From assembly GCA_029260345.1 (NCBI GenBank), contig JAJDDK010000005.1:186001-250000 (forward strand): 64,000 bases of DNA, in the 5' to 3' direction. Below the pieces are notes generated by a model, which saw only the letters and a list, made by a program, of their open reading frames with translations, ran no database searches and was not told the origin of the DNA. Of this stretch, positions 1 to 64,000 are shown one piece after another. This DNA comes from Phycisphaerales bacterium (GTDB taxonomy: Bacteria; Planctomycetota; Phycisphaerae; Phycisphaerales; UBA1924). The position numbers were made by a program, and so were the translations under genes. Position 1 is the first letter of the stretch. Each line of letters starts with the position of its first letter.

Positions 1-105
1 GGAGGACAAGTCTACCCCACGCGGCGACGGGTTCCAGCGTCGAAGTGATTGCCGCGGGAGCGGTTGCCCGCACAACCGGAACGGGTTTTCGGACGGGTGT
101 TGGCC

Positions 106-648
106 TTAGAAGCGGCGGCGGCGGGCGCTGAAGGCGCCAAGGGCGAGAAACGCCGTGGCGCCGGTTCCGGGCGCTGGTGTATAGCCCTTCCCCGGCCCTT
201 GGATGTTCATTTCGAAATTTGAAAAGACGCTGGGGATTTCGTCTGCGGAAAAATCATTTGTGACGGTGACCGTCCAAAACCCGGCGCCGCTCAGGCCATC
301 GACAGCGATGTTGTCTCCATACGTCCCGGTTGGTCCTGAGCCAGGGCCGTCATATGAAACTGGCAATCCCTGATTATCGTGACCGGCAATTGAAACGGAA
401 TTGGAATTCGGGTCAGTGATCGTGATTTGCAGATCGGACGCCCACGAACTGTCGCCGGGGTTGAACCAATCAAAATTCCAATTGCATCCCGACATCGAGC
501 CGGAAACACCAACTGAAAACGAAACGCTTTCACCGCCGGCGAGTTCAAAGGGCCCAATCTGGGAAAAGTAGACGTCGGCCTGAGCCGCGGTGGTGAAACC
601 AGCGGCAAATCCGGCGAGGGTGATGGCATTCATGGATCGCTGGCGCAT
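106..648 (-). CDS. Secreted protein with PEP-CTERM-like sorting tail (paralogue 1 of 3)
   Basis: Encodes a 180-residue secreted protein. An N-terminal signal peptide ends near the AQA-DV site at residues 22-26. The body carries a motif series (DSSWASDLQITITDPN, then YDGPGSGPTGTYGDN, then GFWTVTVTND) shared with the two paralogues at 7194-7721 and 8076-8588. The GxWTVxVxND segment resembles the beta-sandwich of proprotein-convertase P-domains; that fold is my inference. The C-terminus is PAPG, a short hydrophobic stretch, then SARRRRF, a PEP-CTERM-like sorting signal expected to be processed by an exosortase. An AGGAGG ribosome binding site precedes the ATG by 8 bases, which fixes the start. 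Exact function is unknown; probably extracellular or cell-surface. Confidence 0.75.
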   Translation of the reverse strand: MRQRSMNAITLAGFAAGFTTAAQADVYFSQIGPFELAGGESVSFSVGVSGSMSGCNWNFDWFNPGDSSWASDLQITITDPNSNSVSIAGHDNQGLPVSYDGPGSGPTGTYGDNIAVDGLSGAGFWTVTVTNDFSADEIPSVFSNFEMNIQGPGKGYTPAPGTGATAFLALGAFSARRRRF

Positions 649-758
649 GAAAAGCCTCCTTTGCGTATCACCAAACGTAACACGCGCGGGAGGCTCATGA
701 AAGCACTGAATGATGATTTCACGCCGCCGGTGAAGCGGTGTGGGTCAATCGCGGCTTC

Positions 759-2693
759 TTAGCCCCAATTGGCCAGCAGGGCCGCGAGGTCCCCGCCGTT
801 CACGATTCCGTCACGGTTGAGATCCGCTGGTCCTCCGGGTGCGTTCCACTGCGAAAGGAGCGAGGCAAGGTCGGCGCCATCAACGATCCCGTCGCCGTTG
901 AGGTCGCCTGGCGTCGCTCCTACGCACGAATCGATCATTCCATCGTTGTCCAAATCGAGTCCTGGGTTCACAAGGATCTGTTCAAGATCGATCTGGTCGT
1001 TGTGGTCGCAATCCAGCAGCGGGCCGGAGTACTTCTCGAGGAACATTTGAAAGTCAACGATGTCAAGGACGGAGTTCCCGTCAAAGTCCATGATTTCGCA
1101 TCCCGGCTCGTATGTGCCGCGGAAGAAGTGCGTGAGGTAGACAAAGTCATCGAGGTCGACCACGTCGTCATCGTTCGGGTCACCGAGGCGTTTTGCGGGA
1201 ATCACGTTCCATGTCTTGCCGGCGCTGACGCCTGCGACCGTTCGCGTGATGGCGCCGGGCCAGATGGTGGTGATCTCATCAATCGCTTCATCATCGTCGC
1301 CGAGGCCGATGTGCAGGACGAGTTCATCCTGTGATTTCCAGCTCGTGCCGGAGTACACCTCGCGGTAGTAGTGCTTCGTCCCGACGCGCACATCCAAGAT
1401 GGCGCCGATGGCGTTCTTGTTCGCCTTCATTCCAAGCACTCTCAGCTTGATCCAGTTTCGCTTTTCACCCTCGTGATTGACGTAGAGCCGAATGGGCGCT
1501 GAACTGCCAAATTGTTGACTCGACGTCAGAATGTCGAGGTCGCCGTCGTTGTCGATATCTGCGACGGCTGAGCAGAACGACTGATTTGTGGATTCGTCCA
1601 CGCCGAGCTGTCCGCCCATATTGACCATTGGCCACGAGCCAGTGCCGACGTAGAGTGGGCTCGGCCCGATCATATCCTGCACGAAGAGGTCAGAGATGCC
1701 GTCGTTGTTGTAATCGAAAAAGTTCGCGCCCCAGCCGACGCCGTACATCCCCACACCAGCGGCGACCGTTTGGTCACTGAAGGTCTTGTCGCCGTTGTTC
1801 ATGAGGAGGAAATTGCCCGGCTGCGTGTTCGTGGCGTACAGATCCGGATAGCCGTTGCCATCGAGGTCTCCGACGGCGACGCCCATTGAATTGGCGCAAA
1901 TGCCGGCGCCGGATGCATCCGTCACGAGAACAAACTGCCCATTCACATTCTCATGCAGCTCATTGCGCCACCCGCCGCCGGGGGCGCAATTCAAGCCCAT
2001 GCCGTCATTGGAGATGTACAGATCGCAATCGCCATCACGGTCATAGTCAAAGAAGATCGCTTGGTGTCCACTCGAATCGGTTTGCCCAAGCCCATGCTGA
2101 GCGGAGACGTCGGTAAACGTGCCATCGCCATTGTTGTGATAGAGCCGATCCCGTTCGAAGGCGAGGAGCGTTCCCGTGCGATTCGGGACATACAGATCAA
2201 GCCAGCCATCGTTGTCGTAATCACCCCATGCGGCGCCCTTTCCGGCGCCCGGATCAGCGACGCCTGCGTGCGCGGCGACATCGACAAACTGGAAATTGCC
2301 GTCGTTGCGGCACAGCACGTCAGGCAACGCCGTCTGGGTGAAGAACAAATCGAGGTCATTGTCGCCGTCAAAGTCGGCGGCGGTGACGCTGGATGCCTTT
2401 AAGAGCGCCGGAATTCCATTCGCAAAACCAGAGCGGTTGATGAAATTGCCGGTCCCGTCGTTCTCATAGACGCCGACCAGGCCGGACATGGAACCGGTGA
2501 CGATAATGTCGGGGTACCCGTCGTTGTTGAGATCAGCGAAGGCAATGCCGACGCCCGCGGCAGATGCCTGTGAGCTGATGTAATTAATGCCGCGCTGCAC
2601 TGCTTCTTCAGTGAACGGCGACGGATTCGGGGGCATCGTGGAAGCGCCGGCGCCGAGTAAGAACGCCACGGCGCTGGTCGTCATCAGGATCAT
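759..2693 (-). CDS. Secreted FG-GAP/VCBS and ASPIC/UnbV-like protein with C-terminal dockerin repeats
   Basis: A 644-residue secreted beta-propeller protein. The start at MILMTTSAVAFLLG is chosen because GGGAGG lies just upstream; a longer reading would run into the preceding gene. After the signal peptide come repeated Ca-binding FG-GAP/VCBS blades (DLNNDGYPD, DFDGDNDLD, DYDNDGWLD, DYDRDGDCD, DLDGNGYPD, DYNNDGISD, DIDNDGDLD). A region resembling the ASPIC/UnbV domain follows (NWIKLRVLGMKANKNAIGA, then YREVYSGTSWKSQDELVLHIGLG). The C-terminus has EF-hand-like dockerin segments and ends in DLNRDGIVNGGDLAALLANWG. It is clearly paralogous to the gene directly upstream (2770-4770), 76 bases away and probably cotranscribed. 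Role inferred: extracellular adhesion or polymer binding; no catalytic residues are evident. Confidence 0.85.
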   Translation of the reverse strand: MILMTTSAVAFLLGAGASTMPPNPSPFTEEAVQRGINYISSQASAAGVGIAFADLNNDGYPDIIVTGSMSGLVGVYENDGTGNFINRSGFANGIPALLKASSVTAADFDGDNDLDLFFTQTALPDVLCRNDGNFQFVDVAAHAGVADPGAGKGAAWGDYDNDGWLDLYVPNRTGTLLAFERDRLYHNNGDGTFTDVSAQHGLGQTDSSGHQAIFFDYDRDGDCDLYISNDGMGLNCAPGGGWRNELHENVNGQFVLVTDASGAGICANSMGVAVGDLDGNGYPDLYATNTQPGNFLLMNNGDKTFSDQTVAAGVGMYGVGWGANFFDYNNDGISDLFVQDMIGPSPLYVGTGSWPMVNMGGQLGVDESTNQSFCSAVADIDNDGDLDILTSSQQFGSSAPIRLYVNHEGEKRNWIKLRVLGMKANKNAIGAILDVRVGTKHYYREVYSGTSWKSQDELVLHIGLGDDDEAIDEITTIWPGAITRTVAGVSAGKTWNVIPAKRLGDPNDDDVVDLDDFVYLTHFFRGTYEPGCEIMDFDGNSVLDIVDFQMFLEKYSGPLLDCDHNDQIDLEQILVNPGLDLDNDGMIDSCVGATPGDLNGDGIVDGADLASLLSQWNAPGGPADLNRDGIVNGGDLAALLANWG

Positions 2694-2769
2694 GATTGTC
2701 CTCCCATGGGAATTTCGAATTGGTCGAGTGTGCGGCTCTCGACGCCGCAGCGGTTTGAAAGTGTATTCG

Positions 2770-4770
2770 TCATTGGGTGCGGCCCCACAAAGCGAGCAGT
2801 GTGGCAAGATCGGCGCCGTTGATGATGCCGTCGCCATTGAGATCGGCGCTTCCGGAGGTTCCCCATTGCGCCAAGAGTGTTGCGAGATCAGCGCCATTTA
2901 CAACACCGTCGCCGTTCAAGTCGCGCGCCGGTGTGGGTGAATCGCAGGTGTCCAGCGCCCCGTCAAGATTGAGATCAAGCGCGGGCGTCGTCAAGATCTG
3001 TTCAAGGTCGAGCACGCCGTCGTCGTCACAATCTTCCAGCGGTCCGGTGTAGCGAACAAGAAACTCAGCGAAGTCGTCGTCGTCGATCATTGCATCGCCA
3101 GTGAGATCCATACGCTCGCACCCGGGCACGAGTGGCCCATCGAAACACTGAACGAATGCGACGAAGTCGGTGAGATCGACGATGCCGTCGTCGTTGGCGT
3201 CTCCGAGCATTTCGTCGGGATAGATCGTCCAGCGGTTGTAGCAAGTGAGATTCTTCACACTGCGGGTTTCGCCGTCGGGCCACGTCACAATGAGATCGTC
3301 CGCGACATCGGCCGTGTCCATGCCGATGAGGAAGTTGCGCTCATTCTGTGACATGTAATTTGAGCCCGCGTAAGTCGCGTGATACTGGCGCGATTCGCCG
3401 ACGCGCACCTCCAGGGAAGCGCCGACGGCTTCCCAGTTGGCGCCCTTGCCGACGACATCGAGCTTCATCCACGCGCGCTTCTGGCCTTCGTGATTCATGT
3501 AAATGCGCACGTTGCTCGGGGAACCGTCTTCCTGGTTGGTCACCACCAAGTCGTGGTCACCGTCGTTGTCGATGTCCGCCGCGGCGACGGCGAATGATTG
3601 CCCGGGCGTGTTCACGCCGAGAACGGCGGCCCGATCAATAACCGGCCATTCGTTGTTCACGTTCATGTAAAGATCGTTGGGCCCCGTCATGTCGCACACG
3701 TACAGATCGGTGAAGCCGTTGTTGTCGAAATCCCAGAACAACGCGCCCCAGCCGACGCTGTAAAACCCGACGCCTGCTTCATCGCGCTGATCAATGAACG
3801 TGCCATTGCCTTGATTCATCAGCAGCGGATTGCCTTGCGGCGTGTTCGTGGCATACAGATCGGGATAGCCGTCGTGATCGAAATCGCCGACGGCGATGCC
3901 CATGGAGTTGATGCACACGCCGGCGCCGGAGCCTGCCGTCACATCGACGAACGTGCCGTTCACGTTTTCGTGGAGGCGGTTGATCCAGCCGATGGTGGCG
4001 CACACCATGCGATCGTTTGAGATGTAAATGTCGAGGTCGCCGTCGCGGTCGTAGTCGAAGAACACGCCCTGAAATCCGAGCGCGTTGTCCTGACCGATGC
4101 CATTGGGGAACGAGACATCCGTAAACGTGCCGTCCCCGTCATTGCGGAAAAGTTTGTCGCGCCCGTACACGCCGCCGCTGCCGACGCGATTGACGACGAG
4201 CAGATCGAGCCAGCCGTCGCCGTTGTAATCGCCCCAGGCGCAGCCATGCGTGGCGCCTTGCGGATCTGCGACGCCCGCTTCCGCCGCGGCGTCCACAAAG
4301 ACGAAGCCGCCGAGATTCTTTGCGAGGATGTTCGGCTCGCCGACACTGGTGATGTACAGATCGGTCAAGCCGTCGTTGTCGTAGTCGGCTGCGATGGCGC
4401 CGGTGGAGGCGGGGCGCAGCGGCAAACCACTGGTGAGTGATCGATCTATGAAGTGACCGGTTCCGTCGTTCTCAAAGACACCAATGCGCCCGTCGGCGCT
4501 GCCGGTGAGAATGAGGTCGGGATCCTTGTCGTTGTCCAGATCGACAAAAGCGGCGCCGTGCCCATAACCCGCGTAGTGCGCAATCGTGTAATTCACATTG
4601 CGAACGGCGGCTTCCTCGGTGAACGGCGACAGCATCGGGTCCATAGCGAATACGGCGCTTGGAGAAATGAGCAAAGCGATGAACGCACGTCGCCAAGGCG
4701 CATTGGACGCCGACAACGATTCCTGTGGTGCAAGTCGAACGCAACAATCAGCATGCGCGATGTGACGCAT
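2770..4770 (-). CDS. Secreted FG-GAP/VCBS and ASPIC/UnbV-like protein with dockerin repeats (paralogue)
   Basis: A 666-residue protein with a long basic N-region and a hydrophobic signal segment ending at SAVFA (about residue 42). Seven or so FG-GAP Ca-binding loops follow (DLDNDKDPD, DYDNDGLTD, DYNGDGWLD, DYDRDGDLD, DFDHDGYPD, DFDNNGFTD, DIDNDGDHD). Next is the ASPIC/UnbV-like stretch (WMKLDVVGKGANWEAVGAS, YMSQNERNFLIGMD), and then dockerin-type repeats ending DLNGDGIINGADLATLLALWG. The architecture matches the downstream gene at 759-2693, indicating a tandem duplication. GGGAG precedes the ATG by about 10 bases. Expected to be secreted and Ca-stabilised; the ligand is unknown. Confidence 0.85.
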   Translation of the reverse strand: MRHIAHADCCVRLAPQESLSASNAPWRRAFIALLISPSAVFAMDPMLSPFTEEAAVRNVNYTIAHYAGYGHGAAFVDLDNDKDPDLILTGSADGRIGVFENDGTGHFIDRSLTSGLPLRPASTGAIAADYDNDGLTDLYITSVGEPNILAKNLGGFVFVDAAAEAGVADPQGATHGCAWGDYNGDGWLDLLVVNRVGSGGVYGRDKLFRNDGDGTFTDVSFPNGIGQDNALGFQGVFFDYDRDGDLDIYISNDRMVCATIGWINRLHENVNGTFVDVTAGSGAGVCINSMGIAVGDFDHDGYPDLYATNTPQGNPLLMNQGNGTFIDQRDEAGVGFYSVGWGALFWDFDNNGFTDLYVCDMTGPNDLYMNVNNEWPVIDRAAVLGVNTPGQSFAVAAADIDNDGDHDLVVTNQEDGSPSNVRIYMNHEGQKRAWMKLDVVGKGANWEAVGASLEVRVGESRQYHATYAGSNYMSQNERNFLIGMDTADVADDLIVTWPDGETRSVKNLTCYNRWTIYPDEMLGDANDDGIVDLTDFVAFVQCFDGPLVPGCERMDLTGDAMIDDDDFAEFLVRYTGPLEDCDDDGVLDLEQILTTPALDLNLDGALDTCDSPTPARDLNGDGVVNGADLATLLAQWGTSGSADLNGDGIINGADLATLLALWGRTQ

Positions 4771-5106
4771 GATCGTGTTTCTCCCAGTGGGCGAACCCCT
4801 CTCGGGCGACGCACAGAAAACCCCCGCCGCCCGCTCTCTTCAATCTACTTCATAGAGGTGAATAAACCAATGAAAAAGCCGCCGGAATGGCGGCGTTTTC
4901 GGACGTCGAGATTCCGACATCGGCTCGAAACGCTAATGGGAGGTTTCAGTGGTCGTTTGTAGTGGACAAGTCACGCCAGAGGGTCTTGTTGTTCGTCCAA
5001 CGCACTACCGAGCCGTTGAATGACCCAACAGTGGGTTCGCATTCAACTGCAAGCCGGTTTTCGAGTCAACACATGCATAATCCGGGAATGACATCTCATT
5101 CTGGCC
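4771..5106. other. Intergenic gap (336 bases) with a hairpin, no gene
   Basis: No credible coding sequence. It lies between the start of the FG-GAP gene (2770-4770) and the end of the TIGR03790-like gene (5107-6993), both on the minus strand. It should hold the promoter of the former and the terminator of the latter; the only clear structure is the hairpin at 4873-4894. Confidence 0.6.
4873..4894 (-). terminator. Hairpin with T-tract, probable terminator of the TIGR03790-like gene
   Basis: On the minus strand GCCGCC, a five-base loop and GGCGGC are followed by TTTTTC. The stem is only 6 bp but pure GC. It sits about 210 bases after the stop of the gene at 5107-6993. The plus strand also continues into GTTTTC, so it could act in both directions. 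Confidence 0.5.
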
Positions 5107-6993
5107 TTAGGGCAAGATCCTTTCATACGGACATGGCATGACAAAATTCCAATTATTTAGGATGTTTGAGTCACGGCCGCTAATGACTTTGTCACAATTC
5201 AAGTCCGCACGTGGATTGTACCCTGGGTCTAGATAGGTTGTGCCAATAGGTGGAAATAGAAGTCCGTCGGCAGGAGTAACCATTCCATTATTGTCCAAGT
5301 CTCCTCGGATATGTCCAAAATTGGCAAGAACAATTGCCAGATCAGCTCCATCGACGATCCCATCGCAATTTTGATCTGCTGTGCCGGAGAAAGTGCCAGT
5401 GGCAGCAATAACATTTGCAAGGTCAATGCCATTGACAACGCAGTCGTTGTTGGTGTCGCCGACGCAATGCCGACAGGCCAAATCAGACAATTCGGCGCAG
5501 GAACGACCGATCACATCTAGGACAAGATCGAGATCGTCCTGGTCTGAAACTCCGTCGCCATTAATATCTCCAGTAATGGTTTCTTCCATCATGCTCAGTT
5601 CGACAATGTCGAAGTCGAACTTGTCGATCATGCCGTTCATGTCGACATCTGGATCCAATACAGTGATGATAGCGAGTGGATCGCCGATCGGTGTGTTCAT
5701 CCAGCGGATATTGAGCACACCCTGATAAGCGGCTTCCGCCCAACTCATGCCGTCTATATAAAGAGCGGTCGTGATCGGCCCAAACAGCTCTACTTTGTTC
5801 GACATCGGTTCAGCAATGTGTGCAATTGTGAAGCTGCCGCCCTTCGCAATCCAATCAAGACATTGGCCATGATTTGTTGTCGTTGAAGGATTGTGCAGGG
5901 AAAGCCCATTGAAGGATTCCAAGCTCTGAAAATAGCCAGCGGCGTGGGGATTAAAATATCGAACATAGGCGCCAGATCCGTGAGATGAGACGCACGGATC
6001 GCACGATGTCGTCGCCGTGCAACTCGTACATGGGGACCCTACTGATGGACCACTATTATTGTGGTGACGACCGGCTGTCAGAATCGCCAAACTCAAGTAA
6101 TCTCCTGAAAATGAGGAGTCTGTCGTCACACAATAAAGTGGATCGTCTGGCCCATGTATGAACTCGCATGTCCCTTCATATTTAACGCACCAGCGATTCT
6201 GCCAGAGTTCGAAGAGTCCGTGTCTTGGTCGAAGTCGATCGAGGAATCCAACGTTAAAGGAAGTCCCGGGCAAGACATCCCAATCATCCACAAAACTTGT
6301 GACTTCGAACTTATTGACCTTTAGCGATGCGGATCGACTGATCAAGTCGAGTACATCGTCAACGTATTCGGAGTCTGAAGGCGGTGATGTCCACGCGCCG
6401 GCGTTTGCTGAGTCCAGCCGACATACAAGATACCGCAAGTCACTGGTTGGATTGGCAGCGAGAAAAGTTGAAAACGACGTTCCTGACGCCAAATACGGGT
6501 TGGCTACACCCGTCGATGGAAGGAGAGGATTCGCCCCGATATAAGGGAGGTTGGCGATTACCGACTCGAGACTTCGGCGCCCATCGGAGTCAATTGGATT
6601 CGAAATCAGGAAATCGTCGGTGATTACTGAAGGGATTTCGCGAGTTGTCACGATCGACAGTATTTCTGGATTGTTTGTTAAATATGAATCAAGCGCGCTA
6701 CCGGATCCAAACAGTTGAAGAAAGCGGGTTGGATGAATGTAGAATCGTGTCACATCAGTTGGCGCCGGATTGTTGGGATCTATTGGAGTCGTGTAGCCGA
6801 AATTTAAGTCAAATACATGCACGCTAGGATGTGCAGCCACATACGCATTCTTGATCGTGGTTGAAACAGCGCTTTGGCTGTTGTAGAGGATGAGGACTTC
6901 ATTTTCACTCAGTGCTGCATTTGCTTTTAGCGGGATCAACGCAAATAAAAGACAGGTCACACAAAAACCCCCAATTCTTCGATTGCTCAACAT
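5107..6993 (-). CDS. TIGR03790-like secreted protein with C-terminal dockerin repeats
   Basis: A 628-residue protein. The start at MLSNRRIGGFCVTCLL is chosen for the AAAGGAG site 8 bases upstream. After a signal peptide (ending ANA-AL) the sequence follows the TIGR03790 pattern: ENEVLILYNSQSAVS near the N-terminus, then EILSIVTTREIPSVI, and later FTIAHIAEPMSNKVELFGP and SWAEAAYQGVLNIRWMNTP, then IGDPLA. The family's function is not known. The C-terminus carries several dockerin-like Ca loops (DINGDGVSD, DTNNDCVVNGIDLA, DQNCDGIVDGADLA). Base composition is visibly lower in GC than its neighbours (sampled lines near 40%), suggesting a different origin. The family assignment rests on motif memory and is moderately secure. 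Confidence 0.65.
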   Translation of the reverse strand: MLSNRRIGGFCVTCLLFALIPLKANAALSENEVLILYNSQSAVSTTIKNAYVAAHPSVHVFDLNFGYTTPIDPNNPAPTDVTRFYIHPTRFLQLFGSGSALDSYLTNNPEILSIVTTREIPSVITDDFLISNPIDSDGRRSLESVIANLPYIGANPLLPSTGVANPYLASGTSFSTFLAANPTSDLRYLVCRLDSANAGAWTSPPSDSEYVDDVLDLISRSASLKVNKFEVTSFVDDWDVLPGTSFNVGFLDRLRPRHGLFELWQNRWCVKYEGTCEFIHGPDDPLYCVTTDSSFSGDYLSLAILTAGRHHNNSGPSVGSPCTSCTATTSCDPCVSSHGSGAYVRYFNPHAAGYFQSLESFNGLSLHNPSTTTNHGQCLDWIAKGGSFTIAHIAEPMSNKVELFGPITTALYIDGMSWAEAAYQGVLNIRWMNTPIGDPLAIITVLDPDVDMNGMIDKFDFDIVELSMMEETITGDINGDGVSDQDDLDLVLDVIGRSCAELSDLACRHCVGDTNNDCVVNGIDLANVIAATGTFSGTADQNCDGIVDGADLAIVLANFGHIRGDLDNNGMVTPADGLLFPPIGTTYLDPGYNPRADLNCDKVISGRDSNILNNWNFVMPCPYERILP

Positions 6994-7193
6994 GGCCAGC
7001 TCCTTTGCTTCATGTGACGTTCGTCTCCACGGACGAATCACGGGAAAGTTATCGGAGCGCCAGAATTACAGCAATGGAAAAATTGAAAACGGACAAGTTT
7101 CAAATAAGCGGCGTCGCCGGATTTCTCCGGCGAAGCCGATGCATACGCGTGTGCAAACGGCCTCACTCGGCCATCTGACAAAAAACCGGCTGC

Positions 7194-7721
7194 TTAGCGA
7201 CGACGACGCGTCGCGGCGAGGCCGGCGATGCCGAAGAGGCCGAGGGCGCCGGGTGTCGGCACGAGGCCGCCAAGGTTGCCCTGGAAATCACCGACGGTGT
7301 TCGCGTTCGGATCAGCCGCCCAGTCGTTGACGATCGTGACGGTCCAGACGCCGCTGCCGGAGAGGCCCGCGCCGCTCATGTCGATCGCGGCGTTGTAGAC
7401 GCCCGGAGCCGTGGAGCCGCCGCCGTCGTACGGAACTGCGAAGTCCGGCGCCGGATCATCGAAACCAGCGATGGTCGACGAGCCGCTCGGGCCGGAGACG
7501 ATGATCTGCATGTCGGATGCCCAGGACGCGTCCGAGACCACTTCGCCGTAGTTAAACGAGAAGGAGAACGTGCCCAAAGCGCCGGATGCGTTACCACTGA
7601 ACATGACGGCCGACTGACCGCCCGCCAGCACGACGGGACCGGCGAAGCTGAACATAACGTCAGCGTTGGCGCCGGTGGCGACTGCGAGACCCGCAGCCGC
7701 GACCAATGAGATGCGTGACAT
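7194..7721 (-). CDS. Secreted protein with PEP-CTERM-like sorting tail (paralogue 2 of 3)
   Basis: A 175-residue protein with signal peptide MSRISLVAAAGLAVATGANA, cut before DV. It has the same body motifs as its paralogues (DASWASDMQIIVSGPSGS, VPYDGGGSTAPGVYN, GVWTVTIVNDWAADPNANT). The tail PTPG then ALGLFGIAGLAATRRRR is identical to that of the gene at 8076-8588, pointing to recent duplication or conversion of the 3' end. GGGAG lies 10 bases before the ATG. The sorting tail predicts membrane anchoring and exosortase processing; no enzymatic motif is seen. Confidence 0.75.
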   Translation of the reverse strand: MSRISLVAAAGLAVATGANADVMFSFAGPVVLAGGQSAVMFSGNASGALGTFSFSFNYGEVVSDASWASDMQIIVSGPSGSSTIAGFDDPAPDFAVPYDGGGSTAPGVYNAAIDMSGAGLSGSGVWTVTIVNDWAADPNANTVGDFQGNLGGLVPTPGALGLFGIAGLAATRRRR

Positions 7722-8000
7722 GTTTCATGCACTCCCAAAAATTCGTAGGCCGAAGTAGCGCTTACCACCCTGATAAACGGCTTCGACCGAACCCCCTAAC
7801 CAGAACGCCGAGATTCGACACTGGTGCGCCGAGCGGCGTTCTCTCACCGAAGCGGATCATGTGCTTCCCCCTTGGCGCGCGAGCGCCACTTGGCATGATC
7901 CACGTTGTAAGATACCTCATGCCGGGCGCGCGACGCAAGAACAATTTTGCACGAATTTGCCGCAAAAAATAGCTATTTTTGGAACGAGGCAAAAATGAAG
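7722..8000. repeat. Upstream region of 7194-7721 with nested inverted repeats
   Basis: No gene seen. It contains (a) a nested hairpin at 7854-7901, with outer arms GGATCATG/CATGATCC and inner arms TGGCGC/GCGCCA, and (b) a perfect A/T palindrome AAAAATAGCTATTTTT at 7965-7980. Both lie upstream of the minus-strand start at 7721 and could be part of its promoter or leader. No clear -35/-10 pair was identified. Confidence 0.45.
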
Positions 8001-8032
8001 AACGGCTTCCCTGCGAATGCAAGGAAGCCGTT
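7991..8032 (-). terminator. Rho-independent terminator of the gene at 8076-8588
   Basis: Perfect 10-bp stem, AACGGCTTCC (8001-8010) with GGAAGCCGTT (8023-8032), 12-base loop. On the minus strand it is followed by CTTCATTTTTG. It lies 44 bases after the stop codon of the sorting-tail gene, so orientation and distance fit. Confidence 0.8.
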
Positions 8033-8075
8033 GGAACTTACAACTTATTGAGTTGTCGGTTCAGCGATTGCGGAC

Positions 8076-8588
8076 TTAGCGGCGACGACGCGTCGCAGCG
8101 AGACCAGCGATGCCGAACAGGCCAAGGGCGCCCGGCGTCGGGACGAGGCCCTGCAGGTTGCCGTTGAAGTTCGAGAACGTGTTGGCGCCCGGGTCGCCGC
8201 CCCAGTTGTTGTTGATGGAGACGGTCCAGATGCCGCTGCCGCTGAGGCCGCCGAAGGCGAGGTTGTCGCCGTAGTTGCCGGCGGGGCCGGAGCCGGCGCC
8301 GTCATAGCTGGTGGCCAGGCCGGGGAAATCGTAACCGGCGATCGCGACGCTGTTCGCGTTCGGATCGGTGATGACGATCTGCATGTCAGAGGCCCAGGAG
8401 CTGTCGCCGGGGGCCGCCCAGTCGAAATCCCAGTTGAAGCCGGTGAGGTTGCCGCTCGCGTTGCCGCTGAACAGAACGTGGCTGGCGCCGCCAGCGAGGG
8501 TCGCGCCGGCCGCGTCAGAGAAAGCGACGTCGGCGTTGGCGCCGGCAGCGAGAGCGAGGCCAGCGGCCGCAGTGAGTGCATACTTCAT
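8076..8588 (-). CDS. Secreted protein with PEP-CTERM-like sorting tail (paralogue 3 of 3)
   Basis: A 170-residue protein. The ATG at MKYALTAAAGLALAAG is preceded by AGGAG, so the longer upstream reading is rejected. The signal peptide ends at ANA-DV. Body motifs DSSWASDMQIVITDPNANS, YDGAGSGPAGNYGDN and GIWTVSINNNWGGDPG match the two other paralogues, more closely the one at 106-648 in the body and the one at 7194-7721 in the tail. The tail is LVPTPG, a hydrophobic run, then AATRRRR. It has its own terminator (7991-8032). Function unknown; expected at the cell surface. Confidence 0.77.
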   Translation of the reverse strand: MKYALTAAAGLALAAGANADVAFSDAAGATLAGGASHVLFSGNASGNLTGFNWDFDWAAPGDSSWASDMQIVITDPNANSVAIAGYDFPGLATSYDGAGSGPAGNYGDNLAFGGLSGSGIWTVSINNNWGGDPGANTFSNFNGNLQGLVPTPGALGLFGIAGLAATRRRR

Positions 8589-8924
8589 AGTGTTTCTTCT
8601 CCTACCTGAACGAACATGTACTGCCGCCATGCAGACATGCATGGCGAATCAGCAAGAATCGGGATGTGTCACTTTCAACACGGAACGTCCTGGCAGCGAA
8701 TTCCCCTCGCTACTGGGACTATCAACAACTGGTTGACCCCGCTCGGTGACGCGTTCCTTCCTCTTCCAGTCCCGTCTCCGGGACACTCCTGCGTAGAAAC
8801 TACCGCGCAAGCGTGCGTGAAGCAATGATGAATATGCGGCTTGAGAGGTTTTTTTGACTTGCGCCGAACATGCGACCACCCCATATCGATATGGGGTGGA
8901 AAACCGCTCTGGGTGTTCAAGAAC
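8589..8924. other. Intergenic gap (336 bases) with a perfect 24-bp palindrome
   Basis: No convincing gene. It should contain the promoter for the gene at 8076-8588 and the end of the tsaC/sua5 transcript. The notable element is the palindrome at 8876-8899, listed separately. Confidence 0.55.
8876..8899. repeat. Perfect 24-bp palindrome (half-site CCACCCCATATC)
   Basis: CCACCCCATATC is followed immediately by its exact reverse complement, with no spacer. It lies 26 bases beyond the stop of the minus-strand gene at 8925-9857. A zero-loop palindrome without an adjacent T-tract is a poor terminator, so a protein-binding site is an alternative. Confidence 0.6.
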
Positions 8925-9857
8925 TTAGATATTCTCGGACAGTCGGCGCAAACGCTGGCGAATCGCGTCCCACAATTCGCCTGTTTCAGAAGGTTCTACG
9001 ACGAATATTGGTCCCGGTTCGATGCGTTTTGACTCGGCTTCGAAGATCGCGGCGTACATCTCTCGTCCGTAGTCCGCAGCCGTCGAGGGCAGAAGAATCG
9101 CCTCAACTCCATCGAGGTCCACTGGATGGTGGGTGACCAACACAGCGCCGGGAAGCGCCACGCAATCCTCAACGTCGTCGTCGAGTATCAATTGAAAGCG
9201 CCCGGACGTCCCTCGCGATGGCTTCGCATCGATATTGGTCTGGTCCGAGATTCCGAGTTGCGCGGCTGTGATGGGGCCGGGCCGAAGGATCCGGTCGTTC
9301 TCAGGGCGCGCCCCAAGCAAGAGAACCGTTGATTCCAGCCCTCCCGGGGCGGCGCCGGCATCGAGCACATCCACCACATCCGCAGGGAATGATCGGCGCA
9401 CATGCTCCGGCTTGGTTGGCGAGGTTTCGCCGCTTCGATTCGCGCTGGTGCCGGCAATGGCCTCGCCAAGCGCTCCAATCAATTCAAGAGCGACCGGATG
9501 ATCCGGGCAGCGCAGCCCGATGGTCGGTCCGCCACCGGTCACGACATCCGGAACATGATGCGCCTTGGGAAGAATGATGGTGAGGGGGCCCGGCCAGAAC
9601 TTCGCGGCAAGCGTTTCCGCTCGATCAGGCCATGACGCCGCGAGTGAGCGGGCCATTGCGATGCTGTTCACATGCGCCAGCAAGGGCTGTGAGAGTGGGC
9701 GCTGTTTGAGGTCGTAAATACGCCGCACGGCGTGTTCCTGCGATATGCACGCGCCGAGTCCGTAAACCGTCTCAGTCGGGAATGCGACCACCGCGCCGGC
9801 ACGGAGTGATTCCGCGAATTGCGAGATCAGGTCAGGATCAACGGCCTTGGGCGGCAT
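8925..9857 (-). CDS. sua5: L-threonylcarbamoyladenylate synthase, Sua5 type
   Basis: A 310-residue enzyme that makes threonylcarbamoyl-AMP from threonine, bicarbonate and ATP for the t6A37 modification of ANN-decoding tRNAs. The YrdC domain is clear: VVAFPTETVYGLGACI, then YDLKQRPLSQPLLAHV, FWPGPLTIILPK, TIGLRCPDHPVALELI, AGTSANRSGETSPT and LESTVLLL. The extra C-terminal domain (about residues 205-310) makes it the long Sua5 form rather than short TsaC. The start at MPPKAVDPD is chosen because upstream residues show only the composition of an overlapped reading frame, and GGGAG precedes it. It overlaps the 3' end of the TolC-like gene by 20 bases, so translation is probably coupled. Confidence 0.9.
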   Translation of the reverse strand: MPPKAVDPDLISQFAESLRAGAVVAFPTETVYGLGACISQEHAVRRIYDLKQRPLSQPLLAHVNSIAMARSLAASWPDRAETLAAKFWPGPLTIILPKAHHVPDVVTGGGPTIGLRCPDHPVALELIGALGEAIAGTSANRSGETSPTKPEHVRRSFPADVVDVLDAGAAPGGLESTVLLLGARPENDRILRPGPITAAQLGISDQTNIDAKPSRGTSGRFQLILDDDVEDCVALPGAVLVTHHPVDLDGVEAILLPSTAADYGREMYAAIFEAESKRIEPGPIFVVEPSETGELWDAIRQRLRRLSENI

Positions 9858-11643
9858 TCGGAGCGCTCCCGATCGATTCGATCGGCTCTCCCGGCTCCGG
9901 CGCGACCAGGCGAATACGGTTGCGATCGAGGGCGGCGCCGGTGGAGGCGTACAGGTTGGCGATCGCGATGTTGTAGTCCACCAGCGACTCGATTTCCGCC
10001 CGCTCGGACGCCGCCAGCGCATCCTGGCGGCGGAGCTTGAGATCGAGGAAATCCGGTGTGAGACCGCGGATGTTCTGCTCCTCGATGAGCAGCGTTCGGA
10101 GGTTCTCCGCCGCCGCGAGCCTCGCAATGCGGGTTTGCTCGATGAGCCGGTAGTTGGTGACGACGTCGCGCATGGCGGACTTCACCTCGGCGACGACCTG
10201 CTGCGCGGTGCTGCGATAGACGACGACAGAGCGCAAACGCTGAAGCCGCGCACGTCGGAATCCGGCCTCGGCGGCGCGATTGCCAATGGGCTGCTCAAAG
10301 CTCAGCCCGGCGAAGTAATCCACGAAATTCGCCTCGGCGAGCTGTTCAAACGATTGCGACGTCGAACTGCCAAGGCCATTAAGCGTCGCGGCGAGCTGGA
10401 GATCGAGCCGCGGAAGCCGCGAGTTGTCGGCGACGTCCTCACGGATCGAAGAATCATCGATTAGGAGGATGGCTTGTTGAATCTCGGGGCGTGCGGCAAA
10501 TGCGGTCTGCAACGAATCCAGCAAACTGATCTCGAGGGGCGACTCGAACGGGTCATCCAGTGGGAGGATCACATCCTCGCCGCCAACGGGGAAGTTCGGG
10601 TCGTTCAGAACCACTTTGAGTTCGTCCGAACGGGCACGGAGTGTATTTAGTGCGCGAATCAGCTCAGCGCGACGGGACTCCACCCGGGCGACGGCATCCG
10701 AGTACTCCGCGGGTCGAACATCAAACTCAAGGCGTCCTTTCAGCACATCGCGGGTGGCGATGCCGCGCTCCAGCAATCGTTCGACGATCTGGACCGTGCG
10801 ATAGGCGAGCAGCAAGTTCCAGTACGCCGCCTCCGTGCGGGTGACCACGCCGATGAGGTCTCCCCGAAGGCCCTCGAGGGCTGCTCGCTCCATATTGCGG
10901 GCAAGACGCACATTGGCGAGCGTGACATCGGAGCCGAAGCCGCGCAACAGGGGCTGCGCCAGTGCGATCTCAAGCGCCGAGATCCGGGCCGGATCTGGAA
11001 ATGTTTGCTGCCCAGGGCTTTGGTTGTCAAAGTTCGTAAATGATTGTGTGATCGCAAGTTGGCCGCCGCTGGTCAGCGATTTGCGAAGGCCGGTGTCAAA
11101 AGCCCAGGTCTGGTTGCGATTGATGGATGAGCCGACAACGACGTTGTTAATCACCGACCCGAAGGACGCCTGGTTGGTCGAATTGAACGAGGCATCCGCA
11201 AAGAAGGTCCAGTCGAAGAGCGCTTCGGCGGCGACGATGTCCGTCTGGGTGACGGCGGCGTCCAGCCGAGCGATCTGCAACTGAAGATTTGAATCGACGG
11301 CGGTCGAAATCGCTTGTTGCAGGCCGAGACCGACGGTGCGTGTTTCGTTGCCGAGGAGATCCCGACCAAAGGGGGGCGCCATGTCGCGGTATGCGTTCAC
11401 GCCGCTGAGGTCATCGAGTTCCTCAACTCGCTCATTCGAAAAATTGAGCCGGTCTTCCACGGGCTGAGGCTCGATGCGGCCCGGAAAGCGTTCCGCATCA
11501 ACCATTTCGCGCTGTGTGGATTCTTCGACGGAACGGCGCAAATCGGCGTTGGTCGGGCCGCGCATGGGTGTCGAACAGCCGACGACAGCAACGCCAGCGG
11601 CCAGCGTCAATCCCGAAATAGCCAGCCGATTCGTTGTTCCCAT
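9838..11643 (-). CDS. TolC-family outer membrane efflux lipoprotein
   Basis: Encodes a 601-residue outer membrane efflux protein. The start MGTTNRLAISGL gives a lipobox (AVVGC, Cys23), so the mature protein is probably lipid-anchored. TolC/OEP features include two similar halves with long helical stretches (for example LQLQIARLDAAVTQTDIVAA and the C-terminal ERAEIESLVDYNIAIANLYA) and the ASTGAAL-type end typical of the family. Such proteins form trimeric channels for tripartite pumps. No membrane-fusion protein or inner-membrane pump lies beside it. The start is not certain: the Shine-Dalgarno is weak (GGGGG 14 bases upstream) and an in-frame ATG lies 45 bases earlier. It shares 20 bases with sua5 downstream. 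Confidence 0.82.
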   Translation of the reverse strand: MGTTNRLAISGLTLAAGVAVVGCSTPMRGPTNADLRRSVEESTQREMVDAERFPGRIEPQPVEDRLNFSNERVEELDDLSGVNAYRDMAPPFGRDLLGNETRTVGLGLQQAISTAVDSNLQLQIARLDAAVTQTDIVAAEALFDWTFFADASFNSTNQASFGSVINNVVVGSSINRNQTWAFDTGLRKSLTSGGQLAITQSFTNFDNQSPGQQTFPDPARISALEIALAQPLLRGFGSDVTLANVRLARNMERAALEGLRGDLIGVVTRTEAAYWNLLLAYRTVQIVERLLERGIATRDVLKGRLEFDVRPAEYSDAVARVESRRAELIRALNTLRARSDELKVVLNDPNFPVGGEDVILPLDDPFESPLEISLLDSLQTAFAARPEIQQAILLIDDSSIREDVADNSRLPRLDLQLAATLNGLGSSTSQSFEQLAEANFVDYFAGLSFEQPIGNRAAEAGFRRARLQRLRSVVVYRSTAQQVVAEVKSAMRDVVTNYRLIEQTRIARLAAAENLRTLLIEEQNIRGLTPDFLDLKLRRQDALAASERAEIESLVDYNIAIANLYASTGAALDRNRIRLVAPEPGEPIESIGSAPNAAQGR

Positions 11644-11829
11644 AGCGGCGAGAAAGGTATCCCCCACAGGAATTAAGGTCAAAGACATTGGTCGCGTAGG
11701 CGTCGCTTGCTTCGGCCAATCATCAGGACACGTCGGCGCAGAAACTGCCGACCGCCCCACACAAATGCGATGAAAGACGTATCTTGGTGGCGAACGCAGA
11801 TTGGATCGCTTGAGAAAAGGAGTTCTCTG

Positions 11830-13455
11830 ATGCGCCGTGCCTTCTCCATTCAAAAGCTTGCTACCGCCGCCCGCGTGCTGTCGCTCGCGATGATCACGGC
11901 GCTATCTCTTTCCGCGCAGCGCGCCGAAGCGCAAGTGCGCGACGTCGAGCCGTATCACGTCATCGTGACCGGCGAGCGCGTCTACCTGCGTTGCGGCGCC
12001 GGCGGCGTGTGGTACGCGATCGGGTACGGCAACACGGGTGACGTCTTCCGCGTTGATGGTGAAGATTTCAAGTGGGTGCGCGTTGGCTATCCGAAGGGCG
12101 CTGCGGCGCTCGTCAGCATCGAAGAAGCCGATTACGACCGCGATCGCGGCGTGGTCATCATCACGCGACCGTCACGCCTCAAAGCGCACAACATTCACGG
12201 ACAACGATTCGGCGACAGTTGGAAGAACCTGCTGATGCAGCCGATCAATCCCGGCACGCAGCTCAAATACGTTGACACGCTGCGCGATGCGAACGGTCAG
12301 GTTGAGGGTTACCTCGTAGAACCGCCTGCCGGTTCGAGCGCGTTCATCAGTGAGCAGTACACACGGCGCGCGACGCCGACTGAAATTGCGGCTTGGCAGG
12401 CGAAGAACCGTCCCGCCACCGAAGTTGCAACGACGGAAACCACAACACCGACCACGGCGCCGACCACAACCGCACAGAACGAGAAGACGACGGGAACTAC
12501 ACCGCCTGCGACCACTCCCGATCGCACACTGGCGGATTCAACGACGGCGACGAATGACGCCGTCACGCCGCACGAGCAGCGCACGACGCCGCCCGCCGCC
12601 CGTCTGCAGGGTGACGACACAACGAAGACGGCCGATGCGACGACGAATCCGACTGAGCAAGCGCCGGTGACGAATCCAGTGACGCAGCCGCGCACGACGA
12701 CGGAGCTTGCCGAGCGCCCACCGGCGACGACCACGGGTGAAACAACGACGAACGCAACGCCGACGGATCGTCGTCAGGCGGATGCAACGAATCAGCCTCA
12801 GGAGCCTGTGACGACACCGGCGACCACTCCGGCGACGACCACACCGGCTGCCACAACGACCACCGCACAGGCGGAGCCGAAAGCGCCGACGTTTGAAGAA
12901 CTCGAATCAGCGTTCATGGCGCTGGCGGAGCAGTCCACTGAAGATGCGGAGATCGAAGCGCTCATTGCTGAGTACGTGCGTTTCCGGTCCACCATTGATG
13001 ACACGGAAGAGAACGTGACGTGGCGCCGCCGCGTGGACAATCGCATCGCGATTCTGGAAGTGCGTCGCGAACTCCAGGCCAATCTGCAGGCGCTCAACGA
13101 AGCAAACGCCAAGGCCGGCGCTGACGCTAGCGCGATGGAGACGCGCCTGGCACAACTGGATCAGACGCGTCCGTACGCCCTTGTTGGCCGGCTCACGGCC
13201 AGCGCGATCTATGACGGGAAACGGCTGCCGTTGATGTATCGCTTGCAAAGCGTTGATGCGGGCGGCGGTCGCACCATTGCGTACCTCGTCCCGAACGATT
13301 CGGTCGATCTGAAGGGCCGACTCGGCAGCATCGTCGGAGTCGATGGCGCTTCGCGTGTGGACCCCGCGCTCAAGCTTCGCATTGTGCAGCCGACGCGACT
13401 GGATCTGCTCACGCCGACGCTGACGCGCGTCGATGAGACGTCCGATCTGCAGTGA
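11830..13455 (+). CDS. Secreted SH3-like protein with long Thr/Pro-rich linker
   Basis: A 541-residue protein with a signal peptide (MRRAFSIQKL to RAEA-Q). Residues about 38-75 (YHVIVTGERVYLRCGAGGVW, then DVFRVDGEDFKWVRVGYPKG) resemble a bacterial SH3 domain. From about residue 180 to 350 there is a low-complexity stretch dominated by Thr, Pro, Ala and charged residues, typical of an extended, possibly glycosylated linker. After it come a helical segment (FEELESAFMALAEQ and following) and a small C-terminal domain. AAAGGAG before the ATG supports the start. It is divergent from the TolC-like gene and its last 47 bases overlap the convergent DDAH-like gene. Likely periplasmic or wall-associated; function unknown. 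Confidence 0.7.
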   Translation: MRRAFSIQKLATAARVLSLAMITALSLSAQRAEAQVRDVEPYHVIVTGERVYLRCGAGGVWYAIGYGNTGDVFRVDGEDFKWVRVGYPKGAAALVSIEEADYDRDRGVVIITRPSRLKAHNIHGQRFGDSWKNLLMQPINPGTQLKYVDTLRDANGQVEGYLVEPPAGSSAFISEQYTRRATPTEIAAWQAKNRPATEVATTETTTPTTAPTTTAQNEKTTGTTPPATTPDRTLADSTTATNDAVTPHEQRTTPPAARLQGDDTTKTADATTNPTEQAPVTNPVTQPRTTTELAERPPATTTGETTTNATPTDRRQADATNQPQEPVTTPATTPATTTPAATTTTAQAEPKAPTFEELESAFMALAEQSTEDAEIEALIAEYVRFRSTIDDTEENVTWRRRVDNRIAILEVRRELQANLQALNEANAKAGADASAMETRLAQLDQTRPYALVGRLTASAIYDGKRLPLMYRLQSVDAGGGRTIAYLVPNDSVDLKGRLGSIVGVDGASRVDPALKLRIVQPTRLDLLTPTLTRVDETSDLQ

Positions 13456-14260
13456 TTTGAATGCCGGCGATGGCTTGGCGCAATGCGTTTGCGTCGCCAT
13501 CGAACAACAGGCTCATGCAGGTGAGTCCCGCTTCGGCTTTCATGAGTTCGGAGATGTCCACGGTGCGCGTGGTGACGCCGCGGGATTCGATGATGTCGCG
13601 CGTGCGCGGGAAGCAGTCTCCCATGAGTGTTTGATCGTTCAATCGCAACGTGTTCGCGCCCCACGGTTCGGCTGGGTCGATGGCGAGCGTCTCAACGCCA
13701 ATGAAAGCATCTGCATCCACCCACTCAGGATGGAGCAGGACGATTTCCTCAGTCAGGCGCGATGCGCCGGTCGTCAGGTGCAGGCAGCCGGGCACGTCGA
13801 CCGCAATCACTTCGTACCCATGCGGCTCAGCAATCGCGCGAAGCTGCTCTATGCCGTGATCGTTGGTGCGCGTGGACCGGCCAACAAAGATGGTGCGGCC
13901 CACGAGAAACACATCGCCGCCTTCGAGTGTGCCGGGCGCCTGAATGGACGCAAGTTCGCGCTGTGTGCCGAGTAGGTGCGAAAGCAATTTGGTTTCTGGG
14001 GCGCGGGACGCCCGGCGCATCGCGCCGATCACCGCAATCTCATCAAGCACCAGGGCCGTGTCTTCGACAAAGACGCAGTCCGGGCAAGTCGGATCAAACG
14101 GCGCCGTCACGACTTCAGCGCCCATGGCGCGCAAGGCGTCTTCGTACGCCGCGTGCTGGCGCTCCGCGCGGGCGACGTCAATTGCATCGCGATCCATATA
14201 GGTGAGCTGGCACTCCGCAAGCGCGGGGCTGATTTGTCGCGTCAGAGCGATGGTCGCCAT
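13409..14260 (-). CDS. Dimethylargininase (DDAH)-like amidinotransferase-fold hydrolase
   Basis: A 283-residue member of the arginine deiminase/DDAH superfamily, which hydrolyses N-omega-methylated arginine to citrulline and methylamines. The family signature is intact: CVFVEDTALVLDE (65-67 VED), EGGDVFLVGRTIFVGRSTRTN (Glu113), GCLHLTTGASRL (His161) and GLTCMSLLF (Cys248). These correspond to the Glu114/His162/Cys249 triad known for the Pseudomonas enzyme. The start MATIALTRQ is preceded by GGAGG. The 3' end overlaps the convergent upstream gene by 47 bases. It sits 24 bases after the HD-domain gene on the same strand, so the two may be cotranscribed. The natural substrate could also be another guanidino compound. 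Confidence 0.85.
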   Translation of the reverse strand: MATIALTRQISPALAECQLTYMDRDAIDVARAERQHAAYEDALRAMGAEVVTAPFDPTCPDCVFVEDTALVLDEIAVIGAMRRASRAPETKLLSHLLGTQRELASIQAPGTLEGGDVFLVGRTIFVGRSTRTNDHGIEQLRAIAEPHGYEVIAVDVPGCLHLTTGASRLTEEIVLLHPEWVDADAFIGVETLAIDPAEPWGANTLRLNDQTLMGDCFPRTRDIIESRGVTTRTVDISELMKAEAGLTCMSLLFDGDANALRQAIAGIQITADRTSHRRASASA

Positions 14261-14284
14261 CGGGCGGTCCTCCAAGGGCATTCG

Positions 14285-14836
14285 TCACACACCGATGCGG
14301 TCACGCTCGGAGCGAATGGCGTCGATGCACGTCTGAATATGTTCGGTGAGGTCAACGCCGAATTCCGCAGCGCCGTCCGTGATGTCGTCGCGGCTGACGG
14401 CCGCCGCAAAAGATCGATCTTTCAATTTTTTTTTCACACTCTTGGGGGTGAGGTCCGCGATGCCCGTCGGTCGCACTTTGGCGCATGCGACGATGAACCC
14501 GGAGAGCTCGTCCACGGCGAAGAGCGCCTTGGCCATCGGTGTGTCGCGCACCGTGCCGGTGTACTCCGCATGCCCGAGGATCGCCTTACGTATTTCTTCG
14601 TCAACGCCGATTGACTCAAGGTGCTTCACGCCCACGTAGGGGTGTTCTTCCGGCGATGGATGTTTCTCGTAGTCAAAATCATGCAAGAGACCCGCAATGA
14701 TCCACCGTTCGGAATCATCCGGTGAAAGCTGCGCGGCGTACGCATTCATGCACGCCGCGACGGCTTCCATGTGCGCGCGAAGGGATTCACTTTCAGTCCA
14801 TTCGCGCATCAGCATTCGGGCTTCGTTCTCGTTCAT
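14285..14836 (-). CDS. HD-domain phosphohydrolase-like protein
   Basis: A 183-residue single-domain HD protein. Metal-binding positions are visible: SLRAHMEAVAACM (first His), GLLHDFDYEKHP (HD doublet), ILGHAEYTG (further His) and FAVDELSGFI (Asp). This pattern fits the small HDIG-type hydrolases acting on nucleotides or phosphorylated metabolites. The start MNENEARML is the first Met of the conserved region; the Shine-Dalgarno is not obvious. It lies upstream of the DDAH-like gene on the same strand and divergently from an AraC regulator. Substrate unknown. Confidence 0.8.
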   Translation of the reverse strand: MNENEARMLMREWTESESLRAHMEAVAACMNAYAAQLSPDDSERWIIAGLLHDFDYEKHPSPEEHPYVGVKHLESIGVDEEIRKAILGHAEYTGTVRDTPMAKALFAVDELSGFIVACAKVRPTGIADLTPKSVKKKLKDRSFAAAVSRDDITDGAAEFGVDLTEHIQTCIDAIRSERDRIGV

Positions 14837-14958
14837 GATCGGACCATCAGGGTACCAAACGGATCGGACTGGCCGATTGTGGGGAACCGCAGCGGGGTGA
14901 ACATCGAACACTGGTCCATCGCGGCGAGCTTCGGAGTTCGCCGCCGAAAGGCCGACGT

Positions 14959-15948
14959 ATGCGATGTGCTGATGTACCGCTCCCGACCTGGTCGACGGAT
15001 CCCGCCGCCGCGGTGCGATTCTCATTGGACCGCTCAGCGGGCGCCATTCACTCTCTGGTGTACGCATCACCCCTTGTGGTGATTGATCAGTTCCGGGCCG
15101 AGCCGCGCCACACGCTGTGGCGCGATGTGTGCGTGGCGCGATCGCCGATGATTGTGTTCGCGCGGCGCGCCGTGGAGATCCATCAAGACGGCGGCGCCCG
15201 TTTCGTGGCCAGCCCGGTGGTCGCATCGCTCTACAACCGCGGTCAGCAATACGAGCGTTCTCCAATTGAAGAAGCGGATTTCAGCGATGCGTTTCACTTC
15301 GCGCCAGGCTTGGTGCGCGAAGCGATCGCAGCGTATGACGATTCCGTGCATGATCGGGAAGAGTTGTTTGTCAACGGCGCGTTTCCAGTGTCGGCCAGAA
15401 CGTATCTCTTGCAGCGCAGTGTGTTTCTGTATGCGTCCAGGGGCGCGCACGCGGATCCACTGCTGATCGAAGAGGGCGCGATGGCCGTACTAGAGGCGTG
15501 CGTCGCCGAAGCGCATCGTGCCTGGACGACCAAGCGCCGCAGAGCGCGAGCGGCGACCGAGAACAAACGCCGCGACGCCGTGCACACAGCACAGCGCCTG
15601 ATCGCGGCGGAGCCGACACGCCTGTATTCACTCGATGATCTTTCCGAAGCCGTTGAGCTTTCGTGTTTTCACTTGTGCCGTTTATTCCGTTCTCATACGG
15701 GCATGACCATCGGCGAATACCTGCATCGTCAGCGTTTGCGCCGATCGCTCGAAGACCTTGAGCACAATGATGTTGAATTGACCACCGTGGCGCTCAAGCA
15801 CGGTTATTCAAGTCACAGTCATTACACCTCCCGCTTCGGTCGCGAGTTCGACATGACGCCGTCGGACGTGCGGCGTGCCCTCGTCGACGCTCGCCTGCTG
15901 GGGCTGAAGCAAAACTGTGGGAGCATTGATCAACGCCGGCGCGCATGA
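14959..15948 (+). CDS. AraC-family transcriptional regulator
   Basis: A 329-residue regulator. The N-terminal two thirds look like a cupin-type sensor of the AraC family (VEIHQDGGARFVASPVVASLYNRGQ is split across a His-rich beta region). The C-terminal 100 residues contain the two helix-turn-helix units: LYSLDDLSEAVELSCFHLCR, then LFRSHTGMTIGEYLHRQRLR, and VELTTVALKHGYSSHSHYTS, then RFGREFDMTPSDVR, which is the AraC signature. AAAGG precedes the ATG. It is divergent from the HD-domain gene with a 122-base spacer that may be its target, but no operator was recognised. Confidence 0.88.
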   Translation: MRCADVPLPTWSTDPAAAVRFSLDRSAGAIHSLVYASPLVVIDQFRAEPRHTLWRDVCVARSPMIVFARRAVEIHQDGGARFVASPVVASLYNRGQQYERSPIEEADFSDAFHFAPGLVREAIAAYDDSVHDREELFVNGAFPVSARTYLLQRSVFLYASRGAHADPLLIEEGAMAVLEACVAEAHRAWTTKRRRARAATENKRRDAVHTAQRLIAAEPTRLYSLDDLSEAVELSCFHLCRLFRSHTGMTIGEYLHRQRLRRSLEDLEHNDVELTTVALKHGYSSHSHYTSRFGREFDMTPSDVRRALVDARLLGLKQNCGSIDQRRRA

Positions 15949-16031
15949 TGGGCGCAAGATCAGGGGCTTCTCCGGCGGCCGTGCCTCCGGCATGAGAGCC
16001 GCCACTCGTTTGTAGAAGTGAGGGCTTGAAA

Positions 16032-17450
16032 ATGGCTCACAGAACGTGGTGTCTTTGTGTCGTTTACACCGTTGTATGTGCTTCCAGTTCCGCGTTTGCG
16101 GATGCCCCATTTGCGGAGCCCGATGCGACTGTGCACTTGGCCATTCCCGGTGAATTCGCAGGCGACACGTTTGGCTGGGTGGCGCGCATGGTTGGTGATT
16201 TGGATGACGACGGTTGCGATGATTTCATTTCCACCGCCAATTTCAATGACGAAGGAGGCGCCAACGCCGGCAAAATCTACGTCTACAGCGGAAAGTCCGG
16301 CGCTGTGTTGTTCACTAAAACCGGGCTGGCCGGATGGCAACTTGGATTTTCCGCGGAAGGCGCCGGTGATGTGAATGGCGACGATGTCCCCGACATCATC
16401 GTCGGGGCGCCTTTTCCGCAAACTGGGCGCGCGATTATTTATTCCGGCGCTGATGGTTCGGTGATACGCACACACAACGGCGCCGCGAATGGTGATCAAT
16501 TCGGCTATAGCGTTGGACCTGCGGGTGATGTGGACAATGACGGGTTTGCTGATGTGCTCGTCGGCGCCATTGGCCACGATCCAGGCGGCTTGAACAACGC
16601 CGGGCGCGTATACATCTATTCGGGTCAGGATGGCGCCGAGCTTTGCGTCATCGATGGCGCCGCCCCCGGCGACAACATGGGCGCTTCGGCGGACAAAGCT
16701 GGCGATGTCAATGGTGACGGCGTTCTGGATGTCGTGGTTGCGGCGATGAATGCGGCTGGCGGCGTCGGTCGCGCGTATGTGCATTCCACCGAAACAGGTT
16801 GCCCGCGCATTCACACCTTGATTCCCGATGGCCCCGCACTTGGCCTTGGTCAATTCTTCATCGATGGCGCTGGTGATGTAGACGGTGATGGAACGCCGGA
16901 TTTGTACGCGACGAGCTTTCAGACGAATCGCGCGTATATCTGGTCCGGAGTTGACGGCAGCGTGATTTCGCAGCTCATCGGTCCAGCCGGGTTCGGCATT
17001 GGCGAGGCGATTGGCGATGTCAATGATGATGGGTGTGTTGACCTGCTTATGGGCGCCTGGGTCAGCGGAACCGGAGGAATGCAGGCAGGTCAAGCTTTTG
17101 TGATCTCCGGAAAGACCAACGGGGTGATTCGCACGATCACACACACGGTCCCACTGGCGCAGTTTGGGTTCGACACCGCCAGCTCAGGCGACGCGAATGG
17201 CGACGGTGTGACAGATTTTCTGATCACCGCGGCCAACGAGGCCGGCGGTCGTGGCACGGCATACGTCATCCTTGGCGCCGCACCGCCCAATCCGGCGGAT
17301 TTCAATGGGGACGGCATGGTGAACGGCGCTGATCTTGCGACACTGCTTTCGGTCTGGGGAACGACCGGTCAAGGGACTGGCGCTGATCTCAGCGGCGATG
17401 GCGTCGTCAATGGAACGGACCTCGCAACACTCCTGGCCAACTGGGGGTAG
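16032..17450 (+). CDS. Secreted FG-GAP repeat protein with dockerin-type C-terminus
   Basis: A 472-residue protein, with start at MAHRTWCLCVVY (an in-frame TTG lies two codons earlier) and a GAGGG site. The signal peptide ends near SSAFA. Integrin-alpha-like FG-GAP blades repeat seven times: F/Q-F-G/GW then Ca loop, for example DLDDDGCDD, DVNGDDVPD, DVDNDGFAD, DVNGDGVLD, DVDGDGTPD, DVNDDGCVD and DANGDGVTD, each followed by an IYSG or ISGK strand. It ends with two dockerin-like loops (DFNGDGMVNGADLA, DLSGDGVVNGTDLA) and a final NWG. It is followed 53 bases later by a related gene without the dockerin tail. Probably extracellular; ligand unknown. Confidence 0.85.
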   Translation: MAHRTWCLCVVYTVVCASSSAFADAPFAEPDATVHLAIPGEFAGDTFGWVARMVGDLDDDGCDDFISTANFNDEGGANAGKIYVYSGKSGAVLFTKTGLAGWQLGFSAEGAGDVNGDDVPDIIVGAPFPQTGRAIIYSGADGSVIRTHNGAANGDQFGYSVGPAGDVDNDGFADVLVGAIGHDPGGLNNAGRVYIYSGQDGAELCVIDGAAPGDNMGASADKAGDVNGDGVLDVVVAAMNAAGGVGRAYVHSTETGCPRIHTLIPDGPALGLGQFFIDGAGDVDGDGTPDLYATSFQTNRAYIWSGVDGSVISQLIGPAGFGIGEAIGDVNDDGCVDLLMGAWVSGTGGMQAGQAFVISGKTNGVIRTITHTVPLAQFGFDTASSGDANGDGVTDFLITAANEAGGRGTAYVILGAAPPNPADFNGDGMVNGADLATLLSVWGTTGQGTGADLSGDGVVNGTDLATLLANWG

Positions 17451-17503
17451 CGTCTGCGTGAGCTACGATTATTCGACACGCTTGATTTAAGGAAGGACAA
17501 CAA

Positions 17504-18778
17504 ATGCGAATGACGACTCCCAACATGGTCGCTGCCGGCTTCACATTGATTCTCGGCTCGTCTGCAGCCGCACAATTCGTCGAGGACGACGTCGTCATTC
17601 TCCATGAAGTGCGCGCTGAGGCGGCGGGCGATCAGTTCGGCTGGATCGCGCAGGCGATCGGTGATGTGAACGGCGACGGCGCGACCGATTACGCGACGAG
17701 CGCGCCTTTCAAAACGATGGACGGCCCGAACGCCGGTCGCGTGTACATGATTTCCGGCGCCACGGGTGACGTGTTGTGGTTGCGCAACGGCATGGGCGGG
17801 TCGTACCTCGGGATGGAATTGACGGCTGCGGGTGACGTCGATGGCGACGGCATTCCAGATGTTTTTGCCGGCGCCGTTGGACTGAGCACGGGCTTTGTGT
17901 TCTCCGGCGCTGACGGCAAGTTTGTGTTTCGACGTTCGCTGAATGACCCCGGCTTCTTTGCGCGGGCCGGTTCGGGCGTTGGTGATGTGAACGGCGACGG
18001 TCATGCCGATGTCTTGATCGGGGCGCCGCAGTACGACAAGGCGCGCGGCAAGGCGTTCCTCTACAGCGGCAAAGACGGCACACTGCTCCGCACGTTTGAC
18101 GGCGAAGCGGAAGGCGACCTCTTCGCCAATGCTGTGGACGGCTGGTCGGATGAATCGAATAGCCTGCTCGTCATCGGCGCGACGAACGCCGGCGAAGGCG
18201 ATCGCGGTCAGGTCTATGTCTACGACGGGCGCAGCGGCGCGCTCAAGTTCACGATTGAGGCGGAAGAGAGCGGACAGCAGCTCGGTCGCATGTTTGTCTC
18301 GGTCGTGGGCGATGTGGACGCCGACGGATATCCCGATGTCTATGCATCTGACTTCGCCGACAGCGGCAACGGCGCCGGCGCCGGTCGCGTGTATGTGCAC
18401 AGCGGCAAGACCGGCAAGCGCCTGTACACGTTTTCCGGCGAAGCGGAAAGCGATGGTTTCGGGATCGGTTCCGCCGAGGCGGGCGACCTCAACGGTGACG
18501 GTCACGATGATTTGATCATCGGCGCGTGGCAACACAGCGGCGCCGCCAAGTCTGGCGGCAAGATCTACATCTACTCGGGCAAGACCGGCGAACTGGTGCG
18601 CACGATCACCTGCAACGTCGAAAACGACACCTTTGGCTTTGACGCGACCAACATTGGCGACGTGAACGGCGATGGCGTCAACGACCTGCTGATCACCTCC
18701 GCCTGGAGCGAAGTGAATGGCAAGCAGTCCGGGCGTGTCTTCGTGATCTCCGGAAAGCCCGGTAAACCCACCGGTTGA
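17504..18778 (+). CDS. Secreted FG-GAP repeat protein (no dockerin tail)
   Basis: A 424-residue protein with a signal peptide (MRMTTPNMVAAGFTLILGSS, cut after AAAQ). Seven FG-GAP blades are clear (DVNGDGATD, DVDGDGIPD, DVNGDGHAD, DVDADGYPD, DLNGDGHDD, DVNGDGVND and adjoining VYVYDGRSG, IYIYSGKTG strands), so it should form a seven-bladed Ca-binding propeller. AAGGAAGG precedes the ATG. It is homologous to the preceding gene (16032-17450) but ends at GKPGKPTG with no dockerin repeats. The two are probably one transcript and a tandem duplication. Confidence 0.85.
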   Translation: MRMTTPNMVAAGFTLILGSSAAAQFVEDDVVILHEVRAEAAGDQFGWIAQAIGDVNGDGATDYATSAPFKTMDGPNAGRVYMISGATGDVLWLRNGMGGSYLGMELTAAGDVDGDGIPDVFAGAVGLSTGFVFSGADGKFVFRRSLNDPGFFARAGSGVGDVNGDGHADVLIGAPQYDKARGKAFLYSGKDGTLLRTFDGEAEGDLFANAVDGWSDESNSLLVIGATNAGEGDRGQVYVYDGRSGALKFTIEAEESGQQLGRMFVSVVGDVDADGYPDVYASDFADSGNGAGAGRVYVHSGKTGKRLYTFSGEAESDGFGIGSAEAGDLNGDGHDDLIIGAWQHSGAAKSGGKIYIYSGKTGELVRTITCNVENDTFGFDATNIGDVNGDGVNDLLITSAWSEVNGKQSGRVFVISGKPGKPTG

Positions 18779-18911
18779 GGCCGGATCGAGTGGCGAAATC
18801 CAAAGGTTCGGAACGAATCAGCCCACAATCCGTACAAGGTCTGAGATTCGGCGTATGCCGCGCCCCGGCGGCGCCGATGGCTAGGCTTCGTACCGAAAGC
18901 GAGGGTTGAGA

Positions 18912-19640
18912 ATGTTCGGACGCCGCTCCAAGCGAGAGAAAGCAAAGCCGAAGCCGAAGCGCGGCCCGGTCGCCAAGCTCATGCATGATTGGGTGCTGCC
19001 GCTCCTGGTCGCGGCTGTTGTCCTGACGCCACTGCGCTCAAGCGTCGCGGACTGGAATGATGTCCCCACCGGCTCCATGCGACCGACGATTCTCGAAGGC
19101 GATCGCATCTTCGTGAACAAACTCGCATTCGGATTGCGCGTGCCGCTGACAAAGATCTGGCTGGCGCAGTGGGCCGGCCCGCAGCGCGGCGACATCGTCA
19201 CGCTAGCATCTCCCAAAGACGGCACGCGACTCGTGAAGCGTGTGATCGGCCTGCCCGGTGATGAGATTTCGCTTGTCGGCAATCGACTTGCAATCAATGG
19301 TGAAACGCTGGACTACGCCGTCATCGACAACGGTTCAACGGTTGAGCTTGGCGGTCACGAGGTGACGATCGTATTGGCTGAAGAAGATTTGCCCGGCCGC
19401 TCGCATGTGGTGACGTTTACGCAGGGCGTCATGAGCCCGCGCTCATTCGAGCCCATTGTCGTGCCCGAAGGTCAATACTTCATGATGGGCGACAACCGCG
19501 ATCAGAGTCTGGACTCGCGCGTCTTCGGCTTCGTGGATCGTGGCGATATTTATGGCCGCTCCAGCTACGTCGCGCTGTCGTTCGATCCGGACGGATTTCT
19601 CTCACCGCGCTTCGATCGCTGGTTTTCGAAGATGCAATGA
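18912..19640 (+). CDS. lepB: Signal peptidase I
   Basis: A 242-residue S26 signal peptidase that removes Sec/Tat signal peptides. One N-terminal membrane segment (WVLPLLVAAVVL, about residues 28-40) follows a very basic start. The catalytic Ser55 lies in VPTGSMRPTILEGD and the Lys109 general base in GTRLVKRVIGLPGDEIS. The later box GQYFMMGDNRDQSLDSR, then FGFV is the conserved C-terminal motif. The ATG after TTGAG is preferred to the in-frame TTG two codons upstream. It follows two secreted FG-GAP genes, but housekeeping use is more likely than a dedicated role. Confidence 0.93.
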   Translation: MFGRRSKREKAKPKPKRGPVAKLMHDWVLPLLVAAVVLTPLRSSVADWNDVPTGSMRPTILEGDRIFVNKLAFGLRVPLTKIWLAQWAGPQRGDIVTLASPKDGTRLVKRVIGLPGDEISLVGNRLAINGETLDYAVIDNGSTVELGGHEVTIVLAEEDLPGRSHVVTFTQGVMSPRSFEPIVVPEGQYFMMGDNRDQSLDSRVFGFVDRGDIYGRSSYVALSFDPDGFLSPRFDRWFSKMQ

Positions 19641-19649
19641 CGTCGCAGC

Positions 19650-19937
19650 CTAGCGCGATTTCGTGCCGTTCCCGGCCGCCAAGTCATTGACCAGTTCGGC
19701 GAGTTTCGTCACATCGCGTGATTGCAGCGTGGCGCGAACATCTTTCTCTTCTGAAGCGATTCGCCCCAGCGCCGTTTCGACGCGCTTCCAAAGCTGCTCC
19801 GATTTTTTCGGCGTGTCCGCGAGATACAGGTCCGACACCAGTTCGCCCAGCTTCTGCAGCGCGATCGTGTCCATGTGCTCGTAATAGCGACGTACAATGC
19901 CCTGTTGATGCCGCGAGAGGTGTTGACCCTTGGCCAC
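19650..19937 (-). CDS. Conserved small protein of unknown function
   Basis: A 95-residue, highly charged, mostly helical protein (MAKGQHLSRHQQGIVRRYYE and onward) that starts at GTG with GGAG 9 bases upstream. It has no signal peptide and no membrane segment. The N-terminal HLSRHQQGIVRRYYEH pattern and two predicted helices suggest a small cytosolic, perhaps nucleic-acid-associated, protein. I recall similar small proteins in planctomycete genomes but cannot name a family. It converges on lepB with a 9-base gap. Confidence 0.65.
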   Translation of the reverse strand: MAKGQHLSRHQQGIVRRYYEHMDTIALQKLGELVSDLYLADTPKKSEQLWKRVETALGRIASEEKDVRATLQSRDVTKLAELVNDLAAGNGTKSR

Positions 19938-20115
19938 GAGGAAATCTCCGAATCAATCTCGATGAGGCTATCGGACCAACGCCCGAATTCAGCGATGAAA
20001 AAGTCGACATTCGCCGTGCGGCTCAGCGACGCTCCCTCTGTATAACGGCGGAATGACCTCGGCGCCCGGCGCCGCGGATGGTGGTGTTCTGCGACAACAA
20101 GATCAGGAGCGAGCG

Positions 20116-22590
20116 ATGGAACGAGGCGCGACACGAGTCGGTCTGGCATTGGGGCTTTCACTGGCCATGATGACTTCTTTTGCAGTGGCGCCGGCCGAGG
20201 CGCAACGCCGCATGCCCCCGGGCGCCGGGGCGGGCGCCAGCGGTGACGGTGGCGGCGGCAACGCTTCTGAAAAGAAGAGCTCCATCAAGCCGTACGACGA
20301 AATCGTCACCGACGAATTCACGACGAAATCCGGCTTGTTCCTCGTCCACACGGATGGGGACAACATCCTGTACGAAATTCCGAGCAGTGCTCTGAACTAC
20401 GACATGCTCTGGGTCACGCAGGTCGCCGGCACACAGGCGGGATATTCCTACGCCGGCATGCCCGCGGGCGATCGCGTCGTGCGCTGGGAGAAGCGCGGCG
20501 ACAACATTCTGCTCCGCGATGTGAATTACACCATCCGCGCCGACACCGACGATCCGGTGGCCATCGCCGTGGAAGCGACCAGCATCGCGCCGATCATCAA
20601 AGTGTTCGAGATCAAAGCCTGGGGCAAAGATCAGGCGCCGGTCATCGACGTGACAGACCTGTTCACGGGCGATGTCTCCGAGTTCAGCGCGGAGCGCACC
20701 ATCGGCGCTTCCGGTGTGGATTCGAAGCGCACGTTCGTGGAAACAGTCAAAGCATTCCCGCGCAATATTGAGACGCGCGTGCTCACCACGTTTAAACCGG
20801 ATCGCGGCGGCGCACAGCAAGGCCCGGGCGGCCCGCCGCGCGGCCAGCGGCGTGATCCTTCGCAGTCCGGCGTCACCGCGCTGGTGCATCATTCAATGAT
20901 CAAGCTGCCTGAGAATCCGATGAAGCCGCGCGAGCTGGACAGCCGCGTCGGATTCTTCTCAGTCGGCTTCGAAGATTACGCGGATGACTCAGCGCATGAA
21001 GTTGAGACGAAGCGCTACATCACGCGCTGGCGTTTGGAGAAGAAAGACCCCGACGCGGAACTCTCCGAGCCGAAGCAGCCCATCGTCTGGTACATCGGTC
21101 GCGGCGTGCCCGAGAAATGGCGTCCGTACTTCAAAGCTGGCGTCGAGCAGTGGCAGCCCGCGTTCGAAGCCGCCGGTTTCAAGAACGCCATCATCGCGAA
21201 AGAGCCCCCGAGCGAGCGCGAAGACCCGGACTGGGACGCTGAAGATGCACGCTACACCACCATCCGCTGGCTTCCTTCAAACATTCCCAACGCCTTCGGC
21301 CCTCACGTGAACGATCCGCGCACGGGTGAGATCATCGAAGCCGATGTGCGCATGTATCACAATGTGATGAAGCTGGTGCGTGATTGGTACTTCGTGCAGG
21401 CGTCGCCCAACGATGAGCGCGCTCAGCAGTTGCCGATGCCGGACGATCTGATGGGCGAACTCATTCAGTTCGTGGTGGCGCACGAAGTCGGTCACTCGCT
21501 CGGATTTCCGCACAACATGAAGGCGTCCAGCAGCTATTCGATCGAGCAGTTGCGCGACCCGGAGTGGACCAAGGCCAATGGCACGGCGCCGTCGATCATG
21601 GACTACGCGCGATTCAATTACGTGGCGCAGCCCGGCGATGGCGCCGCGCTGATGCCGGGAGTTGGTGCGTACGACAAGTTCGCGACAGAGTGGGGCTACC
21701 GCCAGTTCGCGGCGGATGCGGATGAAAAGGCGGAGCTTGAGGCCATCGTTGAGCGTCAGCTTGAGAACCCGATGCTGCTCTTTGGCAATCCAAATCCGTT
21801 CGAAGATCCAACGCAGCAGACGGAGGACCTTGGTGAAGATGCCGTCGCCGCGACGGAACTTGGCCTGGCGAACCTCAAGCGCGTCGCTGGGTACCTCGTT
21901 GATGCGACATGCTCCGAAGGCGAAGACTACGACCTGCTCGACAACATGTACGGCGCTGTGCTCGGACAGTGGGCCCGTGAAATGGGTCACGTGGCCAATG
22001 TCGTCGGCGGTGTGAAGCTCGTGAATTTCTATTACGGCGACGCCGATCAGCGCTTCTTCCCGATCGACGCCGACACGCAGCGCGGCGCCGTTGACTTCCT
22101 CCTGGAAAATGCGCTTTCAACGCCGGATGAAGCGTTCATTGATATGGACATCCTCGGGCGCATCGAAGCGTCCGGTTCGCCCGACCGCATGCTAGGCCAG
22201 CAGTCGCGCGTGCTGCGGGCGCTGATGAACGAGAACCGCCTGAAGCGCATGGCGGAGATCGCGGCGGTCAATGAAGACACCTACACCGCGGCGGAGCTGT
22301 TCTCGGATGTGCAGAATGGACTCTTCGCCGAGATGGACGCCGGTCGCGGTCGCAACGCCGGCAATGTGTCCGTTGATGTGTATCGCCGCAATATTCAGCG
22401 GGCTTACGTTGATCTGCTGGGGTCGATGGTCGAGGCCGAGTCCAGCGATTCCGATTCCACCGCGCTAGCGCGGCTCAACCTGCGCAAACTTCAGGACCGC
22501 ATCGGAAACACAACGTGGGGCGACGAAGTGACCGCCGCGCACTTCAGCGACCTGCACGCGCGCATCGCAGACGCGCTCGACAACGACTGA
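20116..22590 (+). CDS. Secreted zinc-dependent metalloprotease (DUF5117/DUF4953-like)
   Basis: An 824-residue secreted protease. The start MERGATRVGLALGL is preceded by AGGAG. The signal peptide ends at AEAQ. The extended zinc motif HEVGHSLGFPH (456-466, HExxHxxGxxH) is typical of metzincin-like enzymes, and the flanking segments (LFLVHTDGDNILYEIP, WYIGRGVPEKWRPYFKAGVE, TIRWLPSNIPNAFGPHVNDP, PSIMDYARFNYVAQPGDG) match large bacterial proteins annotated with DUF5117 and DUF4953. A Gly-rich stretch follows the signal peptide. Substrate is unknown; it probably degrades peptides in the periplasm or outside. It is followed by a strong terminator at 22622-22658, so it is a single-gene unit. Confidence 0.85.
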   Translation: MERGATRVGLALGLSLAMMTSFAVAPAEAQRRMPPGAGAGASGDGGGGNASEKKSSIKPYDEIVTDEFTTKSGLFLVHTDGDNILYEIPSSALNYDMLWVTQVAGTQAGYSYAGMPAGDRVVRWEKRGDNILLRDVNYTIRADTDDPVAIAVEATSIAPIIKVFEIKAWGKDQAPVIDVTDLFTGDVSEFSAERTIGASGVDSKRTFVETVKAFPRNIETRVLTTFKPDRGGAQQGPGGPPRGQRRDPSQSGVTALVHHSMIKLPENPMKPRELDSRVGFFSVGFEDYADDSAHEVETKRYITRWRLEKKDPDAELSEPKQPIVWYIGRGVPEKWRPYFKAGVEQWQPAFEAAGFKNAIIAKEPPSEREDPDWDAEDARYTTIRWLPSNIPNAFGPHVNDPRTGEIIEADVRMYHNVMKLVRDWYFVQASPNDERAQQLPMPDDLMGELIQFVVAHEVGHSLGFPHNMKASSSYSIEQLRDPEWTKANGTAPSIMDYARFNYVAQPGDGAALMPGVGAYDKFATEWGYRQFAADADEKAELEAIVERQLENPMLLFGNPNPFEDPTQQTEDLGEDAVAATELGLANLKRVAGYLVDATCSEGEDYDLLDNMYGAVLGQWAREMGHVANVVGGVKLVNFYYGDADQRFFPIDADTQRGAVDFLLENALSTPDEAFIDMDILGRIEASGSPDRMLGQQSRVLRALMNENRLKRMAEIAAVNEDTYTAAELFSDVQNGLFAEMDAGRGRNAGNVSVDVYRRNIQRAYVDLLGSMVEAESSDSDSTALARLNLRKLQDRIGNTTWGDEVTAAHFSDLHARIADALDND

Positions 22591-22621
22591 TCACGCTTTC
22601 CAGTTCGTATAACTCATTCAC

Positions 22622-22658
22622 GGCGCGTTCCGGGATTCCCCGGGACGCGCCTTTTTTT
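22622..22658 (+). terminator. Strong Rho-independent terminator
   Basis: A 13-bp stem, GGCGCGTTCCGGG with CCCGGGACGCGCC (one G-T pair), four-base loop ATTC, followed by seven T residues. It is 31 bases after the metalloprotease stop codon. Confidence 0.93.
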
Positions 22659-22727
22659 GTGAAACGGATGATTCAAGGGCTACGTGGCAGCGCAGATCAT
22701 GGGGCATGAGCTGGATACACTTGGGCC

Positions 22728-24065
22728 ATGCCAGTAGACCTTGTTCAAGGCGATCCCGCGCTCGACGCCGTGCTGGACATGCAGCGCGAACTCAGCCAGG
22801 CGCGCACGGCGGATGAGATGTTCATCGCCTTCTCCTCGCACCTGCACCATCTCGTCGGGGCGACGCACTTGCTCGGGCTGGACGTGCGCGACCTGCCGCC
22901 GGGTGAGTTCCGCATTTCGGATCAGATCGATCTCATCAATGGCGATCTCCAGCGGCACGCCGAGCGGTGGCGGGCTCGTTGCGAACTTTCGGAAACACCG
23001 TGCCAAAGCCGGCGCAGCGCCGTGCTTTCGCCGTTGCTTGAGTCACCAGCGCCCAAATCGCTGCGCGAGCTTGATCCCGACGATGACGAAGTGCTCGCCA
23101 CGATGTTCAGCGGGGCGATGGATTGCCTCGCCGCTCCGATTTATTACGGCGGCGAAGTGCGCAAGTGGCTGCTCGTGTTTCGTTCGCCCGGCGAGCCACT
23201 GACGATGCGCCAAGTGAGCACGGGCGTGGCGAACCTGAACCTCTTTGCGCGCAGCCTCCAACAGATGGAGTTGTCGACGCGCGTCGATGCGCTCAATGCC
23301 AAGTTGCATTCCGAGATCGCCAAGATCGGACGTGTGCAGCGATCGCTCCTTCCATCGAGCGTGCCATGCGTCGAATGCCTCGAAGTCGCCATGAGCTACG
23401 AGCCGTGCGATGCGGCGGGCGGCGATTACTACGACTATCAACTGTTCGGCGATGAAAAAAACCGGCGCGTTGGCTTTGTCATTGCGGATGTTTCCGGGCA
23501 CGGGCCTGCCGCTGCGGTCGTGATGGCAATGATGCGAACGATCCTGAACACGTTTCGCATGTTCGGCGCTGATCCGGCGAATGTCGTGCCTGATGTGAAT
23601 CGGCTTCTGCGAGATGGCCTGGTCGAAGGGACGTTTGTCACAGCGTTTTTCGTGGTCATTGACCCCCGCACCGGGCAGGCGTCATATGCGAACGCCGGGC
23701 ACAATCCGCCGCGTTTGCGCCGTGCGGACGGCACGATTGAATCGATCGATCATGATTCGAGCTATCCGCTGGGCGTGACGGATGAGATGGAGTCGCGCGG
23801 GCACGAATTCACGATGCAGCCCGGCGACACGCTGTTGCTTTACACGGACGGCATCACGGAAGCGATGAATTTTGATGACAACTTGTTCGGTGTCTCGCGG
23901 CTCGATGCGGCGGTCGCGCGATCAAACGGCGCTTCGCAGGATGTCATTGATGAAGTCATCATGGCGGTGCAGTCACATGAGGCCGGCCGGCCGCGCACGG
24001 ATGATCAGTGTCTGTTGGCCGTGCGCTACCACGGCGCACAGCACGATTGCGCCAATTCCAATTGA
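22728..24065 (+). CDS. SpoIIE/RsbU-type PP2C serine phosphatase with N-terminal sensor domain
   Basis: A 445-residue protein. The N-terminal part (to about residue 190) resembles a GAF-type sensor (LSQARTADEMFIAFSSHLHH, AAPIYYGGEVRKWLLVFRSP) linked by a helix. The C-terminal PP2C/SpoIIE phosphatase has its metal-binding motifs: YEPCDAAGGDYYD, GFVIADVSGHGPAAAVVM, SYANAGHNPPRL, LLLYTDGITEAMN and RTDDQCLLAV. Such enzymes dephosphorylate anti-sigma-factor antagonists in partner-switching pathways. No antagonist or anti-sigma gene is adjacent, so the partner is elsewhere. It follows the terminator at 22622-22658 and stands 14 bases before the M24 peptidase, probably as an operon. Confidence 0.88.
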   Translation: MPVDLVQGDPALDAVLDMQRELSQARTADEMFIAFSSHLHHLVGATHLLGLDVRDLPPGEFRISDQIDLINGDLQRHAERWRARCELSETPCQSRRSAVLSPLLESPAPKSLRELDPDDDEVLATMFSGAMDCLAAPIYYGGEVRKWLLVFRSPGEPLTMRQVSTGVANLNLFARSLQQMELSTRVDALNAKLHSEIAKIGRVQRSLLPSSVPCVECLEVAMSYEPCDAAGGDYYDYQLFGDEKNRRVGFVIADVSGHGPAAAVVMAMMRTILNTFRMFGADPANVVPDVNRLLRDGLVEGTFVTAFFVVIDPRTGQASYANAGHNPPRLRRADGTIESIDHDSSYPLGVTDEMESRGHEFTMQPGDTLLLYTDGITEAMNFDDNLFGVSRLDAAVARSNGASQDVIDEVIMAVQSHEAGRPRTDDQCLLAVRYHGAQHDCANSN

Positions 24066-24078
24066 GAGGGGACGTCGA

Positions 24079-25419
24079 GTGAAGGCAGTGAGTGTGTTTG
24101 GTGTGATCGGCGCCGCGGTTGTTTCGTCCGTGTTCACCGGAGCGGCGCTCGCCGACATGCCGTCCATCATGTCTATGCGCGATCGCGCCGAGTTGCAGGA
24201 CCAATGGCTCGCCCAGCGGCTGGAAGCCATCGTGCCGCAATTGATGCGTGACAACGGCGTGGACATGTGGGTGCTCATCGCACGCGAGTACAACGAAGAC
24301 CCGGTGCTTTCGACCATGCTTCCGGCGGACTGGCTCAAGACGGCGCGCCGGCGCACGATCCTGGTGTTTTGCGATCGCGGCCCCGATGCGCCGCTGGAGC
24401 GCCTCGCTGTGTCGCGCTATTCTGTCGGGGAGTTTTTCGAATCTGCTTGGAACCCGGAAGAACAGCCGGACCAGTGGAAGCGACTCACCGAACTCATCCA
24501 AGAGCGTGACCCGCAGCGCATCGCGGTGAACATGTCGCCGGACTTTGCACTGGCGGATGGTCTCGCCGCCGCCGAGATGAGCATGCTGCAATCGGCGCTG
24601 CCGCCGCAACTGCGGGCGCGGCAGGTCTCATCCGAACCGTTGGCCATCGGCTGGCTGGAAACACGCACGGACGCCGAGATGGCGGTGTACCCGCAGATCG
24701 GCGCCATTGCGCATGCGATCATCGGTGAGGCGCTTTCGGATCGTGTGATCAAGCCGGGCGTGACGACGACGAAGGATGTGGAGTGGTGGTGCCGCGAGCG
24801 TGTGGCGGAGTTGAAGCTCGACACATGGTTTCACCCAAGCGTGTCCGTGCAGCGGCACGAAGAGTCGAGTGAATTTGTCGATCTCTTTGAGAACCAGAAC
24901 GATGTCATTCGTCCCGGCGATCTCGTGCACATCGACTTCGGCATTGATTACCTCGGTCTATGTACGGACACACAGCAGATGGCGTATGTGCTGAAGGCCG
25001 ATGAGACGGCGCCGCCGCAAGGGTTGGTCGAGGCGTTCAAGATCGGCAACGCGATGCAGGACATTTTGATCGGGCAGTTCGAGCAAGGGCGCAGCGGCAA
25101 CGAGATCTTGAAGGCAGCGCTGGAGGAAGCCGCGAGCCAGGGCATCACGGCGAGTGTCTACACGCATCCGCTCGGTTTTCACGGTCACGGCGCCGGACCG
25201 ACCATTGGACTGTGGGATCAGCAGGGGGGCGTGCCGGGGCGCGGCGATTACCGCCTCAACGCCAATACCTGCCACTCCATCGAACTCAATGTTGAAGTCC
25301 CAATCCCCGAGTGGGGCGGTCAGAAAGTGCTGATCATGCTCGAGGAAGATGCCTTTTTCGACGGCGAATCGGTCCGCTGGATCGACGGGCGGCAGACGGA
25401 ACTACTGACCATTCCATGA
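24079..25419 (+). CDS. Secreted M24 (Xaa-Pro aminopeptidase-type) metallopeptidase
   Basis: A 446-residue protein starting at a GTG (KAVSVFGVIGAAVV follows) with GAGAGGGG upstream. The signal peptide ends at ALADM. The C-terminal pita-bread domain has the five metal ligands in order: VHIDFGIDYLGLCTDTQQM (Asp, Asp), YTHPLGFHGHGAGPT (His), CHSIELNVEVP (Glu) and IMLEEDAFF (Glu). The N-terminal creatinase-like domain covers about residues 30-200. It likely releases N-terminal residues before proline from peptides in the periplasm. It lies 14 bases downstream of the PP2C gene. Confidence 0.87.
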   Translation: MKAVSVFGVIGAAVVSSVFTGAALADMPSIMSMRDRAELQDQWLAQRLEAIVPQLMRDNGVDMWVLIAREYNEDPVLSTMLPADWLKTARRRTILVFCDRGPDAPLERLAVSRYSVGEFFESAWNPEEQPDQWKRLTELIQERDPQRIAVNMSPDFALADGLAAAEMSMLQSALPPQLRARQVSSEPLAIGWLETRTDAEMAVYPQIGAIAHAIIGEALSDRVIKPGVTTTKDVEWWCRERVAELKLDTWFHPSVSVQRHEESSEFVDLFENQNDVIRPGDLVHIDFGIDYLGLCTDTQQMAYVLKADETAPPQGLVEAFKIGNAMQDILIGQFEQGRSGNEILKAALEEAASQGITASVYTHPLGFHGHGAGPTIGLWDQQGGVPGRGDYRLNANTCHSIELNVEVPIPEWGGQKVLIMLEEDAFFDGESVRWIDGRQTELLTIP

Positions 25420-25455
25420 CTTGCAGATTTTCCCACGGTTTTCTGAAAAGGCCTC

Positions 25456-25513
25456 TTGACACTTGATGCTTGGTTTGGTTGAATGATCATTCAACGCTTG
25501 GCTGATCGTTCAA
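25456..25513 (+). promoter_or_regulatory. Promoter with two TetR-type operator copies
   Basis: TTGACA at 25456-25461 and TTGAAT at 25479-25484 are separated by 17 bases, a good sigma-70-type pair. The -10 lies inside a perfect 16-bp palindrome TTGAATGATCATTCAA (25479-25494). A second copy, TTGGCTGATCGTTCAA (25498-25513), matches 13 of 16 positions, centred 19 bases downstream. The tetR ATG follows at 25532 with GGAGG at 25521. The arrangement predicts direct autorepression by steric block of the -10. Confidence 0.8.
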
Positions 25514-25531
25514 CTAATCAGGAGGCACGGC

Positions 25532-26149
25532 ATGGTCGCCGTCGAAACGAAAGAGAAAATTCTGGAGGTCGCTCGCCGACTCTTCCACGAGCAGGGGTTC
25601 AACGCCACTGGCGTCTCGACCATTCTGCGGGAGGCCGACGTCCGGTCCGGCAGCCTCTACTACTTCTTCGACAGCAAGGAAGACCTGCTCGTCGAGGTGC
25701 TGAAGCTGTACGTCGCCATGCTTCGTCCGGTGATTCTGGATCCGGCGGAAGCCGCGACGGAGGACCCGATCGAACGCGTCTTTGCCCTGATGAATCTGTA
25801 CCGCACGGGCCTCGGCAAAGCCGGCTGCACGCTGGGCTGCCCGATCGGGAACCTGGCGCTGGAACTCGGTGACAACCATCCCGAGATTCGCAAGCTCATT
25901 GATCTGAACTTCACGAACTGGGCCGCCGGCGTCGAGCAGTGGCTGAATGACGCGGGCGATCGTCTGCCGCACAGCGTTGATCGCAACGCACTGGCGCGAT
26001 TCGTCTTGACCGTCATGGAAGGCGCGATTATGCAGTCGCGCGCCGCGGGAACGCTTGAGCCGTTCGATCAATCCATCGCGCAGATGCGCGCGTACTTCAC
26101 GCAGCTTGAAGCGCAAGCCGCGGCGGAAGCCGGCGCCAATCGCGCCTGA
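25532..26149 (+). CDS. TetR/AcrR-family transcriptional regulator
   Basis: A 205-residue repressor. The N-terminal helix-turn-helix is canonical: TKEKILEVARRLFHEQGFNA, TGVSTILREADVRSGSLYYF and FDSKEDLLVEVL. The C-terminal ligand domain includes GCTLGCPIGNLALELGDNHP, a pattern seen in the TetR subgroup with a conserved Cys pair that could sense electrophiles or oxidation; this is inference. It is likely autoregulated through the two palindromes at 25479-25513 and leads a short transcript with the DUF1761 gene 26 bases downstream and possibly the SRPBCC gene. Confidence 0.92.
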   Translation: MVAVETKEKILEVARRLFHEQGFNATGVSTILREADVRSGSLYYFFDSKEDLLVEVLKLYVAMLRPVILDPAEAATEDPIERVFALMNLYRTGLGKAGCTLGCPIGNLALELGDNHPEIRKLIDLNFTNWAAGVEQWLNDAGDRLPHSVDRNALARFVLTVMEGAIMQSRAAGTLEPFDQSIAQMRAYFTQLEAQAAAEAGANRA

Positions 26150-26175
26150 ACCAATTCAACTCGCAAGGGGCAACC

Positions 26176-26595
26176 ATGTCATTCGATTTCTCGCAGATCA
26201 ACATCTGGGCCGCACTCGTCGCGGCGGTCGCTTCTTTCATCGTCGGCGGTTTGTGGTACGCCGTACTCTTCGGCAAGGCGTGGCAGAAGGCCTATGCGTT
26301 CACTGATGAAGAGGTCAAGAAAATGGGCGCCCATCCGGAGCGCACACTTCCCGTGATGTTCCTCTGCGACATCGTCACGGCCTTCGTCGTCGCCCTGCTC
26401 GCGGTGAACATCGGAATTGAGAACGCCATCGGCGGCGTCGTGCTCGGCGCCGTGCTTTGGGCAGGAATCGCCGGCGCGCTATCCCTGGCGACGCATCTTG
26501 GCGGCGAGCGACCGGTTCAGGGATGGGTCATCGATACGGGCAAGCAGCTTGCGTCACTCGTCGTCATTGGCGCGATCATCGGCGCTTGGCGTTGA
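26176..26595 (+). CDS. DUF1761-family membrane protein
   Basis: A 139-residue protein with four predicted membrane segments (about residues 12-32, 57-77, 84-104 and 123-138). The motif VGGLWYAVLFGKAWQKAYAF near the N-terminus is characteristic of DUF1761. The function of the family is unknown. AAGGGG precedes the ATG. It is 26 bases after tetR, so it is a probable target of that repressor. Confidence 0.85.
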   Translation: MSFDFSQINIWAALVAAVASFIVGGLWYAVLFGKAWQKAYAFTDEEVKKMGAHPERTLPVMFLCDIVTAFVVALLAVNIGIENAIGGVVLGAVLWAGIAGALSLATHLGGERPVQGWVIDTGKQLASLVVIGAIIGAWR

Positions 26596-26608
26596 TCGCA
26601 TTTCCTTT

Positions 26609-26641
26609 GCGGCGCCGGGGCGCGGCTTGGCCCGGCGCCGC
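26609..26641 (+). terminator. Strong GC hairpin between DUF1761 and SRPBCC genes
   Basis: A perfect 11-bp stem, GCGGCGCCGGG (26609-26619) with CCCGGCGCCGC (26631-26641), 11-base loop, followed by TCACGTCCTTTTCG. The T-tract is short and delayed, so it may be a partial terminator, attenuator or RNA-stability element inside the tetR transcript. Confidence 0.6.
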
Positions 26642-26669
26642 TCACGTCCTTTTCGATCGGAGCAAAGTC

Positions 26670-27695
26670 ATGAGAATTCGATTCTTGGCCACAAGCATGG
26701 CGCTCGGCATTGCAGCAATCGCCACGCCATCGCACGCGCGCACACTCGAACACAGCGGCGTCATCAACGCCCCCGTCGCCGATGTCTGGAAGGCCTTCAC
26801 CGATGAAGCGGAAGTTGTCACCTGGATGACGCCGCTCGCGGACATTGACCTGAGTGTCGGCGGCTTGTTCAGAACCAACTACAACCCCGACGGCGAGATC
26901 GGCGATGCGACCACCATCGTCAACCAGATCATCAGCTTTGAGCCCGAGCGCATGCTCTCCATGCAGAACGTGCAGGTTCCTGAAGGATTTCCGTGGGAAG
27001 TGAACTTCCAGCAGACGTGGTCCGTGATTTATTTTGAGCCGCTTGGCCCGGACCGAACACAACTGCGCGTCGTCGGACTTGGTTACGGCGAAGGCGGCGA
27101 CTGGGACACGCTCTACAACTACTTCAAGGGCGCCAACGCCCAAGTGCTGGACGAACTCAGAAAAAAGTTTGATCAGGATGAAGCAGTGGTCGAGGGCGAC
27201 CCGCTGGAAGCGCTGAGCGCACTCGTGGGTGGTGAGTGGGTTCATGAAAGCGAAACGCCGCGCGGCGTCTTCCGTGTGCGCAACATTCTGACGCACGGCC
27301 CCGATGGCGAATCTATCGTCGGAACCGGCTGGCTCGGCGATGCTGACGGCATGTTCGAGCACGGCGCGACGACGGTGTACCGCGATGCACAGTCTGACCA
27401 GGCGCGCTTCCTCAACGTCAATGAAAACGGCGCCATCGCACAAGGCGCGCTCACCCTTGCGACCGACGGCGCGGTGTTGTGGGACTGGAACGCCGCCGAC
27501 GAAGAAGGAGTGGTCACAACGTATGACGCTCGTATGTACTTCGATGACGCGAACCCGGATCGGTATCGTTTCAAGCTGGCGCTCGTGAACGAGGATGGCT
27601 CACTTCAGCCAATGGTGGACATCTGGTATGACCGGGTGGAGGAAGTTCCAGCGAAATTCAAGCAGATGAAATCAGCGACGGTCACGCAGCGCTGA
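26670..27695 (+). CDS. Exported SRPBCC-domain protein with C-terminal lipocalin-like region
   Basis: A 341-residue protein with signal peptide MRIRFLATSMALGIAAIATP, cut after SHA. Residues about 23-165 form an SRPBCC (START-like, AHSA1-type) domain (GVINAPVADVWKAFTDEAEV, VTWMTPLADIDLSVGGLFRT, then FEPLGPDRTQLRVVGLGYGE). The C-terminal half (ALSALVGGEWVHESETPRGV to WYDRVEEVPAKFKQMK) looks like a second small beta-barrel of the DUF1579 kind. Both bind hydrophobic ligands in known relatives; the ligand here is unknown. GGAG precedes the ATG. It follows the tetR-DUF1761 pair, separated by a strong hairpin, and converges with the HyuAB gene. Confidence 0.78.
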   Translation: MRIRFLATSMALGIAAIATPSHARTLEHSGVINAPVADVWKAFTDEAEVVTWMTPLADIDLSVGGLFRTNYNPDGEIGDATTIVNQIISFEPERMLSMQNVQVPEGFPWEVNFQQTWSVIYFEPLGPDRTQLRVVGLGYGEGGDWDTLYNYFKGANAQVLDELRKKFDQDEAVVEGDPLEALSALVGGEWVHESETPRGVFRVRNILTHGPDGESIVGTGWLGDADGMFEHGATTVYRDAQSDQARFLNVNENGAIAQGALTLATDGAVLWDWNAADEEGVVTTYDARMYFDDANPDRYRFKLALVNEDGSLQPMVDIWYDRVEEVPAKFKQMKSATVTQR

Positions 27696-27715
27696 TTGAA
27701 CTCTTGCGTTCTGAA

Positions 27716-30700
27716 TCAATCGCCCGGTGGCGGCGGACCCCATCCGCCCCCGCCGGGCGTTTCGATGATGAGGCGATCGCCAATTTCCGCGCGCACTCCG
27801 TCGGTGGGATTTAATTTCAAGACATCACCGTTGGATCGAATCAAGGTTTGTGCGCCGGGTGAGCCATCGTTGCCGCCGGCAGCGCCGCGCGGCCCGCGCA
27901 CGCGATTCTGTGTGAGCACGGAAACATCCAGCGGGCGCAGGAATTCGAGTTCACGGATGAGACCATCTCCACCGCGATGCGCCCCGGCGCCGCCCGAGCC
28001 GCGCCGGATGCGCGTTTGTGCAATGCGCACCGGGTAGCGCAATTCGAAGATCTCCGGATCGGTGATCGCCGTGTTGGTCATGTGCGTGTGAACAGCGCTC
28101 GCGCCGGGCGCCTGCGCCGTCGCCCCCGCGCCGCCGGCCAATGTTTCGTAGTACGAAAACGTCTCATCACCGATGATCACATTGTTCATCGTGCCTTGTG
28201 AATCGGCGACATCGGAGACCTCGCGCAGCAACGCATTGATCAGGCGCTGGCTTGTCTCCACATTGCCGCCCGCGACGGCGGGGCATGTGGCCGGATCGTC
28301 CGTGAACACGGGATTGAGCATCCCCTCCGGAACGATGAGTCGCACCGATCGCAGCAATCCATCGTTGATCGGGACGGGTTCGTCGATGAGCAGCCGCATG
28401 ACGTATGCAACGGTGCTATGCACGACGACGAGCGGCGCGTTGAGATTGCCCGCGTGGGTCGGCGCGCTGCCTGTCAGGTCGATGACGGCGCCGCGCTCGG
28501 TGAGTTGCACGCGCCCGCGAATCGGCGCCCCATCGTCCAGCGCATCGTCGATCGTCGCTTCCAACGGCGCCCGAGCGGCGCACGCATCGACGACGGCCCG
28601 GTTTGAGCGCTCAAGCACTCGCTCCATCGCTTCAAACACATCGGCTCGTCCGAACTCATTGGCGAGGCGGCGGAGCGCATCATCGGCGAAGCGCGCCGCG
28701 GCGAGCGCTGCGGCGAGATCGCTGAGGTTTTCTCGCAAAGCGCGCGTTGGGTGCGCGCTGGTTGTCAGAAGTGTGGTGATCGCCGCCCAATCCGTCACGC
28801 CGGCGCGCACCAGATGCGTTGGCGGAATCACGACACCTTCCTCGACAAGCGTCGTGGCGCCGGGCGGCATGGAGCCGGGACGGATGCCGCCAATCTCCGC
28901 ATGATGCGCGCGCGAGGCGGAGTATCCAAGCAGCGTTCCGTCCTCGGCATGCACGGGCGCAACGACCGTCACATCGGGAAGGTGCGACCCGCCAAACGCG
29001 GGATGATTCGTGACGATCACGTCGCCGTGATTCAGTGTCGTGGTTTCGACAATCCGGCGCACACAATGCCCGAGCGCGCCGAGATGCACCGGAATATGCG
29101 GCGCCGAAGCGACGACCTCCCCCTTTGCGTCAAGCAGCGCGCAGGAAAAATCGAGCCGTTCCTTCACATTCGTGGAGAGCGCGGCTCGTTGCAGCATCGC
29201 GCCCATCTGGTCAGCGCAGGCGTCAAGCCGATGCGCGATGAGTTCATGTCGAATGATGTCGTGTTGTGATGACGCGCCGATTGGCGCTGCATCGCCGCGA
29301 AAATCAAGTTTCAGGGCGCCGTCTTCGCCACGCTTCGCCGTCCAGCCGTGCTCCACGACGGTGACGCTATGAGATTCAAGAATGAGTGCAGGGCCATGCA
29401 CGTGTGCATCGGCGCCGAGCCTGACGCGGTCATGCACCGGCACTTCACGTCGGCCGCTAAACCAGGCGTGCGCCGTGCGCTCGTTCTCGTTTGAATCCGT
29501 GACGGAATCGTGCGGTTCGATATGAGGCGCATCGTGCGAGTCGTCCGCATCAATGCGTGCAACGAGCCGCAGGGCGACCAGTTCGATATCAGTTGAATTG
29601 GGCACAAAGCCGAACGTCGCTTCATGCCGCGAAAAGAAGAGTTCGCGCAATGGCGCGGCGCCGTCCCAGTCGACGGTGATCGTGAACGACTGGCCTGCAA
29701 GGCGCAATTCAACAAGGCGTTGTATCTGCGCCCGTTTCGACAGAATGTCTGAATCGAAGGCGTTGAGCGCCTGCCGCGCCAAGTCGTTGGACATGGCAAG
29801 AACCGATGGCATCGGCGGCAGTGGCGTCAGCACGCTTCGCTCGGCCAAGCGCTCCATCGGCGAGTGATGCACGCCAACCGCGCTGAGCAGGCTCGCATCC
29901 GTTGGAACAATGACGGACGTGCATCCGAGGCGTGCGGCGACCGCGCAGGCATGTTGCGGCCCGGCGCCCCCAAATGCGACAAGCGTGTAGTCGGCGGGGT
30001 CATAACCGGCGCGCACACTGATGCGCCGGATGGCCTCGGCCATATGCTCGTTCGCCAGATCGAAGAAACCTTGCAAGACCTGGTCGCGCGTCTCACAGTT
30101 GTTTGCATTGAGTCCGGCGCGCTCCATGACGCTCGTGAGCGCTCGTTCCGCCGCGTTTCCGTCGAGCGGAATGCCGAATTGTGCAGGATCAATGCGGCCG
30201 AGCAAGAGGTTGACGTCCGTCACGGTGAGCGGGCCACCCGCGCCATAACACGCTGGCCCGGGGTCCGCGCCGGCGCTGCGCGGTCCGACGAACGGTCGAT
30301 CGCCGTCGAAGCCGCAGATGGAGCCGCCGCCAGCCGCGACGGTCTCAATACGAACCGCGGGCGCCAGCAATGTCGCATCGCCGACGGTGTGTTCGAAGGT
30401 GAGTTCGGGCTGACCTTCAATGCGCGCCACATCGGTGCTCGTGCCGCCCATGTCGAAGGAGATGATGCGTGAAGCGCCGGCGCGTTTGCCTGCCATCGCT
30501 GCACCGACGACTCCCCCGGCCGGGCCGCTCAGCAAGCCTTGCACGGGTCGAAACTCCGCCGCGGGCGAGAGTCCGCCCGCGCTGGTCATGACGTCGAGCC
30601 GCGCGTGCGCAGCGGCGTGGGATACCGAAGACAAATACGTTTCCAAAATCGGTGATAGACCAGCATTCACGACCGCCGTGCGCGCTCGCGGCAGCAACTT

Positions 30701-31516
30701 CGGCGTGCGGCTGAGATCGCTCGACAGTGACACATGCTCGAAACCACTTTCAAGCAAGATGTCTCGGACGCGTCGCTCATGCGTTGCGTTTCGCCAACTG
30801 TGCGCCAGCGCGACGGCGGCGACGCGAAATCCACTCGCCGCGGCTTCGGTCGCGGCCGTGCGCACAATATCTTCGTCAAGCTCCAGGATGACGTTTCCAT
30901 CAGCGTCGATCCGCTCGCGCATTTCAAAAGCGGCTCCATGCAGCGGGCGGCTCTTGCGGATGTCCAGCGCGAACAGTTGCGGCCGGCGCTGGTCGCCAAT
31001 GTCCAGCAGATCGGCGAAGCCTTCAGTGACGAAGAAGGCGGTGGGGGCGTGAGTGCGTTCGAGCAGCGCGTTGGTGCCTCGGGTCGTGGCGAGTCGCAGG
31101 CGCATCGGCGGCAGCGATTCAGGAAACGGCGTGCGGGTGGCAAGGCGCGCCGCAATGATCGGCGACGGTTCGCCGGTCGTGAGTTCGATCACATCGCCAA
31201 TCGAACATGGCAGTTCGCTGAGCCTGTCGGCGCTCAATTCACCATCGATGGTGCATGCGGTGACGGTCACGCTCGCGTCCGGAGCGCCCTCAGTGCGCCC
31301 AAGGGTGAATCCAGCGATGGCCGCCGCGTTCTCGAGCCAATCCGCCCGAATGGAGATCGTATTCGCATTCAGAACACGATCCACGCGCGCTCGCAGCGCT
31401 CCCGAGGAAAGCGTCTTGATGCGCATCACGCGGCCGTCGGGCGCCACCGCGATGCAATCGGTGAACGTCCCGCCGGTGTCAATCGCAAGGCGCCATGTTG
31501 GATCGGTGGTGGTCAT
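27716..31516 (-). CDS. Fused HyuA-HyuB 5-oxoprolinase/hydantoinase-like ATPase
   Basis: A 1266-residue single-chain enzyme close in length to eukaryotic-type 5-oxoprolinase, which uses ATP to open 5-oxoproline to glutamate. The HyuA half begins with the phosphate-binding [20 protein letters not shown]. It also holds [20 protein letters not shown], then [16 protein letters not shown], and [16 protein letters not shown]. The HyuB half begins near residue 745, with [20 protein letters not shown], then [37 protein letters not shown] and [13 protein letters not shown]. It ends with the Gly-rich [11 protein letters not shown] typical of the family. It could act on 5-oxoproline or another cyclic amide. 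It is divergent from the kynurenine plus arm with a 127-base spacer. Confidence 0.87.
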
Positions 31517-31643
31517 AAGCTCTGGGCGGCGCGAGGAAAATCGCCTCGTTAGCGTATCGCGGGCGCCGGGGGCGAGGGGGCGCTTGCAGCCGTATGATGC
31601 ATGTGGATATCAACGCGAACCTGAGCACTCAGGAGGCCACGCC

Positions 31644-32195
31644 ATGGGCATGTTCACACCGGTCAATTTGTGGAACTGGATTGAAGAGCACAAGGACGAG
31701 CTGAAGCCGCCCGTCAGCAACCAGGTGGTCTGGCGTGACGATCGCGACACCATCGTCTTCGTCAGCGGCGGGCCCAACACGCGGAACGATTACCACGTGA
31801 ACCCAACGGAGGAGTTCTTCTATCAACTCAAGGGCGACATGCACCTGCCGATTGTGCACGAGGATGGCCGCCGCGAAGTGATTCAGATTCGTGAGGGCGA
31901 GATTTATTTGCTGCCGGCGTGGGTCCCGCATTCGCCGCAACGCCCGGCGGACACGATCGGCCTGATCATCGAGTTGAAACGACCTGAGGGCGCGAAGGAC
32001 GCGCTGCGGTGGTACTGCGACAATTGCAATGAGATTGTCTACGAAGAGCAGTGGACGCTGGAGAACATCGCGCTCGATTTGAAGCGCATCATGGAGCGAT
32101 TCTGGACGAAGGATGACTTGCGCACGTGCAAGAACTGCGGGACAAAGGTTGAGAAGGCGGAACCTGCGGAGACGTACTTTCCGGCCAACGCTTGA
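31644..32195 (+). CDS. nbaC: 3-hydroxyanthranilate 3,4-dioxygenase
   Basis: A 183-residue cupin dioxygenase that opens 3-hydroxyanthranilate to 2-amino-3-carboxymuconate 6-semialdehyde. Fe(II) ligands are His51, Glu57 and His95 (DYHVNPTEEFFYQ, WVPHSPQ). A second rubredoxin-like metal site is formed by Cys125, Cys128, Cys162 and Cys165 (WYCDNCNE, TCKNCGTK). The numbering equals that known for the Ralstonia enzyme. AGGAGG stands 7 bases before the ATG. It is the first gene of the plus-strand kynurenine arm and is followed by the ACMS decarboxylase that uses its product. Confidence 0.96.
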   Translation: MGMFTPVNLWNWIEEHKDELKPPVSNQVVWRDDRDTIVFVSGGPNTRNDYHVNPTEEFFYQLKGDMHLPIVHEDGRREVIQIREGEIYLLPAWVPHSPQRPADTIGLIIELKRPEGAKDALRWYCDNCNEIVYEEQWTLENIALDLKRIMERFWTKDDLRTCKNCGTKVEKAEPAETYFPANA

Positions 32196-32216
32196 TGAAT
32201 CGAGTTGTGTTCTCTC

Positions 32217-33263
32217 ATGAAGATCGACATCCACACACATATTCTCCCCGGCGAATTGCCGGACTTTTGCGCGAAGTATGATTGCGAAGACTTCATCCGC
32301 CTGGAGCGCATCACGCCGTGCTGCGCGCGGATGATCCGCAACGGCGGCCTCTTCCGCGAGATTGATGCAAACTGCTGGGATCCAGACGTGCGCCTCGCGG
32401 ACATGGACGCGACCGGCGTGACGATGCAGGCGCTTTCGACCATTCCCGTGCTGTTTTCCTACTGGGCGCCGGCGGAACAGGCTCTCGATCTATCGCGCGT
32501 GCTCAATGATCACATCGCGGAGATCACACGTGACAAGCCCGACCGCTTCTGCGGCCTGGGCACCGTTCCGATGCAGAACCCCAAACTCGCCGTGCAAGAG
32601 CTTGAGCGCTGCGTGAATGATCTCGGCATGGCGGGGATCGAGATCGGCAGCCACATTGAGCGCCCGGGTGAGGAGGACTGGAATCTGAATGAGCCGCAGG
32701 TGGTCGAGGTGCTGACCGCGGCGGCGGAACTCGGCGCGGCGGTCTTCGTGCACCCATGGGACATGATGGGCGCCGCGAATATGAAGCAGTACTGGCTGCC
32801 ATGGCTGGTCGGCATGCCGGCCGAGACGTCGCGTGCGATCTGCTCCATGATTTTCGGCGGCGTACTCGAAAAGCTGCCGCACTTGCGTGTGTGCTTTGCG
32901 CACGGCGGCGGTTCATTCCCGGGAACGATCGGTCGGATTGAGCATGGCCATGCGGTGCGACCCGACCTGTGTGCGGCGGACAACTCCTGCAACCCGCGCG
33001 ACTATCTCGGCAAGTTCTATGTGGATTCGCTCGTGCACGATGCAGATGCGATGCGATTCCTCGTGAATCTGATCGGCGCGGAGAGGATCGCGCTGGGGTC
33101 GGATTACCCGTTCCCGCTGGGCGAGCACCATCCCGGCGCGCTGATTGAATCAATGCCTGAATTCGATGAATCGGTGAAGGAGCAGTTGCTTTGGCGCACC
33201 GCGCATGAGTTCTTGCGCCTTGAGTCTCCGGCGACCATCGGCGAGCAAGGCGGTCGCGCGTGA
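32217..33263 (+). CDS. nbaD: 2-amino-3-carboxymuconate-6-semialdehyde decarboxylase (ACMSD)
   Basis: A 348-residue amidohydrolase-fold decarboxylase converting ACMS to 2-aminomuconate 6-semialdehyde, which steers the pathway to catabolism instead of quinolinate and NAD. Metal and catalytic residues are visible: MKIDIHTH (His6, His8), AVFVHPWDMMG (His179), CFAHGGGSFP (His229) and ALGSDYPFPLGE (Asp296). The start MKIDIHTHI is family-consistent; the Shine-Dalgarno is poor, so coupling to the upstream gene (21-base gap) is likely. Its TGA overlaps the GTG start of kynureninase by four bases (GTGA). Confidence 0.95.
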   Translation: MKIDIHTHILPGELPDFCAKYDCEDFIRLERITPCCARMIRNGGLFREIDANCWDPDVRLADMDATGVTMQALSTIPVLFSYWAPAEQALDLSRVLNDHIAEITRDKPDRFCGLGTVPMQNPKLAVQELERCVNDLGMAGIEIGSHIERPGEEDWNLNEPQVVEVLTAAAELGAAVFVHPWDMMGAANMKQYWLPWLVGMPAETSRAICSMIFGGVLEKLPHLRVCFAHGGGSFPGTIGRIEHGHAVRPDLCAADNSCNPRDYLGKFYVDSLVHDADAMRFLVNLIGAERIALGSDYPFPLGEHHPGALIESMPEFDESVKEQLLWRTAHEFLRLESPATIGEQGGRA

Positions 33264-34546
33264 GTGGCGCCGCGGTGGGGCAACTGGCGCAGCGTGAAGC
33301 AGAGGCAATGGAACTTGATGCACGTGATCCGCTCGCTGACGAGCGCGGCAATTTCTTGCTGCCCACGGATGAAGCGGGAACACCACTGGCCTATTTCACG
33401 GGGAATTCGCTCGGCCTTCAGCCGAAATCAACGCGCGCCATGCTGGAGCGCGAGCTGGACGACTGGGCCGCAATGGGCGTCGAAGGTCATCACGATGCCG
33501 AGCGCCCATGGGTGAGCTATCACGAACTCGCCCGTGAGAAACTCGCGCGGCTCGTCGGCGCCCAACCCCGCGAAGTCGTCGCGATGAATTCGCTGACGGT
33601 GAATCTGCACTTCTTGATGGTGTCGTTCTATCGACCGACCCGAGATCGATACAAGATCGTGATCGAAGACTCGGCGTTTCCGTCGGATAGTTACGCCGTC
33701 GCGAGTCAGGCGCGCTTTCACGGGTTTGATCCGAAGGATGCGATTGTCCGGCTCAAGCCGCGTAATGGCGAGCACACGATCCGTACGGAAGATGTTGAAG
33801 AATTACTGAATCGCGATGGCGGCTCGATCGCACTCATGATGCTCGGCGGTGTGAACTATCTCACCGGGCAGTTGTTTGACATGGAACGGCTCACGCAGGC
33901 CGGGCACGCCGCGGGTTGCGTGGTCGGATGGGACCTCGCCCATGCCGCGGGCAACGTGCCACTGAAACTGCACGACTGGAACGCGGACTTCGCGGCGTGG
34001 TGCCATTACAAGTACATGAACTCCGGCCCCGGCGCGGTGGCCGGCGCGTTTGTGCATGAGCGGCATTGGCGCGACGGCGCAGCAGGCCTGCCGCGGTTTG
34101 AAGGCTGGTGGGGGCATGATCCGGACATTCGATTCAAGATGGAGCCGCAGTTTGTGCCGGCGAAAGGCGCGGACGCCTGGCAGGTGAGCAATCCGCCGAT
34201 CTTTTCACTCACGCCGGTGCTCGCGTCGCTGAGCATCTTCGATCGGGTCGGGATAGATCGCCTGCGCGAGAAATCGCTGGCGCTCACCGGTTTTCTTGAG
34301 TCGCTGCTCGATTCGATCGGCGAGCACGTGAGTGTGCTCACGCCGCGCGACCCGGCGCAGCGCGGCTGCCAGCTTTCGATTGTGGTCGAAGGCGCTTCCC
34401 GCGAAACACATACGAAACTGCGCGAGGCGGGAATCGTCTGCGACTTCCGCGAGCCCAACGTCATTCGCGCGGCGCCGGTTCCGCTGTACAACACCTTCCA
34501 TGACTGCTGGCGTCTCGCCAGCACGCTGGCGACGATCATCCGCTGA
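33260..34546 (+). CDS. kynU: Kynureninase
   Basis: A 428-residue PLP enzyme that cleaves kynurenine or 3-hydroxykynurenine to (3-hydroxy)anthranilate and alanine. Family landmarks are LAYFTGNSLGLQPKSTRAML, MNSLTVNLHFLMVSFYRPT, GWDLAHAAGNVPLKLHDWNA and the PLP lysine Lys251 in FAAWCHYKYMNSGPGA, followed by GWWGHDP and SNPPIFSLTPVLASL. It starts at GTG overlapping the ACMSD stop, which indicates translational coupling. Length is typical (about 415-430 residues). Confidence 0.96.
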   Translation: MSGAAVGQLAQREAEAMELDARDPLADERGNFLLPTDEAGTPLAYFTGNSLGLQPKSTRAMLERELDDWAAMGVEGHHDAERPWVSYHELAREKLARLVGAQPREVVAMNSLTVNLHFLMVSFYRPTRDRYKIVIEDSAFPSDSYAVASQARFHGFDPKDAIVRLKPRNGEHTIRTEDVEELLNRDGGSIALMMLGGVNYLTGQLFDMERLTQAGHAAGCVVGWDLAHAAGNVPLKLHDWNADFAAWCHYKYMNSGPGAVAGAFVHERHWRDGAAGLPRFEGWWGHDPDIRFKMEPQFVPAKGADAWQVSNPPIFSLTPVLASLSIFDRVGIDRLREKSLALTGFLESLLDSIGEHVSVLTPRDPAQRGCQLSIVVEGASRETHTKLREAGIVCDFREPNVIRAAPVPLYNTFHDCWRLASTLATIIR

Positions 34547-34573
34547 CCGACCGAGTGAAAGCGACGAACACGA

Positions 34574-35905
34574 ATGAGCGACGGGGGCGAACGACGTTTC
34601 ACGATCTTCGGAGCCGGCCTTGCTGGCACGCTCATGGCAATCTATCTCGCGCGCCAGGGCGAACGAGTGGAGCTGTATGAACGTCGATCTGATCCGCGAA
34701 TTGGTGATGTTGACGCCGGGCGCTCGATCAACCTCGCGCTGTCGCGGCGCGGTCTGACGGCTTTGCGCGGCGTCGGGCTTGAGGATGCAGTGCTTGCCAG
34801 CGCCATCCCGATGCGCGGTCGTATGTTGCACGACACGGCGGGCAACCTGACCTTTCAGCCGTACGGGCACAAGAAGGAGCAGGCGATCAACTCCGTCTCG
34901 CGGGCGGGGCTGAATCAGCTCTTGATTGAAGCGGCGGACGCGGAGCCCAATGTCACGATTCACTTCGGCGCGAAATGTCGCAAGGTAGATTTCGATCGGG
35001 CCGCGGCGGAAGTGGAATGGCTCGACGGGCGGCGCCGCGAAGAAGTGAAAACTGGTGTCGTGATCGGCGCCGACGGCGCGTTCAGCGCGGTGCGCCTGTC
35101 CATGCAATTGCGCGATCGATTTGATTTCTCGCAGGAGTACTTGCCGCACGGGTATAAGGAATTGAGCATTCCGCCGACGGATGAAGGCGAATTCGCGCTG
35201 GAGCCCAACGCGCTGCACATCTGGCCGCGCGGCGGGTTCATGATGATCGCATTGCCCAATGCGGATCGCAGTTTCACGTGCACGCTCTTCTGGCCGCACG
35301 AAGGCGCCAACAGCGCGGCGGAGATTGATTCGGTCGACAAGGCCGTTGCTTTCTTCGAGCAGCAGTTCCCCGATGCGCTCAAACTCATGCCGTCATTCCG
35401 CGAAGACTATGCGGGCAATCCTCACAGTTCACTGGCGACGATGCGATGCTTCCCGTGGAATGTGGACGGCCGCGCGCTGCTCATCGGCGATGCGAGCCAT
35501 GCCGTCGTGCCGTTCTTCGGGCAGGGGATGAACGCGGCGTTCGAGGACTGCCGTATTCTGGCGGAGCGCCTCGACGAATCCGGCGGCGCCGATTTGGCGA
35601 CCGTGTTCACGCAATTCAGCGCCGAGCGCAAACCAAATGCGGAGGCGATCGCAGACCTGGCGCTGGCGAACTACGTAGAAATGCGCGATACCGTGAATTC
35701 GCCGCTGTTTCGATTAAAGAAAGCAGTCGAGCGCGTGCTGGCGCGAACATTCCCCGGCTATCTGTCGCTCTACGAAATGATCAGTTTCACGAACATTCCG
35801 TATGCGGCGGCTCTGGCGATTGAAAAGCGGCGCAAGCGCGCTGCTTTGGGGCTCGTGCTCATCATCGGTCTCATTCTCTTTGCCATTATTGTGCGAGTTT
35901 TCTAA
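34574..35905 (+). CDS. kmo: Kynurenine 3-monooxygenase
   Basis: A 443-residue FAD-dependent hydroxylase that makes 3-hydroxykynurenine from kynurenine with NADPH and O2. The dinucleotide motif FTIFGAGLAGTLMAIYLARQ is at residues 9-28, followed by GRSINLALSRRGLTALR, VVIGADGAFSAVR (DG motif) and ALLIGDASHAVVPFFGQGMN (GD motif). The C-terminus has basic residues and a hydrophobic segment (about 423-441, LGLVLIIGLILFAIIV), as in membrane-anchored KMO, so it may sit on the inner membrane. It lies 27 bases after kynU and 2 bases before kynB. Confidence 0.95.
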   Translation: MSDGGERRFTIFGAGLAGTLMAIYLARQGERVELYERRSDPRIGDVDAGRSINLALSRRGLTALRGVGLEDAVLASAIPMRGRMLHDTAGNLTFQPYGHKKEQAINSVSRAGLNQLLIEAADAEPNVTIHFGAKCRKVDFDRAAAEVEWLDGRRREEVKTGVVIGADGAFSAVRLSMQLRDRFDFSQEYLPHGYKELSIPPTDEGEFALEPNALHIWPRGGFMMIALPNADRSFTCTLFWPHEGANSAAEIDSVDKAVAFFEQQFPDALKLMPSFREDYAGNPHSSLATMRCFPWNVDGRALLIGDASHAVVPFFGQGMNAAFEDCRILAERLDESGGADLATVFTQFSAERKPNAEAIADLALANYVEMRDTVNSPLFRLKKAVERVLARTFPGYLSLYEMISFTNIPYAAALAIEKRRKRAALGLVLIIGLILFAIIVRVF

Positions 35906-35907
35906 TC

Positions 35908-36531
35908 ATGGTGAAACTGTATGACATCACACCACTGGTCACGCCAAAGCTCGCCGTCTGGCCGGGCGACACGCCGGCGAGCCGCGAGGTGCTTTGTGAT
36001 CTGGCGAAGGGCGACACGATCACGCTCAGCACGTTGCGCGCAACTGTGCATCTTGGCGCCCATGCGGATGCGCCGAGCCACTACGGAGTAAACGGGTGCA
36101 CGATTGAGGCGCAGTCGCTGGCGCCGTACTTGGGGCCTTGTCAGGTGATCACGGCGACCATCGGTCGCGGCGAGCGCGTTGGGCGCGAGCGTCTGGCTTC
36201 GGAGTTGACGGAGCCGCGGGTTTTGATTCGGACGTCGTCGTATCCGAATTCGGAGCAGTTCAACGAAGACTTCGCGGCGCTGTCACCGGAATTGATTGAA
36301 CATCACGCCGCGCAGGGTGGATTGCTCATTGGACTCGACACGCCGAGTGTTGACCTGTTCAGCTCGAAAGATTTGCCCTCGCATCACGCGGCGTTGCGGC
36401 ACGATGTCGCGCTGCTGGAAGGCGTTGTGCTCAAGGACGTGCCGGACGGTGTGTATGAATTGATCGCGCTGCCGCTGAAATTGGCGGGGTTTGATGCGAG
36501 TCCGGTGAGAGCGGTGTTGAGGGGGGACTAG
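35908..36531 (+). CDS. kynB: Kynurenine formamidase (cyclase family)
   Basis: A 207-residue metal-dependent hydrolase that releases formate from N-formylkynurenine. The family motif HxGxHxDxPxH is intact as VHLGAHADAPSHY (His48, His52, Asp54, His58). YDITPLVTPKLAVWPGDTP and GLLIGLDTPSVDLFSSKDLP are also typical. It begins two bases after the kmo stop, so it is the last gene of the plus arm. Kynurenine formamidase implies that tryptophan or N-formylkynurenine is the real entry, but no tryptophan 2,3-dioxygenase is present here. Confidence 0.94.
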   Translation: MVKLYDITPLVTPKLAVWPGDTPASREVLCDLAKGDTITLSTLRATVHLGAHADAPSHYGVNGCTIEAQSLAPYLGPCQVITATIGRGERVGRERLASELTEPRVLIRTSSYPNSEQFNEDFAALSPELIEHHAAQGGLLIGLDTPSVDLFSSKDLPSHHAALRHDVALLEGVVLKDVPDGVYELIALPLKLAGFDASPVRAVLRGD

Positions 36532-36571
36532 GCATCAGGGACCAGCGACCGGGGACCAGGGGGAGAAGGGA

Positions 36572-37003
36572 TCAGTCGATGGTTGCGATGACTTTGAGTT
36601 CGATGGCGATTGGGGTTGGCAGGGCGTTTATTTCGATGGTCGTGCGCGCTGGATTGGGGTTGTTTTCACCGGCGAAGTGTTCGGCGTAGACCTTGTTGTA
36701 GATCTTGAAGTCGTCCTTCATGTTGGTGAGAAAGACGAGCACATCGACGATGTGGCTCCACGACGAACCTGAATCTTCCAGAATCGCGCGCACGTTGGCA
36801 AAGCAGGATTCGCACTGGGCCGTGATGTCGTAACTCTCGATTTCGCCTTGGGCGTTCAGTGTGACGCCGGGGATGTCCTTTGAGCCGCGCTTACGCGGGC
36901 CGACGCCGGAGAGGAACAGAAGGTTGCCGACGCGGCGCGCATGTGGATAGGCGCCGACGGGCTCCGGGGCGCGGTTGCTGTCAAACGTCGTTGGATCGTG
37001 CAT
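36572..37003 (-). CDS. nbaF: RidA-family 2-aminomuconate deaminase
   Basis: A 143-residue RidA/YjgF protein, about the length of characterised 2-aminomuconate deaminases. Features are AYPHARRVGNLLFLSGVGPR, then KRGSKDIPG, the core CFANVRAILEDSGSSWSHIV, DVLVFLTNMKDDFKIYN, and NPARTTIEINALP with the conserved Arg. The catabolic assignment rests on its place between the kyn plus arm and the semialdehyde dehydrogenase; in isolation it could be a generic imine deaminase. The start MHDPTTFDS is preceded by GAGGGG. It converges on kynB with a 40-base spacer carrying two GGGACCAG repeats. Confidence 0.88.
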   Translation of the reverse strand: MHDPTTFDSNRAPEPVGAYPHARRVGNLLFLSGVGPRKRGSKDIPGVTLNAQGEIESYDITAQCESCFANVRAILEDSGSSWSHIVDVLVFLTNMKDDFKIYNKVYAEHFAGENNPNPARTTIEINALPTPIAIELKVIATID

Positions 37004-37057
37004 GGATAGCCCCTCACAGAAAATGTGCGGCGTCATCGCGGCGCCATCGAAAATTGC

Positions 37058-38527
37058 TTATTCATCGTGTGTCTGAATGCACACGTTTTTCGGCTCGGTA
37101 AAGAACTTCAATGCGTCCTGCCCGCCCTCGCGGCCGACACCGGACTGCTTCATGCCGCCGAAGGGCGTGCGCAAATCGCGCACCATCCAGCAGTTGATCC
37201 AGACGATGCCGGTTTGAATCTGCGCCGCGACCCGGTGAGCGCGATCCAAATCGCTTGTGAAGATCATTGACGCGAGGCCGTACGGTGTGCCATTCGCGTC
37301 GGCAATGGCTTGCGTCTCATCGGCGAATGAACTGATGGTGACGACCGGGCCGAAAATCTCCTCCTGCCGGGTCGCGCAGGACATTGGCAGGTTTGTCAGA
37401 ACGGTTGGCTCGTAGAAGTATCCGTCGCGGCAGCGATCGTTCGGCGCTTCGAGTCGATTGCCGCCGAGCCGCACGTCCGCGCCTTCGTCGCGGGCGCGAT
37501 TCACAGCCGCTTCGATTTTGTCACGGTGGTCAGCCGAGACCAGTGCGCCAAACTCCGTGGAGTCATCCATTGGATCGCCGATGCACAGCGCCTTTGTGCG
37601 CGCGATAAACGCATCGATGAACTGATCGTAGATGGATTGTTCAACGAGGATGCGTGAGCCGCACAGGCAGATCTGGCCCTGATTCGTAAACGCGGCTCGC
37701 ACGGCAGACTTCACTGCAAGGTCGAAGTCCGCATCGGCGAAGATCACATTCGGGTTCTTTCCGCCGAGTTCAAGCGAAATTCGTTTGAACATCGGACCAG
37801 CGACGCGCGCGATGGCTTGCCCGGTCGATGTGCCGCCCGTGAACGAAATCGTGGGAATATCCGGATGTTCAACTATCGCGGCGCCCGTCGTCGCGCCCGC
37901 GCCATGCACGATGTTCAACACGCCGGGCGGAAAGCCCGCTTCTATGACCAAGTCCGCGAGCAAATGCGCCGTGAGCGGTGTGACTTCCGATGGCTTGCCA
38001 ACGCAGGTGTTGCCCGTCGCCAGCGCCGGCGCGAGCTTCCACGAGAATAAATACAGCGGCAGGTTCCACGGCGCGATGAGGCCCGCCACGCCGCGCGGCT
38101 GGCGGAGTGTGTAATTCAGCGTTCGATCATCGGTGCGATGAAACTCCGAATCGCCGTGCAGAATTGCGGTGGCGAAGAATCGAAAATTTGCGGCGGCGCG
38201 GGGGATGTCCACTCGCCGCGCCAGTGAAATTGGTTTGCCCGTGTCGCGTGACTCAGCCTGTGCGAGTGGTTCGAGGTTGGCGTCGATCAGTTCCGCGAGG
38301 CGCAGCATGAGGCGCGAGCGTTCATCGGGATGCGCTTTCGACCAGGCGGGAAACGCTCGCATCGCGGCGCTTGCGGCGTCATTCACATCTTCTGCGGATG
38401 AATTCGGCGCTTGCGCATAAGTCTTCCCGGTCGCCGGTTCGTGCACGTCGATCCAGTCACCGGAGCGCGGCGTGCGACGTTCGCCATCAATGAGATTCGT
38501 CAGGCGATCCATGCGATTACTCACCAT
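37058..38527 (-). CDS. nbaE: 2-aminomuconate 6-semialdehyde dehydrogenase
   Basis: A 489-residue NAD-dependent aldehyde dehydrogenase that oxidises 2-aminomuconate 6-semialdehyde (or 2-hydroxymuconate semialdehyde). Catalytic Asn155 is in GLIAPWNLPLYLFSWK, Glu253 in SLELGGKNPNVI and the nucleophile Cys287 in FTNQGQICLCGSRI. The GQICLCGSR variant is typical of the hydroxymuconate/aminomuconate subgroup. It sits between the deaminase and the SDR on the minus strand. A second ATG lies five codons in; the upstream Shine-Dalgarno is weak, so the start could shift slightly. Confidence 0.93.
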   Translation of the reverse strand: MVSNRMDRLTNLIDGERRTPRSGDWIDVHEPATGKTYAQAPNSSAEDVNDAASAAMRAFPAWSKAHPDERSRLMLRLAELIDANLEPLAQAESRDTGKPISLARRVDIPRAAANFRFFATAILHGDSEFHRTDDRTLNYTLRQPRGVAGLIAPWNLPLYLFSWKLAPALATGNTCVGKPSEVTPLTAHLLADLVIEAGFPPGVLNIVHGAGATTGAAIVEHPDIPTISFTGGTSTGQAIARVAGPMFKRISLELGGKNPNVIFADADFDLAVKSAVRAAFTNQGQICLCGSRILVEQSIYDQFIDAFIARTKALCIGDPMDDSTEFGALVSADHRDKIEAAVNRARDEGADVRLGGNRLEAPNDRCRDGYFYEPTVLTNLPMSCATRQEEIFGPVVTISSFADETQAIADANGTPYGLASMIFTSDLDRAHRVAAQIQTGIVWINCWMVRDLRTPFGGMKQSGVGREGGQDALKFFTEPKNVCIQTHDE

Positions 38528-38557
38528 TGTTCCACGAGCCGCGCCAGCACGCCACTC

Positions 38558-39346
38558 TTACAGGCAGTTTGTGCGGCCACCATCCACCGGGACGCTGATT
38601 CCGGTGATGTACGACGCTGCGGGCGAACACAAGAACGCGGCAGCGGCAGCGATTTCTTCGGGTTCGCCAAAGCGGCCCATGGGCACGCTTCCTCGCATGT
38701 TTGCGGCTACGGTGTCGGGCGATGAGTCACCCTTGGCGGCGCGTCCTTTGATAAGCGCATCGAGGCGGGCCGTTGCGGTGAATCCGGGGAGGATGTTGTT
38801 GACGGTGATTCCGAACGGCGCCAGTTCGGTGGCGATGGTCTTGGACCAGCTCGCGACGGCGCCGCGCACGGTGTTGGAGACGCCGAGGCCGGGGATCGGC
38901 GCTTTCACACTGGTGGAGATGATGTTGACGATGCGTCCCCACTTGCGCTCTTTCATGCGTGGGGTGAGCGCCTGCGTGAGGATCTGATTGCAGACAAGGT
39001 GCATCTTGAAGGCGCGGACAAAATCATCCGGGTTGGCGTCGATGGCGGGGCCAGCGGCGGGTCCGCCGGTGTTGTTGATCAGGATGTCGGCGCCGCCGGC
39101 GGATTTCACAAACGAATCAATCACCGATCGCACATTCGACTCGTCGGCAAAGTCGGCGACGAGGACCGTGTGTTCCTGTCCGGGTGAGTTTGGCAGCGAC
39201 GCTTGCGCACGTTGCAGCGCCGCTTCATCGCGCGCGAGCAGTGTGATGGAAGCGCCCAGCGTGGCCAGCGCGCTCGCCGTGGCAAGGCCGATGCCTTGGC
39301 TTGAGCCGCACACGACGGCGCGTTTGCCGGTGAGATCGATGTTCAT
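38558..39346 (-). CDS. SDR-fold protein of the kynurenine cluster, catalytic YxxxK missing
   Basis: A 262-residue short-chain dehydrogenase-like protein. The cofactor motif is AVVCGSSQGIGLA (residues 10-22), with ILINNTGG at 88-95. At the place of the catalytic Tyr-x-x-x-Lys the sequence reads SNTVR (157-161), so Tyr is Ser and Lys is Arg; the Ser region (IISTS, 142-146) is kept. Such SNAVR/SNTVR variants form a known divergent SDR subgroup, but I cannot give its reaction. GGAGG lies 12 bases before the ATG. It is the first gene of the minus arm, 30 bases before the dehydrogenase, suggesting a role in the aminomuconate branch. Confidence 0.85.
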   Translation of the reverse strand: MNIDLTGKRAVVCGSSQGIGLATASALATLGASITLLARDEAALQRAQASLPNSPGQEHTVLVADFADESNVRSVIDSFVKSAGGADILINNTGGPAAGPAIDANPDDFVRAFKMHLVCNQILTQALTPRMKERKWGRIVNIISTSVKAPIPGLGVSNTVRGAVASWSKTIATELAPFGITVNNILPGFTATARLDALIKGRAAKGDSSPDTVAANMRGSVPMGRFGEPEEIAAAAAFLCSPAASYITGISVPVDGGRTNCL

Positions 39347-39360
39347 ATGCGCGAGGCCTC

Positions 39361-39400
39361 CAAAAAAAACCGCCCGAACGGTTGGATGCGTTCGGGCGGT
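39361..39400 (-). terminator. Strong Rho-independent terminator of the MscS gene
   Basis: A perfect 12-bp stem, ACCGCCCGAACG (39369-39380) with CGTTCGGGCGGT (39389-39400), eight-base loop, and on the minus strand eight T residues. It lies 43 bases after the mscS stop and insulates it from the downstream kynurenine minus arm, whose first ribosome binding site starts right after the T-tract. Confidence 0.93.
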
Positions 39401-39443
39401 GATGATGGCAGGTCGATGGCGAGATCGCCAGTGAGAAACGGAT

Positions 39444-40361
39444 TCAGTCTGCCGTTTCCTGGAAAACGTGGATGTCGCGCTGGGGGAAGGGGATGCCGAT
39501 GCCGGCGTTGTCGAGCGCATATTTCACATCGCGCGTCAGCGCCTGGCGCACGGCGGCCCAATCCGGGGTGGGCGCCCACACGCGCACTTGCCAGTTGATG
39601 CTGGAGTCGCCCATGGAATCAAGCCAGACCATGATGTCATCATCGGGCAGGCGACCTTCGACCGCGCGAGCCGCGGCTTCGAGGACTTCGCGCGTCTTGC
39701 GCAAATCGGCGCTGTATTCGGTGCCGACGTTCACATCGACGCGGCGTTTCGGATGAAACGTGATGTTTTCGATCGTCTGGCCGAAGATGTTGCTGTTGGG
39801 AATGATGATGCGCTTGTTGTCAAAGGTGTCCACCATAGTTGTGAACACCTGAATCTCATCCACTTTGCCGAGCACGCCGGCGACGTTGACCACGTCACCC
39901 ACTTTGAACGGCCGAAAGATGAGGAGCATGATCCCCGCGGCGAAGTTGGACAATGTGCCTTGCAGCGCGAGTCCAATGGCGAGACCGGCGGCGCCGATGA
40001 CGACGGCGAAACTCGCGGTTGGAATGCCGAAAATGCCGAGAATCGCGAGCGCGACGAGAAGCAGCACGCCCCAGCGCACGAGCCGCCCGAGAAACTTGGT
40101 GAGCGTGATTTCCATCTTGGCGCGAGTGAGCGCGCGAGACGTCAATCGTTGCGCCCAGCCAGCGATGAACAAACCAATGAAAATGAGAATGAGCACGCCT
40201 GCGAGACGCGTGGCGTATTCAATAATCAGCGGCGTGTTCTGCTCGAGGAATCCCGGAAAGTCGTTGAACACTTCAGACAACGATGGTGACGATTCGGCGC
40301 CGGTGTCAGCCGCAGTGTTGGCGGCGTCAGTCGCACCGTTGGCCGGTGGCGGATTCTGCAT
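39444..40361 (-). CDS. MscS-family small-conductance mechanosensitive channel
   Basis: A 305-residue inner-membrane channel that opens on hypo-osmotic stress. Three membrane segments are seen (about 46-69, 91-112 and 116-145); the third is the Gly/Ala-rich pore helix VVIGAAGLAIGLALQGTLSN. The beta domain motif FRPFKVGDVVNVAGVLGKVD, then EIQVFTT and IIIPNSNIFGQTIENIT confirm the family. A hydrophilic Ala-rich N-terminus of about 40 residues is longer than in E. coli MscS. It has its own terminator (39361-39400). Confidence 0.93.
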   Translation of the reverse strand: MQNPPPANGATDAANTAADTGAESSPSLSEVFNDFPGFLEQNTPLIIEYATRLAGVLILIFIGLFIAGWAQRLTSRALTRAKMEITLTKFLGRLVRWGVLLLVALAILGIFGIPTASFAVVIGAAGLAIGLALQGTLSNFAAGIMLLIFRPFKVGDVVNVAGVLGKVDEIQVFTTMVDTFDNKRIIIPNSNIFGQTIENITFHPKRRVDVNVGTEYSADLRKTREVLEAAARAVEGRLPDDDIMVWLDSMGDSSINWQVRVWAPTPDWAAVRQALTRDVKYALDNAGIGIPFPQRDIHVFQETAD

Positions 40362-40511
40362 TGATCGAACTCCCCTTTGGTGACGATGGGCGCGATGGCG
40401 TCCGTCGCCACACTCCCCGTGTGCAAGTCAAAAAAACCGGAAGGCCATGCTAGGGAGTAGGGTCGATCTGCTCAACGAGTTGCAATGATGTCTGACGTGT
40501 CCTGCGCGCAG

Positions 40512-40547
40512 AAAAAAGGCGACGTCGCTCCTCAGCTCGACGTCGCC
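40512..40547 (-). terminator. Rho-independent terminator of the M28 peptidase gene
   Basis: A 10-bp perfect stem, GGCGACGTCG (40518-40527) with CGACGTCGCC (40538-40547), and on the minus strand six T residues. It lies 25 bases after the stop of the gene at 40573-42132. Confidence 0.9.
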
Positions 40548-40572
40548 GGAGATTGCGGGCCGTGTTCTAAGT

Positions 40573-42132
40573 TCAATCCTCGTCAGTGTTTCGGGGTTCT
40601 GGCTTGGGCTTGCGCGGCAGTTTCTCGTCACGGTTGGCGGCGTGATACGCGAATGACGCCAACACGGCGGAACTGCGAATCACATCACCCGGAATCACGC
40701 GCTCGTACACATCCATGTTCGAGTGATGGGTGCGCGTGAAGTAATCGAGCGAGTCCTGAATGAATTGAAAACCGGGAAGGCCAACGTTGTCGAACGGGAT
40801 GTGATCAGTGCTGCCGGTGTCGCGGATGGTGACGGTGGTCACGCCGAGGTCGGCGAATGGTTCAATCCATGCTTCGAAGATTGGGCGCACGCCACCGTTG
40901 GACTGGCAGTAAATGCCGCGAATGGCGCCGCCGCCGTTGTCGAGGTTGAAGTACGCGGAGAAGTTGTCGTACTCGTCGGTTGTTTCCATCGTGTCGCGAT
41001 CGGCGAATGTCTTGCCGACGTAGCCGCGCGAGCCGAGCAGTCCTTGTTCTTCGCCGGACCACAGTGCGACGCGAATCGTGCGCCGTGGCTTGAGGCCACT
41101 GGCGATGATGATGCGGGCAGCTTCCATGACCACAGCGGATGCGGCGCCATTGTCGGACGCGCCCGTTCCCGCATGCCATGAGTCGTAGTGCGCGCCGAGC
41201 ATGACCACTTCGTCGCGCAGGTCCGGATCCGTGCCGGGAATTTCCGCAATGACGTTGCGTCCGGTGAGGTCTTCATCGTGGAAGGTCGCTTCCACTTCGA
41301 CGGACATTTCGACTTTTTCGCCGCGCTCAAGCAAGCGTGCGACGCGGTTGTAATGTTCGGCCGCGACGACCACTGACGGCAGCGCTGGTTCGGCGTCCAC
41401 ATCGCGTGAACCGCCGGAACCAACGAAAAAGACGCCGTAATCTCCGCGCCGGCTGCCCGGTTCGAGGATGACGGCGGCGCCGCTTTCTTTGAGTGCGGCA
41501 GTGGTGGCGCGCTGCACGGCGCGGCGGCGGCGAAACTCCGCAATGCGATCAGCGAAGTCCGAACGAGCGCCGGGGATCGGCGCCATGAACAGTTCCTTCA
41601 GGCTCTCTTCGTCGTGGCGCGTCGCGATCGGATCAAACGGTGTTTCGAGATTGACCGGGCCGCCGAGCAAAACAATCTTGCCTTCGAGATCGCCATCAAA
41701 CTCTTCCACTTCTTCAACAGAGTCAAAGTCGAGCAAGACCGGCACGCCAGTGATGACACCATTGGTGCCGGGCGTCCACGCTTCTGGGATGGCGATCATC
41801 GGCATGTACGTCGGATAGGTCATGCCGACGGCGACTCTTTCGAAGGTCCAGCCGCGACCGAATTCACCCCACGGTTCGAGGCGTGCATTCTTCAGGCCGT
41901 ATTCCGCGAGTGTGTCGCGGGCCCATTCTTGCGCGCGCTTCAGTTCCGGCGAGCCGGTCAGCCGCGGGCCGAGTCGATCGGAGATGTGCCAGACCATCTC
42001 CATGACTTCCGAATTGTCGAACGCTTCGGCGCGAATGCGCGCGACGGCGTCCAGATCAACCGGTTCGCCGGCGAATGTGAGCGAGGACATCGCCGTCGCG
42101 GCGAACAGGGCGGGTGCAAAGATGCGCTTCAT
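40573..42132 (-). CDS. Secreted M28-family zinc peptidase
   Basis: A 519-residue secreted aminopeptidase/carboxypeptidase-like enzyme. The signal peptide is MKRIFAPALFAATAMSSLTF, then AG. A PA-like insert lies in the middle (about 130-285). The peptidase core shows the paired zinc ligands: VVMLGAHYDSWHAGTGASDN, then GAAS (His, Asp), ALWSGEEQGLLGS (Glu-Glu), AYFNLDNGGG (Asp) and DYFTRTHHSNMDVYE (His). Substrate unknown; it probably degrades peptides in the periplasm. It has its own terminator and lies divergent from the DUF1569 gene. Confidence 0.9.
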   Translation of the reverse strand: MKRIFAPALFAATAMSSLTFAGEPVDLDAVARIRAEAFDNSEVMEMVWHISDRLGPRLTGSPELKRAQEWARDTLAEYGLKNARLEPWGEFGRGWTFERVAVGMTYPTYMPMIAIPEAWTPGTNGVITGVPVLLDFDSVEEVEEFDGDLEGKIVLLGGPVNLETPFDPIATRHDEESLKELFMAPIPGARSDFADRIAEFRRRRAVQRATTAALKESGAAVILEPGSRRGDYGVFFVGSGGSRDVDAEPALPSVVVAAEHYNRVARLLERGEKVEMSVEVEATFHDEDLTGRNVIAEIPGTDPDLRDEVVMLGAHYDSWHAGTGASDNGAASAVVMEAARIIIASGLKPRRTIRVALWSGEEQGLLGSRGYVGKTFADRDTMETTDEYDNFSAYFNLDNGGGAIRGIYCQSNGGVRPIFEAWIEPFADLGVTTVTIRDTGSTDHIPFDNVGLPGFQFIQDSLDYFTRTHHSNMDVYERVIPGDVIRSSAVLASFAYHAANRDEKLPRKPKPEPRNTDED

Positions 42133-42380
42133 GCAGGCGGCTCCACTCTTCTCTTCCGTTGTGGGAAATCGCGAACGCAGGCGGACGGCGCACGAGTGGG
42201 TGTGGCGCTCCGGCCGTCACCGTCCTATCGGACGCTGGCAGGACCGGCTTCACTGCATCGAGAATCGCTGAACCACCCATCGGCGCTAGACCGCCGCTGG
42301 TTCTAGCCGTCGCGGCCATCTCGGTTGCGTCTGAAGGATGCGGGTACTCTTTTTCGGGCAATGCAGCAGGAGACTTGGTG

Positions 42381-42884
42381 ATGACGGCTGGTGTGAAGAC
42401 AGGCAAAGTGGAGGGGCGTCGGGCCCTGCATTTCAATTCGCTCGACGAGGTGCTCGCTGATCTCGATCGCCTTGAGCAGGCCGAGGCCTCAGGTTCAGTA
42501 AAGACGCTCGGAAACTGGAGCGCCGGGCAGGTGTTTACGCATCTGGCGATGCTCTTTGAGATGTCGCTGGATGGATTCACGTTCACGGCGCCGCTTCCGG
42601 TTCGACTCATGGGACCGATGTTGAAGAAGCGTGTTCTCAGCGATCGTGAGATTCCGACCGGCATTCAACTTCGGGGTGGTTCGGCCGCCGCACTCATTCC
42701 GCCGGACGACGTTTCGTTTGAACAGGGCATGCAGCGCTTGCGCGCCGTCATCGGTCGCGTCACCGGAGGCGAACAAATGACTCATCGGAGCCCTGTCTTC
42801 GGCCGGTTATCGCACGAAGAGTGGACGACGTTGCAGTTGAAGCATTGTGCTTTGCACTTGGGGTTTTTGATTCCGAATTCGTGA
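42381..42884 (+). CDS. DUF1569 protein (DinB-like fold)
   Basis: A 167-residue protein starting MTAGVKTGKVEGRR, with AGGAG upstream. The conserved pattern SLDEVLADLDRLEQAEASGS, TLGNWSAGQVFTHLAMLFEM, and the C-terminal SPVFGRLSHEEWTTLQLKHC with HLGFL are typical of DUF1569, a DinB/YfiT-like four-helix bundle with metal-binding His residues. Family function is unknown. It is 13 bases upstream of ogt and may be cotranscribed with it. Confidence 0.85.
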   Translation: MTAGVKTGKVEGRRALHFNSLDEVLADLDRLEQAEASGSVKTLGNWSAGQVFTHLAMLFEMSLDGFTFTAPLPVRLMGPMLKKRVLSDREIPTGIQLRGGSAAALIPPDDVSFEQGMQRLRAVIGRVTGGEQMTHRSPVFGRLSHEEWTTLQLKHCALHLGFLIPNS

Positions 42885-42897
42885 GGAGGGCGCTGGG

Positions 42898-43476
42898 ATG
42901 ATCGTGAACACAGCGAAAGTGAAGGCGCCGGCCGCACCGCGTGCGAGCATTTCGATTGAGTCACCGATCGGTCTCATCAACATTGAAGCAACGGATGAAG
43001 GGATCACAGCGATACATTTCGCGGACCCTGATGGCGCAACCGCGCACGGTTCAGTCGCGGCTCGAAGGAATCTCGGCGAGGCAGCGCCTCCGCTTGACGT
43101 GGCGGGAGTGGCGCAACAGGCGGCGGACGAAATCGCCGCATACCTCGGCCAAGCACACACACTATTCACGACGCCAATTGCCACATTGGGCACGGCATTT
43201 CAGCGGCGAGTATGGGATTTCCTGCGAACCATCCCCGCCGGCGAAACGATGAGCTACGGCGCCGTCGCGGCTGCAGTCGGCTCTCCCGGCGCCTCGCGCG
43301 CCGTCGGCATGGCGTGCGGCCGCAACCCGATCCCGATCATCGTGCCGTGCCATCGCGTGGTCGCGGCGGACGGATCGCTGCATGGCTTCAGCGCGGGGTT
43401 GTGGCGAAAGGAATGGCTGCTGGAGCACGAAAGCGTCAGTGGTCGCGGTTCTTCGGAGAACTTATGGACAACATGA
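42898..43476 (+). CDS. ogt: Methylated-DNA-protein-cysteine methyltransferase
   Basis: A 192-residue repair protein that transfers the alkyl group from O6-alkylguanine to its own Cys. The active-site box IPIIVPCHRVVAADGSLHGF and the DNA-binding helix region FQRRVWDFLRTIPAGETMSY, GAVAAAVGSPGASRAVGMAC are canonical. The N-terminal domain is short. It lies downstream of DUF1569 and overlaps the next gene by 13 bases. Confidence 0.93.
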   Translation: MIVNTAKVKAPAAPRASISIESPIGLINIEATDEGITAIHFADPDGATAHGSVAARRNLGEAAPPLDVAGVAQQAADEIAAYLGQAHTLFTTPIATLGTAFQRRVWDFLRTIPAGETMSYGAVAAAVGSPGASRAVGMACGRNPIPIIVPCHRVVAADGSLHGFSAGLWRKEWLLEHESVSGRGSSENLWTT

Positions 43477-44084
43477 ATGAGATCCGTCCCAAGCGTAAGT
43501 GGTATTGGATCGGCAGCGCGATGATGGTGATTCCTGCCGTGTTGTATCTGATATTTTTTGGTGGAATCATCTATTTGGCAATGGGCCAAACCACGTCGCT
43601 TTTTGTAGCGCCGGGTGAATTGACGATCCAAGTCGAGAAGCCGGGCACATACGTCGTCTGGTCGATCCCGCAGGGGACAGTTGACGGTCAGTTTTATTCG
43701 GCGCCGAAGGAATTACCACCGGGTCTCGGTATTTCCGTGTATGACTCGACGGGTTCGCGATTGTCTCTCGGATCATCGCAGGCAACTTCGATGAGAGGAA
43801 GCGGAAGCTCACATGATGACGGTCGACGGCAGATCACGTCTTTCGAAGCTCCGGCGCCAGGCTCCTACCGAATTGTCATTGAGGGTGAGTTTCCAGATCG
43901 CGTTTGCGGCGTCAATCGTTCGGCATTTCAAAGCGCAGGGTCAGCGTTTGGCCTCCTCGGTGGCATTCTCGCAGTGAATTGCTTGTCGCCGATTCTCTTT
44001 CTGGGGGGGTTGACTATCGTCATCGTGACGCTTGTCCGGCGCATCATTGCGAAACGTGCTGCGGCGCCTCCAATGGTGGCCTAG
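43464..44084 (+). CDS. Membrane protein of unknown function
   Basis: A 206-residue protein with a membrane segment near each end (about 13-40 and 165-192) and an extracytoplasmic domain between (LFVAPGELTIQVEKPGTYVV, APGSYRIVIEGEF), a beta-rich segment resembling pre-peptidase-type jelly rolls. GGAG lies 6 bases before the ATG, and the start overlaps ogt by 13 bases. It has a lower GC content than its neighbours. No family recognised. Confidence 0.65.
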   Translation: MDNMNEIRPKRKWYWIGSAMMVIPAVLYLIFFGGIIYLAMGQTTSLFVAPGELTIQVEKPGTYVVWSIPQGTVDGQFYSAPKELPPGLGISVYDSTGSRLSLGSSQATSMRGSGSSHDDGRRQITSFEAPAPGSYRIVIEGEFPDRVCGVNRSAFQSAGSAFGLLGGILAVNCLSPILFLGGLTIVIVTLVRRIIAKRAAAPPMVA

Positions 44085-44145
44085 TCCGATCGATTGAGCA
44101 GAAACGTGGCGCCGCATTGTTCAGTCGCGGCGTACGATCAGCATC

Positions 44146-44988
44146 ATGACCAACACCACCATCGCCCTGACCAGCGGCGAGCCTGACGAATACCTCTTCC
44201 GCACCGGGGACGCCGAACTGATGCGCCTCGGCTATCAGCATCGCGCGTGGGGCGCGCAGACGTATGCAATCTGGGAGCGCGCGGGCTTCGCGCCGGGGTG
44301 GCGGATTCTGGACCTCGGCGCCGGGCCGGGATTCTGCACGGTGGATTTGGCGCACCTCGTCGGACCGAGCGGCAGTGTGCTCGCGGTCGATGCGTCAGAG
44401 CGATTCTTGTCGCACATTCAGAAACGCATGGCGGTTGAGCCGCTGGACAATGTGCAAACGATTGAATGTGATGTGAACGAACTGGACCTGCCGGCGGGGA
44501 GCCTGGACGGCGCGTATGCGCGCTGGCTGCTGTGCTTTCTGCCGGACCCGTTGAATGTGGTGAAGCGCGTTGGCGCCGCGCTGCGCTCCGGAGGCGTGTT
44601 CGCGATTCAGGATTATTCAAATTATCGCGCCGTCGATGTGGTGCCCAAGAGCAAAGCATTTCAGCGCGGCATCGCGGCGTTTCGCGCGAGCTGGGAAGCG
44701 CACGGCGGCGATCAGGACGTCGCGTCGCGCTTGCCGGAGCTGCTGGTTGAAGCGGGGTTTGATGTGCGTGAGGCGACGCCGCTGGTGCGCACGGGGCGTC
44801 CTGGGACGAGCGTGTGGGCATGGCCGGACATCTTCTTTCGCCTGCACATTCCCGCGATGGTGGAGACGGGATATTTGAGCGAAGCCGACGCGGCGGAGTT
44901 CATGGCGGCGTGGGACGAGCGATCGAAGGATCCGAATGCGGTGCTATTGACGCCGCCGATGATGGACATTGTGGCGGCGAAGCGGTGA
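44146..44988 (+). CDS. SAM-dependent methyltransferase
   Basis: A 280-residue class I methyltransferase. The SAM-binding motif I is WRILDLGAGPGFCTVDLAHL (about 52-71), followed by the acidic residue in VLAVDASERFL, motif IV-like LDGAYARWLLCFLPDP and motif V-like GGVFAIQDYSNY. A C-terminal helical extension covers residues 160-280. The substrate is not evident; neighbours do not suggest a pathway. It converges with the gene at 45000-45743 with an 11-base gap. Confidence 0.82.
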   Translation: MTNTTIALTSGEPDEYLFRTGDAELMRLGYQHRAWGAQTYAIWERAGFAPGWRILDLGAGPGFCTVDLAHLVGPSGSVLAVDASERFLSHIQKRMAVEPLDNVQTIECDVNELDLPAGSLDGAYARWLLCFLPDPLNVVKRVGAALRSGGVFAIQDYSNYRAVDVVPKSKAFQRGIAAFRASWEAHGGDQDVASRLPELLVEAGFDVREATPLVRTGRPGTSVWAWPDIFFRLHIPAMVETGYLSEADAAEFMAAWDERSKDPNAVLLTPPMMDIVAAKR

Positions 44989-44999
44989 GAGTCGGGCTG

Positions 45000-45743
45000 C
45001 TAGAACAATTCCGATTCAATGTGTTTCATATATCGATTAGCGTAGAATAGATCAGGTTGCTGGTATCGAGGCCGGCATCGAATTGAGAATCTTGGATCTT
45101 TCGGGTTGTCTGCATCAAATAGCACGAGTCCGATCCCAAACACTTGGCACAGCGAATCGACACGGGCAATTTCATCATCTGGTGCCGCACGCGAAATGAC
45201 CAAATATGATTTGTGACTGAAGAGGCAATAGGCGCATGCTTGGCCGAATGCAGTTACCAACTGGTATGTGTCAGGCTTTATCTCGGCGGAGACAATCTCA
45301 AGAGGCGCTGCAATGATATCGCTACGTTTCGATTCCCTCTTTCCGATTACGTCAGGAGTACCCCATTTGTCCCGAAAGCGATTGCCGCCGAGCGAAATTG
45401 CATGAGTGCAGTCTTCAATGTCATTGACAAGCCAGTCGGCAAACGGCTGGTAAAATTCTTCTTCTCGAACACGGGCTGGGGTTGAGGGAACAAGTTCGTC
45501 TTTAAGCGCATCAGTCTCGGTATCACGGTATTTCGTTAGCCGAAACAGTCCCCGCGATGGTTTGTAAACAGTATCGGAATAGTCCTCATGAAGTTTCCAG
45601 ACATTGCCATGAATTGTGTTTGTTTTCAAGCTGTCGTCAGTTTCTTCAATCATGCGTACCAAGTCTGAATACCGGATACCTTCCGGATGATGTTCAAGTA
45701 ATTCAAATGCTTTGTCTCGAATTTGTTGCCAAATCTTTGCCAC
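45000..45743 (-). CDS. Winged-helix (HARE-HTH-like) plus PD-(D/E)XK nuclease-like protein
   Basis: About 247 residues. A GTG start at 45743 is chosen for a GGAG site 9 bases upstream; a TTG 17 codons earlier is also open. The N-terminal 75 residues (IWQQIRDKAFELLEHHPEGI, RYSDLVRMIEE, TNTIHGNVWKLHED, PSRGLFRLTKY) resemble the HARE-HTH winged helix found on restriction enzymes. The C-terminal part has a PD-(D/E)XK-like core: KWGTPDVIGKR (Asp), EIVSAEIKPDTY (ExK), then FGQACAYCLFSHKSYLVISR. It is lower in GC than the flanks and stands alone with no methylase beside it. It could be a solitary nuclease or a regulator with an inactive nuclease fold. Confidence 0.6.
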   Translation of the reverse strand: MAKIWQQIRDKAFELLEHHPEGIRYSDLVRMIEETDDSLKTNTIHGNVWKLHEDYSDTVYKPSRGLFRLTKYRDTETDALKDELVPSTPARVREEEFYQPFADWLVNDIEDCTHAISLGGNRFRDKWGTPDVIGKRESKRSDIIAAPLEIVSAEIKPDTYQLVTAFGQACAYCLFSHKSYLVISRAAPDDEIARVDSLCQVFGIGLVLFDADNPKDPRFSIRCRPRYQQPDLFYANRYMKHIESELF

Positions 45744-45914
45744 GTTGCGTTGCTCCAACACTTCGGTCACGGAAACTACGACAGCAGGGGTCAAGAACTC
45801 TGACTCGGGAAGATGTAGCCTAATTTAGGGGCACTTTCTATGGTGGGCTGAGTTTGTGCGGGGACGTTCGGTCGAATTGCCGCTTCCGCACAGGCGCGGT
45901 TCGGATTGCGCATG

Positions 45915-45942
45915 AAAAAACCCGGACGAATTCGCCCGGGTC
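45915..45942 (-). terminator. Rho-independent terminator of rpmB
   Basis: Hairpin of about 9 pairs with one mismatch (ACCCGG near 45921 with CCGGGT ending at 45942), followed on the minus strand by TTTTTTC. It lies 24 bases after the rpmB stop. Confidence 0.85.
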
Positions 45943-45966
45943 TAGTGATTCAATCAGTCAGTCGGC

Positions 45967-46245
45967 TCACCCTTCGGCGGCTTCCTTCTGCATCCGCGTG
46001 TAGCCATACTTCCGCTTCAGCGGCTTGATGACCAGGCCGTCGCGGATGGCTCGCGTGGAGGCCTTGATGCGGACGGGGCGGCCGTCGATGATGGCTCGCA
46101 CGTCCTGCAGGTTGGGCTTGAAGGTGCGCTTGGTCTTGCCTGAGGTCTTTCGACCGAAGCCGCCCTTGGAGATCTTCTGACCGCTGTAGGCGTACTGACG
46201 TCCACTGACGGTTCGTTTTCCGGTGAAAAAGCACTCGCGGGGCAT
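45967..46245 (-). CDS. rpmB: 50S ribosomal protein bL28
   Basis: A 92-residue ribosomal protein. MPRECFFTGKRTVSGRQYAY and SKRTFKPNLQ-type segments (here KTKRTFKPNLQDVRAIIDGR) plus RIKASTRAIRDGL are diagnostic for L28. A GAGGAG site precedes the ATG. It is a bit longer at the C-terminus than E. coli L28 (78 residues). It stands alone without rpmG and has its own terminator. Confidence 0.95.
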   Translation of the reverse strand: MPRECFFTGKRTVSGRQYAYSGQKISKGGFGRKTSGKTKRTFKPNLQDVRAIIDGRPVRIKASTRAIRDGLVIKPLKRKYGYTRMQKEAAEG

Positions 46246-46424
46246 GGCTGTAACGCTCCTCAGAATCGGTCCAAAAGGGTCGAGCCGGGCAGTGTAGCGG
46301 GGATTTCGGGGTAGGCAAGGGCGGGATCAGGCGAGCCGGGCCGACCCCGGCCCGGTCTAAGTTCGCAGTACGTTCGACGTTGACCGTCGCGGGGACGCGA
46401 CGGCTCGCACTAGAGTGCCTCGCA

Positions 46425-48917
46425 ATGACTTCGAACACGCCTAAATTCACCAATCGCCTCGCAGGCGAGACCAGCCCGTATCTCCTCCAGCACGCGCACA
46501 ACCCCGTGGACTGGTTCCCGTGGGGGGAAGACGCCTTCGCCGAGGCCCGCCGGCGCGGCGTCCCGATCTTCCTCTCGATCGGCTACTCCACGTGCTACTG
46601 GTGCCACGTCATGGAGCGGGAGTCGTTCGAGCATGAGCCGACGGCCGCGATCCTGAATGAGCGATTCGTGCCGGTGAAGCTCGACCGCGAGGAGCGGCCG
46701 GACATCGACGACCTCTATATGAGCGCCGTCCAGATGCTCACCGGGCATGGCGGCTGGCCGATGAGCCTGTTCCTGACGCCGCCGGGCTCGGCGGGCGAGG
46801 ACGACCCAGGGCTCAAGCCGTTCTGGGGAGGCACCTATTTCCCGCGCGAGTCGCGAGGCGGGCATCCATCCTTCCGTCAGATCATGGAGGGGATGAGCGA
46901 CGCTTGGACCAACCGGCGCACTGAAGTCGTGCAGCAAGGGGAACTCATCGCCGAAGCGCTGCGTGATCGCCTCGGCGCGGAATCAAGACCCGCGCACATC
47001 AACGAGATGCAGGTCGGTCACGCCGTCGGGCAGCTCATGCAGATGTACGACTCATCAATGGGCGGCTTTGGCGGCGCGCCGAAGTTCCCACAACCGGTGT
47101 TCCTCGAGTTTCTTCTCGACGCCGCGCCGACGATTCGCGAGGACGAACCCAAGCATGCGGTGCTCGGCGCCGCGGCGCACACGCTGGAGCGCATGGCGCT
47201 GGGCGGCTTGTTCGATCAGGTCGGCGGCGGCTTTCACCGGTACAGCGTGGATGCGCAGTGGCTGGTGCCGCACTTTGAAAAGATGTTGTACGACAACGCG
47301 CAGATGGTGGGGCTGTATGCGCGGGCGTCGGTGATGTTTGAGGACGCGTTCTTTGAGCAAATCGCGCGGCGGACGTGTGAGTATGTGTTGCGGGAAATGA
47401 GAAACCAGAGCCCCGAGCGCGAGCGAGGGGTCACGGATGCGCAATCCAACGAAGAGAATGAGGAACTAACGGCTTCCGTAAACGAAAACGGACGAGACGC
47501 CCGTCCCACCGGCGAAGGTGGTAACGGCGCGTTTTTCAGTGCACAGGACGCGGAGGCCAATCACCGGGAAGGCCAAAACTATGTCTGGCGACTTGAAGAA
47601 TTACGTGCGGCATTAGGCGAAGAAGATGCGGCGTTCGCAAGCCGCGTGTATGGGCTGGCGCAAGGAACGAACTTCCGCGATCCACACAATCCCGAAGATG
47701 AACCAGCAAATGTCTTGCGTTTGGCGGAACGACCTGAAGTGCTGGCGTCTCGATTTGAATTGGACGCGGCGGGGTTTCAGGCTCGTCTCGACGACGTGAA
47801 CGCGAAGCTTTATGAAGCACGAGCGAAGCGCGATCAGCCGCTGACGGATGACAAAGTGATTGTCGCGTGGAATGGCTTGATGATCGCGGGTCTGGCCGAT
47901 GCGGGGCGGTGGCTGAAAGAGCCGCGCTACGTGGACGCCGCGACTGAGGCGGCGCGGTTCATTCTGCATGAGATGCGCGATGATTCAGGCGGGCTGATGC
48001 GCGTGTGGCGCGACGGCGCCGCAAAGACGGAAGCGTTCCTTGAGGACTACGCCATGTTCATTCGCGGCTTGATCGCGTTGCACCGCGCCGGTGCCGGTGA
48101 TGAGTTCCTGCCCGCGGCGATCGAATTGGCGGAAATGGCGCAGGAGCGTTTCGGCGATGTGGAGTGGGGCGGCTGCTTCGACACGCGCGATGGCCAGACG
48201 GACCTGATCGTGCGTTCAAAGACGATGCACGACGGCGCCATGCCCAGCGGCGGTTCGGTGATGATTCACAATTTGCTGGACCTCACGGAACTGAAAGGCG
48301 ATGCGAAGCATCTGGATCGTGCGATGAAGGCGCTTGCGTCCATGAGCCGCGCGATTGGGGAGTCGCCGCTGGGGCCGGTGGAAGCGACGCGGGGGCTTCT
48401 GCGCGTGCTCATGCGCGATCCATTACTGCCGGGCAAGCACGGCATGGGCGAGGATGCGGAATCGGTTGAGCCTGATCAGCCGGATGATGGAGCATCGGAC
48501 GACGCCGACTCGGATTCACCCGTTCAGGTCTTTGCCAATGTCGAAGAAGTGCAGGTCAAACACGGCGCGGCGGCGGAAATCGAACTCGCACTGCGCATCA
48601 GTGAAGGCTGGCACGTGAACGCGCACGAACCCGGCGTCGAAGGTGTGGCCGGATTGGTTGTAGGTGTCGAAGGCGGGTCAGGCGTGCGCGCTGAAGTGGT
48701 GTACCCGAAGGGCGACCCGCTTGAGGCAGAGTGGGCGCCGCCGCATGCGCGGCCGCTGGTGCATCACGATGAGGCGCTCATGACCGTGCAGCTGCATCGC
48801 ACGGATGACGAATGGAGCGGCGCGCCGACGCTGGTGGTGCGCTATCAGGCGTGTACGGATCGGAGTTGCGAGGCGCCGCAGGTGGTGGTTTTGGGGATTG
48901 GGATTGGTGAGGCTTGA
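46425..48917 (+). CDS. Thioredoxin-domain protein (DUF255/YyaL, SSP411 type) with DsbD-alpha-like C-terminus
   Basis: An 830-residue protein, longer than the usual 680-700. The N-terminal DUF255 thioredoxin-like domain contains [20 protein letters not shown], then WFPWGEDAF, and the redox-like [17 protein letters not shown], and [17 protein letters not shown] (alpha/alpha)6 glycosidase-like region follows ([40 protein letters not shown]). Between LREMRN and [10 protein letters not shown] lies an unusual 40-residue insertion (328-367; see the repeat at 47406-47525). After an acidic linker (about 675-698) the last 130 residues look like the DsbD N-terminal domain, with [15 protein letters not shown] carrying the Cys pair. 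Start is [10 protein letters not shown] partial copy of the 3' end lies downstream. Confidence 0.88.
47406..47525 (+). repeat. Repeat-like in-frame insertion inside the DUF255 gene
   Basis: A 120-base in-frame segment encodes [11 protein letters not shown], then an acidic stretch, then [15 protein letters not shown]. It interrupts a region that in relatives runs straight from the LREM helix to the FFSAQDAE motif. The peptides SPERERG and GRDARPT look like translated dispersed repeats of planctomycete genomes; that identification is from memory and needs a genome search. Confidence 0.5.
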
Positions 48918-48920
48918 GAT

Positions 48921-49077
48921 TCCCTTCTCCCTTTGGGAGAAGGTGGCATCGCGCAGCGATGACGGATGAGGGCCAGGAGTTTGTCGCTGAACTTCAGTTG
49001 AAATTGGAACAAGGAAGTGAATTCGATCCTCACCTAGCGGTGCTGCGCTCCGCCGACCTCTCCTAGGGGGAGAGGTG
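48921..49077. repeat. REP-pair element 1 (two hairpin repeats in inverted orientation)
   Basis: The head (48921-48974) has the hairpin CTTCTCCC/GGGAGAAG and then runs to GACGGATGAGGGCC. The tail (49028-49077) starts CCTCACC and ends with the hairpin CCTCTCC/GGAGAGG. Head and tail are roughly reverse complements of each other, enclosing about 50 unique bases, as in REPIN/BIME pairs. It lies between convergent gene ends. Confidence 0.75.
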
Positions 49078-49082
49078 GGGAA

Positions 49083-49238
49083 TCCCTTCTCCCACTGGGA
49101 GAAAGTGGCAACGCGAAGTGTTGACGGATGAGGGCCGAGTGTTCAATGCGGAATTTGCCATAAGTGTTGAAAATGGAAAAGACTCGGCCCTCACCCGGCT
49201 TCGCTTCGCTGCGCCGACCTCTCCCAGAGGGAGAGGTG
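49083..49238. repeat. REP-pair element 2, same family as element 1
   Basis: The head (49083-49136, CTTCTCCC/GGGAGAAA hairpin, ending GACGGATGAGGGCC) and tail (49186-49238, GGCCCTCACCCGGCTTCGCT to CTCTCCC/GGGAGAG) are in inverted orientation with about 50 bases between. It is in direct tandem with element 1 at nearly the same length (156-157 bases). Confidence 0.75.
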
Positions 49239-49243
49239 AAGCG

Positions 49244-49342
49244 GCGACGCCGACACTCGTGGTGCGCGATCAGGTGTGTACGGATCGAAATTGTGAGGCG
49301 CCGCAGGTTTTGGCTTTGGGGATCGCGATCAATTCAAATTGA
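49244..49342 (+). pseudogene. Partial duplicate of the 3' end of the DUF255/DsbD-alpha gene
   Basis: It encodes PTLVVRDQVCTDRNCEAPQV, then LALGIAINSN and a stop. This is a near copy of the end of the gene at 46425-48917 ([20 protein letters not shown], then [10 protein letters not shown]). The nucleotide match runs over about 84 bases with roughly 15% differences. It has no start region of its own and follows directly after REP-pair element 2, so it is read as a remnant. Confidence 0.75.
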
Positions 49343-49351
49343 AGTTGTCTT

Positions 49352-49502
49352 GCCTCCTCCCCCGCCTTGCGGGGGAGGACTGAGGAGGGGGCTACTCCGG
49401 CTATTCATACTTCTTGCCTCGTGCGAGAACAGCGCGATGAGGCAGGGAGAAGGGGATAGCTCAGTAGCCCTCCCCCGGCCCCTCCCGCGGGGCGGGAGGG
49501 GA
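49352..49502. repeat. REP-pair element 3, a different family
   Basis: The head (49352-49396) holds CCTCCCCCGC/GCGGGGGAGG and ends GGGGGCTACT. The tail (49463-49502) begins AGTAGCCCTCCC and holds CCCTCCCGC/GCGGGAGGG-type arms. The two are inverted relative to each other. It abuts the stop of fahA (49509) and may serve as a bidirectional transcript end. Confidence 0.7.
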
Positions 49503-49508
49503 GAATCC

Positions 49509-50822
49509 TCACTCCGCCGCCAAAATCTCCCCGCTGCACTCACCAAACCCAATCTTGCGGAACCCGTCTCGCTCGCACCAGCCTCGCATGATCACGGTGT
49601 CGCCGTCGGCGAGGAACTTGCGCTCTTCGCCGGTGGGGAGTTGGATCGGGTTGGCGCCGCGCCAGGTTCGTTCGAGCAGGCAGCCGCGGGATTCTTCGGC
49701 GGGGCCGGAGACAGTGCCGGAGCCGAGCAGGTCGCCGGGGCGCATGTTGCAGCCGGTGGACGTGTGGTGTGCGAGCATTTGTGCGCACGTCCAGTACATG
49801 TCCTTGAGCGAACCGATGCTGACACGCACGGGCGCCATGTCCTTCTCTTCCATCTGCTTGGATTGGATCAGCACTTCGAGTGTGACGTCAAAGGATTCAC
49901 CCGGCGGGTTGAGATAATCGAGATTCTTCGGGTCTTCCGGACTGCGCGCGGGCGGGCCGGCGGCGAAAGGCGTGAGCGCATCAAGCGTCACAACCCACGG
50001 GCTGATCGTTGAGCAGAAGTTCTTCGCATTGAACGGCCCCAGCGGCTGGTATTCCCACTTCTGAATGTCGCGCGCCGACCAGTCGTTGAGGATGACCATG
50101 CCGAAGAGGTGGTCGCGCCACTTGTCGATGGACACGCGCGTGCCAAGCTCGTTGCCGCTGCCGACGACGTACCCCATCTCGAGTTCATAATCGAGCAGGC
50201 GGCACGGGCCAAAGGTGGGCATGTCGGCGTCATCGGCTTTGGTCTGCCCCATCGGGCGACGTACCGGCACGCCGCTGACGCACAGCGACGAAGCGCGTCC
50301 GTGATACCCGACCGGCAAGTGCTTGTAGTTTGGCAGCAGGGGATCGCCATCGGGGCGGAACATCTTGCCGACGTTGGTTGCGTGATGCGCTGACGCATAG
50401 AAGTCCGTGTAATCCAGTACAGCCATCGGCATCATGTTCTCGATCTCATCGAGCGGGATCATGATTTTCTTGCGCAGCGACGCATTGTCGCGGAGGATTG
50501 GTTTGCTTGCGTCGAGCAATTCGCTGATGCGCTCGCGCACGGCGGTCCAGACAGGACGGCCCTGCATCATGAGAGAATTCAGCCCTGCAATCGCGAAGAC
50601 GTTGTGTTCCTCAATCGGCGTGCTCTTGAAGAGTCCGGACATGTGAGCGCCGGCGAGGTCGAGCACCTGGTCGCCGATCGCAACGCCGACGCGCCACGGC
50701 TCGCCCGGCATGTCGCCGCGACGGAACACGCCGTACGGAAGGTTTTGAATCGGGAAGTCGCACGAAGGATCATTCGCGGCGGACACCCAGGAAGAAAGCT
50801 TGGAATCGTTGGTGTTGCGCAT
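49509..50822 (-). CDS. fahA: Fumarylacetoacetase
   Basis: A 437-residue enzyme that splits fumarylacetoacetate into fumarate and acetoacetate, the last step of tyrosine degradation. An N-terminal SH3-like domain (FPIQNLPYGVFRRGDMPGEP) precedes the FAH domain, with DYTDFYASAHHATNVGKMFR (catalytic His and first metal Asp), LPVGYHGRASSLCVSG, LDYELEMGYVVG (Glu ligands), VILNDWSARDIQKWEYQPLG, PFNAKNF and STGCNMRPGDLLGSGTVSGP. It lies 12 bases after an unknown gene on the same strand. No homogentisate dioxygenase is in the window. Confidence 0.96.
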   Translation of the reverse strand: MRNTNDSKLSSWVSAANDPSCDFPIQNLPYGVFRRGDMPGEPWRVGVAIGDQVLDLAGAHMSGLFKSTPIEEHNVFAIAGLNSLMMQGRPVWTAVRERISELLDASKPILRDNASLRKKIMIPLDEIENMMPMAVLDYTDFYASAHHATNVGKMFRPDGDPLLPNYKHLPVGYHGRASSLCVSGVPVRRPMGQTKADDADMPTFGPCRLLDYELEMGYVVGSGNELGTRVSIDKWRDHLFGMVILNDWSARDIQKWEYQPLGPFNAKNFCSTISPWVVTLDALTPFAAGPPARSPEDPKNLDYLNPPGESFDVTLEVLIQSKQMEEKDMAPVRVSIGSLKDMYWTCAQMLAHHTSTGCNMRPGDLLGSGTVSGPAEESRGCLLERTWRGANPIQLPTGEERKFLADGDTVIMRGWCERDGFRKIGFGECSGEILAAE

Positions 50823-50834
50823 GGAGAAGAGATT

Positions 50835-51749
50835 TCAGATCAGGTTCAGGTGAATGAGATCGTCAACCGGCTCCTCAAACGAACAGGAGCCAAAGGAAAG
50901 GGCGAATTCTTCGCGAGCGGACGCCAGCAGTTCATTGTCGAGCGCAAGGTCCCGCCATGCGGCGCCGTCTTCAGTGAACGTGAACGCGTCAGATGATTCT
51001 TCATCGAGAATCGACGCAGCTGCCGCTTCATCCGCATGGCCGGTGTACAGCGCGGCAGACGCGAAAAACACATTGAGAAAGCCGTGCATCAATCCGCGCG
51101 GCGCTTCCGGCGAATATGCCAGTGGATACACCTTGCGGATTGGATGGTGCAAGCCGGCCGTGGCCTTGTAGGGCACGCGAGCGCCGGCGCAGGCAAGGAT
51201 GAAGCTGAGCACATCGCGCGTCAGCGGGATCATTTCCGGTTCGACGCCGCCGGTGCGGATCTTGGCGCGAGCGCCGGTGCCGGCGAGGGCCGCGATCATG
51301 CCGCGCGGATCGCCGCCGCACGGGATCTCAAAGAACGGCGTGACGCCTTCGGGGATGGCGTCGAGCGCATCGTCGATCATCGCGGCGGTCGGCGCTTTGA
51401 GTTCAACGGTGTCGATGAGCGCCAGCCCGCGCTCCGGCGCAGAGTGCGATTCATTGAACTGATCAATGCGATCAAACGCGGCGTCAATGTCGCCTTCACC
51501 AACCGGTGGCAGCAGCGCGCTGATCATCCACGGCATGTCGTTCTCGTCCGTCGGGAGAAGCTTGAGCGCGGCGGATTCAAATTCATCAAGACGAGCCACC
51601 GGAACAATGAGGCGTCCGAGCATCCAGTTGTGATCGCTGTGAACGTACGCGCGGTAATTGGCGACGGTGGTCGCCATGTCGAGCTTTGCCGGCGGAAAGA
51701 GTCCCGCGTAGTCAACGAGTTCCGAAAAAAGTATTTGTGCGCTACGCAT
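50835..51749 (-). CDS. Conserved protein of unknown function upstream of fahA
   Basis: A 304-residue cytosolic protein. Recognisable blocks are LFSELVDYAGLFPPAKLDMA near the N-terminus and AKIRTGGVEPEMIPLTRDVL, then ACAGARVPYKATAGLHHPIR in the second half. I have seen this type of protein as hypothetical in many bacteria, but no function is known to me. The alternating strand-helix pattern of the second block suggests a TIM-barrel-like fold. It is 12 bases upstream of fahA, so it is probably cotranscribed and may belong to aromatic amino-acid or acetoacetate metabolism. Confidence 0.75.
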   Translation of the reverse strand: MRSAQILFSELVDYAGLFPPAKLDMATTVANYRAYVHSDHNWMLGRLIVPVARLDEFESAALKLLPTDENDMPWMISALLPPVGEGDIDAAFDRIDQFNESHSAPERGLALIDTVELKAPTAAMIDDALDAIPEGVTPFFEIPCGGDPRGMIAALAGTGARAKIRTGGVEPEMIPLTRDVLSFILACAGARVPYKATAGLHHPIRKVYPLAYSPEAPRGLMHGFLNVFFASAALYTGHADEAAAASILDEESSDAFTFTEDGAAWRDLALDNELLASAREEFALSFGSCSFEEPVDDLIHLNLI

Positions 51750-51907
51750 GAGACGTCATTCCAGACACAGAGGGCGCCGGTGAATTGAGCGTGGAGCGGT
51801 AGGATAGCCGCAAGTGCGTGAGACGCGCGAGGCGTCGACGACCAGCCTTGGCGAGCTGAAACACGGCGACATGGGCTGTTTGGGGGAATGCTCGCGATGC
51901 AGCGTGT

Positions 51908-52954
51908 TCATCCTGCCCGGTCGTGAGCGGGTGATGGACACGCCACTGCTTCAATCATCAATGTCGCATTGAACAACATTGCTGACGACAACAGGTGTCG
52001 GCGCATTTCGTCAAAAGGCGCGGTCGTTTCGGGATCGACATCGCCGGCGCGTTTCATGCGATCGAATTTTCGACGCGCTTTTCTTTGCGACCGCGCTGTG
52101 CCGAGCCAGATCAACGGCGTCAGCGGCGCGAGAAGCAGGCTCGACGGGCTCCAGTTGCTCGGCCAGAGTCCGCCGATTCGGAAGCCGCAGTGATGCAGGC
52201 TGTAGCGCAACTGAAAGTAATTAATCAGGAACGCATGACCATGATAGATGCGCTCGCCATCGTCCGAGCGACCCCACACGGACGTGTATTCATCGATGTA
52301 ACTCTTGAAAGCGCGTTGCCCGGCGAAGGCATATGCCAGACGCGCCCGAATCGAGAGCAGGTTCGGCGTGGTGATCAGCATGCGCCCGCCGGGCTTCAGC
52401 ACGCGTCGAAGCTCGCGAAGCGTCCGGTGCCGATCGACGACGTGCTCGATGCCTTCCACGCACGCGATGAGGTCAAACGACGCATCCGGGAACGGGAGCG
52501 TCGCTTCCATATCAGCGCTCGTCGCCGCAAGCGCGGCAGGTCGAGGTGGATCCGTCTTGCCGTCGTCAAAGAGCCTCGTGCGCAACCAAAGCGGCATCGT
52601 GGACTCTGTCTCCGATTCAAATGCATCTATCGTTGATTGGTTTGCGTATTGGCGCGATGCGTTGTCGAGGTATTCGGGAAAAAGGTCCGCCGGCGTCACA
52701 TCGAATCCTGCGGCGGCCAGTGGAGCGCTCAGAATGCCGGATCCTGCGGGCATGTCCAGCACACGCAGCGCTCCTCGGTCTTGCTGGGGGACGCGCGCGA
52801 ACCACGACAATACAAACGGGTAGAGCGAGCGCGTCGCAAGACTGAGGCGTCGCATTTCGCGCCGGCCCGGTTCCTTGGCATGCAAGAATGGATCGGCGGC
52901 GCGAGCGGAGGAGGCGGGGCGCGCGATCGTGGTGGACGTCGGCGCCGCGCTCAT
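51908..52954 (-). CDS. Class I SAM-dependent methyltransferase
   Basis: A 348-residue methyltransferase of the Methyltransf_11 type. SAM-binding motif I is LRVLDMPAGSGILSAPLAAA, with FDLIACVEGIEHVVDRHRTL, then RELRRVLKPGGRMLITTPN as later motifs. A hydrophobic segment (SLLLAPLTPLIWLG) follows near residue 285. The ATG overlaps the speA TGA by one base (TGATG), with GAGG upstream, so it is translated from the speA message. The substrate is unknown; the C-terminal part suggests a lipid or quinone-like target at the membrane. Confidence 0.82.
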   Translation of the reverse strand: MSAAPTSTTIARPASSARAADPFLHAKEPGRREMRRLSLATRSLYPFVLSWFARVPQQDRGALRVLDMPAGSGILSAPLAAAGFDVTPADLFPEYLDNASRQYANQSTIDAFESETESTMPLWLRTRLFDDGKTDPPRPAALAATSADMEATLPFPDASFDLIACVEGIEHVVDRHRTLRELRRVLKPGGRMLITTPNLLSIRARLAYAFAGQRAFKSYIDEYTSVWGRSDDGERIYHGHAFLINYFQLRYSLHHCGFRIGGLWPSNWSPSSLLLAPLTPLIWLGTARSQRKARRKFDRMKRAGDVDPETTAPFDEMRRHLLSSAMLFNATLMIEAVACPSPAHDRAG

Positions 52955-54933
52955 CACGACGTTTCCTCAAGATAGGTGTAGCCATCGAGACCATTCTCGA
53001 AGTGCGCTTGGAACGCGGCGGCTTCCTGCGGAGTCAGGCGTTGCGCCCCGACGGCCTGGCGCGTCTCGGTGAGCATGGCGCCGCGCAGTTTCTGGTGATC
53101 GATGCCGACGTAATTCAGCACGTCGCGCACAAGATCGCCCTTGATGATCTCTTCAATGACGGTTTCGCCGTTTTCGTTGAGCGTGACGTGGGCCGCGTTG
53201 GTGTCGCCAAGGAGATTGTGCAAATCGCCGAGGATTTCCTGATACGCGCCGACAAGAAACACTCCGATGTCGTATGTCTCGCCGGGAATCGGTTCGTGCA
53301 GCACGATGCCGCCGCCTTCGCCGGCTTGTCCCGGGAACATGCGGGCTTCACCATCGGAATCGCACGTGATGTCGCACAGCACGGCGCGGCGCGTCGGACG
53401 TTCATTCAGCCGACCAATGGGGCTGAATGGAAACATTTGGCCGAGCGCCCACAAGTCGGGCAGTGATTGAAAAATGGAGAGATTGCAGAAGTACAAGTCG
53501 CATAAGAGGTCAGCAAGACGTTCGGGATCGGGCGGCGCATCACCGGTCGCGGCAAACGCGGCCAGCGCGTGCTGCCCCACGACTCGAAAGATGCGTTCAC
53601 CCAGCGCGCGATCATCGATGGTGACTTTGCCGTCGGCGAAAGCGCGGTTGAGCGCATCGCGCGCGTCCATGGCGCCGCGCAGGGTTTCGGATGGATCGTC
53701 GTCCTCGTCCGCGTCAAGTAGCGCGGCGAGTGATTGCAACGCCGCGGCTCGGGTTTCGTCAATGGCGCCTAGTTCTGTTTCCGTCGGTGCAGGCGCGTGC
53801 CGCGACACGCCCAGCACATCAAAGAGCAGAACACTCCAGTACGCGACCAGTGCTCGCCCTGATTCCGTCAGAATCTTCGGGTGCGGCTGACCAGCGGCGT
53901 CGCAGACTTCCGCAATAGAGCGCACCACCGTGGAGGCGTAATCGTCGAGGTCGTAGTTGATCGAGGAATCGCTCGCAGCGCGGCTGCCTTCGTAATCCAC
54001 ACCGAGTCCGCCGCCGACGTCGATCATCTCGAGTCCGGCGCCTTGCGCGCACAATTCGGTGTAGACGCGGGTGAGTTCGCGAACGGCGCCGCGGAAACTG
54101 GAGAGATCACTTACCTGGCTGCCGATGTGGCAATGCAGCAGGACGAGGCGATCGGCCATGCCGCGCGCTTTCAGCGCTTTCATGCAGTCAAGGGCTTCAG
54201 CGACGAAGAGTCCAAACTTGGAGGCGAGCCCGCCGGAGGCCTGCCAGCGTCCAGCGCCGGGCGAGGCGAGTTTGATGCGCATCCCGAACGGCGCCGCAAC
54301 GCCGTGCTTTTCACTGTATTTCAGAATCGCGTCCAGCTCTTGGCGGCGTTCGACGACAGGAATGATGTTGCGCCCCAGCTTTGCCGCGAGAACGACGGTC
54401 TCGATGTATTCATCATCCTTAAAGCCGTTGCAAATGATGGGCGTGTTCGGCGCGCCGGCGGTGAGTCCGAGGACCGCGAGCAGTTCCGGTTTGGTTCCGG
54501 CTTCAAGCCCGAAGCGAAGCTCCTGCCCGATGTGCAGCATTTGCTCAACGACGTAGCGATGCTGATTGACTTTGATGGGATAGACGCAGGTGTAGTTGTT
54601 GCCGTAATTCGCGGCTTCGATGGCGCGATCGAAGGCGTCCCGAATAAGCCCCGCGCGATGGCGCAGCATCTGCGGGAAGCGCAACAGCACGGGCGTGCCG
54701 ACGTTTCGATCGCGGATTGAATTGACGAGCGATTGAAGATCGATTTCGCGGTCGGGAGATTTGTCCGGGCGGACCACCATGTGGCCGGCGTCGTTGATCG
54801 CGAAATAGCCGGCGCCCCAGTCCTCGACGCCAAAGAACGAGGCGGATTGTTCGATGGACCAATCCGCGCGGTCGGCGTCTCGCCTGGGGTGAGGGGCGCG
54901 GACAGGAGCGGATTGTGCGGAATCTGACTTCAA
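52954..54933 (-). CDS. speA: Biosynthetic arginine decarboxylase
   Basis: A PLP enzyme of about 659 residues that decarboxylates arginine to agmatine, the first step of one polyamine route. The PLP-lysine region is NNYTCVYPIKVNQHRYVVEQ. Further landmarks are RFGLEAGTKPELLAVLGL, LLHCHIGSQVSDL, LEMIDVGGGLGVDYEG, ILTESGRALVAYWSVLLFDV, CDITCDSDGE and GVFLVGAYQEILGDLHNLLGD. The TTG at 54933 is proposed because it gives the length of E. coli SpeA (658) and leaves a promoter gap to the divergent gene; the reading frame is open to 55086 (GTG) and the start is not certain. The next gene overlaps its stop. Confidence 0.93.
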   Translation of the reverse strand: MKSDSAQSAPVRAPHPRRDADRADWSIEQSASFFGVEDWGAGYFAINDAGHMVVRPDKSPDREIDLQSLVNSIRDRNVGTPVLLRFPQMLRHRAGLIRDAFDRAIEAANYGNNYTCVYPIKVNQHRYVVEQMLHIGQELRFGLEAGTKPELLAVLGLTAGAPNTPIICNGFKDDEYIETVVLAAKLGRNIIPVVERRQELDAILKYSEKHGVAAPFGMRIKLASPGAGRWQASGGLASKFGLFVAEALDCMKALKARGMADRLVLLHCHIGSQVSDLSSFRGAVRELTRVYTELCAQGAGLEMIDVGGGLGVDYEGSRAASDSSINYDLDDYASTVVRSIAEVCDAAGQPHPKILTESGRALVAYWSVLLFDVLGVSRHAPAPTETELGAIDETRAAALQSLAALLDADEDDDPSETLRGAMDARDALNRAFADGKVTIDDRALGERIFRVVGQHALAAFAATGDAPPDPERLADLLCDLYFCNLSIFQSLPDLWALGQMFPFSPIGRLNERPTRRAVLCDITCDSDGEARMFPGQAGEGGGIVLHEPIPGETYDIGVFLVGAYQEILGDLHNLLGDTNAAHVTLNENGETVIEEIIKGDLVRDVLNYVGIDHQKLRGAMLTETRQAVGAQRLTPQEAAAFQAHFENGLDGYTYLEETS

Positions 54934-55073
54934 GGCTGGAAGCTTATCGCGCTCGGGGCGTCGTGGAATCGCGGATTCCCATTGGAGTGAACTTGAAATG
55001 AAATCAATTTCACGGTGCAAAGGCCCCGGAATTAGCGCTGCTCTCGTAGTGTCTTGTAGACGAGAGGTGAACC

Positions 55074-55412
55074 ATGATTCGAACACAACCCCATTCGTAC
55101 AGCGAACTGAGACGCATCACGGAAGAAGAGCGCCGGCACATGCCTGAGGGCGAGTCGGCGCCGCGCTCGCTCAGACGCCTTGAGACCAAGCTGGTGCTGG
55201 GCGCCGCGGCGGTTGGCGTTCTGGCTGTTGGGCTGATCGCTTATTTCATCGGCGGCCTCAGCGCGCTGGGCGTCGCCATCGGTTTGGTGGTGATGTACGG
55301 CATTGTTGGCGCGCTGCCCGCCATTGGTGGCGTCGTCTCCCGCGCCCATCGGGATGAAGAAGTGCATAAACGCGTCGTTCAGCGCGTCGAGGAAGAAGAC
55401 GCCTCGCGCTGA
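55074..55412 (+). CDS. Small two-helix membrane protein
   Basis: A 112-residue protein with a charged N-terminal 38 residues, two hydrophobic segments (about 39-60 and 62-88, Gly/Ala-rich) and a charged C-terminal helix (RAHRDEEVHKRVVQRVEEED). GAGAGGTG lies just before the ATG. No family recognised. It is divergent from speA and converges with rho. Confidence 0.65.
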   Translation: MIRTQPHSYSELRRITEEERRHMPEGESAPRSLRRLETKLVLGAAAVGVLAVGLIAYFIGGLSALGVAIGLVVMYGIVGALPAIGGVVSRAHRDEEVHKRVVQRVEEEDASR

Positions 55413-55428
55413 TGATGATGATCGCGGT

Positions 55429-56595
55429 TCAGCCGGCGGCGCCGTTTTGTCCGCCGCCGGCGATCGCGATCATGTCTTCATTGGTCTTGAAGCGCTTCAT
55501 CGCGGAGAGCAACTGCTCCACCTGCTGAGGCGGCGGCATGTTCAGAAGACGCCGGCGCAGGGCTGAGACAGTGTCATGTTCCTTCGGCGATTGCAGGAGG
55601 TTGTCCTTGCGCGTGCCGCTGGCGGCGAGATTGATCGCCGGGAACACGCGCCGTTCCGCGATCTTGCGATCGAGGATCAACTCCATATTGCCGGAGCCTT
55701 TGAACTCTTCGAAGATCACTTGATCAGCCTGGCTGCCCGTATCGACGAGGCAGGTCGCGATCATTGTGAGCGAGCCGGCGTCTTCCGTGTTTCGGGCGGC
55801 GCCGAAGATCTGGCGTGGCACGCTCATGGCCTTCGAATCCATACCGCCGGACATGGTGCGCCCTGAATTGGCGTACTTGGGCGAGGAGTTGAACGCGCGA
55901 CCGAGCCGCGTCAGCGAATCCATCAGCACGACCACATGTTTGCCCGCTTCGACCATGCGTTTGCAACGTTCGAGCATCAGCATGGAAAGCTCGATGTGCC
56001 GTTCGACGGTTTGATCATTGCTGGAGGCGATGACGGTCGCCGGGACGTTGCGTTTGAAGTCCGTCACCTCTTCGGGACGCTCGTCAATGAGCATCGCAAA
56101 GATTTCGACGTCGGGGTGATTGGTGTGGACCCCGGAGGCGATGTCTTTGAGCAGTTGCGTCTTGCCCGCTTTGGGGGGTGAGACGATCAACGAGCGCTGA
56201 CCTCGCCCGATCGGGCAGAACAGATCAATCAGGCGACACGCGTCAGCGCACCCACGATGTTCAAGTGTGAGGCGCGGCTGCGGGTCGATCACTGTCAACT
56301 CTTCGAACGACGGGCGCTTGGCCATGGATTCCGGCGACTGGCCTTCGATGGAGAGGATGCGTTCGACCACGGGGCGTGCGCTCCGCGGGCCGGAGTTGGC
56401 GCCGCGCCGGCGTCGTCGCGGTTTGCGCATGACGACTTCGACGGTCACCTGTTGCGCATTGCGCAATGGATATTGCTCACCAAGGGTGAGTGGGACAAAG
56501 GGGTCGTCTTCGCCAAGCACCAGGCCACTGGCGAATTGCCGGACCCGGCCCTCGGCGCGCGCGGACCACTCAAGAATGCCTGTTAATTCCGACAT
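55429..56595 (-). CDS. rho: Transcription termination factor Rho
   Basis: A 388-residue ATP-dependent RNA translocase. The P-loop SPPKAGKT (139-146) is preceded by PIGRGQRSLIV; MLIDERPEEVTDFKRNV, DSLTRLGRAFN and FEEFKGSGNMELILDRKIAE, RRVFPAINLAASGTRKDNLL are canonical, the last including the R loop. The N-terminal RNA-binding region is short and divergent: TGILEW is kept, but the usual DGFGFLR-type RNP1 segment reads AEGRVRQFASGL, and a run of Arg follows at about 58-64. It is a single gene, with no operon partner. Confidence 0.95.
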   Translation of the reverse strand: MSELTGILEWSARAEGRVRQFASGLVLGEDDPFVPLTLGEQYPLRNAQQVTVEVVMRKPRRRRRGANSGPRSARPVVERILSIEGQSPESMAKRPSFEELTVIDPQPRLTLEHRGCADACRLIDLFCPIGRGQRSLIVSPPKAGKTQLLKDIASGVHTNHPDVEIFAMLIDERPEEVTDFKRNVPATVIASSNDQTVERHIELSMLMLERCKRMVEAGKHVVVLMDSLTRLGRAFNSSPKYANSGRTMSGGMDSKAMSVPRQIFGAARNTEDAGSLTMIATCLVDTGSQADQVIFEEFKGSGNMELILDRKIAERRVFPAINLAASGTRKDNLLQSPKEHDTVSALRRRLLNMPPPQQVEQLLSAMKRFKTNEDMIAIAGGGQNGAAG

Positions 56596-56880
56596 GAAGA
56601 GTCGTTCGAGAGGCTGCGAATCGCGGCACGAGGCGTCGATCCATCAACACCGAGCATGGCTCACGCCGCAGCAGCCCCGTTCAAGACACCTGATTTCAGC
56701 ACCCCCGCGCGAGCATGTCAAGAGACGTGCTCCGTGTGGACAACATGTCGCGCAACGCATTCCAGCGGCGGCTAGGATGCGGCGCTGGAACCGGCCCCGT
56801 GGGCACATGGGCGGTTTTTTCTCGGAGCCGCGCGATTTGAGGCGCCGGGAGCGGGCTGTGGTAAGGACTTGGATCGCTCA

Positions 56881-58635
56881 ATGGACGTCTTCAAAGGCAT
56901 CCCGGTGGCGCCCGGCGTTGTGGTCGGGACGGTGTTCATCCTCGACGATGAGCGCGTGCGCATCCCGCGCCGAAAAATCCGCAAGGAGGATGTCGAGCGG
57001 GAACTGGAACGCTTCGAAGAGTCGTTGAAAGACTCCATCGACGAGCTGGCGGCCCTGCGAGCACGCACTGAAGAAGAATTGGGCGGCGAGGCGGCCACGA
57101 TCTTCGCCTTTCACCTCGGCATGCTTTCCGATCGCACGGTCACGGACCCGATCCGGGAGCGCATCCGCACTGATCGTTTCACGGCGGAATTTTCGGTGTC
57201 CGCGGCTTTCGAAAATCTTGCCGATCGCTTCGCGCGAATGGGCGATTCGACCTTTCAAACCAAAATCAACGATGTGTGGGATCTCGATCGGCGCCTGCTT
57301 CGCCATTTGATCGGTGAACATCGCAGCCGACTGGATTACCTGGATCATCAGGCGATCATCGTCGCGCCGGATTTGACGCCGAGCCAGACAGCGAGCTTCG
57401 ATCGCAGCCGCGTCATCGGATTTGTGACCGATGCGGGTGGCAAGACAAGCCACACGGCGATCCTGGCGCGAGCGCTCGATATCCCCGCCGTTGTCGGTGT
57501 CGAAAAGCTGATTCAGAAGGCGAGTGACGGACAGAAGATCATCGTCGATGGTGATCGCGGCGTCGTCATTCTGAAGCCCGACGAAGAAACTATTGAGGAA
57601 TACACACGTCGCATCGAGGATCTGGCGAAGTTGCGCCTCTCGCTTGGCGAGCTTGCGGACAAGCCGTCGATCACCACGGATGGCGTCGAGATTGAACTGC
57701 ACGGAAACATTGAGTTTCCGCTCGAAGTGGAAACCGTGCTCACGCACGGCGGGTCTGGCATCGGCTTGTTTCGCACCGAATTTCTGTTCCTGAACAGTGT
57801 CGTTGAGCCAACGGAAGAGGAACAATTCGAGGTGTATCGCGAGTGTGTGGAGCTGCTCAAGGGCAAGCCGCTCGTGGTGCGCACGATGGATTTGGGCTCA
57901 GACAAAGCGCACGATCGCTGGGCGTTCCCGGAGCGCAATCCCGCGCTTGGCTGCCGCAGCATTCGGTATTGCTTGCAACATTTGCCGACGTTTCGGCGCC
58001 AGCTTCGGGCCATCGTTCGGGCTTCAGCGCTTGGTCCGGTGAAGGTGATGTTCCCGCTGATCACAACGATTCATGAACTGCGTCAGGCGCGGCTCCTGCT
58101 TCGCGATGTGATGGATGATCTGGCGGAGGAAGGCGTCGACTTCGATCGCAAGATGCCCGTGGGCATCATGATCGAGGCGCCCAGTGCGGCGATCGTGGCT
58201 TCAATATTCGCGCGGGAATCAGATTTCTTCTCGATCGGGACCAACGATCTGGTGCAGTACACGCTGGCCGTGGACCGGACCAACGAACGGGTGGCGCCGC
58301 TCTATACCGCGGCTCATCCGGCCATTCACCGGCTGATCAAGGACGTGGTCCGGGCGGCCCGGCGGCACAAGGTCCCGACGTCGATTTGCGGCGAGGCGGC
58401 TGGGGATATCGAGTACACCGTGTTGCTGATCGGCCTCGGTCTGCGTAGCCTCTCTATGACGCCGTCATTGATTCCCCACGTCAAGCGGATCGTCCGAAGC
58501 GTCGATATTGGACAGTGCGAGCGGGTCGCCCGGAAGGTCGGCTCCTTCGATTCCGAACGTCAGGTCTCTGCCTATTTGCGGGATGTGACACGGACAATCA
58601 TCCCCGAAGCGTTTGACGGGCGTTCCGTTGAATGA
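56881..58635 (+). CDS. ptsI: Phosphoenolpyruvate-protein phosphotransferase (PTS enzyme I)
   Basis: A 584-residue cytosolic kinase that phosphorylates itself from PEP and passes the phosphate to HPr. The active His191 is in TDAGGKTSHTAILARALDIP; the PEP-binding barrel has GIGLFRTEFLFLNS, RTMDLGSDKA, NPALGCRSIRYCL, PVGIMIEAPSA and SICGEAAGD with the catalytic Cys. The ATG at 56881 (MDVFKGIPVAPGVV) is preferred to an in-frame TTG four codons earlier, which sits too close to AAGGA. No HPr or EII gene is in the window, so the system may be regulatory (inference). Confidence 0.95.
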   Translation: MDVFKGIPVAPGVVVGTVFILDDERVRIPRRKIRKEDVERELERFEESLKDSIDELAALRARTEEELGGEAATIFAFHLGMLSDRTVTDPIRERIRTDRFTAEFSVSAAFENLADRFARMGDSTFQTKINDVWDLDRRLLRHLIGEHRSRLDYLDHQAIIVAPDLTPSQTASFDRSRVIGFVTDAGGKTSHTAILARALDIPAVVGVEKLIQKASDGQKIIVDGDRGVVILKPDEETIEEYTRRIEDLAKLRLSLGELADKPSITTDGVEIELHGNIEFPLEVETVLTHGGSGIGLFRTEFLFLNSVVEPTEEEQFEVYRECVELLKGKPLVVRTMDLGSDKAHDRWAFPERNPALGCRSIRYCLQHLPTFRRQLRAIVRASALGPVKVMFPLITTIHELRQARLLLRDVMDDLAEEGVDFDRKMPVGIMIEAPSAAIVASIFARESDFFSIGTNDLVQYTLAVDRTNERVAPLYTAAHPAIHRLIKDVVRAARRHKVPTSICGEAAGDIEYTVLLIGLGLRSLSMTPSLIPHVKRIVRSVDIGQCERVARKVGSFDSERQVSAYLRDVTRTIIPEAFDGRSVE

Positions 58636-59024
58636 GCGGTAAGTCCTTGTGACTCCGTCGCTTCGAGAAAGACGACCTCTCGGCGCCCAGCCGACCCGTT
58701 TGACGGGCGCGGGGCCGTCGGGACGGATGCACCGCTCGCGGGCGGCGTCGGCTCGAGCCCTTTATTAGAAGGCTCGCCGGGGCAGGCCCAACCTGACCGC
58801 TCCCCTGTTTGGGGCATGTCGGGACGCTTGAGCGGTGTCGGACCGCCCGATGGGCCGCGATCCCGCGCGGAAAAAGCGCTTGGGCGCTGATCATTCTGGA
58901 CCTTGAGCCGGGCCGTGCGCCAGCGCTCCACGCTGCAATCCGACAAACTTCGCTGGGCGAGTCATCGCCCTCGCGGCGTTCGTTGCGCGCTCACGACCGA
59001 CTTGCGATCCCTCGTGAGGAACGA
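58636..59024. other. 389-base gap upstream of RNase E/G with possible dispersed repeat
   Basis: No credible gene. The minus strand of 58640-58790 reads through NKGLEPTPPASGASVPTAPR, a peptide pattern I associate with dispersed repeats translated by chance in many genomes; this is from memory. The 12-mer GTTTGACGGGCG occurs at the end of ptsI and again at about 58697. The rest may be a long leader of rne, as in species where RNase E regulates its own mRNA, but I saw no conserved element. Confidence 0.4.
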
Positions 59025-61454
59025 GTGGCCAAGAGACAACTCCTGATTAATTACGTGCCCGGCGAAGAATGCCGGGTGGCTGTCGTCGAAGACGAACGGC
59101 TCGAAGACCTGCACACGGAGCGGACCAACGCCGTCAGCCATGTCGGCAACATCTACGTCGGAAAAGTGACGAACGTGGAAGCCAGCATTCAGGCCGCGTT
59201 CATCAATTTCGGACTCGAGCACAACGGCTTCCTGCACATCTCCGACTTGCACCCGCAGTACTTCCCCGGCGAGGACGACGAGACCACCGAACAGGTGGGC
59301 AAGAAGACGCCCCGCCGCGAACGACCGCCGATTCAGAAAGCCCTGAAGCGCGGTCAGGAAATCATGGTGCAGGTCATCAAGGAGGGCATCGGCACCAAAG
59401 GGCCGACGCTCACCAGCTACCTTTCCATCCCCGGCCGCTACCTCGTGATGATGCCCGCGATGGATCGCGTCGGCGTCTCGCGCAAGATCGAAGACGATGA
59501 GCTGCGCCGCAAGATGCGCGAACAGCTTGATCAGCTTGATCTTCCGGACGGCTTCGGCTTCATCCTGCGGACCGCCGGTATGGAGCGCAACAAGACCGAA
59601 TTGAAGCGCGACTTGTCCTATCTGAACCGCCTTTGGCAGGACATGGAGCGATTGCGCAAGGCTGGCGGCGGGCCGCGCCTGTTGTACGCCGAGAGCGATC
59701 TCTTGCTCCGCGCCCTGCGCGACATGCTCAGTTCGGACATCGACGAGATCATCATTGATGATGTCTCGGCATTACGCCGGGCCGGTCGGTTCCTCAAGAT
59801 CTTTGCGCCGCGATCGGCGCCCAAGTTGTTGCAATACGACTCACACGTGCCGATTTATCACGCGTACGGTGTGGAAGAGCAGATTCAATCCATGCATTCG
59901 CGCCGGGTTGAGCTGCCCTCCGGCGGATACCTCGTCATCGACGAGACGGAAGCGCTCGTCGCCATCGACGTGAACTCCGGCAAGATGCGCACCCACGGTG
60001 ACGCGGAAACAACCGCATTCAAGACCAACCAGGAAGCGATCGACGGCATTTGCCGGCAGATGCGTCTGCGTGACCTCGGTGGTCTGGTCGTGCTCGATCT
60101 CATCGACATGCGCTCTCGTGCGCACCGGCGGGATATCGAAACCCAGCTTCGCAACAACCTGAAGAAAGACGCGGCACGCTCCAAAGCGCTCGCAATCAGC
60201 CAGTTCGGGATGATCGAACTCACGCGCCAGCGCATGCACGGCAGCATGCGCAGCACGCACTTTGCGCCGTGCCCGGAGTGCGACGGTCGCGGATTGGTGC
60301 AGCGGCCTGATTCGGTCGCCAGCACAGCGATGCGGGAACTGGCGTCGCTGCTCGCGCACGATCGTATTCGCAAGGTGGAGATGGTCGTCTCGCCGCGCGT
60401 CGCCAGCGAACTGCTGACGAACAAGCGGCGCAACGTCACTCGCCTCGAGATGCGCGCCAACAAAGAAGTGCACGTGCGCGTGTCCGAAACCATCGCCATC
60501 GATCGCGTGACGTACTACGCCTACGACGATCGCGGCGCCGACGTCGACATCGCCCGTCTGCCGCGGCTCAAGCCCGAAACGGCGCCAAAGTTGTGGAGCG
60601 AGTCCGCCACTTCGGCACGTGATGGGATCATTGATCCGCTTGAAGAGGAACGGCAGCTCATTCAAGAGCTCGATGCGATGGCGGAAGCCGAGGCAGAGCC
60701 TGAGGTGGAAGCGGAACTGCATCCCCTTGAAATGAATCCGGATGGCGACGATGAGGTCGGCGCGGATGGCCAGCCGCGCAAGCGGAAGCGTCGTCGTCGT
60801 CGCCGTCGTCGTCGTTCCGGTGAAGGTGATGAAACAACAGACGGGGCTGCGCCCAGCCAAGCCGACGCTCCGAAAGCGGAAGAGCCGCCAAGCGCAACGG
60901 AGAAATCTGACGCAGCGTCTGATGAAGAATCGTCCGACGACCAGCCCAAGCGCAAGAAGCGTCGTCGCCGTCGCCGGCGCAAGTCCAGTGATGCGGCCGC
61001 TGCTGAATCCGAATCCGCTGCAACGGAGGACCTCGAAGAACCGGAGGCAGAAACGCCGGCGCCATCGAACAACGGTCAGTCGCGCGCGGCGTCAACTGAC
61101 TCACGTTTCGCGCCGCGCGGCGATTCATGGGACATCGAGCCCGAAGCCGTGAAGCCGCTGCCGCCCCCGGGACGCGCCAAAAAGGCGGCGACCAAGGCGG
61201 CCGAGAAAATCGCAGACGAACCAGCCGAGCCCGTCGTCGAAGTCGTCGTGGAACCTGACGCGCCGGACACGCCTGAAGAAGAAGTCGTCGAGGCAAAGGG
61301 CGCCAAGAAGAAACGCGCTCGCTCCAAGAAAGCGCCGGCCAAGAAGAAAGCGCCGGTGCGAAAGAAAGCCGCGACCGCCGCGAAGAAGAAGGCGAAGCGA
61401 ACGACTCGAAAGAAAACCTCCACGAGCAAGACCACGGAACCAGCGAGCGAGTGA
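59025..61454 (+). CDS. rne: Ribonuclease E/G with long basic C-terminal tail
   Basis: An 809-residue endoribonuclease for mRNA decay and rRNA maturation. It starts at GTG (VAKRQLLINYVPGEE follows), with GAGGA 6 bases upstream. The S1 domain is GNIYVGKVTNVEASIQAAFI, then NFGLEHNGFLHISDL. Catalytic acidic residues lie in ALVAIDVNSGKM and LVVLDLIDMR. The Zn-link is APCPECDGRGL. After about residue 545 the protein becomes low complexity: acidic blocks alternate with Arg runs (KRKRRRRRRRRRRSG) and the last 60 residues are Lys/Ala/Arg-rich like histone H1 tails. The basic tail may bind RNA or degradosome partners. It is 8 bases before dxr. Confidence 0.93.
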   Translation: MAKRQLLINYVPGEECRVAVVEDERLEDLHTERTNAVSHVGNIYVGKVTNVEASIQAAFINFGLEHNGFLHISDLHPQYFPGEDDETTEQVGKKTPRRERPPIQKALKRGQEIMVQVIKEGIGTKGPTLTSYLSIPGRYLVMMPAMDRVGVSRKIEDDELRRKMREQLDQLDLPDGFGFILRTAGMERNKTELKRDLSYLNRLWQDMERLRKAGGGPRLLYAESDLLLRALRDMLSSDIDEIIIDDVSALRRAGRFLKIFAPRSAPKLLQYDSHVPIYHAYGVEEQIQSMHSRRVELPSGGYLVIDETEALVAIDVNSGKMRTHGDAETTAFKTNQEAIDGICRQMRLRDLGGLVVLDLIDMRSRAHRRDIETQLRNNLKKDAARSKALAISQFGMIELTRQRMHGSMRSTHFAPCPECDGRGLVQRPDSVASTAMRELASLLAHDRIRKVEMVVSPRVASELLTNKRRNVTRLEMRANKEVHVRVSETIAIDRVTYYAYDDRGADVDIARLPRLKPETAPKLWSESATSARDGIIDPLEEERQLIQELDAMAEAEAEPEVEAELHPLEMNPDGDDEVGADGQPRKRKRRRRRRRRRSGEGDETTDGAAPSQADAPKAEEPPSATEKSDAASDEESSDDQPKRKKRRRRRRRKSSDAAAAESESAATEDLEEPEAETPAPSNNGQSRAASTDSRFAPRGDSWDIEPEAVKPLPPPGRAKKAATKAAEKIADEPAEPVVEVVVEPDAPDTPEEEVVEAKGAKKKRARSKKAPAKKKAPVRKKAATAAKKKAKRTTRKKTSTSKTTEPASE

Positions 61455-61461
61455 GGGCCCC

Positions 61462-62751
61462 ATGCCGGACAAGGCCGATGCGGGAGAAACCCGCCGCGTC
61501 ATTCTGTTGGGTTCGACCGGTTCGATCGGCGTGCAGTCGATCGAAGTGATCGAACATCTCAATCGCGAGCATGCGGCCGGTCGGTATCCGGTGCGGCATG
61601 AAATTGTCGGTCTCGCAGCGGGCGCCAATGCGGAGTCGTTGTTCGCTCAGGCGCGTGCGCTGAATGTGGCTGATTTGGCAATTGCGTCAAACCAGGATGC
61701 GATTGAAGCGCCGAAGGGCAGTCAGCTCCGTTGCGGCGTCGATGCGGCGGAGCAACTGGTGCGCGACGTCGAAGCGGATCTTGTGATCGGCGCGATGGTT
61801 GGTTCCGCGGGATTGCCCGCGACGCTCGCCGCGATTGGGCTTGGTTGCGATGTGGCACTGGCGAACAAAGAGACACTCGTCGCCGCTGGTGAACTGGTCG
61901 TCCCCGCGGCGAGGCGCGCCGAAGTCAATCTCTTCCCGATCGACAGTGAACATTCCGCGATCTGGCAATCGCTGCCAATCGATGTCTGTCCGCCATGCGA
62001 AATTGATGAAAGTGTTTCACGGTTCGTGATCACGGCTTCGGGCGGGCCGTTTCGCACGTGGAGTCGCGACCGGGTCTTCAATGCCACGCCCGAACAGGCG
62101 CTGGCGCACCCGACGTGGAACATGGGCGCCAAGATCACCGTTGATTGTGCGTCGCTGACCAACAAGGGTCTTGAAGTCATCGAGGCGCACTGGCTGTTCG
62201 GCCTCCCCGGTGATCGCATCGATGTAATCGTGCATCCGCAGTCCATCATTCATTCGTTTGTGGAATACGCAGATGGCTCCGTGCTCGCGCAACTTGGTGC
62301 GCCGGACATGCGCACGCCGATTCAGTGGGCGCTCACGTGGCCACAGCGAGCCGCGGGCATCAGCCAGGCGCTTGATTTCACTGCGCTGTCGAAGCTTGAT
62401 TTCGAACCGCCGGACTTTGAACGATTCCCAGCGCTCAAACTCGCCTACGACGTCATCGAGCGCGGCGGAACCGCCGGCGCCGTGTTCAACGCGGCGAACG
62501 AAGCCGCCGTCGCCGCGTTCCTTGATCATCAGATCCCGTTTGGACGAATCACCGAACTTTCCGCGGCGGCCCTGGATTCACTGGTCGGCGAAGGCCGGCA
62601 GCCGGCGCTGACGTCTCTTGATGACGTGCTCGCCGCAGACTCGGAAGCACGCGCTTTCGTTACACAATCGCTTGGCGGCGGGGGCGCGGTCGCTACCACC
62701 GGGACCACTCGCGCCACGCACTCCTCTGCGCTAGGATCATCCGATGCTTGA
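61462..62751 (+). CDS. dxr: 1-deoxy-D-xylulose 5-phosphate reductoisomerase
   Basis: A 429-residue NADPH-dependent enzyme of the MEP isoprenoid pathway. The NADPH motif is ILLGSTGSIGVQSIEVI; ALANKETLVAAGELV, FPIDSEHSAIWQSL (metal-binding Asp-Ser-Glu) and ITASGGPFRTWS, then NMGAKITVDCASLTNKGLEV are diagnostic. The C-terminus is extended by about 30 Ala/Thr-rich residues. It overlaps the rseP start by eight bases, forming the common dxr-rseP pair. Confidence 0.96.
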   Translation: MPDKADAGETRRVILLGSTGSIGVQSIEVIEHLNREHAAGRYPVRHEIVGLAAGANAESLFAQARALNVADLAIASNQDAIEAPKGSQLRCGVDAAEQLVRDVEADLVIGAMVGSAGLPATLAAIGLGCDVALANKETLVAAGELVVPAARRAEVNLFPIDSEHSAIWQSLPIDVCPPCEIDESVSRFVITASGGPFRTWSRDRVFNATPEQALAHPTWNMGAKITVDCASLTNKGLEVIEAHWLFGLPGDRIDVIVHPQSIIHSFVEYADGSVLAQLGAPDMRTPIQWALTWPQRAAGISQALDFTALSKLDFEPPDFERFPALKLAYDVIERGGTAGAVFNAANEAAVAAFLDHQIPFGRITELSAAALDSLVGEGRQPALTSLDDVLAADSEARAFVTQSLGGGGAVATTGTTRATHSSALGSSDA

Positions 62752-64000
62752 ATCGCTCTCCAGCGCGTTCGACTTGTTCCTCGTGATCATCGGCTTCGGC
62801 ATGGTGATCTTTATCCATGAGCTGGGGCACTTCCTTGCCGCAAAATGGGCGGGCGTGCGCGTGCATCAGTTCGCGATCGGCTTTGGCACGCCAATCGTTT
62901 CATGGCGCAAGGGTATGGGCTTCGCCGTTGGGTCCACCGAGAAGAAAGTGCTGGAGCTTCTTCGCACCAAACACAGCGAAGAAGGCGTGGATTGCACAGA
63001 CAAGACAATTTCAGATTTTGAGTTTCCCGACGGCGTCAGCCCGACGGAGTATCGCTTGAACTGGATCCCCTTCGGCGGGTACGTGAAAATGCTCGGGCAG
63101 GAGGATCTTGATCCCGCCGCGGCAAGCCAGGCGCCGGACAGTTACACCAAGAAGCCCGTGTGGAAGCGCATGGTGATCATCTCCGCGGGTGTGGTGATGA
63201 ACCTCATTCTCGCGGCGGTTCTCTTTGTGATTGTGTACATGGTCGGGCGTGATGTGATCACGCCGCGGATTGGTAATGTGGTCGCCAACAGCCCCGGCGC
63301 CAATGCGACGCTTGTCGCGGGCGATCCTGGCAACACACCATCGCGGCTCATGCCCGGCGACACGTTTGTCAACGTTGCAGGTGAGGAGCCCAAGTCATTC
63401 AACGACGTGCAGCTTGAAGTGATCATGGCTCGGCGCGGGCGTCCGATTTCAATTGAAGTTGAGCGCGCCGGCGTGAGTGGCCCGCTCACGTTTGAAGCGA
63501 CGCCCCGGCAGAGCAAGACGACCGGCATGCTGGAAGTCGGCATTGAGCCGGTTGTGTCCACTCGTGTGGTGTCGCCCCTCATGCCTGATCCTGTGGCGGA
63601 GCAGGAATTTCGCGAGGCGATGGCAACCATAGGACTGGTCGGCGTCGATCCCGGCATGACGCTTGTCAGCGTGAACGGCGAGCCGGTTGAAATGTTGTCG
63701 CCACTGACGGACGCATTGGAGAATGGCAATGGCGCGCCCGTTCGCACCGTCTTTCGGTCCGACGTCGGCAACACGACGATGGTCGAAGTGCGGCCTGAAC
63801 CGGAGTTTCAGGTGGAGCTGGTGCGCAGCGCGAGCCGCGATGAGCGCACGCGCGTTGATCACCTGCTCGGGTTGACACCCGCCGTTCGTATTGGATCAGT
63901 GCAGCCGCGCGCCGAAGTAGCAGGGTTGCGCAAGGACGACATCATTGTGCAGGCGGGCGGCGTCGCCTGGCCCGACATCGCGACGCTGATCAGTGAAATC
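62744..64000 (+). CDS. rseP: Site-2 protease RseP (3' end cut by the window)
   Basis: The first 419 residues of an M50 intramembrane protease. The zinc motif HELGH lies in GMVIFIHELGHFLAAKWAGV at about residue 25; YRLNWIPFGGYVKMLGQED follows. The membrane segment VIISAGVVMNLILAAVLFVI is at about 146-165, and PDZ-like regions come after (GNVVANSPGANATLVAGD; GSVQPRAEVAGLRKDDIIVQ). It cleaves membrane-anchored anti-sigma factors or signal peptides. Its ATG overlaps the dxr stop by eight bases. The insertion between the first motif and the membrane segment is longer than in E. coli. The stop codon lies beyond the window. Confidence 0.93.
   Translation, partial: MLESLSSAFDLFLVIIGFGMVIFIHELGHFLAAKWAGVRVHQFAIGFGTPIVSWRKGMGFAVGSTEKKVLELLRTKHSEEGVDCTDKTISDFEFPDGVSPTEYRLNWIPFGGYVKMLGQEDLDPAAASQAPDSYTKKPVWKRMVIISAGVVMNLILAAVLFVIVYMVGRDVITPRIGNVVANSPGANATLVAGDPGNTPSRLMPGDTFVNVAGEEPKSFNDVQLEVIMARRGRPISIEVERAGVSGPLTFEATPRQSKTTGMLEVGIEPVVSTRVVSPLMPDPVAEQEFREAMATIGLVGVDPGMTLVSVNGEPVEMLSPLTDALENGNGAPVRTVFRSDVGNTTMVEVRPEPEFQVELVRSASRDERTRVDHLLGLTPAVRIGSVQPRAEVAGLRKDDIIVQAGGVAWPDIATLISEI

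Follow-up and report, generated by a model that had tools for sequence, protein, structure and literature searches.

The three repeat elements that lie in a row between two convergent genes of the analysed stretch (64,000 nucleotides, hereafter the window) probably consist of clustered triplex modules that are dispersed in the genome and belong, like BoxC/PIT/TM_ECO, to the class II purine-motif intrastrand type. Four features of the sequence point to this reading: the dispersal of the elements, their architecture, a second stem whose pairing is kept in most of the varying units, and the covariation of foot and stem. The formation of the triplex, its action at replication forks and its driving of spread and local duplication are what we infer from them. 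The elements follow the gene of a thioredoxin-domain protein (DUF255/Thioredox_DsbH; 46425..48917, + strand, start assumed) and precede a convergent fumarylacetoacetase gene (49509..50822, − strand, 3′ end at 49509), both assigned by ORF and domain annotation. An earlier, sequence-only reading of this DNA had placed three repeat elements in a row at this site, and they are present in the window sequence. It described elements 1 and 2 as near-equal tandem units, which is correct, except that the unit is not about 157 bases long, the start-to-start distance being 162/161. Each element does hold two inverted hairpin units, and the roughly 50 bases said to be enclosed by them measure 53 nt in elements 1 and 2; the arms, which had been taken for hairpin repeats, are in these two elements each made of a double hairpin and a G-rich foot.

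In the units of elements 1 and 2 (family I/II), the order on the G-rich strand is stem 1, a short link, a variable stem 2 and the foot. Element 1 (48918..49080, + strand; defined by sequence and pattern search) is an inverted pair of a type I unit on the plus strand and a T-variant type II unit on the minus strand. The left unit comprises stem 1, CCTTCTCCC-TTT-GGGAGAAGG (48923..48943, +; sequence and folding), a variable stem 2, CATCGC-GCA-GCGATG, lying within loop 2 of the putative triplex (48947..48961, +; folding), and the foot GGATGAGGG (48964..48972, +; triplex scan), the predicted reverse-Hoogsteen third strand, with 9/9 triplets to stem 1 and a loop 2 of 20 nt. The right unit has the stem 1 ACCTCTCC-loop-GGAGAGGT (49056..49076, −; sequence and folding) and a decayed foot, GGTGAGGAT, of which the first 7 bases match (49026..49034, −; sequence and triplex scan). 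Element 2 (49080..49240, +; sequence) is the second tandem pair. Its left unit combines a stem 1 with one mismatch, CCTTCTCCC-ACT-GGGAGAAAG (49085..49105, +; sequence and folding), with the foot GGATGAGGG (49126..49134, +; sequence and pattern search), and its right unit combines the stem 1 ACCTCTCCC-TCT-GGGAGAGGT (49217..49237, −; sequence and folding) with the foot GGTGAGGG (49188..49195, −; triplex scan), which gives 8/8 triplets over a loop 2 of 22 nt. Across the family, type I stem 1 is CCTTCTCCC-N3-GGGAGAAGG, type II stem 1 is CCCTCTCCC/GGGAGAGGG or ACCTCTCCC/GGGAGAGGT, and the foot is GGATGAGGG or GGGTGAGGG. When single units were folded against shuffles, the z-scores ranged from −3.8 to −0.7 over the six window units, with a clear excess only in some, which we count against the triplex reading.

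Element 3 (49345..49505, +; genome search and alignment) belongs to another dispersed family (family 3), whose members are about 155 bp long and have a conserved interior between two ends, each a different hairpin with its foot. It had been credited with the same design in another sequence, which it has, and with a unique interior, which is instead conserved across its family. Both of its units were located by triplex scan and folding: the left one is a hairpin, TCCTCCCCCGC-CTT-GCGGGGGAGGA, with a short loop and the foot AGGAGGGGGC (49355..49392, +), and the right one a hairpin, CCCCTCCCGC-CCC-GCGGGAGGGG, with a short loop and the foot GGGGAGGGC (49467..49501, −). Loop 2 is only 3-5 nt long here. 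A search of the own genome with element 3 returned 47 matches, 29 of them covering at least 147 of its 161 bases. Single family-3 ends also adjoin family I/II arrays (contig positions C7:239997, C2:110247, C4:121976 and C5:641962), and it looks as if modules combine.

Elements 1-3 are not a product of chance, since dispersed copies exist. In the own genome (3.40 Mb in 8 contigs), elements 1 and 2 used together as a query found 78 matches, and GACGGATGAGGGCC with at most one mismatch found 47, versus 2 for the reversed control. A family I/II pattern in which stem positions 7-9 and foot positions 1 and 3 could be any base, the rest of the foot being mostly fixed (TGAGGG), gave 111 matches, and none in the reversed control. 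The copy counts thus bear out the earlier expectation of a repeat found, with its inverted pairing, at other places too. The unit statistics rest on 100 listed of these 111 matches. Stem 2 was highly variable, with 30 distinct best stems among the 100 units and simple stems of 2 to 9 pairs; at least five consecutive pairs were present in 62/100, versus 4.6% of shuffled loops, and fewer than five simple pairs in 38/100, which we count against the triplex reading. Some type II units with GGGAGAGGG (e.g., at C1:109946) have the stem 2 CCGAGC-N3-GCGAGG, where closure by tandem sheared G.A pairs, a DNA motif, could presumably occur. Nineteen foot-facing pairs were recognised among the listed units, spaced by 35-64 nt (51-56 nt in 13/19), and all 19 joined different sub-types; element 1 is absent from this set because its right foot has decayed. 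Tandem pairs were joined by 12-15 nt, counted between pattern ends.

In all six window units, the G-rich foot mirrors, and does not complement, the purine strand of the hairpin. With T permitted opposite A, the mirror pairs are GGGAGAAGG/GGATGAGGG, GGGAGAGGG/GGGTGAGGG, GCGGGGGAGG/GGAGGGGGC and GCGGGAGGGG/GGGGAGGGC. Judged from the letters, this stem-foot layout is that of the class II purine-motif intrastrand triplex known from BoxC/PIT/TM_ECO of E. coli, with the antiparallel triplet rules taken from the consulted part of Holder et al. 2015 (PMC4666352). A pyrimidine arm, a purine arm and a 3′ third strand compatible with G*G.C, A*A.T and T*A.T triplets were found at six places. The 64-kb window was scanned for a hairpin stem followed within 30 nt by a mirror strand, one mismatch being allowed. 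This yielded six places at a stem length of 7, four at 8 and two at 9, all inside elements 1-3, versus a mean of 0.05 and a maximum of 1 at stem 7 in 20 dinucleotide shuffles of the window. At stem 9, two units were perfect, the left ones of elements 1 and 3. Two of the six stem-7 matches lie in a register other than that of the true foot, because the scan ends at the first match. The wrong, same-strand orientation gave four matches at stem 7 versus six in mirror orientation, and none at stem 9 versus two; the four fall within these same six units, GGAGAGG being identical to its mirror image.

In the proposed mechanism, the G-rich strand would become single-stranded, for instance in replication, so that the pyrimidine arm could pair with the purine arm and the purine foot fold back antiparallel to the purine arm to give the triplets above. 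The variable hairpin of elements 1 and 2 would lie in the second loop and, once paired, would leave about 0-6 nt to bridge stem and foot, as judged by inspection. Two such modules would face each other across about 54 nt, as different sub-types in the own genome, and these pairs would be repeated in tandem. Selection would act on the triplex fold. The elements themselves would be non-autonomous and selfish, with single-stranded DNA as the route by which these repeats spread and rearrange. A fold that stalls or reroutes replication might favour local duplication, a view in keeping with the arrangement in tandem and with the duplication of a gene end that flanks elements 1 and 2.

The stem and foot could alternatively be read by a protein, a Y1/HUH single-strand DNA transposase or another one, with no triplex involved, which we regard as rather doubtful. 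IS200/IS605 elements have guide and cleavage sequences of matched specificity, and the inverted pairs, tandem arrays and dispersal described here resemble mobile single-strand DNA elements. A GTAG-like tetranucleotide (CTAC/GTAG) adjoins the foot in 25/52 family-3 ends. A search for Y1 (RAYT) transposases, which the sequence-only reading held to be needed somewhere, did recover three Y1_Tnp genes in the genome; none of them, however, is flanked by these repeats. No family I/II unit was found by pattern search in the 1.5-kb flanks of the three genes, and none of the listed family I/II (100 of 111), family 3 and TM_ECO places falls within their loci (L031-L033). The RAYT-like gene (L033, 1216-1797, on contig C6; HUH and YIHANP signature judged by eye) has another repeat, the palindrome CCACTGCTCnnGAGCAGTGG, on both sides. 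This palindrome occurs at 38 genome sites with at most one mismatch, 13 of them exact, and together with the gene it is a separate REP/RAYT system. A second Y1 gene, with a YIENQ motif, lies between inverted copies of CCACGAGTGAAGCGAAGCGCAACTCGTGG (L031, 1308-1336 and 1926-1954). The consulted part of PMC6006769 reports class 3 Y1 proteins, mainly from Planctomycetes, Acidobacteria and Proteobacteria, with high-copy flanking structures, which favours a protein reader. By description only, these structures resemble the present elements in their high copy number in Planctomycetes and Acidobacteria, but they carry a 5′ foot CnGA, whereas here a CCGA-like stretch lies 3′ of the foot. The mirror match itself, with T only opposite A, also argues against recognition by protein: it is the demand of the purine-motif triplet, whereas a protein code need not mirror.

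Beyond the own genome, the family I/II pattern was present in 14/392 genomes of the phylum sample, the own one included, with high counts of 111 (own), 80, 39, 19 and 13. A DNA search of 61 relatives, again including the own genome, gave matches in 8; no other genome of the same genus was present among the relatives and phylum genomes searched. A stricter pattern retrieved at least 119 stretches from a public genome collection. Among the 80 titles listed, 72 were alphaproteobacterial, 2 planctomycete, 1 Anaerolineaceae, 4 clostridial bins and 1 an unclassified bacterium, where bins can be contaminated; Brevundimonas, Caulobacter, Bosea, Bradyrhizobium and others of the matching titles are genera that we take to belong to the alphaproteobacteria. 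The pattern was also carried by at least 120 stretches of viral-labelled contigs and by plasmids in two records, both from Methylosinus trichosporium. The double-hairpin pair was likewise visible across phyla: 119 of the selected units were followed by a long enough sequence (6 further units were cut off), and a partner foot was present in 85 of them, the median distance being 47 nt, and absent from 34. The 85 partners comprised 51 with A/A, 22 with G/G and 12 without a recognised stem, and none was discordant. The partner feet were of the same type in 54/85, so the rule of joining different sub-types, seen in the own genome, fails there.

Evidence for a third strand comes from the positions that vary together. 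Stem base 7 and foot base 3 agreed in 100/100 listed own units (56 G/G, 44 A/A), and stem base 9 and foot base 1 in 82/84 of those in which stem 9 is a purine. The remaining 16/100 have T at stem 9, and by inspection their foot is one base shorter there. When the opposing arm base 3 was included, 79 units from own loci (a set overlapping the 100) had the triplet (arm base 3, stem base 7, foot base 3) as C-G-G in 40 cases and as T-A-A in 38, with 1 exception, and it was C-G-G or T-A-A in 21/21 units from loci of relatives (L054-L078). A looser cross-phylum pattern gave these whole triplets in 68/72 units, with 4 exceptions, and cross-phylum units outside the search pattern showed stem-foot agreement in 69/69 (from 51 of the 119 stretches). 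Agreement was found in 53 of the 56 listed units (of 167 found) from other genomes of the phylum, the misses being in G365, G196 (one G/A) and G044; those in G365 and G196 do not look like elements. On the viral-labelled contigs it held in 158/167, with no A/G or G/A swap among the nine misses. These counts are not independent trials, and the Fisher values of the pair tests are not probabilities, because the copies are related; in family I/II, moreover, only two positions were free to vary in the test, since the foot is largely prescribed (TGAGGG) by the patterns. The covariation is, as far as the letters go, the pattern predicted for a triplet contact, and the variation among copies suggests that evolution preserves the third-strand match.

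Pure inheritance, in which two or three old sub-families spread whole and the stem-foot association reflects history and not structure, would account for the same sub-types recurring in distant genomes; with copies that are not independent, old sub-families could give much of the association. We consider it distinctly unlikely nonetheless, for both sites vary and all four two-site combinations of stem 7/foot 3 and stem 9/foot 1 are present. Three stem 2 sequences were found with both the A/A and the G/G core, none of the 167 viral-contig units pairs A with G, and the unrelated family 3 follows the same rule. In the 55 of its readings that reach 8 or all 9 of the 9 triplets, the foot's own stem fitted better in 54 and tied in 1. 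Over all 106 readings with the two stems, including outward-facing ones and leaving out 12 readings with other stems, it was better in 59, tied in 32 and worse in 15. Two other causes of the coupling were tried and rejected. Pairing of a foot with its partner foot is perfect in only 3/19 pairs, the feet differing in 16/19. If the foot exchanged strands with the 5′ arm by plain Watson-Crick pairing, foot 3 should be G and foot 7 should be A in type I, whereas type I feet have A at foot 3 in 39/40 and G at foot 7 in 38/40.

The sequence-only reading had assigned the elements to REPIN/BIME architecture. Dispersed palindromes in inverted pairs and in tandem mosaics, as in BIMEs, are indeed what we found, whereas the REPIN part, with its RAYT, is not supported. 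A REPIN/BIME proper, mobilised by a RAYT, would share with the elements the inverted pairs, clusters or mosaics and the intergenic site between convergent genes, and a RAYT-like gene is present in the genome. It is nevertheless very unlikely, as the flanks of that gene and the 38 genome sites belong to another palindrome, no RAYT is flanked by the elements, and elements 1 and 2 lack the GTAG tag: neither GTAG nor CTAC stands next to their feet, where the family I/II consensus is CCGA-like; of the family-3 ends, 25/52 do have such a tetranucleotide. That such architecture is little described in planctomycetes, as had been stated, is partly right: the consulted part of PMC3733652 reports GTAG REPs from this group, while the five phyla for which it lists CGTC repeats are others.

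The least probable explanation, which the position of the hairpins between convergent genes might suggest, is that the gene ends carry bidirectional terminators of transcription or RNA hairpins. A scan found 0 terminator-like sites versus 0.9 in shuffles, no Rfam family reached its gathering score in 20 chosen loci and, according to the consulted part of Holder et al. (PMC4666352), purine-motif triplexes do not form in RNA. A match to MIR1858 (33.7 bits versus a gathering score of 137) was taken as a chance match of a long hairpin.

The triplex modules proposed here are closest to TM_ECO, alias BoxC or PIT, as treated in the consulted part of Holder et al. 2015 (PMC4666352, citing Hoyne et al. 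2000). The motif is there described as stable in vitro (CD, NMR) and linked to genome instability. No DMS protection was seen in E. coli cells, which we count against the triplex reading. Strain MG1655 is stated to hold five inverted TM_ECO pairs, always of types A and B. The present elements share the order of pyrimidine arm, purine arm and third strand; one sub-type matches the consensus in its stem (GGGAGAGGG) and its foot (GGGTGAGGG), and in the own genome the inverted pairs also combine two types. They differ in loop 2, which is 3 nt in TM_ECO and 20-22 nt with a variable hairpin in elements 1 and 2, in having a further sub-type with A (GGGAGAAGG/GGATGAGGG), and in their tandem arrays of pairs. 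The TM_ECO consensus CCCTCNCCC N3-6 GGGNGAGGG N3 GGGNGAGGG had no match in the window stretch of contig C5, and canonical motifs were found at 16 other places in the own genome and at none in the control. The same part of PMC4666352 gives TM_ECO counts for proteobacteria and describes the ITxF finder with loops of 1-6 nt and an earlier finder with 0-10 nt. Elements 1 and 2 would escape both because of these loop limits, and they fail the ITxF rule unless stem 2 is counted as closed.

Other known repeats are related in part. CGTC REPs are, in the consulted part of Di Nocera et al. 2013 (PMC3733652), found mostly in alphaproteobacteria with no dedicated transposase known, and are defined by a CGTC tag, a stem of 8-9 bp, a loop of 4-5 and a CCA tail. 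As far as that part goes, a type I unit, read on its other strand, has the order CGTC-hairpin-GCCA, and stems often start with AT in both. Here, however, the CGTC hairpin is enclosed in the loop of a larger module, which also has a second hairpin and a mirror foot; neither the CGTC tag nor the CCA tail is present in type II units, and stem and loop sizes differ. The whalefall-1 model (Rfam RF01762) has a hairpin UCuCuCC/GGaGaGA, a second hairpin and then gGuGAGG, and the foot largely mirrors the stem in its consensus. It differs in being a candidate noncoding RNA, which its source paper (PMC2864571), in the part consulted, rates as certainly RNA, and in that the match here is below the gathering score: a unit aligned to the whole length of the model (1-56) with 21.5 bits versus a gathering score of 37, and the best match in the own genome reached 27.7 bits, with none above the cut-off. 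The link is weak because sub-threshold matches occur in control genomes too (6/14). That whalefall-1 is a DNA element of the triplex-module kind is thus a guess. RIME1 of rhizobia is a similar repeat.

More tentatively, and with somewhat less than even confidence, we propose that a single class of DNA element, made of a hairpin and a fold-back third strand, with a loop that may hold a CGTC-type hairpin, is common to alphaproteobacteria, planctomycetes, Chloroflexi and others. It would be the basis of the BoxC/TM motifs, of some CGTC REPs and perhaps of the whalefall-1 'RNA', and with the triplet covariation nature itself would supply evidence of selection for an intrastrand DNA triplex in cells. 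If true, the triplex reading would link repeat families that are filed apart. According to the consulted part of PMC4666352, TM_ECO folds in vitro while footprinting in cells gave no signal. On whether intrastrand triplexes have a role in living bacteria, base triplets that covary in many copies from several phyla offer evidence of another kind, which names exact positions. Two features appear to be new: the base-triplet covariation and, in elements 1 and 2, the presence of a variable hairpin in the second loop of the triplex. Titles and abstract beginnings of the open-access literature on intrastrand triplexes since 2015 mention neither a hairpin in the loop nor triplet covariation, and among the matches listed for open-access papers sharing the elements' oligomers, no title concerns such repeats.

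Elements 1 and 2 are flanked by a direct duplication of the 3′ end of the DUF255 gene, identified by sequence comparison and passed over in the sequence-only reading. The first copy (48817..48904, +) is the gene's own end and the second (49241..49329, +) lies directly behind element 2; the duplication is imperfect and 88 bp long, with 85% identity over 82 nt. Orthologue comparison indicated that the gene's own copy retains the commonly conserved YQAC stretch and that the downstream copy is the changed one (orthologue pieces were at most 64% identical among the matches listed). Flank duplication was surveyed at 60 loci, reduced to 47 clusters after loci without units (L030, L250 and L257) and repeats had been dropped; the window duplication lies inside its own merged cluster and is invisible to this flank-similarity survey. 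Direct similarity between flanks exceeded the null maximum of 48 (600 cross-locus pairs) in 4/47 clusters (L010, L019, L238 and L256). By eye, the similarity is another dispersed repeat in L010 and another triplex motif in L019. The duplication at L256 (about 75 bp, around a family-3 element), and perhaps that at L238 (35 bp), resembles the one in the window. Flank duplication as a general signature was therefore rejected, one or two further cases alike among 47 clusters being too few. Another dispersed repeat, near ATCCGAACCGCGCCCGTGAGGAAGCGG, was seen by eye beside these elements at loci L010, L232, L237 and L257.
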